42,050 bases of DNA from Dehalococcoidia bacterium (lineage in GTDB: Bacteria > Chloroflexota > Dehalococcoidia > JAUSIH01), in assembly GCA_030648205.1 (NCBI GenBank), contig JAUSIH010000078.1, positions 1-42,050 on the forward strand. The letters are read 5' to 3'. The position numbers and the translations under genes are program-made. The notes beneath the pieces are model-generated. The model saw only the letters and a list, made by a program, of their open reading frames with translations, did no database searches and was not told the DNA's origin. Positions 1 to 42,050 of this stretch are shown here, in pieces; within the stretch, counting starts at the first letter, position 1, and the number at the start of each line of letters is the position of its first letter.

Positions 1-134
1 GGTGCGGGCGCGGCGGGCGCCGCGGGCGCAGGGGCGGCCGGCGCGGGCGCTGCCACGGGAGCGCATGCGGCGGCGAGAAGGCCGGCTATGACAAGCACGC
101 CCAGATGACGTGACAGTTGCCTGGAAGAGAGCAT
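1..134 (-). CDS. Lipoprotein, N-terminal part (cut by left edge)
   Basis: Only the first 44 codons lie in the window. Translated on the minus strand from an ATG at 134, the protein starts MLSSRQLSRHLGVLVIAGLL and continues into AAAC, a signal peptide with a lipobox (L-A-A-A-C), so the cysteine at about residue 24 should be lipidated and the protein anchored outside the cytoplasmic membrane. After the cysteine comes an Ala/Pro-rich linker (repeated APA-type units), typical of the tether of extracellular substrate-binding or sensor lipoproteins. A clear ribosome-binding site (AAGGAG) precedes the ATG. The mature domain lies outside the window, so its function cannot be named; an ABC-transporter solute-binding protein is a common owner of such an N-terminus but that is a guess. 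Confidence 0.75.
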   Translation of the reverse strand, partial: MLSSRQLSRHLGVLVIAGLLAAACAPVAAPAPAAPAPAAPAAPA

Positions 135-192
135 GGGGGTCTCCTTTCACCCGGTGTGGTTATCCGTATGGAGGTGGATCTAAGGTGGGTTT

Positions 193-221
193 ATGATGCA
201 CGTTTGCGTCGCAAAAGTCAA
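193..221 (-). promoter_or_regulatory. Promoter of the lipoprotein gene with a palindromic operator-like site
   Basis: On the minus strand TTGACT (221-216) and CATCAT (198-193) are separated by 17 bp, giving a start about 50 nt upstream of the lipoprotein ATG. Inside the spacer, abutting the -35, lies the perfect palindrome TTTGCG-A-CGCAAA (203-215). A palindrome between -35 and -10 is a typical repressor site; the regulator is not identifiable. Confidence 0.5.
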
Positions 222-284
222 CGGGGGAGAAGGCGAGTCCGTCGCCAGGCTGGCGGCGACGCGCCCAAGCGAGCAAACGTGGCG

Positions 285-1697
285 TCACGCGGGCGGGCGC
301 CGCTCACGCCACGCAGTCGCCTGCTCATAAGCATGCGCCACGCGCAGGACAGTCGCCTCGTCGAACGCCTTGGCGATAAGCTGCAGCCCGACTGGAAGCC
401 CCGAGGGCGTAAAGCCGGAGAGTGTGCTGACAGCGGGCAGGCCGACAAGGTTGACCGGCCGGGTGAAGTGGGTCAGGATGTCCGTGACGCTCTCCTGTCG
501 CTCCCCGATGTTCACCGTCTCCTCGCCGATGCGTGGCGCCGCGGTCGGACACGTCGGCGTCGCGATGATGTCCACCTGCGCCAGCGCCGCTTGGAAATCG
601 TCCTGCAGCAGTCCGCGGATGCGCTGTGCCCGCAGGTACTGGGAGGCGGGCAGCAACATCCCTGCCTCCAGCCGGGCGCGGACGTCCGGCCCGTACTCGT
701 CCGCGCGAGACTTCAGGTGGCGCTCGTGGATGGAGAAGGCCTCTGGCAGGACGATGGAGGAGAAGAGCGCTCTGGCCAGCCGGAGGCGGGGCAGGATAAC
801 GTCGGTGACCGACGCGCCCAGTCCTGTGAGGATGTCCAGGGCGGAGTTGAAAGAGGTCAGGACCTCCGGCGCGACGTCTCCCAGCACGAAGTGCCAGGGC
901 ACGCCGATACGCAGGCCGCGCACGTCGGCACGAAGGGCGGAGGCGTAGTCGGGCACGGGCATGTCGCTGGATGTGTCGTCCCGCGGGTCGCGTCCGGCGA
1001 TGGCCTGGAGGACGAGCGCCGCGTCCAGCGCGCTCCGGGCCATGGGGCCGACATGGTCCACGGACCATGCGAGGGGCAGGACGCCGTGGCGGCTGACGCG
1101 CCCGTAGGTCGGCTTGAGACCCACCACGCCGCAGAGCGCCGCGGGAATGCGCACCGAGCCGCCGGTGTCCGACCCCAGAGAGAAGGCACACAGGCCCGCG
1201 GCCAGGGCGGCGCCGGAGCCGCCGCTGGAGCCGCCGGTAATGCGCTCGGTGTCCCACGGGTTGTGCGTCGTTCCGTAGTGAGGATTGACGTTGGTGACGC
1301 CGAAGGCGAACTCGTGCATGCCAAGCTTGCCCAGCAGCACAGCGCCCGCCTCCCGCAGACGGGAGACGACGGTGGCGTCTCTGTCAGGCACGAACTGCGC
1401 TAGGACCCGGGAGCCAGCGGTTGTGCGTACGCCCGCAGTCTGGAAGAGGTCTTTGAGGGCGAAGGGGACGCCGTGCAACGGGCCTTTGTAGTGGCCCGCG
1501 CGTATCTCCGCCTCCGCCGTCCGGGCGGCCGAGAGGGCCTCGCGCTCCATCACCAGCAGGTAGGCGTTCAGACGCGAGTCCACCTGCGCGATGCGGTCGA
1601 GCGCGGCGCGGGTGACCTCCACGGGCGAGACCTGGCGCTCGCGCAGCAGCTCGGAGAGGCGCGCGACGCTCAGGAATGCAAGGTCGGAGACGGCCAC
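285..1697 (-). CDS. Amidase-signature family hydrolase (GatA-like)
   Basis: A 470-residue amidase-signature enzyme that hydrolyses an amide bond in the cytoplasm. The Ser-cisSer-Lys triad is visible: Lys82 in ALKD, the Gly/Ser-rich GGSSGGSG stretch (about 155-162) supplying the cis-serine, and the nucleophile Ser181 in DTGGS. Length and architecture match both GatA and stand-alone amidases. The start is a GTG at 1697 with a GGAGGG ribosome-binding site overlapping the end of the upstream GatC-like gene, so the two are co-translated. No gatB is nearby, so I favour a stand-alone amidase with a small GatC-like partner (as in other Chloroflexota and the AtzE/AtzG type) over the tRNA-dependent amidotransferase. 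The substrate is unknown. Confidence 0.85.
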   Translation of the reverse strand: MAVSDLAFLSVARLSELLRERQVSPVEVTRAALDRIAQVDSRLNAYLLVMEREALSAARTAEAEIRAGHYKGPLHGVPFALKDLFQTAGVRTTAGSRVLAQFVPDRDATVVSRLREAGAVLLGKLGMHEFAFGVTNVNPHYGTTHNPWDTERITGGSSGGSGAALAAGLCAFSLGSDTGGSVRIPAALCGVVGLKPTYGRVSRHGVLPLAWSVDHVGPMARSALDAALVLQAIAGRDPRDDTSSDMPVPDYASALRADVRGLRIGVPWHFVLGDVAPEVLTSFNSALDILTGLGASVTDVILPRLRLARALFSSIVLPEAFSIHERHLKSRADEYGPDVRARLEAGMLLPASQYLRAQRIRGLLQDDFQAALAQVDIIATPTCPTAAPRIGEETVNIGERQESVTDILTHFTRPVNLVGLPAVSTLSGFTPSGLPVGLQLIAKAFDEATVLRVAHAYEQATAWRERRPPA

Positions 1698-1700
1698 TGC

Positions 1701-1898
1701 CTAACCCTCCGGACGGAACCGCACGGCAGGCTCCGCGTCGCCGGGGTCCACGCCGTCGAGTTCGCGAATGTCCTGCATCAGCCGCTCGTAGCGGTGGGCG
1801 AGACGTTCGCAGCGGGCGGCGTCCAGAGGTATGCCCGCCGCCGCGGCTATCTGGCGGATGGCCTCGGCGGAAAGAGAAGGCAGGTTCGACGTGTTCAT
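1701..1898 (-). CDS. Small GatC-like amidase partner protein
   Basis: A 65-residue protein made of two predicted helices followed by a tail with the GatC-type signature LDGVD-x4-EPAVRF. GatC wraps around GatA and stabilises it; small GatC-like proteins do the same for several stand-alone amidases. It lies directly upstream of the amidase with three bases between its stop and the amidase GTG. The ATG at 1898 is preferred because GGAG lies 7 nt upstream; an in-frame ATG at 1925 lacks a comparable site. An extended -10 promoter lies about 40 bp upstream. Confidence 0.7.
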   Translation of the reverse strand: MNTSNLPSLSAEAIRQIAAAAGIPLDAARCERLAHRYERLMQDIRELDGVDPGDAEPAVRFRPEG

Positions 1899-1939
1899 AC
1901 ACTGCTCCTGCGCGAGGATGGGCATCGGCAGCCTGGGCT

Positions 1940-1948
1940 ATTATAGCA
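1940..1948 (-). promoter_or_regulatory. Extended -10 promoter of the GatC-like/amidase operon
   Basis: Minus-strand TGCTATAAT, a perfect extended -10 (TGn plus TATAAT), about 40 nt upstream of the GatC-like start. No recognisable -35 at 16-18 bp. Confidence 0.6.
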
Positions 1949-1998
1949 AGCCCCCGCGGTGCGCCCGCTGCCGGAGCGTGCCTGGATGGGTAGGGGAG

Positions 1999-2027
1999 TT
2001 GACCAAACGCCGTGATTCCTATACCCT
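1999..2027 (+). promoter_or_regulatory. Possible promoter of the DksA/TraR-type gene
   Basis: TTGACC (1999-2004) followed by TACCCT (2022-2027) at 17 bp, or TATACC (2020-2025) at 15 bp. The -35 is good, the -10 weak. It lies about 55 bp upstream of the ATG at 2083. Confidence 0.35.
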
Positions 2028-2082
2028 ATGCGGCATCAGACGCGGGCAGGCGTCGGGCAGTATCGTCGCAGAAGGAGAGCCG

Positions 2083-2526
2083 ATGGCGGCCGTGAAACGG
2101 GAGCCACCCAAGAAGGCGGCAAGCGCCGGTCCAACCATCGTCCCCCTCAAGGTGCTGGCGAATCTGCGGAAGGCGATGCAGGAGGAGCGGGGCAGGCTGC
2201 GCCGTCAGGAGGCCGGGTTGGAGCAGGAAATCAAGGAGCTCCATGAGAGCGGGGCAGAGGAGAACGGTTTCGGCAGCCATCCGGCTGATGTGAGCGGCGA
2301 TACGTATATGGAGGAGACCGAGGTGTCTCTTCTGGCGAACACACAGCGTACGCTTGGCCTGATCGAGCAAGCCCTCGAACGCATGGGGCGCGGGACCTAC
2401 GGCCTATGCGTTGACTGTGGAGCAGCTATCCCGCTGGAGCGTCTGCAGGCCCGCCCGTACGCGGCCCGCTGCGTGTCCTGCCAGGCGACGTTCGACCGCA
2501 AGCAGCACGCCAAGACTGCCGGCTAG
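2083..2526 (+). CDS. DksA/TraR-type zinc-finger protein
   Basis: A 147-residue protein of the DksA/TraR C4 zinc-finger superfamily, whose members bind the RNA polymerase secondary channel and tune initiation during starvation or sporulation. A Lys/Ala-rich N-terminus is followed by a charged coiled coil (about residues 25-70), a segment with the GSHPADVSGDTYMEE-type signature common in YteA-like members, and a C-terminal zinc finger with CVDC and CVSC pairs. The ATG at 2083 has a GAAGGAG site 6 nt upstream, which rules out the longer in-frame extension. Unlike E. coli DksA it lacks an obvious Asp-x-Asp tip, so the exact role is uncertain. Confidence 0.85.
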   Translation: MAAVKREPPKKAASAGPTIVPLKVLANLRKAMQEERGRLRRQEAGLEQEIKELHESGAEENGFGSHPADVSGDTYMEETEVSLLANTQRTLGLIEQALERMGRGTYGLCVDCGAAIPLERLQARPYAARCVSCQATFDRKQHAKTAG

Positions 2527-2692
2527 AGCCGCGCTTTAGCGCGACTCTCCGTGGGCGCCGTGGACGTCGCCGTACTCCGGGCAGAGGCGTCGCCCGTACC
2601 TCTTCAGCACATTGGCATGTTTGTCTCCCCGCAGCGTCGCCAGCGCACTACTTGCCCAGAGCAGCCGACAGTCGCCGCGTGAGATGTCCGTA

Positions 2693-2721
2693 TTCACCCG
2701 TGTCTCTTTGAATGATATGAT
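2693..2721 (+). promoter_or_regulatory. Promoter of the universal stress protein gene
   Basis: TTCACC (2693-2698), a 17-bp spacer, then TATGAT (2716-2721); the -10 is preceded by TGA, making it an extended -10. The predicted start is about 40 nt before the ATG at 2767. The rest of 2527-2692 shows no gene. Confidence 0.5.
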
Positions 2722-2766
2722 AGTGTGGTAAGCGAAACTGCCAGACAGCCGGGAAAGGGTGCGCCA

Positions 2767-3222
2767 ATGTATAAAGCAATCCTCGTGCCCATGGACGGCT
2801 CTGCTACAGCAGAGGCGGCTTTGGACCATGCCGTAAAATTCGCCCAAGCTTTCCGGTCCACACTCGTTCTGTTCTATGTAGTGCCCACGTCCGGCGTTTC
2901 CTCTTCACCTCTGACGGTAGAGGAGAAGGCCCGCATCGCCGAGGTGGACCAGTACCTGAAGCAGTACAAGGAAAAGCTCACCAAGGCCGGTCTCAAAGAC
3001 GTGAACTGGGCGGTGACCTCCGGCGACCCCGCGGAGGAGATCATTCGGTACGCTGATCGGTGCAGCGCTGATCTCGTCGTCATGGGCACACATGGACGCT
3101 CCGAGGCATTCCAGTGGCTGTTCGGCAGCGTCGCCTCCAAGGTGCTCCAGAGCCTTGGCATTCCCGTGGTCATTCTGCGGCCCAAGGCGGCGGTAAAGCC
3201 GCTTCCGTCCTCCAAAAAGTAG
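2767..3222 (+). CDS. Universal stress protein, UspA family
   Basis: A 151-residue single-domain Usp. The N-terminus carries the typical ILVPMDGS strand-turn, and the ATP-binding signature G-x2-G-x9-G-S is complete near the C-terminus (GTHG, nine residues, then GS), so this member should bind ATP. Usp proteins act as cytosolic stress-responsive dimers. The ATG at 2767 is chosen because the family begins MYKAILVP; an AAAGGG site lies upstream. It is monocistronic as far as can be seen, with NAD kinase about 140 bp downstream under its own possible promoter. A short Pro/Lys-rich tail follows the domain. Confidence 0.92.
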   Translation: MYKAILVPMDGSATAEAALDHAVKFAQAFRSTLVLFYVVPTSGVSSSPLTVEEKARIAEVDQYLKQYKEKLTKAGLKDVNWAVTSGDPAEEIIRYADRCSADLVVMGTHGRSEAFQWLFGSVASKVLQSLGIPVVILRPKAAVKPLPSSKK

Positions 3223-3328
3223 CTGCGGAGCGCTCTTTGCGCTGACCACCCACTGCGGGGCGCCAGCCGTCGGCGCTTCCCCTTTGTCTATTTGCCGACA
3301 CGCCCTGTTTGCGCCGTGGTATGGGCGC

Positions 3329-3357
3329 TTGCTTTGGCGGGCGCGTTGGGCTAGACT
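3329..3357 (+). promoter_or_regulatory. Possible leaderless-type promoter of nadK
   Basis: TTGCTT (3329-3334), 17 bp, TAGACT (3352-3357). The GTG at 3366 lies 8 nt after the -10, the geometry of a leaderless mRNA. Both hexamers are weak. Confidence 0.3.
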
Positions 3358-3365
3358 TCGTACCT

Positions 3366-4244
3366 GTGAAGCAGGGACGAAAGATCGGCATTCTGTACCA
3401 CCCCCATCGCCCGCGGGCCAAGACGCTGGCGGAGGAGCTTGCCCGGCGCGTCGGTACCGCCGAAGGGGATGCATGGCTGTGTCCTGTGGGGGGAGAAGAC
3501 ATCCCGCGCAGGCACATCGAAGAAACGCGCATCCTGATCGCCGTGGGCGGCGACGGGACCATCCTCCGGGCAGCCCACATCACCCTGCCCTATGGGATAC
3601 CCATCGTGGGTGTGAACCTGGGGAACCTGGGCTTCCTGGCGGAGCTGCGGCCTGAGGAGGCGATGGAGCGCCTGCCAGGCCTGCTGGCTGGCGGCGGACG
3701 CGTCGAGGAGCGGACGATGCTCCGCGTTGAGCTCTCGCCGTCGGTGGACTCAGCGGCGACACGCCGCGCGGCCTACGTGGACGGCGCGTTCCATGCGCTG
3801 AACGATGTGGTGGTCGGCCGCGGCGCCATCCTGCGGGTCATCTACGTGGACGCGGAGATTGACGGCGCGCCCTTTGTGACGTACAAAGGGGACGGCGTCA
3901 TGGTGGCGACGGCCACGGGAAGCACGGGCTACGCCTGGGCCACGGGCGGCCCGCTGCTGTACCCGCTCTCACACTCGCTTATTCTCAAACCCATCTCGCC
4001 GCACCTCTCGATGGACACCCCCGTCGTTCTGCCCTCGGCGACGGTGGTCCGCCTGCGGGTGCGCTCGGAGCACCAGGCGGTGCTGAGCATTGACGGACAG
4101 GTGGATGTTCCCCTCAAGGGGGACGAGGTCATCCAGGTCTCCGCCAGCCCGTATGTGACGCGCTTCCTGCGGAGCAATCCACCGGGCCATTTCTACACGG
4201 CCCTGCAACGGTGGATAGGCTGGAAGGGCCAGAACAACGAGTAG
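3366..4244 (+). CDS. nadK: NAD kinase
   Basis: ATP- (or polyphosphate-) dependent NAD kinase making NADP in the cytosol. With the GTG start the protein has 292 residues, normal for the family. The first strand KIGILYHP, the diagnostic GGDG motif at 61-64 (with TILRAA after it) and the TATGSTGYAWATGG segment of the NAD-binding domain are all intact, as is the C-terminal all-beta domain. An upstream in-frame ATG at 3321 would add 15 residues (MGACFGGRVGLDFVP) not typical of the family; no strong ribosome-binding site precedes either, and a -10-like TAGACT lies between them, so I prefer the GTG. It converges on topA across about 120 bp containing a long hairpin. Confidence 0.93.
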   Translation: MKQGRKIGILYHPHRPRAKTLAEELARRVGTAEGDAWLCPVGGEDIPRRHIEETRILIAVGGDGTILRAAHITLPYGIPIVGVNLGNLGFLAELRPEEAMERLPGLLAGGGRVEERTMLRVELSPSVDSAATRRAAYVDGAFHALNDVVVGRGAILRVIYVDAEIDGAPFVTYKGDGVMVATATGSTGYAWATGGPLLYPLSHSLILKPISPHLSMDTPVVLPSATVVRLRVRSEHQAVLSIDGQVDVPLKGDEVIQVSASPYVTRFLRSNPPGHFYTALQRWIGWKGQNNE

Positions 4245-4314
4245 CGCCCTATCCCAGGGGTTGCGTGGGCGTCTTGTTGTTGCCCCCGATTTCCAGCCAT
4301 ACGCGTCGCGACCT

Positions 4315-4354
4315 GCGCATCCACTCGCTCCCGACGGGACGCGAGCGGATGCGC
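4315..4354 (-). terminator. Hairpin between convergent nadK and topA
   Basis: Arms GCGCATCCACTCGC (4315-4328) and GCGAGCGGATGCGC (4341-4354) pair over 14 positions, with a further short inner stem (TCCC/GGGA). The single irregular pair is G.U if read from the minus strand and A.C if read from the plus strand, favouring a role in topA mRNA. No T-run follows on either strand, so this is a hairpin or mRNA 3'-end barrier rather than a classical intrinsic terminator. Confidence 0.45.
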
Positions 4355-4364
4355 CTTGCAGCAA

Positions 4365-6656
4365 CTAGCTCGCTGTCGTCACGGGCTCCGGCTCCGCCGC
4401 GGGAAGAGGCCCCTTGTAGTCGCACTTGGTGCAGCGCGCCGCCTTCTGGCCGCTTGGCGCCAGCAGGCCACCGCACGTGGGGCATGGCTGCGTGAGCGGG
4501 CGACGGCTGAGGGTGAAGTCGCACTTTGGGTAGTTGGAGCAGCCGTAGAAGACGTTTGAGCCTCCGCGCTTCGTCTTCTTGGCCCGCTTGGCGCGCCGCT
4601 CCAGGATGTCCCCGCCGCACTTGGGGCATTTGGCGCCCGTCTTGGCCTGGATGGGCCGGGCGTTCTTGCACTCCGGATAGCCGGAGCAGGAGAGGAAGCG
4701 TCCGTAGCGTCCCGCCTTGATGACCATCGGGCGGCTGCACTTCTCGCAGACCTCATCGGTAGGCTCCGGCGCGGCCACCGGGGCGGTCCCTTGGATGGGC
4801 CGGGCGTTCTTGCACTCCGGATAGCCGGAGCAGGAGAGGAAGCGTCCGTAGCGTCCCACCTTGACCATCATGGGCCGTTCGCACTTCTCGCACTTCTGGC
4901 CCTGCGCCTCGTCGGGGATATCCACATGGGCCTTCTTCAGGTCCTGCTCGAAAGGCCCGTAGAAGTCGTGCAGTACCGATGCCCACTTCCGCTTGCCGCG
5001 GGCGACGTCGTCAAGCTCGTCCTCCATCTGGGCAGTAAAGCCAAGGTCCACGATCTCCGGGAAGTTGGTGGTGAGCAGGTCGCTGACCATCAGGCCCAAC
5101 TCCTGGGGATGCAGACGGCCCTCCAGCTTCTTGACGTACTCCCGTCCCGTGAGCGTAACGATGATGGGGGCATACGTGCTGGGCCGCCCGATGCCGTTCT
5201 CTTCCAGGGCCTTGATAAGAGTGGCCTCCGTGAAGCGTGGCGGCGGTTCGGTGAAGTGCTGTTCCGGCGTGATGCCCTTGCAGTCCAGAGGATCGTGGGC
5301 TTTCAGCTCGGGCAGGGGCTGCTTACCCTCGTCATCCTTCGCGTCATCGTCGCGGCTCTCCGTGTAGAGGGTCAGGAAGCCGGGGAAGCGCACCTTGGAG
5401 CCGGACGCCCGGAGCATGTAGTGGGCGCCTGAGCGGCCCGCCGCGTCAATGTCCACGGACGTCTGGTCTACGAGGGCGTTGGCCATCTGGCTCGCCACCA
5501 TGCGCTTCCAGATGAGGTCGTACAGGGCGAGTTGCTCCCGCGTCAGGAAGTGGCGCAGCTTGGCGGGCTCCCGAAAGGCGCTGGTGGGGCGGATGGCCTC
5601 GTGGGCCTCTTGCGCCAGCTTGGACTTGGCGGTGTAAACGCGCGCGTGGGGCGGCAGGTAGTCCTGGCCGAACTTCTCGCGAATGTAGTGGCGCGTCTCC
5701 TCCTTGGCCGATGCGGCCACGTGCACGGAGTCCGTGCGCATGTAGGTGATGAGTCCCACCGGCCCTTCGCCGCCCATGGGCAGGCCCTCGTAGAGCTGCT
5801 GGGCCAGGGCCATCGTCCTCTGCGCGGAGTATCCCAGCCTGCGGGACGCCTCCTGCTGCAGGGTGCTCGTGGTGTACGGCGCCGCCGGCCGCCGCTGGAT
5901 TTCCTTCTTGTGCACCTGCTTGACGGCAAAGGCGGCGCCTTCCATGTCCGCCTTCAGGAGGTCCGCCGTGCGCTGGTCTGGTATCTGGATGCGCTTCTCT
6001 TCTCCGGCGCGACTGTGCAGTTGGGCGGCGAAGCTCTGCTTCGCGGCGACGCCGTCGCGCTTGGCGAACAGCGCCTCGATGGTCCAGTATTCGACGCGGA
6101 CGAACTTCTGTATCTCGCGCTCACGGTCCACGACCATGCGCAGCGCAGCCGACTGGACGCGGCCCGCGGAGAGTCCCTTCTTGATCTTGTGCCAGAGCAA
6201 CGGGCTGAGCTTGTACCCGACCAGTCTGTCCAGCACACGCCGGGCCTGCTGGGCGTCCACCAGCCTTTTGTCAATGGCGCGCGGATGGCGGAAGGCTTCC
6301 TTGACCGCCTCCTCCGTGATCTCGTGGAACACCACGCGCTGGAGCGTCATCTTGCCGAGGCCCGCGGCTTCGACGATGTGCCACGAGATGGCCTCGCCCT
6401 CTCTGTCCGGGTCGGTGGCGAGGTACACGGTCGAGGCTGCGGTCGCCTCTTTCTTCAGGTCCTTGACGACCTCGCGCTTCTCCTTGACGACCTCGTAGCG
6501 GGGCGCGAAGTCGTCCTTGACGTCAACGCCGAGGCCGAACTTGGGAAGGTCCCGCACGTGGCCCTTGGACGCCCTGACCACATATTTGGGGCCCAGAAAA
6601 CGGGCCAAAGTAATCGCCTTGGCGGGTGACTCCACAATGACCAGGTCTTTTGGCAT
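4365..6656 (-). CDS. topA: DNA topoisomerase I (type IA)
   Basis: A 763-residue type IA topoisomerase that relaxes negative supercoils by single-strand passage. The Toprim domain is at the N-terminus (Glu9 in VESPAKA; Asp82, Asp84 and Glu86/88 in TDPDREGE), and the active-site tyrosine is Tyr305 in ITYMRTDS. The catalytic core is followed by four zinc-ribbon modules: two nearly identical CEKC...CSGYPEC ribbons, a third CPKC...CSNYPKC ribbon and a last CPTC...CTKC ribbon. The two identical ribbons contain a 66-bp perfect DNA repeat. It sits 35 bp downstream of dprA on the same strand, the widespread dprA-topA arrangement, and probably shares its promoter. Confidence 0.97.
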   Translation of the reverse strand: MPKDLVIVESPAKAITLARFLGPKYVVRASKGHVRDLPKFGLGVDVKDDFAPRYEVVKEKREVVKDLKKEATAASTVYLATDPDREGEAISWHIVEAAGLGKMTLQRVVFHEITEEAVKEAFRHPRAIDKRLVDAQQARRVLDRLVGYKLSPLLWHKIKKGLSAGRVQSAALRMVVDREREIQKFVRVEYWTIEALFAKRDGVAAKQSFAAQLHSRAGEEKRIQIPDQRTADLLKADMEGAAFAVKQVHKKEIQRRPAAPYTTSTLQQEASRRLGYSAQRTMALAQQLYEGLPMGGEGPVGLITYMRTDSVHVAASAKEETRHYIREKFGQDYLPPHARVYTAKSKLAQEAHEAIRPTSAFREPAKLRHFLTREQLALYDLIWKRMVASQMANALVDQTSVDIDAAGRSGAHYMLRASGSKVRFPGFLTLYTESRDDDAKDDEGKQPLPELKAHDPLDCKGITPEQHFTEPPPRFTEATLIKALEENGIGRPSTYAPIIVTLTGREYVKKLEGRLHPQELGLMVSDLLTTNFPEIVDLGFTAQMEDELDDVARGKRKWASVLHDFYGPFEQDLKKAHVDIPDEAQGQKCEKCERPMMVKVGRYGRFLSCSGYPECKNARPIQGTAPVAAPEPTDEVCEKCSRPMVIKAGRYGRFLSCSGYPECKNARPIQAKTGAKCPKCGGDILERRAKRAKKTKRGGSNVFYGCSNYPKCDFTLSRRPLTQPCPTCGGLLAPSGQKAARCTKCDYKGPLPAAEPEPVTTAS
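4648..4857 (-). repeat. 66-bp perfect direct repeat inside topA
   Basis: Positions 4648-4713 and 4792-4857 are identical over 66 bp, offset by 144 bp (48 codons, in frame). They encode the second half of two successive zinc ribbons (GRYGRFLSCSGYPECKNARP), pointing to a recent tandem duplication or gene conversion. Confidence 0.9.
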
Positions 6657-6691
6657 ACCTCTATTCCCCAGTGAAAACGTTCTTCAAAATG

Positions 6692-7816
6692 TCAGCGACC
6701 GGAAACGTTGTATTCGGCCCGTGCCTCGCGGGCGCGCACGTAGTTCATTCCGCCGAGCTGCTTGACCAGCCCCTTGATCTCCATCATAGCCAGGACGCTG
6801 GATACCGAGGCCGTCGGGCGCCGTGCCTGGCGCACGATGTCGTCAATGTGCGCGGGGCCTGCCCCCAGGATGCGCAGCAACTCCGCCTCGTCGTCGTTGG
6901 CGGGCAGAAGCTCGCGCATCTCCATCTGGACGGGGCGTGTCGAGGCTTGCAGGTTCAACTCCTCCAGGATGTCCTCCACGCTGGTGACGAGCTTGGCCCC
7001 ATCCTGGATGAGCCGGTGCGGCCCCTTGCTAGAAGGGGTCAGCACGCTGCCGGGCACCGCGAAGACCTCTCTGTTTTGCTCCATGGCCAGGCTGGTCGTG
7101 ATGAGCGCGCCGCTGCCCTCCGGCGCCTCCACCACCAGCACGCCGAGGCTGACGCCGCTCATGATGCGGTTCCGCCGGGGGAAGAACTCTGGGCGCGGCC
7201 TCGTACCCAGAGGATAGTCGCTGATGAGGGCGCCCTGTCCGGCGATCTGCTGGGCCAGGCCAAGGTGCTCGGCGGGATAGACCATGTCTAGTCCGCAGGC
7301 TTGTACGGCGATCGTCCTTCCTCCTGCTTCCAGCGCCGCGCGGTGGGCCACGTGGTCAATGCCCCGCGCCAGGCCGCTGACCACGGTGATGCCGTTGCGG
7401 GCCAGGTCGCCGGCCAGTCGCTCGGCTACCTCCCGGCCATAGGCCGTAGCGCGCCGCGTGCCCACCACCGAGATAGCCCATTCGTCGGCGGAGGTCAACT
7501 CGCCGCGGACGTAGAGGACAGGCGGCGGGTCGTAGATTTCTTTCAGGCGCGCCGGGTACGCCGCGTCATGCCAGGTGAGCGCCTTCACGTCCGAGCGGGC
7601 GAGGCGCTCCATCTCCGCGTCCGGCGATATGCCTGGCCGCACCGCGACGATTGCCTCCACGGAGCGTTCGTCCATGCCGCAGGCTCGCAGCTCCGCGGCG
7701 CTGGCCCGCCAAGCGTCCGCCAGGGAGCGGAAGCCGCCCTCCATCAGGACATAGCGCGCCCGCCCGATTCCGGGGATGCGGCTGAATGCGATCCAGTAGG
7801 GGAGGTCAGTGTTCAT
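6692..7816 (-). CDS. dprA: DNA-processing protein DprA
   Basis: A 374-residue DprA/Smf protein, the RecA loader that binds incoming single-stranded DNA during natural transformation. An N-terminal helix-hairpin-helix/SAM-like region (IPGIGRARY) precedes the Rossmann-like core with SVVGTRRATAYG, the GLARGID motif and the PRRNRIMSG motif. A C-terminal winged-helix (DprA_WH, about residues 300-360) ends in LVKQLGGMNYVRA. The start ATG at 7816 lies just downstream of an extended -10. It is followed by topA after 35 bp. Together with pilT elsewhere in the window it hints at natural competence, although no ComEC/ComEA is visible here. Confidence 0.95.
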   Translation of the reverse strand: MNTDLPYWIAFSRIPGIGRARYVLMEGGFRSLADAWRASAAELRACGMDERSVEAIVAVRPGISPDAEMERLARSDVKALTWHDAAYPARLKEIYDPPPVLYVRGELTSADEWAISVVGTRRATAYGREVAERLAGDLARNGITVVSGLARGIDHVAHRAALEAGGRTIAVQACGLDMVYPAEHLGLAQQIAGQGALISDYPLGTRPRPEFFPRRNRIMSGVSLGVLVVEAPEGSGALITTSLAMEQNREVFAVPGSVLTPSSKGPHRLIQDGAKLVTSVEDILEELNLQASTRPVQMEMRELLPANDDEAELLRILGAGPAHIDDIVRQARRPTASVSSVLAMMEIKGLVKQLGGMNYVRAREARAEYNVSGR

Positions 7817-7831
7817 GGCTATGAAGGAATC

Positions 7832-7840
7832 ATTCTAACA
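7832..7840 (-). promoter_or_regulatory. Extended -10 promoter of dprA-topA
   Basis: Minus-strand TGTTAGAAT, an extended -10 with five of six consensus -10 bases, about 16 bp upstream of the dprA ATG. No convincing -35. The short distance implies a leader of about 10 nt. Confidence 0.5.
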
Positions 7841-7947
7841 CACCGAAGAAGAGGGTAACACCGCGCGTGCTCGGGGACAAGGCGGGCCGGGCGGCGGGTC
7901 GTCTGGTATATCTGAAGCAAAGAGTGACACTAGTAAAAGGAAGGGGG

Positions 7948-8037
7948 TGGCGGAGACGGTGGGATTCGAACCCACGAGGGGCTTGCGCCCCTACGCGCTT
8001 TCCAGGCGCGCCTGTTAGGCCACTCCAGCACGTCTCC
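7948..8037 (-). tRNA. tRNA-Ser (anticodon GGA)
   Basis: Minus strand, 90 nt including encoded CCA. The acceptor stem GGAGACG/CGTCTCC, T-arm with GGTTCGAAT, anticodon stem CGCGC/GCGCG with loop CTGGAAA (anticodon GGA), and a long variable arm (GGGGC/GCCCC) make it a class II serine tRNA reading UCC/UCU. It lies 3 nt downstream of the tRNA-Ser(CGA) gene, so both are one transcript. Confidence 0.96.
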
Positions 8038-8040
8038 GAG

Positions 8041-8128
8041 TGGCGGAGAGGGTGGGATTTGAACCCACGGTGCCTTGCGGCACACCGCTTTTCGAGAGCG
8101 GCGCCTTAAACCACTCGGCCACCTCTCC
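8041..8128 (-). tRNA. tRNA-Ser (anticodon CGA)
   Basis: Minus strand, 88 nt including encoded CCA. Acceptor stem GGAGAGG/CCTCTCC, anticodon stem CCGCT/AGCGG with loop CTCGAAA (anticodon CGA, reading UCG), variable arm TGCCGCAAGGCA and T-loop GGTTCAAAT. It is the first gene of a two-tRNA serine unit, with an extended -10 about 15 bp upstream. Confidence 0.96.
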
Positions 8129-8141
8129 AAACCGAATGGTA

Positions 8142-8150
8142 ATTATATCA
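8142..8150 (-). promoter_or_regulatory. Extended -10 promoter of the tRNA-Ser pair
   Basis: Minus-strand TGATATAAT (TGn plus TATAAT) ending 13 bp before the first tRNA base. The candidate -35 at 17 bp (CCCACA) matches only three positions. Confidence 0.6.
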
Positions 8151-8263
8151 CAGAGCTATTTACCTGTGGGAGCACATGCATGATGGTTGGACAGTCCTCA
8201 CGATTTCGTGTCATGCGCGTGTCTTCATGCAGCATTTTCGAACGAAATTCAATGTTTTGTTGC

Positions 8264-8292
8264 TTGACATCGGAGCGGTGTCGTGGTATCTT
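8264..8292 (+). promoter_or_regulatory. Strong promoter of the structured RNA
   Basis: Perfect -35 TTGACA (8264-8269), 17-bp spacer, -10 TATCTT (8287-8292) preceded by TGG, so also an extended -10. The predicted start is at 8299-8300, exactly the first base of the closing helix of the RNA described next. Confidence 0.75.
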
Positions 8293-8298
8293 GTGCAT

Positions 8299-8440
8299 AA
8301 CCCAGGTAATTGAATAGCGTAAACCCATCAGGCACCAGAAAACCAAAGGCTAAGTAGCAGCAAGGCGTAAGCCAGCGAAAGGTTCCCAGGATTTCACCGG
8401 ATTGATGGGGTAAAGCTAAAGGTTACCTGGGTTTCCTTTT
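8299..8440 (+). ncRNA. Candidate structured small RNA of unknown family (~142 nt)
   Basis: The transcript predicted from the promoter begins with AACCCAGGTAA (8299-8309), which pairs perfectly with TTACCTGGGTT (8423-8433), extendable by two G.U pairs; TTTCCTTTT follows (8432-8440) and could end transcription. An inner helix CCCATCA (8324-8330)/TGATGGG (8403-8409) is separated from the closing helix by purine-rich internal-loop strands, and AACC/GGTT and GGCT/AGCC can extend the inner part. There is no open reading frame of note. The shape (paired termini, internal loop, inner stem) recalls 6S RNA, but I cannot recognise any family consensus; SRP, tmRNA and RNase P signatures are absent. Its 3' arm overlaps the stop codon of the convergent CaiB gene. 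Confidence 0.6.
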
Positions 8441-9658
8441 GCGCGCGCTTCCCTTCCCCTGGCCCAGCGGCGGCGCCACTTTCACTACACCCTTCGTCAC
8501 AAACGACCGCACCTCGTCCGCCGAGTAGCCCAGCTCCGCGAGTATCGCCTCCGTCTGCTCTCCCAGCCTCGGCGCAAAGCTGCGAAAGCTCGCGGGCGTG
8601 TCCGAAAGCTTTACGGGGAAACCGACCTGGCGCACCTTGCCCATGCGGGGGTGCTGAAGCTCCTGGACCATCTTCCTGTGCTGGATCTGGGGATCGTCCG
8701 CCACCTCGTGGATTTCCAGCAGGGGTGATGCGCACGTGTCCGCCGTGCGGAGCAGCTCAAACCACTGGTCGCGCGTCCTGGTCTTGATGATCTCCCGGAT
8801 CTCCGCGTACATCTTGCGCCGGAGCGTCATATCCGCCGGCCGCAGCGTGAGCGGCGCGAAGTCGGGCCGTCCGATGGCCCGGCAGAGGTTTTCCCAGAAG
8901 TGCTTCTCCGAGGGCATGAGGACAAGGTATTTGTGGTCATTTGTTTCAAGGATGATAAGGTTGTCCTGCGGACGTTGGAATGTCCTGCCGCTCCGGAGGT
9001 GGGAGGACAGGAACATGGTGATAAAGTGGACCGCGGTGTCCATCATGGAAACGTCCACGTACTGGCCGCGCCCCGTCTTGTGCCGCGCCTCCAACGCCGT
9101 CAGGACGCCGATGACCACGAAGAGGCCGCTCGCCATGTCAATGGTCGGTACGCCAACCCAGATGGGCGTGCCTTCTTTATCGTGCGGCAGGCTCAACATG
9201 CCGGCCAGGCCCTGGTAGTTGGGGTCGTGGCCGGGTATGTCCCGGTACGGCCCGTTCTGGCCGTAGCCGGAGAGAGAACAGTAGACCAGGCGAGGGTTGA
9301 TCTTCGCAAGGGTGTCGTAGTCAATACCCAGGCGCTTCGTCACCCCCGGCCTATACCCCTCTATCAGGACGTCCGCGGTGCGGACAAGTCGGCAGAAGAC
9401 GGCCTTGCCCTCATCATGCTTCAGGTTGAGGGCGATGCTTTTCTTGTTGCGACCCAGGGGATTGTACGCGGAGTGCTGGTCCTCGCGCTCCGGCGAGAGG
9501 CCGGGCGGCGTGAGGATGTCCCGTCCCACCCCGGCCCGATCTTCCATCTCCTCTACTTTGATGACGTCGGCGCCCAGGTCCGCGAGGAGCATGGAGCCAG
9601 ACGGCCCGGGGAGAAGCCGGGACAGGTCAATGATGCGAATCCCTTCTAGCGCAAGCAT
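8423..9658 (-). CDS. CaiB/BaiF family (class III) CoA-transferase
   Basis: A 411-residue family III CoA-transferase, which moves CoA between carboxylic acids through an aspartyl-CoA thioester. The N-terminus GIRIIDLSRLLPGPSGSMLLADLGADVIK-type fold, the GRNKKSIALNL segment and the acidic catalytic motif in GHDPNYQG (about residue 149) are present. A GGAGGT ribosome-binding site lies 5 nt before the ATG at 9658. The C-terminus is Lys/Arg-rich, and its stop codon lies inside the 3' arm of the convergent structured RNA. Substrates cannot be told from sequence; the nearby crotonase and LLM oxidoreductase suggest catabolism of a CoA-activated acid. Confidence 0.9.
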   Translation of the reverse strand: MLALEGIRIIDLSRLLPGPSGSMLLADLGADVIKVEEMEDRAGVGRDILTPPGLSPEREDQHSAYNPLGRNKKSIALNLKHDEGKAVFCRLVRTADVLIEGYRPGVTKRLGIDYDTLAKINPRLVYCSLSGYGQNGPYRDIPGHDPNYQGLAGMLSLPHDKEGTPIWVGVPTIDMASGLFVVIGVLTALEARHKTGRGQYVDVSMMDTAVHFITMFLSSHLRSGRTFQRPQDNLIILETNDHKYLVLMPSEKHFWENLCRAIGRPDFAPLTLRPADMTLRRKMYAEIREIIKTRTRDQWFELLRTADTCASPLLEIHEVADDPQIQHRKMVQELQHPRMGKVRQVGFPVKLSDTPASFRSFAPRLGEQTEAILAELGYSADEVRSFVTKGVVKVAPPLGQGKGSARKRKPR

Positions 9659-9790
9659 CAGCTACCTCCTGGATAAGTGCATCGGAGCGGAGCGGGAGCG
9701 TTTCCGCCCGCGTACTCCGGCGGTGCGCCAAAGTCGAAGTGAGCGACGGGAGGGAAGGAAGCGGCTATGAGACCTATGTGGTGAGGCGCC

Positions 9791-9995
9791 ATGCCCTGGT
9801 GGTGGATGGTGTTCGGCTGGCTCCTGACGCTCCTCTGCTGGGGCGGCGTCATCGCCCTCGTCGTCTGGGCGGTCCTGCGCGCCGCCCACCGCCGGGGACA
9901 CGGGGCCGACGCCCCAGGACGTCCTGAAGACGAGGTGCGGCCAAGGCGAGATCACGAAAGAGGAATTCGACCAGCGCAAGGCCGACCTTCAGTAG
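9791..9995 (+). pseudogene. SHOCT-domain membrane protein with a frameshift
   Basis: An ATG at 9791 (GTGAGG upstream) opens a frame encoding a Trp-rich N-terminus and one transmembrane helix (about residues 5-30), then a short basic linker. After GADA the homology jumps one frame: from 9915 the other frame reads QDVLKTRCGQGEITKEEFDQ and ends at a TAG at 9993, a perfect SHOCT domain (short C-terminal domain with the GEITxEEF signature). Removing one base of the CCCC run at 9912-9915 gives a normal protein of about 67 residues, exactly the usual TM-plus-SHOCT layout. It is therefore a frameshifted gene or a base-calling error. It converges on the LLM gene with 4 bp between stops. Confidence 0.8.
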
Positions 9996-9999
9996 TCTC

Positions 10000-11010
10000 C
10001 TATCCCTTTCCATTCACGTGCGGGATGAGCCGCTGGCCGATGAGGCGCAGCGTCTCCAGCGCCTCCTCCTGTTTGAGGTTGGGGCGCGCGATGCTCAGTA
10101 TGATGTGGTTCACACCGAACTCCTCGATGAAGCGGTTTAGCTTCTCCGCGCACTCCTCCGGTGAGCCAATCAAGGCCCGGTCCATCTCCTCCTCGAATGA
10201 CCGGTGGATGCGGACGGTGGTCTTCTCCTCCAGGCCCCACGGCCGGTAGAGGGCGAAGGTGTCTTTCATGTAGCCCTGGGCTATCTGGACCGCCGTCTGT
10301 CTGTCCTTTGCAATGCAGGAATAGCGGAGGAGGGGCACATCCTTGGGGACAGGATGCCCCGCCTTGTCCAGCGCCTCCCGGTAGACCGTCCAGAGTCGTT
10401 TCACGTCGTTGAAGTCCGCCTGGGGCGGGATATACCACGCAAGTCCCAGCTCGCCGGCGCGCCGCACGGCGGGCTCGCTCTGGGCCGCAATCCAGATGGG
10501 CGGGTGCGGCTTTTGCAGGGGCGTCATGCTGATGCGGCCCCTGGTCACCCTGAAGTGCTTGCCGTGGTAAGTGACCTCCTCGCCGGTCCAGAGTTGGCGC
10601 ATGACCTCGAGGGACTCCACCAGGCGCCCTGTGCGGTCGGCCCGGCGTGCGCCCGCCGCCTCGAAGAGTTGCTCCCTGTAGCCCAGGCCCACGCCGAAGA
10701 TGAAGCGGCCCTTGGACATGACGTCCAGGGTGGCGACCTGCTCCGCCATGTCCACTGGATTGTAGAGTGGCAACTGCACGATGCCCGAGATGAGGTTCAT
10801 GGGGGCGGTGTCCGCAGCCAGCCGGGAGAGGACGAGCATGGGCTGGAACCACTTCACGGGATGCGCTAGCCAGTGGTGCGGCGCGGCCACGCTGTTGAAG
10901 CCGGCCTGCCGGCCCACGCGGGCCATCTCCGCCCAGTTGTCGATTTGCTGCTCCACAGGATAGAGGGGATTGGCTACCCCCACGCCAAAGCCGAACTGTA
11001 CGTTTGGCAT
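10000..11010 (-). CDS. LLM-class flavin-dependent oxidoreductase
   Basis: A 336-residue luciferase-like monooxygenase/F420-dependent reductase family protein (TIM barrel). Typical features are the N-terminal FGFGVGV strand, the NLISGIVQLPLYNPVDMAEQVATLD-type region, SKGRFIFGVGLGY, the GRLVESLEVMRQLWTGE segment and the IGSPEECAEKL motif near the C-terminus. The cofactor (FMN or F420) and substrate cannot be assigned. The ATG at 11010 follows the crotonase stop by 5 bp with AAGGAA as ribosome-binding site, so the two genes form an operon; a longer frame running into the crotonase gene is rejected. Confidence 0.88.
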   Translation of the reverse strand: MPNVQFGFGVGVANPLYPVEQQIDNWAEMARVGRQAGFNSVAAPHHWLAHPVKWFQPMLVLSRLAADTAPMNLISGIVQLPLYNPVDMAEQVATLDVMSKGRFIFGVGLGYREQLFEAAGARRADRTGRLVESLEVMRQLWTGEEVTYHGKHFRVTRGRISMTPLQKPHPPIWIAAQSEPAVRRAGELGLAWYIPPQADFNDVKRLWTVYREALDKAGHPVPKDVPLLRYSCIAKDRQTAVQIAQGYMKDTFALYRPWGLEEKTTVRIHRSFEEEMDRALIGSPEECAEKLNRFIEEFGVNHIILSIARPNLKQEEALETLRLIGQRLIPHVNGKG

Positions 11011-11015
11011 CCGAC

Positions 11016-11756
11016 TTATTCCTTGGGTGCGAGAAGCAGCTCTGGCGTGATAGCTGTTCCCTCGGCTACGCGCAGGCCCGCCGCCGCGTGGACGATGGCC
11101 TTCGCCTGGGCCAGGGCCAGCCACTTCTTGGACAGGAGCTTCTGGGCAAGTGCGGCGGTCGCGGTCATGAGCTGGTCTTTGGGCACCACCTGGTGCACGA
11201 GGCCGATGGCTTGAAGCTGCCGGGCCGTGTAGTGGTTACAGGTCATAATCATTTCCTTTGCCAGGGACGGCCCGACGAGCTTTGTGAGACGTGACGCGGC
11301 AGGGGCTCCCAGCGGTACGCCCAGGTCCACCTCCGGGACCCAGAACTGCGCTTCCTCTGCGGCGATACGGAAGTCGCACGAGTTGGCGATGGTCCAGCCG
11401 CCGCCCACGGCGAAGCCATTGACGGCGGCGATGACGATTTGCTCCAAGCTCTCCAGCGTGTCGTAAATGCCGGCGGTGAAGCGGGCGTTGAATTTGCCCT
11501 GGGCCTTAAACCGCCTGAGGCGCTCCTCGGGATCGGTGACGCCCTTGAAGATGGAGAGGTCCGCGCCCGCGCAGAAGGCTGCGCCCGTCCCCGTCAGGAT
11601 GACTACGTGGACGTCGGCGTTGTCCTTGAAACTTGTGAGAATGTCCAGCAGTTCACCGGAGGATTCCGCGTTCAAGGGGTTGCGCTTCTCGGGGCGGTTG
11701 AACGTGACTGTCGCCAGGTGCCCCTTTTTCTCAAAGAGGAAATGTTTGTAAGGCAT
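11016..11756 (-). CDS. Enoyl-CoA hydratase/isomerase (crotonase) family protein
   Basis: A 246-residue crotonase-fold protein that would act on an acyl-CoA. Oxyanion-hole segments are present (FCAGADL at 61-67 and NGFAVGGG at 113-120). At the position of the first catalytic glutamate of enoyl-CoA hydratase (GGGCEL) this protein has GGGWTI, a threonine or tryptophan instead of Glu; the second acid is kept as Glu142 in VPEVDLG. That pattern fits an isomerase or another crotonase activity better than a standard hydratase. The ATG at 11756 has AAAGGAG 4 nt upstream. First gene of an operon with the LLM oxidoreductase; perfect extended -10 upstream. Confidence 0.9.
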   Translation of the reverse strand: MPYKHFLFEKKGHLATVTFNRPEKRNPLNAESSGELLDILTSFKDNADVHVVILTGTGAAFCAGADLSIFKGVTDPEERLRRFKAQGKFNARFTAGIYDTLESLEQIVIAAVNGFAVGGGWTIANSCDFRIAAEEAQFWVPEVDLGVPLGAPAASRLTKLVGPSLAKEMIMTCNHYTARQLQAIGLVHQVVPKDQLMTATAALAQKLLSKKWLALAQAKAIVHAAAGLRVAEGTAITPELLLAPKE

Positions 11757-11789
11757 GGTGCTCCTTTCTCCGTAACGAATGCGGCGCGT

Positions 11790-11798
11790 ATTATAACA
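11790..11798 (-). promoter_or_regulatory. Extended -10 promoter of the crotonase-LLM operon
   Basis: Minus-strand TGTTATAAT (perfect TATAAT with TGn), 33 bp upstream of the crotonase ATG. The -35 region is not recognisable. Confidence 0.65.
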
Positions 11799-11855
11799 GA
11801 GGCCGGAGTGACCTACCAGCCTTGCTCTGTCCGCGGATACGGCAGCGCAGTGGAT

Positions 11856-12284
11856 CTAGGGTAACGCCTCGAGGGAGTCCACGACCTTGGGCCTGTGCGT
11901 GAGCGTCTTATGCACGGGGCACCGCGTGGCGATGGAGAGGAGCCTGTCCCGCTGCTCCTGGCTCAACTGGCCTTTGACCTGGATCTCCCGCGTGATGAGG
12001 TCCACGCGGCCCGACTCGTCCGCCTCGCAGTCGCGGCAGTCCTGAGCGTGGATCCGCTGGTGGCTCAGAGTGACGCGCACCTCCTCCAGCGGCCAGCCCT
12101 TCCTGCGCGCGTACATCAGGAGCGTCGTGGCCGTGCATGACCCCAGAGCGGACAGGAGCAACTCGTAGGGGCCGGGGCCCATGTCGTCGCCCTCCGGCGC
12201 GGGCTCGTCGCTGACCCAGGCGTGCGGCGCCGCACGCACCAGGATTTGGTACTTAGCCAGGCTGGTGACAGATACCGTGGCCAT
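11856..12284 (-). CDS. OsmC/Ohr family protein
   Basis: A 142-residue OsmC-fold protein, a family of dimeric thiol peroxidases. The two redox cysteines are in their usual places: one in the central helix ([12 protein letters not shown]) and one in the C-terminal half ([10 protein letters not shown]). An additional CRDC pair (about residues 83-86) sits in the loop between them. The substrate (organic hydroperoxide or other) is not clear; the sequence is closer to general OsmC/YhfA-like members than to Ohr. The ATG at 12284 has AGGAGG 6 nt upstream. It is transcribed divergently from the fused CoA-transferase gene, each with its own promoter. Confidence 0.88.
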
Positions 12285-12323
12285 GCCGTTCCTCCTGCAA
12301 GACTGGGGATACTCGCCGTTTTG

Positions 12324-12352
12324 ATTATGGGAGAGATACCGACTCATGGCAA
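12324..12352 (-). promoter_or_regulatory. Promoter of the OsmC gene
   Basis: Minus-strand TTGCCA (12352-12347), 17-bp spacer, CATAAT (12329-12324). Five of six bases match in both elements. Confidence 0.65.
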
Positions 12353-12382
12353 GAGTGTGGCCGGGGTGCGGCTTTGCACCGG

Positions 12383-12411
12383 TTGACGGAGGAGTGTGTC
12401 CCTGCCACAAT
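12383..12411 (+). promoter_or_regulatory. Promoter of the fused CoA-transferase-like gene
   Basis: TTGACG (12383-12388), 17-bp spacer, CACAAT (12406-12411). It lies about 35 bp upstream of the GTG start, back to back with the OsmC promoter (31 bp between the -35 boxes). Confidence 0.6.
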
Positions 12412-12443
12412 AGGACGGATTTTGCCGGAAGGAGCGATCTTCG

Positions 12444-14222
12444 GTGGGCAAGTACGACAGCTATACGAAGGGCCTGTTCGCCATCCCCGAGTACGAGGGA
12501 GAGAGCAAGGTCATAACTCTTGGAGAGGCGATACGCCGGAATGTGAAGCCCGGGATGACCGTACACATGGCCCAGGATGCCCGGGCCGCCGTCTGCGAGA
12601 TCATCCGCCAGTTTTACGGCACGAAGCCCGGCCTCACGTTCGTCGTCAGCATCATGGGGCAGCATGCCCTGAACGTGGTCCACGCCGGCCTGGTCAGGAA
12701 GCTCATCACGTCCAACGCTTCCGACCTGTTTCCCGCGCCCGGCCCCAGCGCCATCATCCAGCGCGTCTTCAAAGAGAAGACCGTTGAGATAGAGAGCTGG
12801 TCGCTGCTGAGCCTGCTTCAGCGGTTCATCGCGGGGGCGCTGGACGTCCCGTTCATGCCCACCAAGTCGCTGATTGGCAGCAGCATGGCGGAGCACAACA
12901 AGGATGCCTATTCCACGGTGGATGACCCGTTCGGGTCAGGCAGGCGCGTGGGCGTGGTCAAGGCGCTCCAGCCGGACGTCTCCATCGTCCACGGGTGGGC
13001 CGCCGACCCCTATGGCAACACCATCACCCTGCCCGTGGACGGCGACGGCGTCTGGGGCGCGAAAGCCTCCAAGAACCCCGTGATCGTGACTGTGGAGCGC
13101 ATTGTCTCCACGGACTTCATCCGCGAGCACGCTCCTCTGGTGAAGATCCCCGGCCACATGGTGGGCGCGGTGTGCCATGTCCCCTTCGGGGCGCATCCCG
13201 GTGGCGTTCTGAACCGGCTGCTGCCCGCCGAGTTCCAGGCGTACACGCAGGACAGGGAGTTCACTATTGCCCACCGCAACGCGAGCCAGAAGCCGGAGAC
13301 ACTGGACGCATGGCTCAAGGAGTGGGTACTGGACGTCAAAGACCATGAGGGCTATCTGAAAAAGCTTGGCTCCGACAAGCTCCTGTGGCTGCGAGGGCGT
13401 GCCCAGGCCGACTCGTGGGAGGTGGAGCTGCGCTCCCTGGCCGACAACATCTCCACGTCTCCCGACTACAATGCCGCGGAGTTGATGGTAGTTGTGGCGG
13501 CGCGCCAGCTCGTTGAGCGGATGCCCCAGCGCGGCCACCGGGTTGTGCTGACGGGCATCGGCACGGGCGGTCTGGCCGCCTTCTTGGCGTACTACTGGCT
13601 GCGTGAGAAAAACTACACCATCGCGCTCACCATTGGTTCCGGGTATTTTGGCTACGCGCCACGGCCGGGCAGTCCCACCCAGTCTGATTTCGCCAACTCC
13701 TACACCGCGCAGATGCTGTCCGATGCGCTGGACGTGTACGGCGTGGTGGTGGCGGGGCCGAAGAACGCGAGCATCGGCATCCTGGGCGCGGGACAAATCG
13801 ACAAGCACGGCAACATCAACTCCACGCGCCTCTCCGCCGATGTGTACTTGACGGGCGCCGGCGGCGGCAACGATGCCGCGAGCACGGCGCGGGAATGCAT
13901 GGCGGTGGTGCCCCAGTCCAAGCGCCGGTTCATGGAGCAGGTGCCCTATATCAGCATGCCCGGACGCAGGGTGACAGTCCTGGTCTCCAACCGGGGTGTT
14001 TTCCAGAAGCTGGGCGACAGTCAGGAGCTTGTGTTGACCCACTGCCTGCCGGACCCGGCAACGCCATCGCTGGAGAAGCGCGTTGAGGCCATCAAGGCCA
14101 ACTGCGGATGGGATCTGAAGGTGGCGCCTGAGGTGCAAGATGTGCCGCCGCCGACCCTGGACGAGTTGACGGCGGTGCGCCTGCTGGACCCGCGCAAGGA
14201 GTTCATCGGAACGCGGGAGTAG
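12444..14222 (+). CDS. Fused alpha-beta family I CoA-transferase-like protein
   Basis: A 592-residue protein in which the two subunits of a glutaconate-type (family I) CoA-transferase are joined: an alpha-like half (about 1-310, with PGMTVHM, ESWSLLSLLQRFIAGA and GWAADPYGN) and a beta-like half (about 335-592, with VVVAARQL, GIGTGGLAAFLA and QIDKHGN). In true transferases the beta half carries the catalytic glutamate in an E-S-G motif followed by RP; here the motif reads IGSGYFGYAPRP (397-408), so glycine replaces that glutamate. This resembles CoA-transferase-fold hydrolases such as IpdAB of steroid ring degradation, which do not use that residue. The GTG at 12444 has AAGGAG about 10 nt upstream. 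An alpha/beta hydrolase follows after 42 bp. Confidence 0.82.
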   Translation: MGKYDSYTKGLFAIPEYEGESKVITLGEAIRRNVKPGMTVHMAQDARAAVCEIIRQFYGTKPGLTFVVSIMGQHALNVVHAGLVRKLITSNASDLFPAPGPSAIIQRVFKEKTVEIESWSLLSLLQRFIAGALDVPFMPTKSLIGSSMAEHNKDAYSTVDDPFGSGRRVGVVKALQPDVSIVHGWAADPYGNTITLPVDGDGVWGAKASKNPVIVTVERIVSTDFIREHAPLVKIPGHMVGAVCHVPFGAHPGGVLNRLLPAEFQAYTQDREFTIAHRNASQKPETLDAWLKEWVLDVKDHEGYLKKLGSDKLLWLRGRAQADSWEVELRSLADNISTSPDYNAAELMVVVAARQLVERMPQRGHRVVLTGIGTGGLAAFLAYYWLREKNYTIALTIGSGYFGYAPRPGSPTQSDFANSYTAQMLSDALDVYGVVVAGPKNASIGILGAGQIDKHGNINSTRLSADVYLTGAGGGNDAASTARECMAVVPQSKRRFMEQVPYISMPGRRVTVLVSNRGVFQKLGDSQELVLTHCLPDPATPSLEKRVEAIKANCGWDLKVAPEVQDVPPPTLDELTAVRLLDPRKEFIGTRE

Positions 14223-14264
14223 CGCCAGGGCCATTGGAAGAGCGATATGTGAAGGAGGTGTGCC

Positions 14265-15077
14265 GTGCCGGACATCAGAATTGACTCAACGCTGGACATG
14301 CACTACGAGGTGGACGATTTCACCGACCCCTGGACAGACCCTCCGATAGCGGTCATGCACCACGGCATCGCGAAGAGCAGCCGTTTCTGGTACGCATGGG
14401 TGCCCTATCTGGCGCGACACTTCCGCGTGTACCGCGTGGACGCCCGCGGATTTGGCCAGTCCAGCGTCCCTCCGCCAGATTTTCAATACTCCGTGGATAG
14501 CCTCGGCAAGGACTTGCTTGCCTTCATGGACAAGCTCAATCTGCGGAAGGTGCATCTGCTTGGCGAGACGTTTGGCGGAACGGTGACCCTGAAGTTCGCC
14601 CACGACCATCCGGAGAGGCTCCACAGCCTGGTGTTCTGCGCCGCGCCGCACACCTTCGCCGGCCTGAAGCAGCGTCTGCCTCAGGAGGTGCGTACGCTGC
14701 GCGAGCACGGGGTCGCCACGTGGGCGCGGGAGACGATGTACGGGCGGTTCGACCGCAGCCAGGTTCCCGCAGGACTCATTGACTGGTATCAGGAGCAGAT
14801 GTCAAAGGCCAACCCCCGCAGCGTCATGGGAGTGGTGAGCCAGCTCGCGGACGTGGACCTGACGCCTCTCCTGCCGCGCGTGCCCATGCCCGTGCTCATC
14901 ATCGGCGGGGAGAAGAGCATCATGACGCCCCCGGCGTGGCTTGAAGAGATGAGACGAGCTCTCCCCCACGCCGAGCTGATCATTATTCCGGGCGCGCAGC
15001 ACCACGTCCAGGCGGCTTTCCCCGACAGGTGCGCGCAGGAAGCGGTCAAGTTTATGCTCAAGGCGGGATCGGCGTAG
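14265..15077 (+). CDS. Alpha/beta-fold hydrolase with a Thr at the nucleophile elbow
   Basis: A 270-residue alpha/beta hydrolase. The HHG oxyanion strand (32-34), DARGFGQS (59-66), an acidic residue in IIGGEKS and the catalytic His in GAQHHVQ near the C-terminus are recognisable. The nucleophile elbow reads G-E-T-F-G (100-104): threonine where the family almost always has serine, so activity may be altered or absent. A cap domain lies between about residues 130 and 200. The GTG start has an excellent GAAGGAGG site. It is co-directional with the fused CoA-transferase-like gene (42 bp gap), so the two may act on the same acyl substrate; the substrate is unknown. Confidence 0.85.
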   Translation: MPDIRIDSTLDMHYEVDDFTDPWTDPPIAVMHHGIAKSSRFWYAWVPYLARHFRVYRVDARGFGQSSVPPPDFQYSVDSLGKDLLAFMDKLNLRKVHLLGETFGGTVTLKFAHDHPERLHSLVFCAAPHTFAGLKQRLPQEVRTLREHGVATWARETMYGRFDRSQVPAGLIDWYQEQMSKANPRSVMGVVSQLADVDLTPLLPRVPMPVLIIGGEKSIMTPPAWLEEMRRALPHAELIIIPGAQHHVQAAFPDRCAQEAVKFMLKAGSA

Positions 15078-15189
15078 GAGCGCGAAGGAGGCGGTGTCTT
15101 GGCGATCCCAGGGCGGGTGCGGTAGGCGACTCTCACTCTGGCCAGGCGGGTTGGTCTGGAGATGGGATCGGGCCGCGTGTCCCCACGAG

Positions 15190-15651
15190 CTACGTTGGGA
15201 CTGTCTTCAGCAGCCCGCCTCTCATGGCATTCATGACGGCTTCGGTTCTTGTCCTGGCCTTCACCTTGAGGAAAAGGCTCTGCACGTGGGCCTCCACGGT
15301 CTTCGGCGAGATGCCAATGGCTTTCGCGATCTCGCGGTTCCTCGCCGAGAGGAAGATGCCCTCCTCCCCTGCGGGCATCCGGAGCTTCTCGCGGCCCCAC
15401 CGGGGATACTGCTCCCGCAGGGCCTGGATGCGCAGCACCACGGCCATCGGTGTGATGGGCTGGCGCACGCGTTTTGGCCGGCGGCCCCGAGGTTCCAAGC
15501 CTGTCAGACCGTGCGCGGCACAGGCACGCGCCCATCGGCTGATGGTATCCGGACTGAAGCCAAAGCGGCGGGCCGTGAGTTGTACCCTTCGTCCATGCTC
15601 TTGATACCACTGGAGGACGTACCATTGCTGGTGTCCGATATGTGTCCGACC
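15190..15651 (-). pseudogene. Chimeric remnant: transposase N-terminus fused to LuxR-type HTH
   Basis: One minus-strand frame runs open from a TAG at 15654 to the stop at 15190. Its first part (QQWYVLQWYQEHGRRVQLTA, FGFSPDTISRW, GLTGLEPRGRRPKR, then ALREQYPRWGREKLR) is the DNA-binding N-terminus of an IS481-type transposase/integrase. At the LSAR junction it switches to the C-terminal half of a LuxR-type helix-turn-helix (REIAKAIGISPKTVEAHVQS, then RTRTEAVMNAMRGGLL). No ATG precedes the transposase part; a TTG at 15498 could start only the chimera. Both parents use an LSA(R)-like sequence there, suggesting deletion by short homology. Direct repeats TGTCCGATA/TGTGTCCGAC at 15632-15650 may be the old element's end. 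Confidence 0.65.
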
Positions 15652-15770
15652 CTAATCAGGGCCACGGTCGTGCCGGTGGCAAGCGCAGCATATTGAATGT
15701 GACGCGCACGGGAGGACGGGGTGGTGTCCAAAATATGCGGGCACAGTCGGCAGGGCGGCATACTTTTCGT

Positions 15771-15807
15771 CCGTGAGACGGGCGGCGGGGCCGCCCGTCT
15801 CAAACGG
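15771..15807. repeat. Long perfect hairpin before pilT
   Basis: GAGACGGGCGG (15775-15785) and CCGCCCGTCTC (15791-15801) form an 11-bp stem with a 5-nt loop; CCGT/ACGG extends it beyond a 2-nt bulge. No T-run follows on either strand. The right arm reaches within 20 bp of the pilT -10, so it may be an operator or a boundary hairpin. Confidence 0.6.
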
Positions 15808-15818
15808 CCAATGTGGTA

Positions 15819-15824
15819 TATAAT
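15819..15824 (+). promoter_or_regulatory. -10 element of pilT
   Basis: Perfect TATAAT, 34 bp upstream of the pilT ATG, within TGGTATATAAT. The -35 position falls in the 3' arm of the hairpin and matches poorly. Confidence 0.5.
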
Positions 15825-15857
15825 TGGTCATCCCGTGGACACGCGGACAGAGGAGCT

Positions 15858-16901
15858 ATGGATAATCAGGAACTCAATCGGCTTCTCCAGGCGGTGCTGG
15901 ACTTGGGGGCGTCTGACATGCACATTGCGGCGGGAAGGCCGCCCGTCGTCCGCCGCATAGGTCATCTGGAGCCTCTTGAAGGCTATCCTGCGTTGTCGTC
16001 CGCGCAGACGCGGGACATGCTGGCCGCCATGATTGGCCCTGAGGACATGGCGGCCTTTGAGCGCGAACGCGACCTGGATTTTGCCTATGGCATGAAGGGG
16101 ATGGCGCGCTTTCGGGTGAACGCCGCCTACCAGCGAGGCTCTATTGCCCTGTCGTTGCGTCCTGTCCCCGTCAGTCCGCCGACGTTTGAACAATTGCGCC
16201 TGCCGCACGCCTGCGCCACCCTGGCCACGCTGGCGCGCGGGCTGGTGCTGGTCACGGGCCCGACAGGCAGCGGCAAGTCCAGCACTCTGGCCGCCATGAT
16301 TGACTACATCAACCGGACGGCCCATGTACGCATTGTGACGATTGAGGACCCCATAGAGTTCTTGCACTCTGATAACAAGGCGCACATTATCCAGCGGGAG
16401 GTCGGCGCGGACACGCGCTCCTTCGCCACCGCTCTGAAGCACGTCTTGCGGCAGGACCCGGACGTCATTCTGGTGGGAGAGCTGCGCGACCTGGAGACCA
16501 TCGCGCTGGGCCTGACGGCGGCGGAGACGGGCCATCTGGTGCTGGCGACGTTGCACACCAACAGCGCCGTTCAGACCGTGGACCGTATTATTGATGCCTT
16601 TCCTTTCCCGCAGCAGAACCAGATACGCGCTCAACTGGCGCTGGTCCTGGAGGGCGTCGTCGCCCAGCAGCTCCTGCCCCACGCCGACGGCAAAGGGCGG
16701 GTCGTCGCCTGCGAAGTGCTGATAGCTACTCCGGCCATCCGCAATCTCATCCGGGAGGGGAAGACGCACCAGATGTCCACGTATCTTCAGACGGGGACTC
16801 GCGTAGGGATGCAGACTCTGGAGCAGGCGCTCAAGGAGTTGGTCCAGGCAGGGCAAATCAAGGCCGAGGATGTTCAGGCGATGCTCGCCCAGCAGGCATA
16901 A
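15858..16901 (+). CDS. pilT: Type IV pilus retraction ATPase PilT
   Basis: A 347-residue secretion ATPase of the PilT type, which powers pilus retraction (twitching, DNA uptake) as a hexamer on the inner face of the membrane. All family boxes are intact: an N-terminal PAS-like domain (GASDMHI), Walker A GPTGSGKS (134-141), the Asp box IEDPIEF, Walker B VILVGELRD and the His box TLHTN. The PilT C-terminal region ends with the typical helix TLEQALKELVQAGQI. ATG at 15858 with GAGGAG upstream; a longer in-frame start at 15813 lies upstream of the promoter and is rejected. No pilB, pilC or pilin gene is nearby; the HAD-like gene follows after 11 bp. Confidence 0.95.
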   Translation: MDNQELNRLLQAVLDLGASDMHIAAGRPPVVRRIGHLEPLEGYPALSSAQTRDMLAAMIGPEDMAAFERERDLDFAYGMKGMARFRVNAAYQRGSIALSLRPVPVSPPTFEQLRLPHACATLATLARGLVLVTGPTGSGKSSTLAAMIDYINRTAHVRIVTIEDPIEFLHSDNKAHIIQREVGADTRSFATALKHVLRQDPDVILVGELRDLETIALGLTAAETGHLVLATLHTNSAVQTVDRIIDAFPFPQQNQIRAQLALVLEGVVAQQLLPHADGKGRVVACEVLIATPAIRNLIREGKTHQMSTYLQTGTRVGMQTLEQALKELVQAGQIKAEDVQAMLAQQA

Positions 16902-16912
16902 CGGAAGGTGTG

Positions 16913-17311
16913 ATGAATATCTTCTTTGACGTGGACAGCACGCTGATTGCCCGGGACGGGAGCTTGCGTCCGTTCGTGCCCCAGGTGTTTGAGCAGCTCG
17001 TAGGCGATGGACACAGAATCTACGTTTGGTCGGGGGTCGGACTGCGCTGGGAAGTGGTGGAGCGCCACCGCCTGCGGCCCTATGTCTCCGACGTGTTCGT
17101 CAAGCCTCTCTATGACCACCACAACAGCCTCCCCCTGCTGGGCGTATCCGTAAAACCCGACTTCTGTGTGGATGATCACCCGGAGGTCATCGGGGCGTTC
17201 GGGGGAGTCACCGTCTGGCCTTATGATGACCCGGACCCATTGGACCGCGAGATGGAGCGGGTCTACCAGATGGTGCAGGGCGTCAACAAAGCGCGGCGCA
17301 ACGGCAGCTAG
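16913..17311 (+). CDS. Small HAD-superfamily protein
   Basis: A 132-residue HAD-like hydrolase without a large cap domain. Motif I is DVDST (Asp7, Asp9), motif II VWSG, a lysine follows in FVKP, and motif IV is DDHPEV. Such short members are phosphatases of unknown substrate. The ATG at 16913 (GGAAGG upstream) is preferred over an adjacent GTG. It is 11 bp downstream of pilT and probably co-transcribed. Its TAG stop shares the palindrome CTAG with the stop of the convergent gmk gene. Confidence 0.75.
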   Translation: MNIFFDVDSTLIARDGSLRPFVPQVFEQLVGDGHRIYVWSGVGLRWEVVERHRLRPYVSDVFVKPLYDHHNSLPLLGVSVKPDFCVDDHPEVIGAFGGVTVWPYDDPDPLDREMERVYQMVQGVNKARRNGS

Positions 17312-17928
17312 ACGCGCGCCACGCGGGGTGGGATGCGGCAGCGTTCCGCTTGCAGAATCGCCTCAATGGTAGAGGCGGCGTGGTCAATACGCCCGTTGTC
17401 GTTCACGACCACGTAGTCGAACATGGGCAGGCGCGCCATCTCCTCCTGGGCCGTCTTGATGCGCCTCTCCATGTCCACCTCGCGCTCGGTCTTGCGCTGC
17501 CGCAGCCTGCGCTCCAGCTCCTCCAGGGTCGGCGACGCCAGGAAAATGAACACCGCCTGCGGGGCAAGGCTCTTGATGGTGGCCGCGCCCTGGACGTCAA
17601 TCTTGATAAACACGTCCCGCCCCCGGCTCAATGCCTCGCGCACCTGGGAGCGGGGCACTCCGTACCAATGGCCATAGACATGGGCGCTTTCCAGGAACTC
17701 GCCGCGCTCTTTCATGGCCGTGAACGCCTCTTCCGTGTAAAAGAAGTAGTCCACGCCGTCGCGTTCGCTGGCGCGCTTAGGCCTGGTTGTGGCGGTGATG
17801 GTGAAGTGGTAGGGCCGGTCAAGTGCGCGGAGACGCACCAGCACCGCGTCTTTGCCCACGCCGGAAGGGCCGGAGAGGACGACGAGCAGGGGGCTCCGCG
17901 CGAGGTATTCCTTGGGTAGCAGGTCCAC
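17308..17928 (-). CDS. gmk: Guanylate kinase
   Basis: A 206-residue guanylate kinase converting GMP to GDP with ATP. The P-loop GPSGVGKD (about 20-27), the GMP-binding TATTRPKRASERDGVDYFF-type segment, FLESAHVYGHWYG and the lid region KTERE are intact. A GTG start at 17928 is supported by GGGAGCG upstream. It lies 24 bp downstream of the tandem RemA gene and is the last gene of the M50-tyrA-aroA-remA-gmk run; remA-gmk adjacency is common in Gram-positive bacteria and Chloroflexota. It ends in a stop that overlaps the convergent HAD gene by 4 bp. Confidence 0.95.
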   Translation of the reverse strand: MDLLPKEYLARSPLLVVLSGPSGVGKDAVLVRLRALDRPYHFTITATTRPKRASERDGVDYFFYTEEAFTAMKERGEFLESAHVYGHWYGVPRSQVREALSRGRDVFIKIDVQGAATIKSLAPQAVFIFLASPTLEELERRLRQRKTEREVDMERRIKTAQEEMARLPMFDYVVVNDNGRIDHAASTIEAILQAERCRIPPRVARV

Positions 17929-17952
17929 TACGCGCTCCCGCTCCGCCGCGCC

Positions 17953-18492
17953 TTACGAGGCCTCGGCGCCGGGGCCGTTCTGGAGACGGTTCGCGATGGT
18001 GGCGGGCGTGAGGGCTGCGAGGACGATGTGCCCGCTGTCCAGGACCACGGCGGCCCTGACCCTGCGTCCGCTGGTCATGTCCACAATGAGGCCGCGGCTC
18101 TTGCCGTCCTTGATCATGGTTTTGACCGGCGCCGAGCGCGGGGAGACGATGGCTAGTACGCGATTCGCCGCCAGGACGTTGCCAAAACCTATATGAACGA
18201 GGTCCGTCGGCATAGTCAACCCCGCGTCTGCCCTTCGATATGATGGCCGCGGCACCGGGCCTGCAGCCAGAACGACGTGTCCGCTATCCATGACCGCGGC
18301 TGTGTTCACCCTGCGCCCGTTGGTCATGTCAATAAGCGTGCCCTGTCTTCGGCCTTCCTCAATCAGCCCCCTGGCCTCCATGGACCGGGGCGATAGGACT
18401 GCCCGGACGCGCTCGACCCTTAGCATGTTCGCAAAGCCGACGGTTGTCAAGTCGTCTGCCGGGGGCGGGATACGCTGCTTCTGTGGAGACAT
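17953..18492 (-). CDS. Tandem RemA (DUF370) fusion protein
   Basis: A 179-residue protein made of two consecutive RemA/YlzA (DUF370) domains; the normal protein has one and about 85-90 residues. Domain 1 (about 14-80) has VGFANML, VLSPRS, IDMTNGRR and MDSGHVVLAA. Domain 2 (about 95-170) has the near-canonical IGFGNVLAANRV, IVSPRSAPVK, VDMTSGRR and LDSGHIVLAAL followed by ATIANRL. The paired arginines of the GRR motif, needed for DNA binding in Bacillus RemA, are kept in both. A Pro/Arg linker joins them with no stop. RemA forms rings that bind DNA and activate matrix genes, and it is usually encoded beside gmk, as here. AGGTGGT precedes the ATG at 18492. Confidence 0.88.
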   Translation of the reverse strand: MSPQKQRIPPPADDLTTVGFANMLRVERVRAVLSPRSMEARGLIEEGRRQGTLIDMTNGRRVNTAAVMDSGHVVLAAGPVPRPSYRRADAGLTMPTDLVHIGFGNVLAANRVLAIVSPRSAPVKTMIKDGKSRGLIVDMTSGRRVRAAVVLDSGHIVLAALTPATIANRLQNGPGAEAS

Positions 18493-18499
18493 ACACCAC

Positions 18500-19801
18500 C
18501 TACGGGAGACTGGCGAGTCGGCGCAAGTCTTGCCAAAAGCTGGTATAGGAGATGGATGCGGCCTCCGCGTCGTCTATGGTTGTCTCATCCTGCGCCACCA
18601 GGCCGGCCACCGCCAGGCTCATGGCCAGTCGGTGGTCGCCGTGGCTCTGGCAGGCGGCGCCACGCAAGCGCGCACCGCCGTGGATGACCATGCCGTCGGG
18701 AAGCTCCTCGACTTGGACGCCCATGCGGTCCAGCTCTTGGGCCATGCTGCGGATGCGGTCGGACTCCTTCACGCGTAACTCTTCCGCGTTGCGGATGGTG
18801 GTTGTGCCACGGGCGACGGCTGCCGCTATCGCCAGTATGGGTATCTCGTCAATGGCGCGCGGGACAAGGTCGCCCGTGATCTCCGTGGCCTGTAGCTGGC
18901 TGGACTCGGCGACGATGTCCGCGACAGGCTCGCCTCCGACTTCCCGCTGGTTCTCCTGCCGGATGCGGGCGCCCATGGCACGCAGGACGTCCAGCACCCC
19001 CGTTCGCGACGGGTTGACGACGACGTTGCGCACCCGTATTCGGGCGTCCGGATGAATGGCCGCGGCGACCAGCCAGAAAGCCGCGGCGCTGATGTCCCCC
19101 GGCACATCCACGTCCACCGCGTGAAGCTTTCCCGGCCGGATGGTGACGCGGGACCCATCTGTCCGCACGTCGGCGCCCATGGCGCGGAACATGCGCTCCG
19201 TGTGGTCGCGGGTGGACACAGGCTCTTCCACCTCTGTCTCACCCTCGGCGAACAGCCCCGCTATGAGGATGGCGCTCTTGACCTGGGCGCTGGCCACGGG
19301 CATCCGGTAGCGGATGCCTTTGAGGCTGCCCCCGCGGATGGCCAGCGGCGCCTGTGTATCGCCTCGGCGTCCCCATATCTGAGCGCCCATCTGCCGCAGG
19401 GGCTGGATGACCCGTCCCATGGGACGGCTGCGGAGCGAGCTATCGCCAGTGATGATGGACAGGAAGGGGCGGGATGCCAGCAGGCCGCTGAGCAGGCGGG
19501 TGGAGGTACCGCTGTTGCCTGCGTCCAGAATACTCTCCGCCTCACGCAAGGCGTCCGCGCCCCGGCCATGCACCACCAGGCGCAGGGAGCCGTCTTCCGC
19601 GGATGTGGACTCGATAGAAGCGCCCAACGCGCGCAGGCACGCCACGGTCGAGAGGCAGTCCGCGCCTGTGGAGAAGTGGGTGATGGTGGCTTGCCCGTGC
19701 GCAATGGCGTTGAACAGAGCGGCCCTGTGGGAGATGGACTTGTCGCCAGGCAGCGACAGGTCGCCTTCCAGACGTGCGCAGGGGCGGACCGTCTCACGCA
19801 T
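18500..19801 (-). CDS. aroA: 3-phosphoshikimate 1-carboxyvinyltransferase (EPSP synthase)
   Basis: A 433-residue EPSP synthase, sixth step of the shikimate pathway (shikimate-3-phosphate plus PEP). Recognisable are LPGDKSISHRA near the N-terminus, LDAGNSGTSTRLL, SLRSRPMGR, SAQVKSAILIAGL, TRDHTERM and LRVKESDRI, with SHGDHRLAMS near the C-terminus. Length is normal. The ATG at 19801 follows the tyrA stop by 12 bp; no strong ribosome-binding site is seen, consistent with translational coupling. With tyrA it supplies aromatic amino-acid precursors. Confidence 0.96.
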   Translation of the reverse strand: MRETVRPCARLEGDLSLPGDKSISHRAALFNAIAHGQATITHFSTGADCLSTVACLRALGASIESTSAEDGSLRLVVHGRGADALREAESILDAGNSGTSTRLLSGLLASRPFLSIITGDSSLRSRPMGRVIQPLRQMGAQIWGRRGDTQAPLAIRGGSLKGIRYRMPVASAQVKSAILIAGLFAEGETEVEEPVSTRDHTERMFRAMGADVRTDGSRVTIRPGKLHAVDVDVPGDISAAAFWLVAAAIHPDARIRVRNVVVNPSRTGVLDVLRAMGARIRQENQREVGGEPVADIVAESSQLQATEITGDLVPRAIDEIPILAIAAAVARGTTTIRNAEELRVKESDRIRSMAQELDRMGVQVEELPDGMVIHGGARLRGAACQSHGDHRLAMSLAVAGLVAQDETTIDDAEAASISYTSFWQDLRRLASLP

Positions 19802-19813
19802 GGGGTCTCGCTG

Positions 19814-20842
19814 CTACTTCTTCGGGGCTGGCGGCAGGTCGCCGAGCTTTTTCTGGCCCTTCCCGTCCGTATCGCCCATCAGCTCCCTGCTACGGCGGGC
19901 GAGCCGCTCGCCGACGAAGAGGCCCGCCATGCGCTCGCTGAGGCCGGGTATCTCCTCGAAAGCCTTGCTGGACGGCGAGGGCTCAAATGAGCCGTTCAGC
20001 CACCGCTGCCGCGCCTCGTGGACTCGGACGAACGTCGGGCCGAGCTGGTCATTCGCCTCCGTGAGCATCCGGCGGTACTCCTGGAGCTCGCGGATGAGTG
20101 CGTTTATCCAGGGGACAATGTTGTCCTTGTTGGTGAGGCAGATGTCCCGGTTCATCTCGGGGTCGCCGGAGGCCAGTCGCGTGACGTCGCGGTAACCCGA
20201 AGATGCAAGGCGGCCCATCTCGCGCCAGGAGGGGCTGCCCGTCGTGGCGGACGTCAGCGCGGACGACAGGACAAGAGGCAGGTGGCTCACCGCGGCGACA
20301 AAGCTGTCGTGCTCCTGGGCGTCTAGGAAGAACGGTTTTGCCCCCGCGATCTCCGCAAGGCTGACAATAGCTTTTACCGCTTCGGGAGGCGCCTTCTTGC
20401 CCGGAATCACACAGTAGGAGGCGCCTTGGAAGAGGCCCGCGTCCGCCGCGTCAATGCCGGACGTCTCTTTGCCCGCCATGGGATGCCCGCCCACGAAGCT
20501 GACCGTGGCCGGAAGGTACTGTTCCGCCCACGCCAGTACCTGGGTCTTGGTGCTGCCCGTGTCGGTGACCACACAGTTGGGCTGCAGGTGCGGAGCAATG
20601 GCCTCCATAACCTCGCGGATTGCCATCACCGGCGTCGCGATGATGACCATTCCGGACTTCTCGACCGCTCCAATGAGGTTCCAGGAGGACTTGTCAGCCG
20701 CGCCCCGTTTGACCGCCTTGGAGGCCGCGGACGGCTCCTTGTCGTGGGCGACAATCTCAATGTCCTTGAGCTTGGCCTTCTTCAGGGCCATGCCCAGCGA
20801 GCCTCCAATAAGTCCCGTCCCGATGATGGTGATTTTTTCCAT
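19814..20842 (-). CDS. tyrA: Prephenate dehydrogenase
   Basis: A 342-residue NAD(P)-dependent prephenate (or arogenate) dehydrogenase of the tyrosine branch. The Rossmann motif is GTGLIGGSLG (8-17); the family signatures VTDTGSTK, GGHPMAGKE and the helical domain segment AAVSHLPL are intact. The C-terminus carries a Lys/Pro-rich tail and no ACT domain, so feedback control by tyrosine through ACT is not expected. ATG at 20842 with AGAGGGA upstream. It lies 21 bp downstream of the M50 protease gene and 12 bp upstream of aroA. Confidence 0.94.
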   Translation of the reverse strand: MEKITIIGTGLIGGSLGMALKKAKLKDIEIVAHDKEPSAASKAVKRGAADKSSWNLIGAVEKSGMVIIATPVMAIREVMEAIAPHLQPNCVVTDTGSTKTQVLAWAEQYLPATVSFVGGHPMAGKETSGIDAADAGLFQGASYCVIPGKKAPPEAVKAIVSLAEIAGAKPFFLDAQEHDSFVAAVSHLPLVLSSALTSATTGSPSWREMGRLASSGYRDVTRLASGDPEMNRDICLTNKDNIVPWINALIRELQEYRRMLTEANDQLGPTFVRVHEARQRWLNGSFEPSPSSKAFEEIPGLSERMAGLFVGERLARRSRELMGDTDGKGQKKLGDLPPAPKK

Positions 20843-20863
20843 ATCCCTCTTCCTCGTCGGTGT

Positions 20864-21571
20864 CTACGGCAGCGGCCTGCCGGCAAAAAGCATGCCCAGG
20901 AACTGCGCCACAGTCCGCAGTCCGCCCCACAGGAAACTCTGCTGAGAGAAGCTGTCGAAGGCCAGCACCGCGATAAGGAGCATCGGCCCGTAGGTCTCGA
21001 CGCGCGCCAGCGCGAAGGCGGGCCGCCGCGGAAGGATGCCCAGAAGCACCTTGAAGCCGTCCAGCGGTGGCAGGGGAATCAGGTTGAAGACGCCCAGAAT
21101 GATGTTGTAGAAGACGATGTAGCCCAGGACGTCGCCGACCAGCCCCTGGTCCATCCCGAAGAGGAAACCGCTCAAGGAGATTGTCCCCAGCTTGAGCGGG
21201 ATGCCGAAGATGCCCGCGGTGACGAAGTTCGCCAGGGGCCCGGCGAGGGCCACCAGTGCCATGGCCCTCATGTGGTCCATGCGGACGCCGATGGCAAAGG
21301 GGTTGACAGGCACGGGTTTGCCCCAGCCGAACCCAACCAGGAAGAGCAGGACAGTGCCCAGCGGGTCCAAGTGTCGGATGGGGTTCAGGGAAAGCCGGCC
21401 CAGCCGCTGGGCCGTGTCGTCGCCCAGCGCGTGGGCGGCCAGGGCGTGGCCGAACTCGTGTACGGTGATGGCGACGAGCAGCGACAGCCCGACGGTGACC
21501 AGGACGACGGGGAGCACCTCCAGGAACTGGAGCGGGTCTCGAAAGAGCAGCGTCAGCAGGGGAAGCAGCAT
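20864..21571 (-). CDS. Site-2 protease-like peptidase, M50 family
   Basis: A 235-residue integral-membrane zinc metalloprotease of the short M50/SpoIVFB-like group. The zinc motif HEFGH sits in the first membrane helix region (about residues 38-42), and the third zinc ligand lies in NLIPLPPLDG (the NPxxPLDG motif) in a later helix. Five or six hydrophobic segments are evident. No PDZ or CBS domain is present. Members cleave transmembrane segments of regulatory proteins; the target is unknown. The ATG at 21571 is the first good start after an extended -10 at 21622-21630. First gene of the operon leading to tyrA, aroA, RemA and gmk. Confidence 0.88.
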   Translation of the reverse strand: MLLPLLTLLFRDPLQFLEVLPVVLVTVGLSLLVAITVHEFGHALAAHALGDDTAQRLGRLSLNPIRHLDPLGTVLLFLVGFGWGKPVPVNPFAIGVRMDHMRAMALVALAGPLANFVTAGIFGIPLKLGTISLSGFLFGMDQGLVGDVLGYIVFYNIILGVFNLIPLPPLDGFKVLLGILPRRPAFALARVETYGPMLLIAVLAFDSFSQQSFLWGGLRTVAQFLGMLFAGRPLP

Positions 21572-21621
21572 ACAGCCTGGTCCGTTTTCACTTTGCGTGT
21601 TGCAATAGCGCCAGCTGACGC

Positions 21622-21630
21622 ATTATAGCA
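21622..21630 (-). promoter_or_regulatory. Extended -10 promoter of the M50-tyrA-aroA-RemA-gmk operon
   Basis: Minus-strand TGCTATAAT, about 50 bp upstream of the M50 start. No clear -35. The remainder of the 21572-21857 gap shows no gene. Confidence 0.6.
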
Positions 21631-21857
21631 TGAGCAAGCCTTGTAGCCACAATTGCGCAGGCGCTCTTGAACTCGTAGCGCTGATGCCGCTGGGAAGCGT
21701 GCTCGCCGGGGCGCTGGCGGACGCGTTCAGTGTAGGATGTGGGGCTATATGGGGGCTCTCGGCGTGGTCCGCGCTGCCTTCGTGACGCTGGTTGTGGTCG
21801 CTGCGCCGAAGCCAAAGAGACTGTAAGGCTTTGAGTCTTCCCATTGGTCGGAGGAGG

Positions 21858-22631
21858 CTACTCTTCCTCCTCCTCTTCCTCCCCATCCTCGTCTGGCGCG
21901 GTGCGGAGAGCGATTCTGGGCACGATGGCATTCGCCTTCATCTTTTTCTTTTTGGGGGGCGCAAGGCCCTCCGCGGCCTTACGCAGGTCGCTTATGGCTT
22001 CGGCGGACTTGACGTCCTTCACCCGAACGGCCAGCCCCTGGACACCCATGTCGCGCAGCACCTCCACCTCGGCGATGGACAGGGTGGCCGGCACCACAGC
22101 GATGACAGACTTGCTGGTAAGCCCCGCGGTGCGCTGGAAGACCATGACCCGCTGAATCGTAAGCGGGGGGTCCCCCAAGTCCAGCAGGACGGCGTCCACT
22201 TCCAGTTGCTCCGCGGTGGCCGCGAGGGTGTCCTCCATGAGGTTGTCCAGGACGAGCACCTTGCCCATCTCTTCGTCGCGGAGGATGGACATGGGCGCCT
22301 GCTGCGGCTCGAAGACCAGGAAGTCGCAGCCGGCTTCCTTGAGCGCCGGTATGTGCTCCGCGCTCAGGTCGTGGCAGAGGACCCCGCAGGACACGGACTC
22401 GGCTGCCTTGAATGTAGCCCCAAGGTCCTTAATGTTCGCAGCGGATACGGGGACAACTATGAAGTCGGCGCCCGCGCTGGCTGCGGCTGCGGCCGTCCTG
22501 GGGTTCTCCTTGTCCAGGAGGGCAATGGTGAGGAGGCTCGGCGTCTTGGGCTGGGCTGCGTGGAAGCCGAAGCCCATCGGCTGATTCACGCCGTGGGCGA
22601 GCTTCTCCAGTCGCTCCACCAGTTTGCTCAC
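21858..22631 (-). CDS. Protein of unknown function, TIM-barrel-like, poly-Glu tail
   Basis: I do not recognise this family. The 257-residue product alternates hydrophobic strands and Ala-rich helices (LTIALLDKENP, ADFIVVPVSAANI, SCGVLCHDL, CDFLVFEPQQAP, VLVLDNL, AVLLDLGDPP, SVIAVVPATLS, VQGLAVRV), about eight beta-alpha units as in a phosphate-binding TIM barrel, though no known active site is obvious. It ends in a Lys-rich segment (PPKKKKMK) and an acidic tail of seven glutamates. The GTG at 22631 has GAGG 7 nt upstream; an in-frame ATG at 22646 lacks one. It lies 28 bp downstream of tRNA-Thr on the same strand and may share its transcript. Confidence 0.7.
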   Translation of the reverse strand: MSKLVERLEKLAHGVNQPMGFGFHAAQPKTPSLLTIALLDKENPRTAAAAASAGADFIVVPVSAANIKDLGATFKAAESVSCGVLCHDLSAEHIPALKEAGCDFLVFEPQQAPMSILRDEEMGKVLVLDNLMEDTLAATAEQLEVDAVLLDLGDPPLTIQRVMVFQRTAGLTSKSVIAVVPATLSIAEVEVLRDMGVQGLAVRVKDVKSAEAISDLRKAAEGLAPPKKKKMKANAIVPRIALRTAPDEDGEEEEEEE

Positions 22632-22659
22632 GTTACGTCCTCGCATATCGGCGATGCTG

Positions 22660-22734
22660 TGGAGCCAGCGGTGGGATTCGAACCCACGACCTGCGGTTTA
22701 CGAAACCGCTGCTCTACCACTGAGCTACGCTGGC
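22660..22734 (-). tRNA. tRNA-Thr (anticodon CGT)
   Basis: Minus strand, 75 nt with encoded CCA. Acceptor GCCAGCG/CGCTGGC, D-arm GCTCAGTGGTAGAGC, anticodon stem GCGGT/ACCGC with loop TTCGTAA (anticodon CGT, reading ACG), T-arm with GGTTCGAAT. The unknown TIM-barrel-like gene starts 28 bp downstream. Confidence 0.96.
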
Positions 22735-22924
22735 GTCAAAACTAACGGCCCAGCGCCACGGCTGGACCGTTTCCTACGCCATTTTACTACGGATGCCGTC
22801 TGAGCGCCAGACGTGCGGTAAATACAAAGAGGCTTGAATTGCCGAGCGTGATGATACCGGAGTGTTGCTCGTACCGGTGCGTTCGCCGTCGGCGCGGCGC
22901 CGGAAGGCTTTGGCCCGACCCGTG

Positions 22925-22975
22925 CAAAAACAGAGGAGGCGCAGGCTTTCCTTTCTGACGAGGAAGCCCGCGCCT
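22925..22975 (-). terminator. Intrinsic terminator of the rpsP-khpA operon
   Basis: On the minus strand AGGCGCGGGCTTCCT (22975-22961) pairs with AGGAAAGCCTGCGCCT (22952-22937) apart from one bulge and one G.U, with an 8-nt loop; then CCTCTG and TTTTT (22930-22926). A classical rho-independent terminator about 50 bp after the khpA stop. The rest of 22735-23025 shows no gene. Confidence 0.8.
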
Positions 22976-23025
22976 GGGCTTGCCCGTGACCGCTCCGCAC
23001 GGGCGGGAGCCGTTTACGACCCCAG

Positions 23026-23253
23026 CTAAACTATTTCAAGCATGGCCCGCGTGCCCTTCTTGATCGCGGCCACGCGGAGCAACGTCCGTATGGCCTGGGC
23101 CACGCGTCCTTGCTTGCCAATGACCTTGCCCTTGTCCTCCGGGTCCACCTCAAGTTTGAAGATGACCCGGTCGGCCTCCTGGACCTCCGTGACTTTGACG
23201 GCATCAGGCTTATCGGCGATAGACCTGGCGATGAATTCCACCAGTTCCTTCAT
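23026..23253 (-). CDS. khpA: KH-domain RNA-binding protein KhpA
   Basis: A 75-residue single KH-domain protein. The RNA-contacting GxxG loop is visible as GKVIGKQGR (about residues 42-50), flanked by the [11 protein letters not shown] strand and the helix [13 protein letters not shown]. KhpA partners with KhpB/EloR and binds many small RNAs and mRNAs; the rpsP-khpA order is conserved in Gram-positive bacteria and relatives. Start ATG at 23253, 7 bp after the rpsP stop; a hairpin terminator follows. Confidence 0.93.
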
Positions 23254-23260
23254 AGCCCGT

Positions 23261-23506
23261 TCAGCCTTTCTCGAGGCCCGCCTTCTTGAAGAGCAGCGCC
23301 ACCGTGTCCGAAGGCTGAGCTCCCATCTTAAGCCACCGCGCCGCCTTTTCCGCGTCCACCTTTACCGTCGGCGGGTCGGTACGAGGGTCGTACTGGCCGA
23401 TTACCTCGACAAAAGCCCCGTTGCGTGGCGCCCTGGAGTCCGCGACCACAATTCGGTAGCTTGGCTTTTTCTTCGCCCCCACGCGCCGGAGCCGTATTCG
23501 TACCAT
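23261..23506 (-). CDS. rpsP: Ribosomal protein bS16
   Basis: An 81-residue small-subunit ribosomal protein S16: the N-terminus [20 protein letters not shown] and the [10 protein letters not shown] turn are characteristic. The ATG at 23506 is chosen by family start and the GGAGGA site upstream, rejecting a 30-residue in-frame extension to 23596 that would run into the promoter. It is followed by khpA after 7 bp. trmD, rimM and rplS, often next in this operon, are absent; a terminator closes it after khpA. Confidence 0.96.
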
Positions 23507-23566
23507 TCTGACGCTTCCTCCATGGATATAACAAACGAATCTAGTCCTCGACGACGAGGCGACAGC

Positions 23567-23596
23567 ATTGTATCCTTGCTCTACCTGTCTTGTCAA
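23567..23596 (-). promoter_or_regulatory. Promoter of rpsP-khpA
   Basis: Minus-strand TTGACA (23596-23591, perfect), 18-bp spacer, TACAAT (23572-23567, five of six). It gives a leader of about 55 nt before rpsP. The best consensus -35/-10 pair among the protein genes here. Confidence 0.75.
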
Positions 23597-23663
23597 CTCT
23601 ACGACAGATGCGCGCCTGGTTCAAAACCGGCTGCTCGCCACTCAGCGCCTGGCGAAGGGGGCA

Positions 23664-23672
23664 TGCTATAAT
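23664..23672 (+). promoter_or_regulatory. Extended -10 promoter giving a leaderless MTHFR-like mRNA
   Basis: TGCTATAAT ends 8 nt before the ATG at 23681, so transcription should start at or within a base or two of the start codon. No ribosome-binding site is possible on such a transcript, and no -35 is evident. Confidence 0.65.
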
Positions 23673-23680
23673 TGCCGGAT

Positions 23681-24574
23681 ATGACTAAAGTGACTGACGC
23701 AGCCGCTCGGAAGGCAGGCCAAGCTGTGTTCCTGTGCGACTTCTCTCCCCCGCGCGGCGTTGACCTGGCGTATGTGGAGTCGGTGCGCGACATGGACGCT
23801 GACTTCGTCTGTGTTGCGTATAACCCCGGCAAGTCCGTGCGCGTTACGCCCGCCGTGGCCGCGGCGGTCATCCGCGACCACACGCGTAAAGAGGTTGTGT
23901 TCAACCTCGCCTGCCGGGACATGAACAAGCTGGCTCTCCAGAGCTACCTGCTGGGCGCCCAGGCGCTGGGGTTGGAGAACGTGGTCGTGGTCAAGGGCGA
24001 CGACTTCACCGAGAACGAGCTGACGATGGTCAGAGGCGTGGCTGACACCACGCCCACCGACCTCATCAGGGCCATCAAGCTGATGAACCAGGGCACAGAC
24101 TTCAAAGGGCTGCGGCTCCGGACGCAGACCGACTTTTGCGTCGGCGCGGTGCTGGACCTGGGCAGAGGCGTCGAGCGCGAGGCGGCGCTGGCCCGGCGCA
24201 AGGTGGACGCCGGCGCCGATTTCTTTATTACGCAGTCGCTTTACGACCCCCGCCTGGCCCGTCAGTTCCTGGAGGCATATCATTCAACAGCGGGCTGTAA
24301 GCTCGCCGCTCCGGTTTTCTACGGCATCCAGATCCTGCGGAAGGACGGTCTCACCTTCGGCGATATCCCCTCGTCAATGCAACACGAGCTTGACCAGGGA
24401 CGCGCGGGCGCGGACATTGCGCTGGAGCTTCTGTCCAGTTTCGCGGCGCACGGCCTCACGCATTTCTACCTTGTGCCACCTGTCCTCAAGGGCGGCGTCC
24501 GCGACTATCAGGCGGCCCACGAGGTGATGCACGCCTTCCGACAGGAGTGTCGGACAACGAAGCCTGCCCGCTAG
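23681..24574 (+). CDS. Methylenetetrahydrofolate reductase family protein
   Basis: A 297-residue protein of the MetF/MTHFR TIM-barrel family (5,10-methylene-THF to 5-methyl-THF, FAD-dependent). The diagnostic segment FNLACRDMNKLALQSYLLG followed by ALGLENVVVVKGDD matches the CRD-N/LLGA/GD motif of MTHFR, and ADFFITQSLYD corresponds to the family's FFTQP strand. The N-terminal FSPPRG resembles the EFFPPK/R signature with the usual glutamate replaced (DFSPPRG). Divergence from classical MetF leaves open another folate or C1 role. The ATG at 23681 fits the extended -10 upstream; an in-frame TTG at 23672 overlaps the -10 and is rejected. Confidence 0.82.
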   Translation: MTKVTDAAARKAGQAVFLCDFSPPRGVDLAYVESVRDMDADFVCVAYNPGKSVRVTPAVAAAVIRDHTRKEVVFNLACRDMNKLALQSYLLGAQALGLENVVVVKGDDFTENELTMVRGVADTTPTDLIRAIKLMNQGTDFKGLRLRTQTDFCVGAVLDLGRGVEREAALARRKVDAGADFFITQSLYDPRLARQFLEAYHSTAGCKLAAPVFYGIQILRKDGLTFGDIPSSMQHELDQGRAGADIALELLSSFAAHGLTHFYLVPPVLKGGVRDYQAAHEVMHAFRQECRTTKPAR

Positions 24575-24599
24575 TATGGTGTCTCCGAAGTCCGTTATA

Positions 24600-24712
24600 G
24601 ATGTCATTGCGAGGCCCGACGAAGAAGGGCCGTGGCAATCTGGCGGCGGGGTCCACCCCTCTCCCAGATTGCTTCGTCGTCCTTCTGCGGAAGGACTCCT
24701 CGCAACGACAAC
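24600..24712. repeat. Dispersed palindromic intergenic repeat (TCATTGCGAG type)
   Basis: Imperfect palindrome: GTCATTGCGAGG (24603-24614) mirrors CCTCGCAACGAC (24698-24709), and GGCAATCTGG (24634-24643) mirrors the CCAGATTGC at about 24664-24672. It also carries CGACGAAG/CTTCGTCG. The core TCATTGCGAGG...GCAATCT is a widely dispersed REP-like intergenic element in many bacterial genomes. No coding potential. Confidence 0.7.
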
Positions 24713-24785
24713 TTTGTACAGGTATTTCAGGACAGGACGCTAGCGGCGCACTAGAAGCTATTCCGAAAACATTCGGTCGGTTGTT

Positions 24786-24838
24786 GCTCATGGTTCGACC
24801 CTTCGGCTCTGCTCAGGGCAGGCAGGCTCACCATGAGC
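24786..24838. repeat. Second dispersed palindromic repeat (GTTCGAC...CAGGCTCACC type)
   Basis: GCTCATGGT (24786-24794) mirrors ACCATGAGC (24830-24838); the interior (TTCGACCCTTCGGCTCTG, then CTCAGGGCAGGCAGGCTC) is a degenerate copy of the common GGTTCGAC/CTTCGACAGGCTCAGG intergenic repeat. It separates the MTHFR-like and TatD 3' ends; together with the previous repeat it fills the 24575-24858 gap. Confidence 0.65.
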
Positions 24839-24858
24839 AGCGATTTTCGAAATGAGTT

Positions 24859-25635
24859 CTACGCGCCAGGCGCAGGCCGTCGCAGGATGCGGGACAGGTT
24901 CGCCTCCGTCTGCCGCTCCACCTCGTCCAACGTCACGCCGCGCAGCTCGGCGACCTTCCGGGCCACCAGCCGCACGTCCTTCGGCTCCGTCCAGTTCTCG
25001 CGCTTTTTCTTGAAGGGTTGCGGATAGCTGTCCGTCTCCAGTACCATGCTCTCCGGCGGCAGCCACCTGACGATCTCCTGCAGGTGCGGCAGACGCAGGA
25101 GCGGCTTGGCGAGCGACAGGGCGATACCCATGTCCAGGCAGGCCCGCGCCGCGCGCTCGTCGCCCTGGAAGTAGTGCTGCACCGCGCGCACGTCCTCCAC
25201 GTGCTCCCTCCGAAGGAGCGCCAGCGTTTCGTCGTAGCAATCCCGCGTGTGGACGATGAGCGGCAGCCGCAGTTCTCGCGCCAGGGCGATCTGCGCCCGG
25301 AACGCGTCCATCTGCATCCGCCAGTCCGGCGAGCCTTCCATGCGGTCAAGCCCGGTCTCGCTGACGCAGACCACGCGGCGACTGGAGAGCGCCAGCCGTC
25401 GCAGCGCCTCGATGTCGCTCTCGCTTACGGGCGCTTTCAGCTCGGTGGGATGGATGCCGACGCCCGCCCACAGCAGGTCGTGTGCTTCGGCCAGGCGCAC
25501 CGCCTCCGCGGACGAGTCCACGGTCACGCCCGCTACAATGATGGACCCGACGCCAGCCTGTCGCGCGCGGTTCAGGATGCCGGGCAGCTCCGCGGGCGCG
25601 TACTGGTCAAGGTGAGTGTGGCAATCGGTCAGCAT
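24859..25635 (-). CDS. TatD family metal-dependent DNase
   Basis: A 258-residue TatD-type amidohydrolase-fold nuclease (3'-5' exonuclease and repair roles are known for the family). Metal-binding landmarks are present in order: DCHTHLD (4-10), GIHPTE, SETGLDRM, VHTRD, a QHYFQGD version of the H-x-F-x-G box and ETDSYP near the C-terminus. The start ATG at 25635 is family-consistent and lies 9 nt after a TATAAT, so the mRNA may be leaderless, although GGAG also falls between them. Transcribed divergently from mutY over a shared -10. The hydrolysed substrate is not proven. Confidence 0.93.
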   Translation of the reverse strand: MLTDCHTHLDQYAPAELPGILNRARQAGVGSIIVAGVTVDSSAEAVRLAEAHDLLWAGVGIHPTELKAPVSESDIEALRRLALSSRRVVCVSETGLDRMEGSPDWRMQMDAFRAQIALARELRLPLIVHTRDCYDETLALLRREHVEDVRAVQHYFQGDERAARACLDMGIALSLAKPLLRLPHLQEIVRWLPPESMVLETDSYPQPFKKKRENWTEPKDVRLVARKVAELRGVTLDEVERQTEANLSRILRRPAPGA

Positions 25636-25644
25636 GGCGGCTCC

Positions 25645-25652
25645 ATTATAAT
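25645..25652. promoter_or_regulatory. Palindromic -10 shared by divergent tatD-type and mutY genes
   Basis: ATTATAAT is its own reverse complement, so each strand carries a TATAAT here: 25647-25652 on plus (15 nt before the mutY GTG) and 25650-25645 on minus (9 nt before the TatD ATG). Polymerase could bind in only one orientation at a time. Confidence 0.6.
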
Positions 25653-25667
25653 TGCACAGGTGTAACT

Positions 25668-26633
25668 GTGAAACGCACAATCTCTCCCAAGACCGTGGCC
25701 GTAGATGCCAACCTCCTCGCCCGCGTCCAGCGCGCCGTCCTCGACTGGTACGCGCGGGAGCAGCGCGACCTGCCGTGGCGTCGCACGGCGGACCCGTACG
25801 CCATCCTCGTCTCCGAGGTGATGCTCCAGCAGACGGGTGTTGATCGGGTATTGCCCAAATACAAGGAATTCCTGTCGCGCTTTCCCACCTTCGAGGCGCT
25901 GGCGTCGGCGGACGTCGCGGGGGTCATCCGCGCGTGGTCGCCTCTGGGCTACAACCGGCGCGCGGTGAACCTGCACCGCCTGGCGAATGAGGTCGTGGCG
26001 CGCGGCGGACGCCTGCCGGAGACGCTTGACGGGCTGCTTGCCTTGCCGGGGATAGGCCCGTACACCGCGCGGGCGGTGGCGTGCTTCGCTCTGCGGCAGG
26101 AGGTGACCGTCGTTGACACCAACATCCGGCGCGTGCTGGCCCGCCTGCTGCTGGGCGAGCTGCTGCCCGTGTCGCCGCCGCCGCGCGTCGCGGTCCTGGC
26201 GGAGCGCGCGCTGCCCGCTGGCCGCGCCTACGACTGGAACCAGGCGCTCATGGACCTTGGGGCGACGATCTGCACCACGGAGCGCCCCTCGTGTCGTGTC
26301 TGCCCCGCGCGCGAGGAGTGCCGCGCCCGCCCTGCGCTGGCCCGAACGGGGGGCGTGGCGCCGGAGCGAGCGGTCAGCGAGTCGCGCGCCGTGTACCGGG
26401 TGCAGCCGCCGTTCAAGCACTCGACGCGCTATTATCGGGGGCGCATCGTGGACGCGCTGCGGGCGCTGCCGCCAGACGGCTGGCTGGCGCTGGACGCCAT
26501 GGGTGTGGCCGTCAAGCCTGGCTACACGCCCGCCGACGCTTCGTGGCTGCGGGCGCTGGTGGATGGCCTGGCGCGGGACGGCCTTGTGCTGGCGCGGGAG
26601 GGCAGTGGTGGAACACACATCGGATTGCCTTGA
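25668..26633 (+). CDS. mutY: A/G-specific adenine glycosylase MutY
   Basis: A 321-residue HhH-GPD glycosylase that removes adenine mispaired with 8-oxoguanine. The catalytic Glu50 (SEVMLQQTG) and Asp150 (VVDTNIRRV), the helix-hairpin-helix LPGIGPYTA, and the [4Fe-4S] cluster spacing C202-x6-C209-x2-C212-x5-C218 are intact. The usual C-terminal NUDIX-like domain that reads 8-oxoG is absent; the last 100 residues look instead like a short winged helix (STRYYRGRIVDALRALP, then LVDGLARDGLVL). Start is the GTG at 25668 with AGGTG upstream. GC is very high and typical of the host. It ends about 60 bp before the AT-rich HEPN-type gene. Confidence 0.93.
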   Translation: MKRTISPKTVAVDANLLARVQRAVLDWYAREQRDLPWRRTADPYAILVSEVMLQQTGVDRVLPKYKEFLSRFPTFEALASADVAGVIRAWSPLGYNRRAVNLHRLANEVVARGGRLPETLDGLLALPGIGPYTARAVACFALRQEVTVVDTNIRRVLARLLLGELLPVSPPPRVAVLAERALPAGRAYDWNQALMDLGATICTTERPSCRVCPAREECRARPALARTGGVAPERAVSESRAVYRVQPPFKHSTRYYRGRIVDALRALPPDGWLALDAMGVAVKPGYTPADASWLRALVDGLARDGLVLAREGSGGTHIGLP

Positions 26634-26691
26634 AAATAGGGTTACTTGCCTGTGTAGCACAAATCTCACCAATGAGCAGGAGAAGTAAAAC

Positions 26692-27249
26692 ATGGGTGCA
26701 GATAGGAGCGTGAAGGCGGAATTTGATTACGTACTCGGGAAAGCGCGCGCTTTGCTTCAATTGCGCGAGATTGCAGAAAAACGCAGACCAATAGAAAACG
26801 CGACAAACCTTTTGCCTCCTCTTCCTCCTCCGTTGAACGAATTCAAGGCTATGATAGATAAATGGGCCACAACTGTGGATGATGTTTTGTGTGAAATGGT
26901 CATAGTAATAGCAGTAACGGCTCTAGAGATTTATTTGGAGGGAGTCTACCAACAGAAAAAAGGAGATTGGAAAAAGGGGAAATTGGAAAACATAGGTCGG
27001 TTGAATCAGTGGAGCAAAGAACTGGGACTCAATCTATTTGGTGATGTCAAGGAAGGCAGCCTTCGAGAAGTTTTTGAAATACGACATGCAATAGTCCACA
27101 GGGGAGGAAGGCTGGATCAAAAGGCGGTGGAAGGGCTAAAGATGGGCAAGCTCGGCCAAGAGGTCAAGGAGTTTTTGACGGAGCAAAGAACACAGGAGAT
27201 GCTTGCACAAATTTCGAGGCTTGTAGAATCGATTGAGAGGCAGATATAG
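26692..27249 (+). CDS. HEPN-like protein of unknown function
   Basis: A 185-residue protein, far richer in A/T than its neighbours, suggesting transfer. Helical throughout, with the HEPN nuclease signature R-x4-H (RHAIVH, 131-136) near the C-terminus, preceded by a helix (VITAVT-like, ALEIYLEGVY) typical of the RiboL-PSP/MAE-type HEPN families. HEPN proteins are often RNases in toxin-antitoxin, abortive-infection or CRISPR systems. No antidote (MNT nucleotidyltransferase) gene flanks it, so it is an orphan; a non-toxic or surveillance role is possible. ATG at 26692 with AGGAG upstream. The function assignment rests on one motif plus helicity. Confidence 0.6.
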   Translation: MGADRSVKAEFDYVLGKARALLQLREIAEKRRPIENATNLLPPLPPPLNEFKAMIDKWATTVDDVLCEMVIVIAVTALEIYLEGVYQQKKGDWKKGKLENIGRLNQWSKELGLNLFGDVKEGSLREVFEIRHAIVHRGGRLDQKAVEGLKMGKLGQEVKEFLTEQRTQEMLAQISRLVESIERQI

Positions 27250-27255
27250 ACTCGC

Positions 27256-27891
27256 TTATGTGTGCCATCTGTCTTTGAACCACGCCTGCGCCCGTTCCTT
27301 CAGCGTGCGCCAGCTCGTGTCCACCTGCGCAAGCTCTACCGGCGATAGCTCGGCGTAGCACTTTCCGAACCTGGGGTAGTAGAACAAGCTGGCGACCCAG
27401 AAGCCGGGGATGCGCCGTCGCGCGGGATCGTAGCGCTCGGCCAGATAGCCTTCGTCGCCGTCCGCCCGCCAGGACGCCAGCGCGCGCCCGCGCTCGGCGA
27501 CGGCGAGGGCCTCCGTCCAGTAGATACGACGTTCCTGGCCGTGACAGGGCTGCATCATGTCCAGAAGGCGCTGGATGCGCTCCTCGTCGGTGGCGTGCTC
27601 GCCCGCGTTGCGGCGCGTCTGGAGCGCGTTCCACCGCTCGCCCAGGACCGGGATGGCGGCGCCGCCGTCGCTCGCCATCGCCAGGCAGTCCGCCCGGCGC
27701 GACCAGCAGGCCGCCTTGATGCGTGCGTTCTCCTCGAAGGTGACGCCCGTCTCCTCTGGCTCCAGCGCGGGCGGTATGTCGCGCAGCGTGCGCAGCGACA
27801 GGCCGAGACCCGCCAGCGCCCACGCGAGCTTGGCGGCCTTGGCGGGATTCGTGGTGGCTAAGAGAACGTCCTGAGGTTGCTCCGAAGGCAT
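27256..27891 (-). CDS. Divergent RdgB/HAM1-family (non-canonical NTP pyrophosphatase-like) protein
   Basis: A 211-residue relative of the ITPase family that cleans dITP/XTP from the nucleotide pool. The opening LLATTNPAKAAKLAWAL matches the substrate-binding T-x-N-x2-K motif, and FEENARIKA is the second box. The catalytic ADDSGL motif, however, reads SDGGAAI: the second Asp and the Ser are lost, and the C-terminal GFWVASLFYYPRFGKCYAE is a weak copy of GxGYDPxF. The protein may be catalytically altered or act on another substrate. The start is uncertain: ATG at 27891 or an in-frame GTG at 27918. High GC, convergent with the AT-rich HEPN gene over 6 bp. Confidence 0.7.
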   Translation of the reverse strand: MPSEQPQDVLLATTNPAKAAKLAWALAGLGLSLRTLRDIPPALEPEETGVTFEENARIKAACWSRRADCLAMASDGGAAIPVLGERWNALQTRRNAGEHATDEERIQRLLDMMQPCHGQERRIYWTEALAVAERGRALASWRADGDEGYLAERYDPARRRIPGFWVASLFYYPRFGKCYAELSPVELAQVDTSWRTLKERAQAWFKDRWHT

Positions 27892-27999
27892 GTCCGCATT
27901 GTGGCTGCTCCGACGCACTGCGTCAAGCAGAAGCCGCGCCGCTCATAGTCACTTAAGCTCGGCGAACCCTACAGCCCATCCGTTCTCGGGCTGGAAGCT

Positions 28000-28113
28000 C
28001 CGCAAAGCTTGTCCTGAGCGTGGTCTTCCTCACTCGTCCTTCGACAGGCTCTCCGAATGGTCCGAGCGAAGCATCGGACTCCGCAAGGCGGAGAGTCCTT
28101 CGGACAGGACGAG
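28000..28113. repeat. Dispersed palindromic repeat with CTCGTCC/GGACGAG ends
   Basis: CTCGTCC (28033-28039) mirrors GGACGAG (28107-28113), with the common intergenic-repeat words CTTCGACAGGCTC and CTTCGGACAGG inside and GGACTCCGC/GCGGAGAGTCC forming an inner hairpin (about 28076-28097). Upstream, AAGCTTGTCCTGAGC is another typical word of these elements. It sits immediately upstream of the LiaI-like gene promoter. Confidence 0.6.
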
Positions 28114-28132
28114 CGGACCGGGCGGAAGGACA

Positions 28133-28141
28133 TGCGATAAT
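28133..28141 (+). promoter_or_regulatory. Possible extended -10 of the LiaI/LiaF-like pair
   Basis: TGCGATAAT: TGn followed by GATAAT (five of six), 28 bp upstream of the ATG at 28170. No -35. Confidence 0.4.
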
Positions 28142-28169
28142 AGAAGCAGATGACCGGAAAGGAGGAGCT

Positions 28170-28355
28170 ATGAGCTTCCGGAGAGCCCTCTTCGGCCTGT
28201 TCTTCGTGGCGGTCGGCGCCCTCTGGCTCCTGGATACACTGGGGATCATTGCGCTGAGGGCAAGGGACCTGTGGAGCATCGCGGCGCCCCTCTTCTTGGT
28301 CCTCATTGGACTGTCGTTGCTGCTCCGATGGGGCGGACACGCGCGCAAGCAGTAG
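28170..28355 (+). CDS. Small two-helix membrane protein, LiaI-like
   Basis: A 61-residue protein with two hydrophobic helices (FGLFFVAVGALWLLDTLGII and LFLVLIGLSLLLRW) separated by a short loop. This is the LiaI/LiaF-type transmembrane module. Strong AAAGGAGGAG site before the ATG at 28170; a longer in-frame frame through the repeat is rejected. It is 13 bp upstream of the LiaF-like gene, whose N-terminus is the same module. Probably a membrane accessory of an envelope-stress response; no two-component genes lie nearby. Confidence 0.7.
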   Translation: MSFRRALFGLFFVAVGALWLLDTLGIIALRARDLWSIAAPLFLVLIGLSLLLRWGGHARKQ

Positions 28356-28368
28356 CGGGGAGTACGAC

Positions 28369-28935
28369 ATGTGGACGATTCTGTTCGGCCTGTACTTCCT
28401 CGCGCTGGGCGGCATCCTGGCGCTGCACAACCTGGGCGTCTTCTCGCTGCGGGAGAACAATGGTTGGGGTGTCGCATGGGCGCTGCTGCTTGTCGTGCTG
28501 GGCGTCGGCATCATGGCCCGCGGCGGGGCGCGGCGGATCTGGCGATGCGAGCACGGGCATGGCCGCGCGGCGGGGGACGTGCGCATAGGCGACTCTCCCT
28601 TTGACCTGAAGGAGGCGACGTACGAGATTGGCATGGGGCGTCTGACGGTGGACCTGACGCGCGCCACGGTCGCGTCCGGTGAGGCGACGGCGCGGGCGCA
28701 CGCGGGCATGGGTTCTCTTCAGGTGCTTCTGCCCGAAGCGTTGGCGGTGGACATCAACGCCGCTGTAGGCATCGGCGATCTGCACGTCCTTGAGCAGACG
28801 GCGCAGGGATTTGGCCGCGAGCTGCACGTGACGTCGCCGGACTACGCCCAGGCGGAGCGGCGCGTGCGCCTCGACCTGGACGTGGGCATCGGCGAGATTG
28901 TGGTGCGCCGCGCGGGAGAGCCGCCCGCGGGCTAG
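28369..28935 (+). CDS. LiaF-like cell-wall-active antibiotic response protein
   Basis: A 188-residue protein with an N-terminal two-helix membrane module (about 1-52; ILFGLYFLALGGILALHNLGV and AWALLLVVLGVGIMA), then a soluble beta-rich domain of the LiaF C-terminal (DUF2154-like) type with repeated GMGRLTVDL, GMGSLQVLLP, GIGDLHV, GIGEIVV strands. LiaF-type proteins control envelope-stress two-component systems; here the partner kinase is not visible, so the role is inferred from fold only. ATG at 28369 with GGGGAG upstream. Its stop shares the palindrome CTAG with the stop of the convergent CaiB-type gene. Confidence 0.78.
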   Translation: MWTILFGLYFLALGGILALHNLGVFSLRENNGWGVAWALLLVVLGVGIMARGGARRIWRCEHGHGRAAGDVRIGDSPFDLKEATYEIGMGRLTVDLTRATVASGEATARAHAGMGSLQVLLPEALAVDINAAVGIGDLHVLEQTAQGFGRELHVTSPDYAQAERRVRLDLDVGIGEIVVRRAGEPPAG

Positions 28936-30188
28936 TACACGACCTTCTCGTCAACCAGGCGCTGCGCCTCGTCGGTGGGCAACCCCAGCACGTCGCGCAA
29001 CACGTAAGCGCTGTGCTGTCCAAGGAGCGGCGCGGGCTCGTAGTTGGGGGTCTTCATGCTGCTCATGCGCCACGGATGGCCCAGGACGGGGCGCTCGCCC
29101 ACCTCCGGGTGGTTCACGGTCACGAAGAAGTCGCGCGCCCGGAGCTGCGGGTCCTGGATGACGTCCATCGCTGTCAGACAGGGGAATGCCGCCACACCCA
29201 CCTTCTGGAGCCTCTCGGTGACATCCCGCGCGGTGTGTTCCCTTGTCCATGCCGTTATCGCTCTGTCCATCTCTGCCTCGTTGCAACGGCGGGCGTAGGC
29301 GTCGGCGAAGCGAGAGTCGGCGGCCCACTCGCGATGGCCGGTGGCGCGGCAGAACACGTGCCATTCCGCCTCGTCGCGCACCGCGATTGCGACCCAGGAG
29401 TCGTCGCCCCGGCAGCGATAGGTGTTGTGCGGGACCGCTATCTCCTCGAAATTGCCGCTGCGCTCAGGAACGCGTCCTGTCAAGCTACACTTGATCACCT
29501 GCTCCGGCGTGATGGCCAGCATCGCGTCGCTCATGGCCAGGTCAATGTATTGGCCCTGGCCTGTGCGCCGCCTGTGGTGCAGCGCGGCCAGAATGGCGTA
29601 GGCCATCGTGACCGCCGTGACAGGGTCGGCCCAGGTGCCGCTCAGAGGTCGGGGAGGCTGGCCCGCGTAGCCCGTGGCGTGGGTGACGCCGCTGAAGGCG
29701 TGCAGGGTCATGCCGTAAGCGACGTAATGCTTGGCGGGACCTGCTCTCCCCAGCCCCGAGCTGCTGAGATAAACGATGTCAGGGCGGCTGCGGCGCACGT
29801 CCTCCCATCCGAGGCCCAAGCGCTCCAGTACCCCCGCCGCGAAGTTCTCCACAACCACGTCGCTGACCATTACCAGGCGGCGGGCCATGTCCGCTCCGCG
29901 CGGCGTGCTCAGGTCCAACGTCATGCTCAACTTGGAGTAGTTGAGCAGATTGAAGTGGGGCGACCTATTGATGCCGTGGATGCCGTCCGGGTACGGCCCT
30001 ATTTGTCTGAGCTGGTCCACGCGCTTCCGGCTCTCCACGCGGACCACTTCGGCGCCCATCGTGGCCAGAAAGCGAGTGGCGAGCGGCCCGGCGGCAAGCC
30101 AGCTGAAGTCCGCGACACGTATTTCTGCCAGGGGGAGGGTTGAGCGTTTCGCATTGTTTGGCACGGTCTTCCTCGCGTTGAGGTTCAT
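28932..30188 (-). CDS. CaiB/BaiF family CoA-transferase (second of a coupled pair)
   Basis: A 418-residue family III CoA-transferase. The N-terminal AEIRVADFSWLAAGPLATRFLATMGAEVVRVE-type segment, DLSTPRGADMARRL, SSGLGRAGPAKHY, the catalytic acidic position in GTWADPVTAV, and the HHRRRTGQGQYIDLAMSDAM segment are all typical. The ATG at 30188 overlaps the TGA of the upstream CaiB-type gene (ATGA), so translation is coupled and the two products are probably made in equal amounts, as for two-subunit transferases such as BbsEF or SmtAB. Substrate unknown. The family is usually 380-420 residues, so the longer upstream frame is rejected. Confidence 0.88.
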   Translation of the reverse strand: MNLNARKTVPNNAKRSTLPLAEIRVADFSWLAAGPLATRFLATMGAEVVRVESRKRVDQLRQIGPYPDGIHGINRSPHFNLLNYSKLSMTLDLSTPRGADMARRLVMVSDVVVENFAAGVLERLGLGWEDVRRSRPDIVYLSSSGLGRAGPAKHYVAYGMTLHAFSGVTHATGYAGQPPRPLSGTWADPVTAVTMAYAILAALHHRRRTGQGQYIDLAMSDAMLAITPEQVIKCSLTGRVPERSGNFEEIAVPHNTYRCRGDDSWVAIAVRDEAEWHVFCRATGHREWAADSRFADAYARRCNEAEMDRAITAWTREHTARDVTERLQKVGVAAFPCLTAMDVIQDPQLRARDFFVTVNHPEVGERPVLGHPWRMSSMKTPNYEPAPLLGQHSAYVLRDVLGLPTDEAQRLVDEKVVY

Positions 30189-31402
30189 ACAACGCCACTC
30201 CGGTAGAGCCGGACGACATCGTCGCGGGAATAGCCCATTTCTCCCAGTATCTCCGCGGTATGTTCGCCGAGGCGCGGCGGTGGCCTGCGCCACGTCACAG
30301 GCGTGGCGGAGAGTTTGTACGCTGGGCCGGGGAGACGCACAGTCCCCGCTTGGGGATACGAGAACTCCACGAGGGAGCCGCGCTGCCGAAGGTGGTCTGA
30401 GGCGAGGATGTCCGCGGCGTTGTTGACGGGCATGGCGGGCACCCGCTGGGCCTGGGCGAGGCGGGTCACCTCCTCCTTCGTTCTGGCTTTCGTCCACTGC
30501 TCGACATATTCTCGCAGGGCAACCCAGTTTCTCGCCCTGCTCGTCCCCTTCCGGAAGCGCTGGTCCTTCGTCCACTCGGGCTCGCCCATGGCCTTCACGA
30601 ACCCCTGCCACTGGTGGTCCGCCAGCATGGAAAGCTGAAGCAGGCCGTTGGAACATTCGATCAGGCCCATGGCGGCGCCGACCGCTCCCGCCGACTCAGT
30701 GAGACGCGAGGGCAGCGGCGCGCCGTAGAAGTAGTTCATGGGGAACGCGAAGAAGGTTGTCGCGACAGCCTCGCGAACGGATTGGTCCACATGCTGCCCC
30801 TTGCCGGTGAGCCACCGCTGGTACACCGCGGAGAGGGTGGCGGCGGCGGCGTTGACCCCACCCATGAAATCCGCCTGGTGTCCGCCCGCCTTCAGCGGGT
30901 TCTCTCGTTCGGGGTCGGTGATGCCCTCCGGCGTGTAGTAGCCCTTCCCGCTGGCCTGCCACGCCACAAGGTCGGAGCCGCGGTAGCTCCTGTACGGGCC
31001 GGTCCATCCGAAATACGTGATGGATGTGACGATGAGGCGCGGATTGAGCCTGCGGAGGCTGCTGAAGGTGAGACCCAGTCGCCGCGCCTCGGCGGACGTG
31101 TGGTCGGTGATGAGAATGTCCGCCGTGCGCAAGAGCTGGCCAAGGATGCTGGCTCCCGTTGGCGTTGCGATGTCCAGGGCAAGCCCGCGCTTGTTCGTGT
31201 TCAGGTAAAAGAACAGGCCGCTGCGGTCAGGGTGCGGCACGTCGTCGGGGAACGGCCCGTGGCGCCGGGAGACGTCGCCCGAACGCGGCGGCTCCACCTT
31301 GATGACGTCAGCTCCAAGGTCGGCCAGCAGCTTGGCGGCGTAGGGGCCGGCTATGAACTGTGCGAGTTCGATGACTCGCAAGTCTGAGAGGGCGTCAGGC
31401 AT
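30185..31402 (-). CDS. CaiB/BaiF family CoA-transferase (first of a coupled pair)
   Basis: A 405-residue family III CoA-transferase. It has the LRVIELAQFIAGPYAAKLLADLGADVIKVE-type N-terminus, LNTNKRGLALDI, the catalytic acidic position in GGHQADFMGG, WLTGKGQHVDQSVREAV and the C-terminal PPPRLGEHTAEIL signature. It is paired with the next gene through an ATGA overlap. The two proteins are clearly related yet diverged, fitting an alpha/beta heteromer. Upstream lies an AT-rich accessory patch, so the pair probably starts its own transcript around 31.4 kb; no clear promoter was found. Confidence 0.9.
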   Translation of the reverse strand: MPDALSDLRVIELAQFIAGPYAAKLLADLGADVIKVEPPRSGDVSRRHGPFPDDVPHPDRSGLFFYLNTNKRGLALDIATPTGASILGQLLRTADILITDHTSAEARRLGLTFSSLRRLNPRLIVTSITYFGWTGPYRSYRGSDLVAWQASGKGYYTPEGITDPERENPLKAGGHQADFMGGVNAAAATLSAVYQRWLTGKGQHVDQSVREAVATTFFAFPMNYFYGAPLPSRLTESAGAVGAAMGLIECSNGLLQLSMLADHQWQGFVKAMGEPEWTKDQRFRKGTSRARNWVALREYVEQWTKARTKEEVTRLAQAQRVPAMPVNNAADILASDHLRQRGSLVEFSYPQAGTVRLPGPAYKLSATPVTWRRPPPRLGEHTAEILGEMGYSRDDVVRLYRSGVV

Positions 31403-31437
31403 TGCATACTCCTGGGCTGCGCAAGTCCGCCGCTCAC

Positions 31438-31681
31438 TTTAGCCTGATGTGGCGGGTGGACGCAAGAGACGGTTCTCTTGCGTAGAGGTTTCTTTCGCCT
31501 TCTTTCCAAGGTAATCCACCAGTGATTCGGAGCCGCAGAATTTACACTTTATCGCCTCTTCTCAGTATCTCGAAGGCTCTGCCAATACCCATGTTAGAAG
31601 AGCGCCTATAATCCCGGATGCAATAGGTACAAATAGCCCTAAAAACATGAAGGCGTTGTTTCTTCTTGTACGGCTTTGCAT
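31438..31681 (-). pseudogene. Small membrane/zinc-ribbon protein interrupted by TGA
   Basis: From an ATG at 31681 the minus strand encodes MQSRTRRNNA then a membrane helix (FLGLFVPIASGIIGALL) ending ...PSRY at a TGA (31564-31562). The same frame continues past the TGA with EEAIKCKFCGSESLVDYLGK, a CxxC zinc-ribbon half, to a TAA at about 31438. The parts join without a gap, as if one sense codon had become TGA; they may instead be an intact short membrane protein and chance. No start codon is available for the second part. The tail contains the 10-bp hairpin ACGCAAGAGA/TCTCTTGCGT (31460-31483). Low GC, beside the unknown 263-residue gene. Confidence 0.35.
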
Positions 31682-31734
31682 CTCACAATGTATCCGTGGC
31701 GAGGAGCAGCAAAGGGTTGGAAGGCACCTGCCAG

Positions 31735-32526
31735 CTAAATGAGCTTCCATGTTCGTTTATAGCTGGAAATAAGTCTTCGTGGCTGCGGAAGAAGGGATGC
31801 CCTGGACTCTCTAAACAAAGCTCGAATTAGAGCTTTCAGGCGTCGTAGTTCTTCATCGTCGCTGTACCGCTCAACGACGTGCCTCATGGAAGGAGTGATT
31901 AGGTAGGAGTTCAAGAGATGGTAGTGGCACTCGATTAGAGCACGCAACAATACGAAATTCAGCCTGATGTCATCTTTATCCGTTTCCCAACCTATGCTGA
32001 TCTGCTGCGCATAAATCGTTGGATGAGAAAACTGACACATGAGTTTCCAAAACTCGTCGAACACCGTCTTGTCTGGCGCTGCGATCTTCTTAAGGACGCT
32101 ATTCGTGAAATAGACGGTTTCCCCCTGCTCCCAGTGCGAGTACACGGATGGGTCACTGGCAAGGGCACAAAACTTGGCGACAATCAATGATTCGTATACG
32201 TGTCTTAGAAGACTGCGCGCAGGTCCATAAAAACCGCGCGTGGTGAGTAAAAGCGATGAGTAGAAGACAAAGAGGTTCTTATGAAAGGCTGAGAAAAGCA
32301 TCTTTGATTGCGGAGATGGTTGCGCGATGTCTGGCTTGGAGAGTATCCCCAGGTAGTAGCAAGCAACTCGATATTCGGCTGAAAGGCTCACCCGAACGAA
32401 CTGCAGATCGGTGGCGAGGTTGGCTTCAACTTGCTTTTGGCATTCATCCGCCTCGCGCTCGAATCGCTCAAGCAAAAGAGGATCATCCTTTGAGTACCAC
32501 TTAGAGCCTTCCGCGCGATTAATCAT
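31735..32526 (-). CDS. Protein of unknown function, AT-rich accessory gene
   Basis: Not recognised. A 263-residue, mostly helical protein with about 50% GC in a 60+% GC region, so probably acquired. Salient segments are an acidic/Gln N-terminus (LERFEREADECQKQVEANLA), a hydrophobic stretch (FSAFHKNLFVFYSSLLLTTRGF), GPARSLLRHVYESLIVAKFC and SHPTIYAQQISIGWE. The RSLLRHVYE...AKF pattern resembles helical proteins of the DUF5677 sort often found in defence islands, but this similarity is only impressionistic. An AAAGG site precedes the ATG at 32526. It may be co-transcribed with the small downstream membrane ORF. The surrounding 32527-32748 region shows no gene. Confidence 0.65.
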   Translation of the reverse strand: MINRAEGSKWYSKDDPLLLERFEREADECQKQVEANLATDLQFVRVSLSAEYRVACYYLGILSKPDIAQPSPQSKMLFSAFHKNLFVFYSSLLLTTRGFYGPARSLLRHVYESLIVAKFCALASDPSVYSHWEQGETVYFTNSVLKKIAAPDKTVFDEFWKLMCQFSHPTIYAQQISIGWETDKDDIRLNFVLLRALIECHYHLLNSYLITPSMRHVVERYSDDEELRRLKALIRALFRESRASLLPQPRRLISSYKRTWKLI

Positions 32527-32748
32527 AGAACCTTTGCTCCGTTCACCGGTTGACGCCTTCTAGCGCCAAGCTCAGCCGCCGGTGGCTAGAGCGCCTTGTT
32601 GAATTCCCGGCTTCTTGCAGGACGCCCTATGCGCCGCCAATATACACCCGCCGTCCGATTAGGGGCATTCTATGCTTATTCGGAAGCATGTTCAATCTCC
32701 TTGTAAGTGGACGCAAGCGATGAAAGCCCTGCGACGTCCACCATATTC

Positions 32749-32757
32749 TGGTATACT
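32749..32757 (+). promoter_or_regulatory. Extended -10 promoter of typA
   Basis: TGGTATACT: TGn with TATACT (five of six). The predicted start near 32764 lies downstream of the in-frame ATG at 32760, so translation must begin later, at the TTG at 32814. Confidence 0.65.
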
Positions 32758-32813
32758 AAATGTTTGGCACCTGGATAGCACGGACACCGGAGTACCCGAA
32801 CGGAGTTGATAGC

Positions 32814-34649
32814 TTGGCGCTGACAACGCGAACTGACATACGCAACGTGGCGATCATCGCACACGTTGATCACGGCAAGACCACCCTGGTGGACGGCCTG
32901 CTCAGGCAGTCCCACATCTTCCGCTCGAACGAGCAGGTGGGCGATCTCATCATGGACAGCAACGCCCTGGAGCGGGAGAAGGGCATCACCATCCTGGCCA
33001 AGAACACGGCCATCGTGTACAAGGGCATCAAAATCAACATTATAGACACGCCCGGCCACGCTGACTTCAGCGGCGAGGTGGAGCGCGTTGTAAACATGGC
33101 GGACGGCGCTCTGCTTCTGGTGGATTCGGCCGAGGGCGTCATGCCTCAGACCCGCTACGTGCTGAAGAAGGCCTTTGAGCGGAAGCTGAAGCTCATTGTC
33201 GTTATCAACAAGATGGATAGGCCGGACTGCCGCTACCAGGAGGTGCTGGCCCAGACCCAGGACCTCTTCCTGGAGCTGGCCACGGACATGGACCAGCTGG
33301 ACTTCCCTGTCCTTTACGCCGTGGGGCGTGAGGGGCGCGCCAGCCTCGCGCCCGAGGACCCTGGCCGCGACCTGACGCCGCTCTTTGAAGCGATACTCTC
33401 CTTCGTTCCTCCGCCGCGCGTGGACCTGGAGGGGCCCGCCCAGATGCTGGCGACCACGCTGGACTACGACAGCCACAAGGGCCAGATAGCTATCGGTCGA
33501 GTCTTCCGCGGACGCCTGCGCGCGGACACGCCCGTGGCCCACATCAGGCGGGACGGGCGAATCATCCCGGCCAAGCTGACGTATATTTTCACCTTCCACG
33601 GGCTGAAGCGCACGGAGGTCCAGGAGGTGGCGGCGGGCGATATTGTGGCCGTGGGGGGCATACAGGACATCGCTATTGGCGACACCATCGCGGACGCGGC
33701 CCATCCTGAAGCGCTGCCCGTCATTGAGATCAGCCCTCCGACCATCAAGATGACCTTCAGCGTGAACGCGTCGTCCTTCGCCGGGCGCGAGGGACGCTTT
33801 TGCACATCTCGGCAGCTCAGGGACCGCCTCTTCCGCGAACTGCGGACCAACGTGAGTCTGCGTGTCCAGGAAACGGACAGCCCGGACCAGTTTCTTGTCG
33901 CTGGCCGCGGCGAGCTTCACCTTGCAGTGCTCATTGAGACCATGCGCCGCGAGGGGTACGAGTTCGAAGTGTCCCAGCCGGAGGTCATCACGCGCGTGGT
34001 GAACGGCGAGGTGCACGAACCCGTGGAGCAGGTGGTGGTGGAGGTCCCGGAAGCGCACGTGGGCACGGTCTCGGAGATGCTTGGCCCGCGCCGCGCCCGC
34101 ATGACCGACATGAAACCTGATGGTAGGGGACATGTGCGCATGGAGTTCCTTGCGCCGTCCCGCGGAATCATAGGGTTCCGCAGCTCTTTCCTCACCGCCG
34201 TCAGGGGCGAGGGGACGGTGGCGGCGACGTTCGCCGACTACGAGCCGTGGTACGGGGAGATACCGCATCGCCGCGGTGGCGTGCTCGTGGCCGCCGAGGC
34301 GGGTGAAGCGGTAGGCTTCGGCATTGCCAACGCGCAGGAGCGAGGCAAGTTGTTCGTGGACCCGGGCACGGCGGTCTATGAGGGCATGGTGGTGGGCGAG
34401 CATGCCCGCGACACCGACCTCGTGGTCAACGTGTGCAAAGAGAAGAAGCAGACCAACATGCGCGCGTCCAGCGCTGATATCGCCGTGAAGCTCGTGCCGC
34501 CCGTTCGCCTGAGTCTGGAGCAGTATCTGGAGTTCATGGCGGGGGACGAACTGCTGGAGGTCACGCCCCAGAACATTCGTCTGCGCAAGAAGGCCCTGAC
34601 GCTCAAGGAACGACTCCGGGCCAAGTCCGCAGCCAGGTCCGCTTCTTAG
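32814..34649 (+). CDS. typA: Ribosome-associated GTPase TypA/BipA
   Basis: A 611-residue translational GTPase of the EF-G-like TypA/BipA type, involved in 50S assembly and stress/cold growth. G1 AHVDHGKTT, switch/G3 DTPGHADFSGEVERV and G4 NKMDRPD are intact, followed by domain II, the EF-G-like domains III and V (GRGELHLAVLIETMRREGYEFE) and the BipA-specific C-terminus ending in a basic Lys/Arg/Ala tail. The TTG start at 32814 has CGGAG 8 nt upstream and is placed after the promoter; the ATG at 32760 is upstream of the predicted transcript start. Length matches the family (about 605-615). Monocistronic. Confidence 0.95.
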   Translation: MALTTRTDIRNVAIIAHVDHGKTTLVDGLLRQSHIFRSNEQVGDLIMDSNALEREKGITILAKNTAIVYKGIKINIIDTPGHADFSGEVERVVNMADGALLLVDSAEGVMPQTRYVLKKAFERKLKLIVVINKMDRPDCRYQEVLAQTQDLFLELATDMDQLDFPVLYAVGREGRASLAPEDPGRDLTPLFEAILSFVPPPRVDLEGPAQMLATTLDYDSHKGQIAIGRVFRGRLRADTPVAHIRRDGRIIPAKLTYIFTFHGLKRTEVQEVAAGDIVAVGGIQDIAIGDTIADAAHPEALPVIEISPPTIKMTFSVNASSFAGREGRFCTSRQLRDRLFRELRTNVSLRVQETDSPDQFLVAGRGELHLAVLIETMRREGYEFEVSQPEVITRVVNGEVHEPVEQVVVEVPEAHVGTVSEMLGPRRARMTDMKPDGRGHVRMEFLAPSRGIIGFRSSFLTAVRGEGTVAATFADYEPWYGEIPHRRGGVLVAAEAGEAVGFGIANAQERGKLFVDPGTAVYEGMVVGEHARDTDLVVNVCKEKKQTNMRASSADIAVKLVPPVRLSLEQYLEFMAGDELLEVTPQNIRLRKKALTLKERLRAKSAARSAS

Positions 34650-35078
34650 TACTTAAAGTGGCATGACATAACGTGCGGCCTCGTCACTGGAGAGCCGCAC
34701 CCTGCGCCAGTCGGCAGATTGCAATCCGCCCCCGCTGGACGCTATAATATCTGCCAACCTTCGTGCGCACCCTGGCCCAAGGCATCTGCGGAGCGTGATT
34801 GGTGGGAATTGTGGCGTCTTTGCTGAGGCGTCACTGTAGTCCTTTTGGGGCCCATTCACTGGACCCCTGTATTCGCTCTGCGCGCCATGCCTCCGCGGCG
34901 GCCTTTCGTGTGATTGGACCTTGGCGTGATTGGCTTGGACTGGAAGGCGCATCTCTCGGCATTGGCCTGCTGTTGAGCGTTTCGGCCAAAGATCATCATC
35001 AACTGCTAACCAAACACTGGCCCGATCGTTAAATATTAAAGCGACTGGCGGGCATATCCAGAAAGGAACGGGAGCGTC
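34650..35078. other. Long intergenic region before the efflux operon
   Basis: About 430 bp without a convincing gene. A promoter candidate lies at 34719-34748, leaving a leader of about 325 nt. A 77-codon open frame (34799-35032, plus) has no ribosome-binding site and no recognisable domain, so it is not annotated. The segment contains GTGATTGG at 34795-34802 and again near 34910 and 34925. No terminator hairpin or riboswitch signature was recognised. Confidence 0.5.
34719..34748 (+). promoter_or_regulatory. Candidate promoter of the RND efflux operon
   Basis: TTGCAA (34719-34724), 18-bp spacer, TATAAT (34743-34748). Perfect -10, four of six in the -35. The leader to the adaptor ATG would be about 325 nt, long enough to hold a regulatory element. 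Confidence 0.5.
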
Positions 35079-37031
35079 ATGGGGTTTCATCGTCCTCTTT
35101 CGCTGATTGTGCTGGCGGCGTTCGGCGTGGGCCTTCTGGCGTCCTGTGCCCCTGCGCAGGGAGAGCCGCCCGCCGCCGGGCCGCGCGCAGTCGCCGTAGG
35201 TACGGTGCGGGTCAGCACAGGGGGCATCGCTGTGTCCACCGCCTACGCGGGCAACGTTCAGTCCAAGGAACAGGTGAACGTGGTGCCCCTGTCAACGGGC
35301 CGGATAGATAAGATATACGTGGACATAGGGGCGGAGGTCAAGAAGGGAGATCTCGTCGCGGAGTTGAGCCACGACGTCCTGGACGCGCAACTTCAGCAGG
35401 CGCAAGCAGGGCTGCGGGCCGTGCAGGCGCGGCTGGCCACTCTGATGGCGGGGTCCAAGCCGGAGGATTTGGCGATTGCCGCGTCTCAACTGAGCTCTGC
35501 CAAGACGAGGCTGGACTCCATGTTGAGCGGCGCCCGTGCGGAGCAGGTCACCATCAGCGAATCGCAGCTTGACACGGTCAAAGTCCGGTTGAGCCAACTC
35601 CTTACCCCCACGTCCTCGGACGTGCAGTCTGCCCAGAGCGCTGTGGCCGCGGCCCAGGCGGCCCTCGACATCGTTAAGACTCGGCTGAATCAGCTAAAGA
35701 TCCCGTCTGCCTCGGATATCGCCGCCAGCAAGGCCGCAGTCAGCGCGGCGGACGCGGCGCTTGTGTCCGCTCAGGTCAAGCTGGACACGCTCAAGAACCC
35801 CACGCCCACCGACATAAGCGCGGCATACTCCAGCCTCACCAGCGCTCAGGCAACTCTGGACGCGCGGCGGTCCACGCTGAATAGCCTGCCCCAGAGCCTG
35901 GGCCGCCAGCCGACGGGCACTGAGACGAGCAAGGCGCAGGGCGACGCGGCAGTGGCCCAGTCCTCGGTCGCCGCAGCCCAGGCAAAGGTGGACGCGCTTC
36001 AGAATCCTGTTCCAAATGACCTGAATTCCGCCACATCCAACATCGCCTCCGCGCAGGCCGCCCTGGACTCCGCCAGAGCGAAATATGACCAGTTGGTGAA
36101 GCCCAACGCCAACGACGTGGCCATTGCCGAGGCGAACGTGACTTCGGCGCAGGCGGCCCTGGACGCCGCTCAGGTGAAGCTGAACCTGTTGAGGAGCCCG
36201 AACCCGGCGGACGTGGCGGCCGCGCGGGCCGCAGTGGCGCAGGCGGAGCAGACCCTCGCCATCCTGAAGGCTCCCTCCAGCTTTGACGTGCAGCTTCAGA
36301 AGGACTTGGTGACCCAGGCGGGGCAGACCCTGGCGCTGCGTCAGAAGCCGTACACCGCCCAGGACGTGGAGGCGGCGCAGGCGGCCGTTGACCAGGCGCA
36401 GGCCCAGGTCAGCCAGTTGAAACAGCAGATCGAGGACACGCGGGTCCGCGCGCCCTTTGACGCTTTCCTTACGCAGCGGTTCCTATCGCCAGGCGCGCTG
36501 GCGTCCACTCAGACGCCCGTCGCTACTCTGGTCAGCAAGGACGCGCTGGTCGCCTTCCGAATTGAGGAGGCGCGCATCGGGTCGCTGCGGGAGGGCCAGC
36601 AGGTGACGCTGACCAGTCCGGCCCTGCCGGGCCAGACGGTGCAGGCGCGCATCACCCTGATATCGCCCGGCGGCGACGCCCAGCGGCATACCTTTGCCGT
36701 GCAGGTGGAGCCGTTGGCCCCCACGAAAGACCTCAAGTCCGGCATGTCCGCTCAGGTCAGCATAGCCACGCGCAGGGACAACGTGGTGTTGGTCCCCAAG
36801 GAGGCGCTGCTCCTGCGCAACGACCAGTCCGCTCTGTTTATCGTCCAGGATGGCAAGGCCCAACTCCGGATGGTGGAAGTGGGGCTTGTGGACGACAAGA
36901 ACGCGGAGATTCGCAGCGGTCTGCGGGCCGGAGAAGACCTGGTCGTGTCCGGCCAGGGCCTGCTGAATGACGGGGACTCGGTAACCGTGCAGCAGCCTCG
37001 CGCACAGCCTTCGGGAGGGCGTTCCGGCTAG
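35079..37031 (+). CDS. RND efflux periplasmic-adaptor lipoprotein with extended coiled coil
   Basis: A 650-residue membrane-fusion protein (HlyD/AcrA type); typical adaptors have 350-420. A signal peptide ends in the lipobox GLLASC (about 18-23). The barrel/lipoyl part begins with TGRIDKIYVDIGAEVKKGD and resumes after RAPFDAFLTQRF. Between (about residues 120-455) lies a hugely enlarged alpha-hairpin built of Ala/Gln-rich repeats. Several clear copies are exactly 32 residues long, starting P-x-x-x-D-(V/I/L), with AQAALD at their middle and a KLxxL end. ATG at 35079 with GGGAG 5 nt upstream. It is followed after 21 bp by the RND pump. Monoderm Chloroflexota lack an outer membrane, so the long hairpin may serve another purpose. 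Confidence 0.88.
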   Translation: MGFHRPLSLIVLAAFGVGLLASCAPAQGEPPAAGPRAVAVGTVRVSTGGIAVSTAYAGNVQSKEQVNVVPLSTGRIDKIYVDIGAEVKKGDLVAELSHDVLDAQLQQAQAGLRAVQARLATLMAGSKPEDLAIAASQLSSAKTRLDSMLSGARAEQVTISESQLDTVKVRLSQLLTPTSSDVQSAQSAVAAAQAALDIVKTRLNQLKIPSASDIAASKAAVSAADAALVSAQVKLDTLKNPTPTDISAAYSSLTSAQATLDARRSTLNSLPQSLGRQPTGTETSKAQGDAAVAQSSVAAAQAKVDALQNPVPNDLNSATSNIASAQAALDSARAKYDQLVKPNANDVAIAEANVTSAQAALDAAQVKLNLLRSPNPADVAAARAAVAQAEQTLAILKAPSSFDVQLQKDLVTQAGQTLALRQKPYTAQDVEAAQAAVDQAQAQVSQLKQQIEDTRVRAPFDAFLTQRFLSPGALASTQTPVATLVSKDALVAFRIEEARIGSLREGQQVTLTSPALPGQTVQARITLISPGGDAQRHTFAVQVEPLAPTKDLKSGMSAQVSIATRRDNVVLVPKEALLLRNDQSALFIVQDGKAQLRMVEVGLVDDKNAEIRSGLRAGEDLVVSGQGLLNDGDSVTVQQPRAQPSGGRSG

Positions 37032-37052
37032 GAGCCGGCAAGGAGGGAACCA

Positions 37053-40000
37053 ATGGGACTGACCCGCCTGGCCGTTAAGCGGCCCATCACTATCACCATG
37101 CTCATTCTGGCGCTGGTCCTGATGGGCGGCGTGGCCTATACCAAGCTGCAGGTGAGCCGTTTCCCAAGGGTCAATTTCCCGGTCGTGACCATCCGAATCG
37201 GCTATCCGGGCGCTTCCGCTCAGGACGTGGAGCAGCTCGTCACCAAGCCCATTGAGACTGCGATGAACGGCCTGTCGGGCGTGAGCGACATCTCCTCCAC
37301 GTCCCGTGAGGGACAATCAAATGTGACGGTCCGACTAAGCGAGGACGCGGACGTCAACCAGGCGGCTCTGGATATTTCGCGGAAGGTCGCGTCCATCCAG
37401 AGCCGGCTTCCCGCCGATATCACGCCGCCTGACGTGATCAAGGCGGACTCTGGCAGCTTCCCGATCATGAACGTCGCTTTATCCGGCAGCCTGCCCCTTG
37501 ATCAGCTCTATAACCTGGCCAATAATACCGTTGCGCCCCGAATCCAGTCTCTGCCTGGCGTGGCGCAAGTCACTCTGGTGGGCGGCCTTCGGCGAGAGGT
37601 CCAGGTCCAGGTGGACCCGGTCAAGGTGCAAGCCTATGGCCTCACTCTTCTGCAGGTGCAAGCCGCTATGGCGGCGGACAATCTGACCAGCCCAGGCGGC
37701 ACGGTGCGGCAGGGGCTTACCCAATACTCGGTCCGCACCTCGGCCCTGTTCACCCACCTGGACCAGTTCAGCGATATTGTCGTGAGCAGCGGCCCCGCGG
37801 GTAACGTGCGACTGAAGGACGTTGCTCAGATCAAGGATACGTACGCAAATCAGACCAATATTCAGCGGTTCAATGGGAATCCCAGCATTGGCCTCTCCAT
37901 CGTTCAACAGAGCGATGCGAACACCGTCCATGTGGTGGAAAGCGTGCGCGCCGAGATGGACCGTCTCCAACGCACTGTGCCGCGAGGAGTCGTCTTCAAC
38001 GTGGCCAACGACTCCAGTCGCTACACCAAGTCGGCCATTGACGCGGTCCAGTTTGACCTTGGTATGGCCGTGCTGCTCTGCGGCCTTGTCCTCTTGGTCT
38101 CCCTGCATGCGTGGCGTAACACGCTCATTGTCCTTCTGGCTATACCCACGTCTCTGATATCCACCTTCCTTGTCATGTACTTTATGGGATTCAGTCTTAA
38201 TACCATCTCCCTGCTCGCCCTGGCGATTCTCATCGGTATCCTGGTGGATGACTCCATCGTTGTCCTTGAGAATATCCACCGCCATCTGAAGCTGGGCGAC
38301 GAGCCGGTCCTGGCGGCGCTGAAAGGGCGCAGTGAGATAGGCATGGCCGCCATCGCCATCACCCTCGTTGACGTGGTGGTGTTCCTGCCCATCGCCTTCA
38401 TGTCAGGGTCACTGGGCCAGATCTTCCGTGAGTTCGGCTTGACCATTGTGGTGGCTACTCTGTTCTCCCTGTTCATTTCATTTACGTTGACGCCTATGCT
38501 GGCCGCCCGCTGGCTCAAGCCCGAGAAGGTGGATGAGGTCAATCGCCGCGTCCGGCGGGGTCTTTTAGCGCCGTTCCGTGGCTTTGGCGAGTGGTCGGAT
38601 AACACCTTAGACGCCGTGCGCCAGTTGTACCGAAGGACGCTGGGGTGGGCTTTGAACCACCGGCCGCTTGTGCTCCTGGGCGCCGCGGTGGCTTTCGGCG
38701 TCGCCATTGCCTTCATCCCGCTGAACCTGCTGGGCAGCGAGTTCGCCCCTAACGAGGACGACAACCAGTTCAGTCTCCAGGTCCGTATGCCCTCCGGTTC
38801 CTCGCTGGAGGCAACAAGCCAGGCGATGGTGCGGCTTGAAGGGCGTCTGGCGGGTTTGCCGGAGGTGAGGGACGTCTTCAGTTCGGTGGGCGTCGGGGGA
38901 GGTGGCGGCGGCGGGCAGGCGGCCTTTGGCAACATGACTGTGCAGCTTGTGGACAAGCAGCAGCGCACCCGGACCACGTTGGCTGTTTTGGAGGATGTCA
39001 GAGGCATCGGTCGCACCATTCCGGGGATGACGCTGACCGGCAATGTCCAGAGCAGCTTTGGCGGTGGCTCTCCAATTTCCATGCGTATTCTGGGTGATGA
39101 TTTGAACACCCTCGCCGGTATTGCGGACCAGGTGATGGTCATTGTGCGCAACACGCCTGGAACAACTGATGTGAGGCTGGAGCAGGACGCAGGGGTACCG
39201 GAGGTCCAGGCCGTCCTGGACAGGTCGCGCATGGCTGATCTGGGTCTGACATCGGCGCAGGTGGCCGGCGTTCTCCGCACGGCGGTGCAGGGCACCGTAG
39301 TCTCCCAGTTTGACCGTCCGGACGGGACTCAGTCCGATGTGCGGCTGAAACTGGCCGACGCCGACACCATGACGCCCACGCAGCTTGGGGCGCTGCCCGT
39401 ATTTGTGCCAAGCACGGGGCAGACTGTGCGACTGGACCAGATTGCTACGCTGCGGCAGGCGACGGGGCCCAACCAAATTGACCGGGCCAGTCAGCAGCGG
39501 CGCATGAGCATCAGCGCCAACGTGGTGGGCCGCTCTCTGGGAGATGTGGCGCGGGATATCCAGGCCCAGACGAGCAAGCTGGCCGTTCCCACAGGCTACC
39601 GGGTAGTTCTCCTGGGCCAGGCAGACCGTTTGAACCAGGCCGTTGCGTCCCTTCTCGGAGCGTTGGGTATGTCAATTGTGCTCATCTACATGCTTCTCGC
39701 TGCGCTTTACGAGGACTGGCTGCACCCTCTGGCCATCATGTTCTCGCTGCCCCTTGCGCTGGTGGGCGCGTTCACCGGCCTGCTGGTCACGGGGAACACG
39801 CTCAACATGTTCTCCATGATTGGCTTGATTTTCTTGATGGGCCTGGTGGCCAAGAACGCCATTCTTCTCGTGGACTATACGAACACACTGCGGGGACGAG
39901 GGGTGGCCCAACATGAGGCTATTTTGGAGGCGGGGGCCACGCGCTTGCGTCCCATCTTCATGACATCGTTCACGCTGGTGTTCGCCATGATCCCGCTGGC

Positions 40001-40265
40001 TATGAAACTGGAAGCGGGCGCCGAGTCGCGGTCGCCGCTGGCGGTGGTCATCATCGGCGGCGTGCTGAGTTCCATGTTCCTCACGCTGGTCGTGGTGCCC
40101 GTAGTCTACGCTCTGCTGGAGGACCTGTCCGGCTTGGTGAAGAGCAAGTCGCGACAACGTGTCCAACGGGAAGAACGCGGGCGTCAGGCCGTGCGTCCCG
40201 CCCTTCTGGGCGAGGCCTCGCGTGCCCACGAGTCGCGTTCATCCGACTTCGTGTCCAAGCCATAG
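37053..40265 (+). CDS. RND efflux transporter, AcrB/MexB (HAE) family
   Basis: A 1070-residue proton-driven RND pump with 12 predicted membrane helices and two large extracytoplasmic loops. The proton-relay aspartates sit in GILVDDSIVVLEN (second Asp pair of the fourth helix) and the lysine in LVAKNAILLVDY, as in AcrB. Other landmarks are KRPITITMLILALVLMGG at the N-terminus, the YPGASAQDVEQLVTKPIE loop and the GGGGGGGQ stretch in the second loop. No outer-membrane channel (TolC) gene is present. ATG at 37053 with AAGGAGG upstream. Substrates are unknown; HAE-type pumps export hydrophobic compounds. Confidence 0.95.
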   Translation: MGLTRLAVKRPITITMLILALVLMGGVAYTKLQVSRFPRVNFPVVTIRIGYPGASAQDVEQLVTKPIETAMNGLSGVSDISSTSREGQSNVTVRLSEDADVNQAALDISRKVASIQSRLPADITPPDVIKADSGSFPIMNVALSGSLPLDQLYNLANNTVAPRIQSLPGVAQVTLVGGLRREVQVQVDPVKVQAYGLTLLQVQAAMAADNLTSPGGTVRQGLTQYSVRTSALFTHLDQFSDIVVSSGPAGNVRLKDVAQIKDTYANQTNIQRFNGNPSIGLSIVQQSDANTVHVVESVRAEMDRLQRTVPRGVVFNVANDSSRYTKSAIDAVQFDLGMAVLLCGLVLLVSLHAWRNTLIVLLAIPTSLISTFLVMYFMGFSLNTISLLALAILIGILVDDSIVVLENIHRHLKLGDEPVLAALKGRSEIGMAAIAITLVDVVVFLPIAFMSGSLGQIFREFGLTIVVATLFSLFISFTLTPMLAARWLKPEKVDEVNRRVRRGLLAPFRGFGEWSDNTLDAVRQLYRRTLGWALNHRPLVLLGAAVAFGVAIAFIPLNLLGSEFAPNEDDNQFSLQVRMPSGSSLEATSQAMVRLEGRLAGLPEVRDVFSSVGVGGGGGGGQAAFGNMTVQLVDKQQRTRTTLAVLEDVRGIGRTIPGMTLTGNVQSSFGGGSPISMRILGDDLNTLAGIADQVMVIVRNTPGTTDVRLEQDAGVPEVQAVLDRSRMADLGLTSAQVAGVLRTAVQGTVVSQFDRPDGTQSDVRLKLADADTMTPTQLGALPVFVPSTGQTVRLDQIATLRQATGPNQIDRASQQRRMSISANVVGRSLGDVARDIQAQTSKLAVPTGYRVVLLGQADRLNQAVASLLGALGMSIVLIYMLLAALYEDWLHPLAIMFSLPLALVGAFTGLLVTGNTLNMFSMIGLIFLMGLVAKNAILLVDYTNTLRGRGVAQHEAILEAGATRLRPIFMTSFTLVFAMIPLAMKLEAGAESRSPLAVVIIGGVLSSMFLTLVVVPVVYALLEDLSGLVKSKSRQRVQREERGRQAVRPALLGEASRAHESRSSDFVSKP

Positions 40266-40311
40266 CCTGAGAACGCTATAACGGATCTGGCTACCCTTCA
40301 GGAGCGAGCGC

Positions 40312-40773
40312 ATGCTGATTGAGAAACGTCTTCAAGAGATGGGCCTCTCCCTGCCCAAGCTGGGCCCTTCGGCGGGCAACTACGTACGGGCGTTGCGCGC
40401 GGGGAATTACGTCTATCTGTCCGGACACCTGCCGAACTACCCGGGTGGCAAAGTGTATAAAGGTAAGGTAGGGCGGGACATCCCCGTGGAGGAGGGCTAT
40501 CAGGGGGCGCGTCAGGCGGCCCTCTGCATGCTCAGCAGCCTGAAGGACGAAATAGGCAACTTGGACAAAGTGGTCCGGGTGGTCAAAGTGACCGGTTTTG
40601 TCAGTTGCGCCGAAGACTTCCTGGACCAGTCCAAGGTGGTGAACGGCGCGTCCGACCTGTTCCTGGAGGTTTTCGGAGAACGCGGGCGCCACACGCGCTC
40701 CGCGGTGGGCGTTTTCCAGCTTCCCGCAGGCGCGCCCGTCGAGATGGAAGCCATCGTCGAGGTCGGGGACTAG
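40312..40773 (+). CDS. RidA/YjgF family protein
   Basis: A 153-residue Rid-family protein, trimeric deaminases of reactive enamine/imine intermediates. The family C-terminal motif RSAVGVFQLPAGAPVEMEAI contains the conserved arginine that binds the carboxylate, and LSGHLPNYPGG replaces the usual SGQIP segment. The N-terminus MLIEKRLQEMGLSLPK is characteristic of the longer YjgF-like subgroup (as in TdcF-like or atuB-like members) rather than RidA itself. AGGAGCG precedes the ATG at 40312. It lies 46 bp after the RND pump, with its own start and no obvious promoter. Confidence 0.9.
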   Translation: MLIEKRLQEMGLSLPKLGPSAGNYVRALRAGNYVYLSGHLPNYPGGKVYKGKVGRDIPVEEGYQGARQAALCMLSSLKDEIGNLDKVVRVVKVTGFVSCAEDFLDQSKVVNGASDLFLEVFGERGRHTRSAVGVFQLPAGAPVEMEAIVEVGD

Positions 40774-40847
40774 CGCCTCGTCCGGCGTCCCGCCCGATTC
40801 CAGCCGGCGACCGGAGGCCCTCATTACGTTTCTGACAGAGGTGAGAC

Positions 40848-41387
40848 TTGGACTCGATTACGTTCATCCGCCAGTCGTTGCAGCAGGGCCGCGAGCGTCT
40901 GCTCGCCAGCCTGCAAGGCCTGACGCCGGAGCAGGTCGAGTGGAGGCCGACGCCTGACGCCAACAGCATCGGCTGGCTGCTGGTGCACATTGGCTTGGCG
41001 GAAGACGCGCACATGCATAAGTACCTGGGGCGTGAGCCTGGTCTCTGGGTCCGCGACAGGTGGTATGAGCGCCTGGGCGTGCCGGAGGTGCAGCGCGCGG
41101 TGGAGTTGACGGACGCGCACCGACGGCATATTGAAGGGCTGGGGTTGGAGCCGCTGCTGCGCTTCCCCGAGGCGGTGCGCAGGGAGACCTGCGACTACCT
41201 CGCGACGCTGCAGCCGAATGACCTGAGCAGGGTTCCTGTGCCGCAGAGGCCTGACCTGCTGGTGGGCAGCCTCTTCCGCCACACCATCAACCACGAGGCG
41301 CAGCACGGCGGGCATATTGACTTCATCAGGGGGCTGCGTCAGGCGGGATGGGACATGGGCATGGGCGTGGGCATGGCGCAGCGCTAG
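40848..41387 (+). CDS. DinB-family four-helix-bundle protein
   Basis: A 179-residue DinB/YfiT-like metalloprotein. Metal-ligand histidines fit the family: His in the first helix segment (LLVHIGLAEDAHMH) and the pair in RHTINHEAQHGGHIDF near the C-terminus (H-x3-H pattern). Thiol-transferase or unknown activities are known for relatives (bacillithiol or mycothiol S-transferases); none can be assigned. TTG start at 40848 with AGAGGTG 4 nt upstream. The final Met/Gly-rich stretch (MGMGVGMAQ) is unusual. It may be co-transcribed with the RidA-like gene. Confidence 0.85.
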   Translation: MDSITFIRQSLQQGRERLLASLQGLTPEQVEWRPTPDANSIGWLLVHIGLAEDAHMHKYLGREPGLWVRDRWYERLGVPEVQRAVELTDAHRRHIEGLGLEPLLRFPEAVRRETCDYLATLQPNDLSRVPVPQRPDLLVGSLFRHTINHEAQHGGHIDFIRGLRQAGWDMGMGVGMAQR

Positions 41388-41425
41388 CCCGCCGCGGGAT
41401 TCGCCACAGAAAGGGGAGGGAACCT

Positions 41426-42050
41426 GTGGAGAAGTCTCTGTCTGGTCATCACCTGTCGTACAGCGACGTCCGCCATGACGTGGTGCTTCAGGTAGCAAAA
41501 CTCATGGTGGCGGCAGCCATCACTGCCCCCAAGTCCGGGGGGCAACTGTTCATGAAGGGGTCGCCCCTCTTCGTCGAGACGGTCATCGTGGATGACCGGC
41601 AGACGCTTCACCTTCTGGCGGAATGGATGCGCTCGCGGGCCCGCGAGCGGCGCGAAGCTATCTGGGTCCGTGACGCCGACGTCGCGGAGAAAGTGGACTG
41701 CGTTCTGTTCATCGGCCTCAAGGACTGGTATCCGCCGGTGTACGATTGCGGGGCGTGCGGCTATTCCACGTGCGCCGAGTTCATGCGGGCGACGCAGGGT
41801 CTGCGCAACGAGAGCAAGCCGTTTGAGTTCGAAGGGCCGCAGTGCAACCTGCGCGATATTGATCTGGGCATAGCTGTAGGCTCGGCTGCGAAGACGGCCT
41901 CTCTGAACAACGTGGACTGCCGCTGCCAGACGCGCATCGCGGTGGCGGCCCGCAAGCTGGGCGTCATTCAAGCTGATGTCGCCGTGGCCCTCTCGTTGAG
42001 TCTGACGCACAAGAACGTGGGCTTTGACCGCGCCATGCCGCAGGTGGACT
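41426..42050 (+). CDS. DUF2148 ferredoxin-like protein (cut by right edge)
   Basis: 208 codons of a frame that runs off the right end. GTG start at 41426 with GGGAGGG 5 nt upstream. Translation gives an N-terminal helix (VVLQVAKLMVAAAITAPKSGG), a central segment and the motif DCGACGYSTCAEF (about residues 108-120), which is the Cys-rich signature of DUF2148 proteins, often annotated as ferredoxin-like, with additional CQ and CRC cysteines later (VDCRCQTRIA). A [4Fe-4S] cluster is plausible. Function is unknown; the gene lies 38 bp after the DinB-like gene. Confidence 0.8.
   Translation, partial: MEKSLSGHHLSYSDVRHDVVLQVAKLMVAAAITAPKSGGQLFMKGSPLFVETVIVDDRQTLHLLAEWMRSRARERREAIWVRDADVAEKVDCVLFIGLKDWYPPVYDCGACGYSTCAEFMRATQGLRNESKPFEFEGPQCNLRDIDLGIAVGSAAKTASLNNVDCRCQTRIAVAARKLGVIQADVAVALSLSLTHKNVGFDRAMPQVD

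Follow-up and report, generated by a model that had tools for sequence, protein, structure and literature searches.

What is transcribed from the segment that begins at position 8264 of the window (the whole 42,050-nucleotide stretch of Dehalococcoidia bacterium DNA analyzed here) is the question raised by this locus, which the initial annotation took to carry a dedicated, perhaps lineage-specific small RNA of no recognized family. The promoter proposed there, TTGACA followed by 17 bp and TGG-TATCTT, is present with 10 of 12 consensus matches and the extended TGG element, and TTGACA-17-TATCTT is the sole promoter-like site found on either strand in a scan of 2 kb. The predicted RNA start, A8299, lies 6 nt past the -10 hexamer TATCTT and flush with helix P1, the 11-bp perfect helix described originally; this helix (8299-8309/8423-8433) is exact and is lengthened to 13 bp by two U-G wobbles (8311/8421). 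The U-rich end expected after the closing helix is found as GGGUUUCCUUUU, and a simple terminator scan limited to loops of 3-8 nt detects no terminator at this position. The convergent CaiB reading frame (PF02515) ends at 8423 within the 3' arm of the RNA, placing its stop codon in P1 as had been noted. Tandem tRNA-Ser genes (GGA and CGA, both on the minus strand) occupy positions 7948-8128, and this pair is kept across relatives within the class. The features of the locus are collected in Table 1.

Table 1. Features of the small RNA locus, in window coordinates
Feature	Positions	Strand	Details and basis
Promoter	8264..8292	+	-35 TTGACA 8264-8269, 17-nt spacer, TGG, -10 TATCTT 8287-8292; like layout upstream of homologues
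Structured small RNA gene	8299..8440	+	~142 nt, start and end predicted; folding z = -3.8; homologues and covariation
P1, 5' strand	8299..8311	+	Partner 8421-8433; covariation at 7 of 13 pairs (14-sequence alignment)
First loop-E-like internal loop, 5' side GAAUA	8312..8316	+	Partner strand 8417-8420; GAGUA in most homologues; putative motif
P2, 5' strand	8324..8331	+	Partner 8402-8409; 5 of 8 pairs covary
P3	8338..8344	+	8338-8339 with 8394-8395, 8343-8344 with 8389-8390; covariation alignment
P4, 5' strand	8348..8351	+	Partner 8381-8384; one pair seen as A-U, U-A, G-C, C-G and G-U
Second loop-E-like internal loop (AGUA/GAA), 5' side AAGUA	8352..8356	+	Partner strand 8377-8380; putative motif
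Apical hairpin GGC-GUAA-GCC, GNRA loop	8364..8373	+	Fold and alignment; length varies among homologues
P2, 3' strand	8402..8409	+	Partner 8324-8331; covariation alignment
P1, 3' strand	8421..8433	+	Holds CaiB stop codon 8423-8425 (minus strand)
U-rich 3' end GGGUUUCCUUUU, presumed termination site	8434..8440	+	Sequence; U-rich tail after P1 in most homologues

The predicted fold of the 142-nt RNA has a minimum free energy of -48.4 kcal/mol compared with a mean of -34.5 for dinucleotide shuffles (n = 200), none of which folds as well. The arrangement of elements common to the family runs from P1 (13 bp) through an internal loop GAGUA/GAAAG, two base pairs and a second internal loop GUAAA/GUAAA to P2 (8 bp), P3 and P4, beyond which an AGUA/GAA loop is followed by a variable hairpin that often carries a GNRA-type loop. 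The inner helix initially placed at 8324-8330/8403-8409 corresponds to P2 and is one pair longer. The AGUA of the loop beyond P4 is invariant in an alignment of 14 sequences, and in the window copy this motif is intact, with the first one decayed to GAAUA/UAAA. The signature AGUA/GAA is that of the loop-E (bulged-G) motif, and the two internal loops of this type are accordingly described here as loop-E-like, an assignment made by sequence resemblance. The apical hairpin ranges from absent in a 131-nt homologue (L043) to long in one of 170 nt (L048), which argues against a coding function.

Homologues of the RNA are beyond the reach of plain DNA searches, which in 393 genomes of the class yield no more than short matches, either fortuitous or within coding sequence (TTCCCAGGATTTCACCG is one of the latter), and find a single copy of the RNA in the window's own genome; the exact core of the window's sequence is likewise absent from GTDB and viral contigs. 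A covariance model built from the window sequence alone (R1) identifies ten full-length or near-full-length relatives in three other genomes of the class, most with E values of 1e-7 to 1e-10. A second model built from 14 sequences (R2) matches at least 25 of the 393 genomes of the class and at least 32 of 400 from the phylum, with about 22 of the carriers falling in one family (f116); these prevalences are lower bounds because only a portion of the first-look candidates was scored in the genome searches. The 20-base core motif AGSATACCGAACNCTSAGTA has 14 matches in 257 Gb of GTDB genomes, 13 of them in records titled Chloroflexi and the other in a bin of thermophilic bacterium HR23. The HR23 RNA has exactly the sequence found in G326, which belongs to the class of the window. 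The sole viral-contig match of the core motif (L104) comes without the remainder of the RNA and was discarded.

The alignment of these relatives supports the fold. In the MAFFT alignment of the 14 sequences the structure has 34 pairs with 96.6% of cells paired, and 19 of the pairs are changed on both sides in a total of 66 cells. For each of five measures, no shuffle out of 500 comes up to the observed value, and pairing falls from 96.6% to 30-55% when the partners are shifted by 1-3 columns. In a 60-sequence alignment, itself fitted to the model, both-side changes occur in 28 of 34 pairs. The core of the most divergent members (L106-L129) is poorly aligned, so that their homology rests mainly on P1, the promoter and position. 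Lack of covariation, a coding gene and a mobile-element fragment had been named at the outset as findings that would speak against a small RNA; comparison of relatives instead reveals compensatory changes, and neither a coding gene nor a mobile-element fragment describes the region. Judged from the alignments, the fold is not the product of chance.

The layout of promoter and RNA is retained among the homologues. Of 58 upstream regions, 95% match TTGACA/TATAAT at 8 or more of 12 positions when read at the predicted distance from P1, compared with 3.2% of 2192 shifted positions; the spacer is mostly 17 nt, and a U-rich stretch follows P1 in most copies. The weakest model matches have excellent promoters directly upstream, often with TG before the -10 element, which lends them independent support. 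The comparison of sequences thus strongly supports the small RNA originally suggested at this locus, and a structured RNA family of Chloroflexota with its own promoters, uncatalogued in Rfam, can be considered well supported and established at this level.

The overlap with CaiB raises the alternative that the element acts in cis on the convergent gene as an antisense RNA or transcription terminator. The CaiB stop codon does lie inside P1, and many copies elsewhere are convergent with a gene end; the genes neighboring the copies are, however, diverse and mostly unrelated to one another, differing from copy to copy. The strong promoter faces the RNA element, the U-rich tail serves the RNA strand and not that of CaiB, and the inner loops are conserved far past what a terminator needs. 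Since homologous copies adjoin many unrelated genes, the CaiB gene appears incidental. A link between the RNA and CaiB is not conserved among homologous loci, the regulation or termination of CaiB that had been raised as a possibility finds no support, and a role for this gene is unlikely, with a cis-acting function in general very unlikely. One RNA copy has a T-box leader a short distance upstream of it (L113, 1102-1397).

The terminal inverted repeat formed by P1, and the presence of several copies in some genomes with some of them at contig ends, could also suggest a mobile-element fragment or repeat of the MITE type. Some carriers have 4-7 copies, with seven in G088 and five in G007. The paralogues in these two genomes are 74-99% alike within the RNA, but their upstream and downstream flanks are only 53-66% alike (58% for random sequence) while each copy keeps its own promoter; the unrelated flanks indicate genes with their own promoters and not transposon fragments, and dispersal of the copies by transposition was rejected on this basis. 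The dispersed copies with conserved ends that characterize MITEs were not found, as multi-copy genomes differ in flanks and spacers. The RNA is single copy in the window's genome, shows compensatory changes throughout and has no transposase recurring beside its copies, and searches of phage and plasmid sequences give no match, making a mobile origin extremely improbable. In G007 the end of one contig (C34) and the start of another (C100) break exactly where near-identical RNA copies end (L040, L045), and because of such breaks counts of copies in draft genomes are probably too low.

No known RNA family accounts for these sequences. At the gathering level none of 4227 Rfam models matches the RNA or its homologues, with the window region yielding only tRNAs, and at E <= 10 nothing credible appears in the region, the best match being PVT1_3, a model of a eukaryotic long noncoding RNA, on the other strand at half its cut-off. 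The absence of a recognized family reported initially therefore holds in Rfam at both levels. The suggested likeness to 6S RNA is retained in outline only. Like 6S RNA (RF00013), the window RNA is a stand-alone gene with its own sigma-70 promoter and no open reading frame, folding into a rod with a long terminal helix; unlike it, conserved loop-E-like motifs take the place of the large central bubble, and the 6S model (cut-off 46.4 bits) has no match at E <= 10 in positions 8130-8560.

The possibility that the RNA is nevertheless the 6S RNA of Chloroflexota, an abundant mimic of an open promoter that occupies RNA polymerase and is freed by pRNA synthesis, deserves consideration from the rod shape, closing helix and promoter, and canonical 6S is found neither in the window's genome nor in most carriers. 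In E. coli, ssrS adjoins a one-carbon/purine gene, which may be counted on the same side. Two bins (G007 and G549), possibly contaminated, hold a 6S RNA above the cut-off and carry the window-type RNA as well, and in the structure backed by covariation the internal loops are all short and carry conserved purine motifs, in place of one large single-stranded bubble. The co-occurrence in two bins and the missing central bubble suggest that the RNA is not simply 6S, and with no match to the model at E <= 10 this identity is rather improbable.

Other structured RNAs offer partial parallels. raiA, OLE and 6C are stand-alone structured RNAs recognized by comparative genomics whose function is unknown or was long unknown. 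The window RNA resembles them in being found by covariation, restricted to a lineage and conserved at non-helical bases, but differs in sequence and structure and matches no Rfam model at the gathering level. With the bacterial SRP RNA (RF00169) it shares a small rod, purine-rich internal loops and a GNRA loop, yet it matches neither RF00169 nor RF01854, and the SRP RNA of the window's genome is encoded elsewhere (G000:C25:1538-1637). The Chloroflexi-1 motif (RF01698), reported from Chloroflexus aggregans only (Weinberg 2010, PMC2864571), is likewise a candidate structured RNA of the same phylum, but its model gives no match to the family. No description of such an RNA was found in the open-access literature, and the family is not described under the terms searched in the main text of two structured-RNA surveys.

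One neighbor recurs among the otherwise diverse flanking genes. At 32 of 60 loci a gene adjoining the RNA, nearly always in convergent orientation, encodes a phosphoribosyltransferase (Pribosyltran, PF00156) fused to a domain that weakly resembles phage endonuclease I (for example at L109, L117 and L138); a GAF domain is often present at the N terminus. The recurring neighbors had been considered as dnaA and dnaN at an origin, an assignment dropped when Pfam showed the phosphoribosyltransferase fusion and a thiolase. Each of the 16 Chloroflexota genomes that were searched encodes the fusion protein, either intact or as its separate parts. At L117, the exception to the convergent layout, the fusion gene is upstream of the RNA on the same strand; linkage kept in a changed arrangement hints at function, but inherited gene order with a local inversion could explain it as well.

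Next to the fusion gene, candidate variants 170-195 nt long occur in G013 and related complete genomes, which are tentatively called Dehalococcoides-like. The variants show the P1 pattern CCCAGGUrACC/GGCUACCUGGG and were found by eye and with a helix scan and not by the model. L177 has two of them next to its phosphoribosyltransferase gene, spaced by approximately 490 nt (2535-2704 and 3025-3195; coordinates of the plus-strand helix scan, with the RNA on the other strand). The fusion gene of the window's genome is on another contig (G000:C3), away from the RNA. Beside it (L157, ~1344-1460) TTGACA-17-TATGAT precedes a short RNA-like segment containing GAGTAAGCG, GCATAGCCGAAAGG and TTTTTT, which may be a second copy in degenerate or shortened form.

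These observations suggest a further alternative, in which the RNA would be a bound cofactor or inhibitor of the [GAF]-endonuclease-I-like-phosphoribosyltransferase in a ribonucleoprotein tied to purine salvage or nucleotide sensing. The frequent and nearly always convergent linkage is extended by a further copy (L161) and by the Dehalococcoides-like variants (L162, L173-L178), L117 retains it in another arrangement, and both domain matches fit such a partner; PyrR, a protein of phosphoribosyltransferase fold, binds RNA. Against this, the linkage may be inherited gene order, and it is broken in the window's genome and in G007, G088, G083 and G326, which have RNA copies away from the fusion gene, and G419, G507, G549 and G514 encode the nuclease-like part and the phosphoribosyltransferase part on contigs other than that of the RNA. 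The partnership is on these grounds unlikely, although it is the most testable specific idea. Its broadest form, a ribonucleoprotein present across Chloroflexota in which the RNA is a cofactor or regulator of the fusion with its Holliday-junction-resolvase-like nuclease, is less likely again; if true, it would link nucleotide status to an RNA- or DNA-cutting activity through a structured RNA.

A stand-alone gene for a trans-acting, protein-binding structured small RNA, belonging to a Chloroflexota family outside Rfam, is the interpretation given a cautious preference from sequence comparison. The sigma-70-type promoter would direct a transcript of 115-170 nt (~142 nt in the window) starting exactly at P1, which would close the whole molecule and be followed by the U-rich end. 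The resulting rod would be built of short helices alternating with conserved internal loops rich in purines, including two of loop-E-like type (AGUA/GAA), and be tipped by a GNRA-type hairpin. Most likely the RNA would act in trans by binding a protein, as scaffold or decoy, and not by mRNA pairing or control of a neighbor. Trans action is suggested because copies with their own promoters stand beside unrelated genes, although the one gene beside the RNA in 32 of 60 loci could mean a local role. Protein binding is suggested because the invariant bases sit in non-helical motifs and not in a free seed region, and it probably takes place through the conserved loop-E-like internal loops. The leading candidate partners would be a housekeeping factor, for example RNA polymerase, and the phosphoribosyltransferase-nuclease whose gene adjoins the RNA in many genomes.

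RNAs that are retained across a phylum, have strong promoters and covary at dozens of positions usually play a central role in the cell, as do 6S, SRP RNA and tmRNA. The recurrence beside one conserved and unusual protein gene provides a concrete partner to test, and the family appears to reach complete Dehalococcoides-like genomes, in which its expression would be directly testable.
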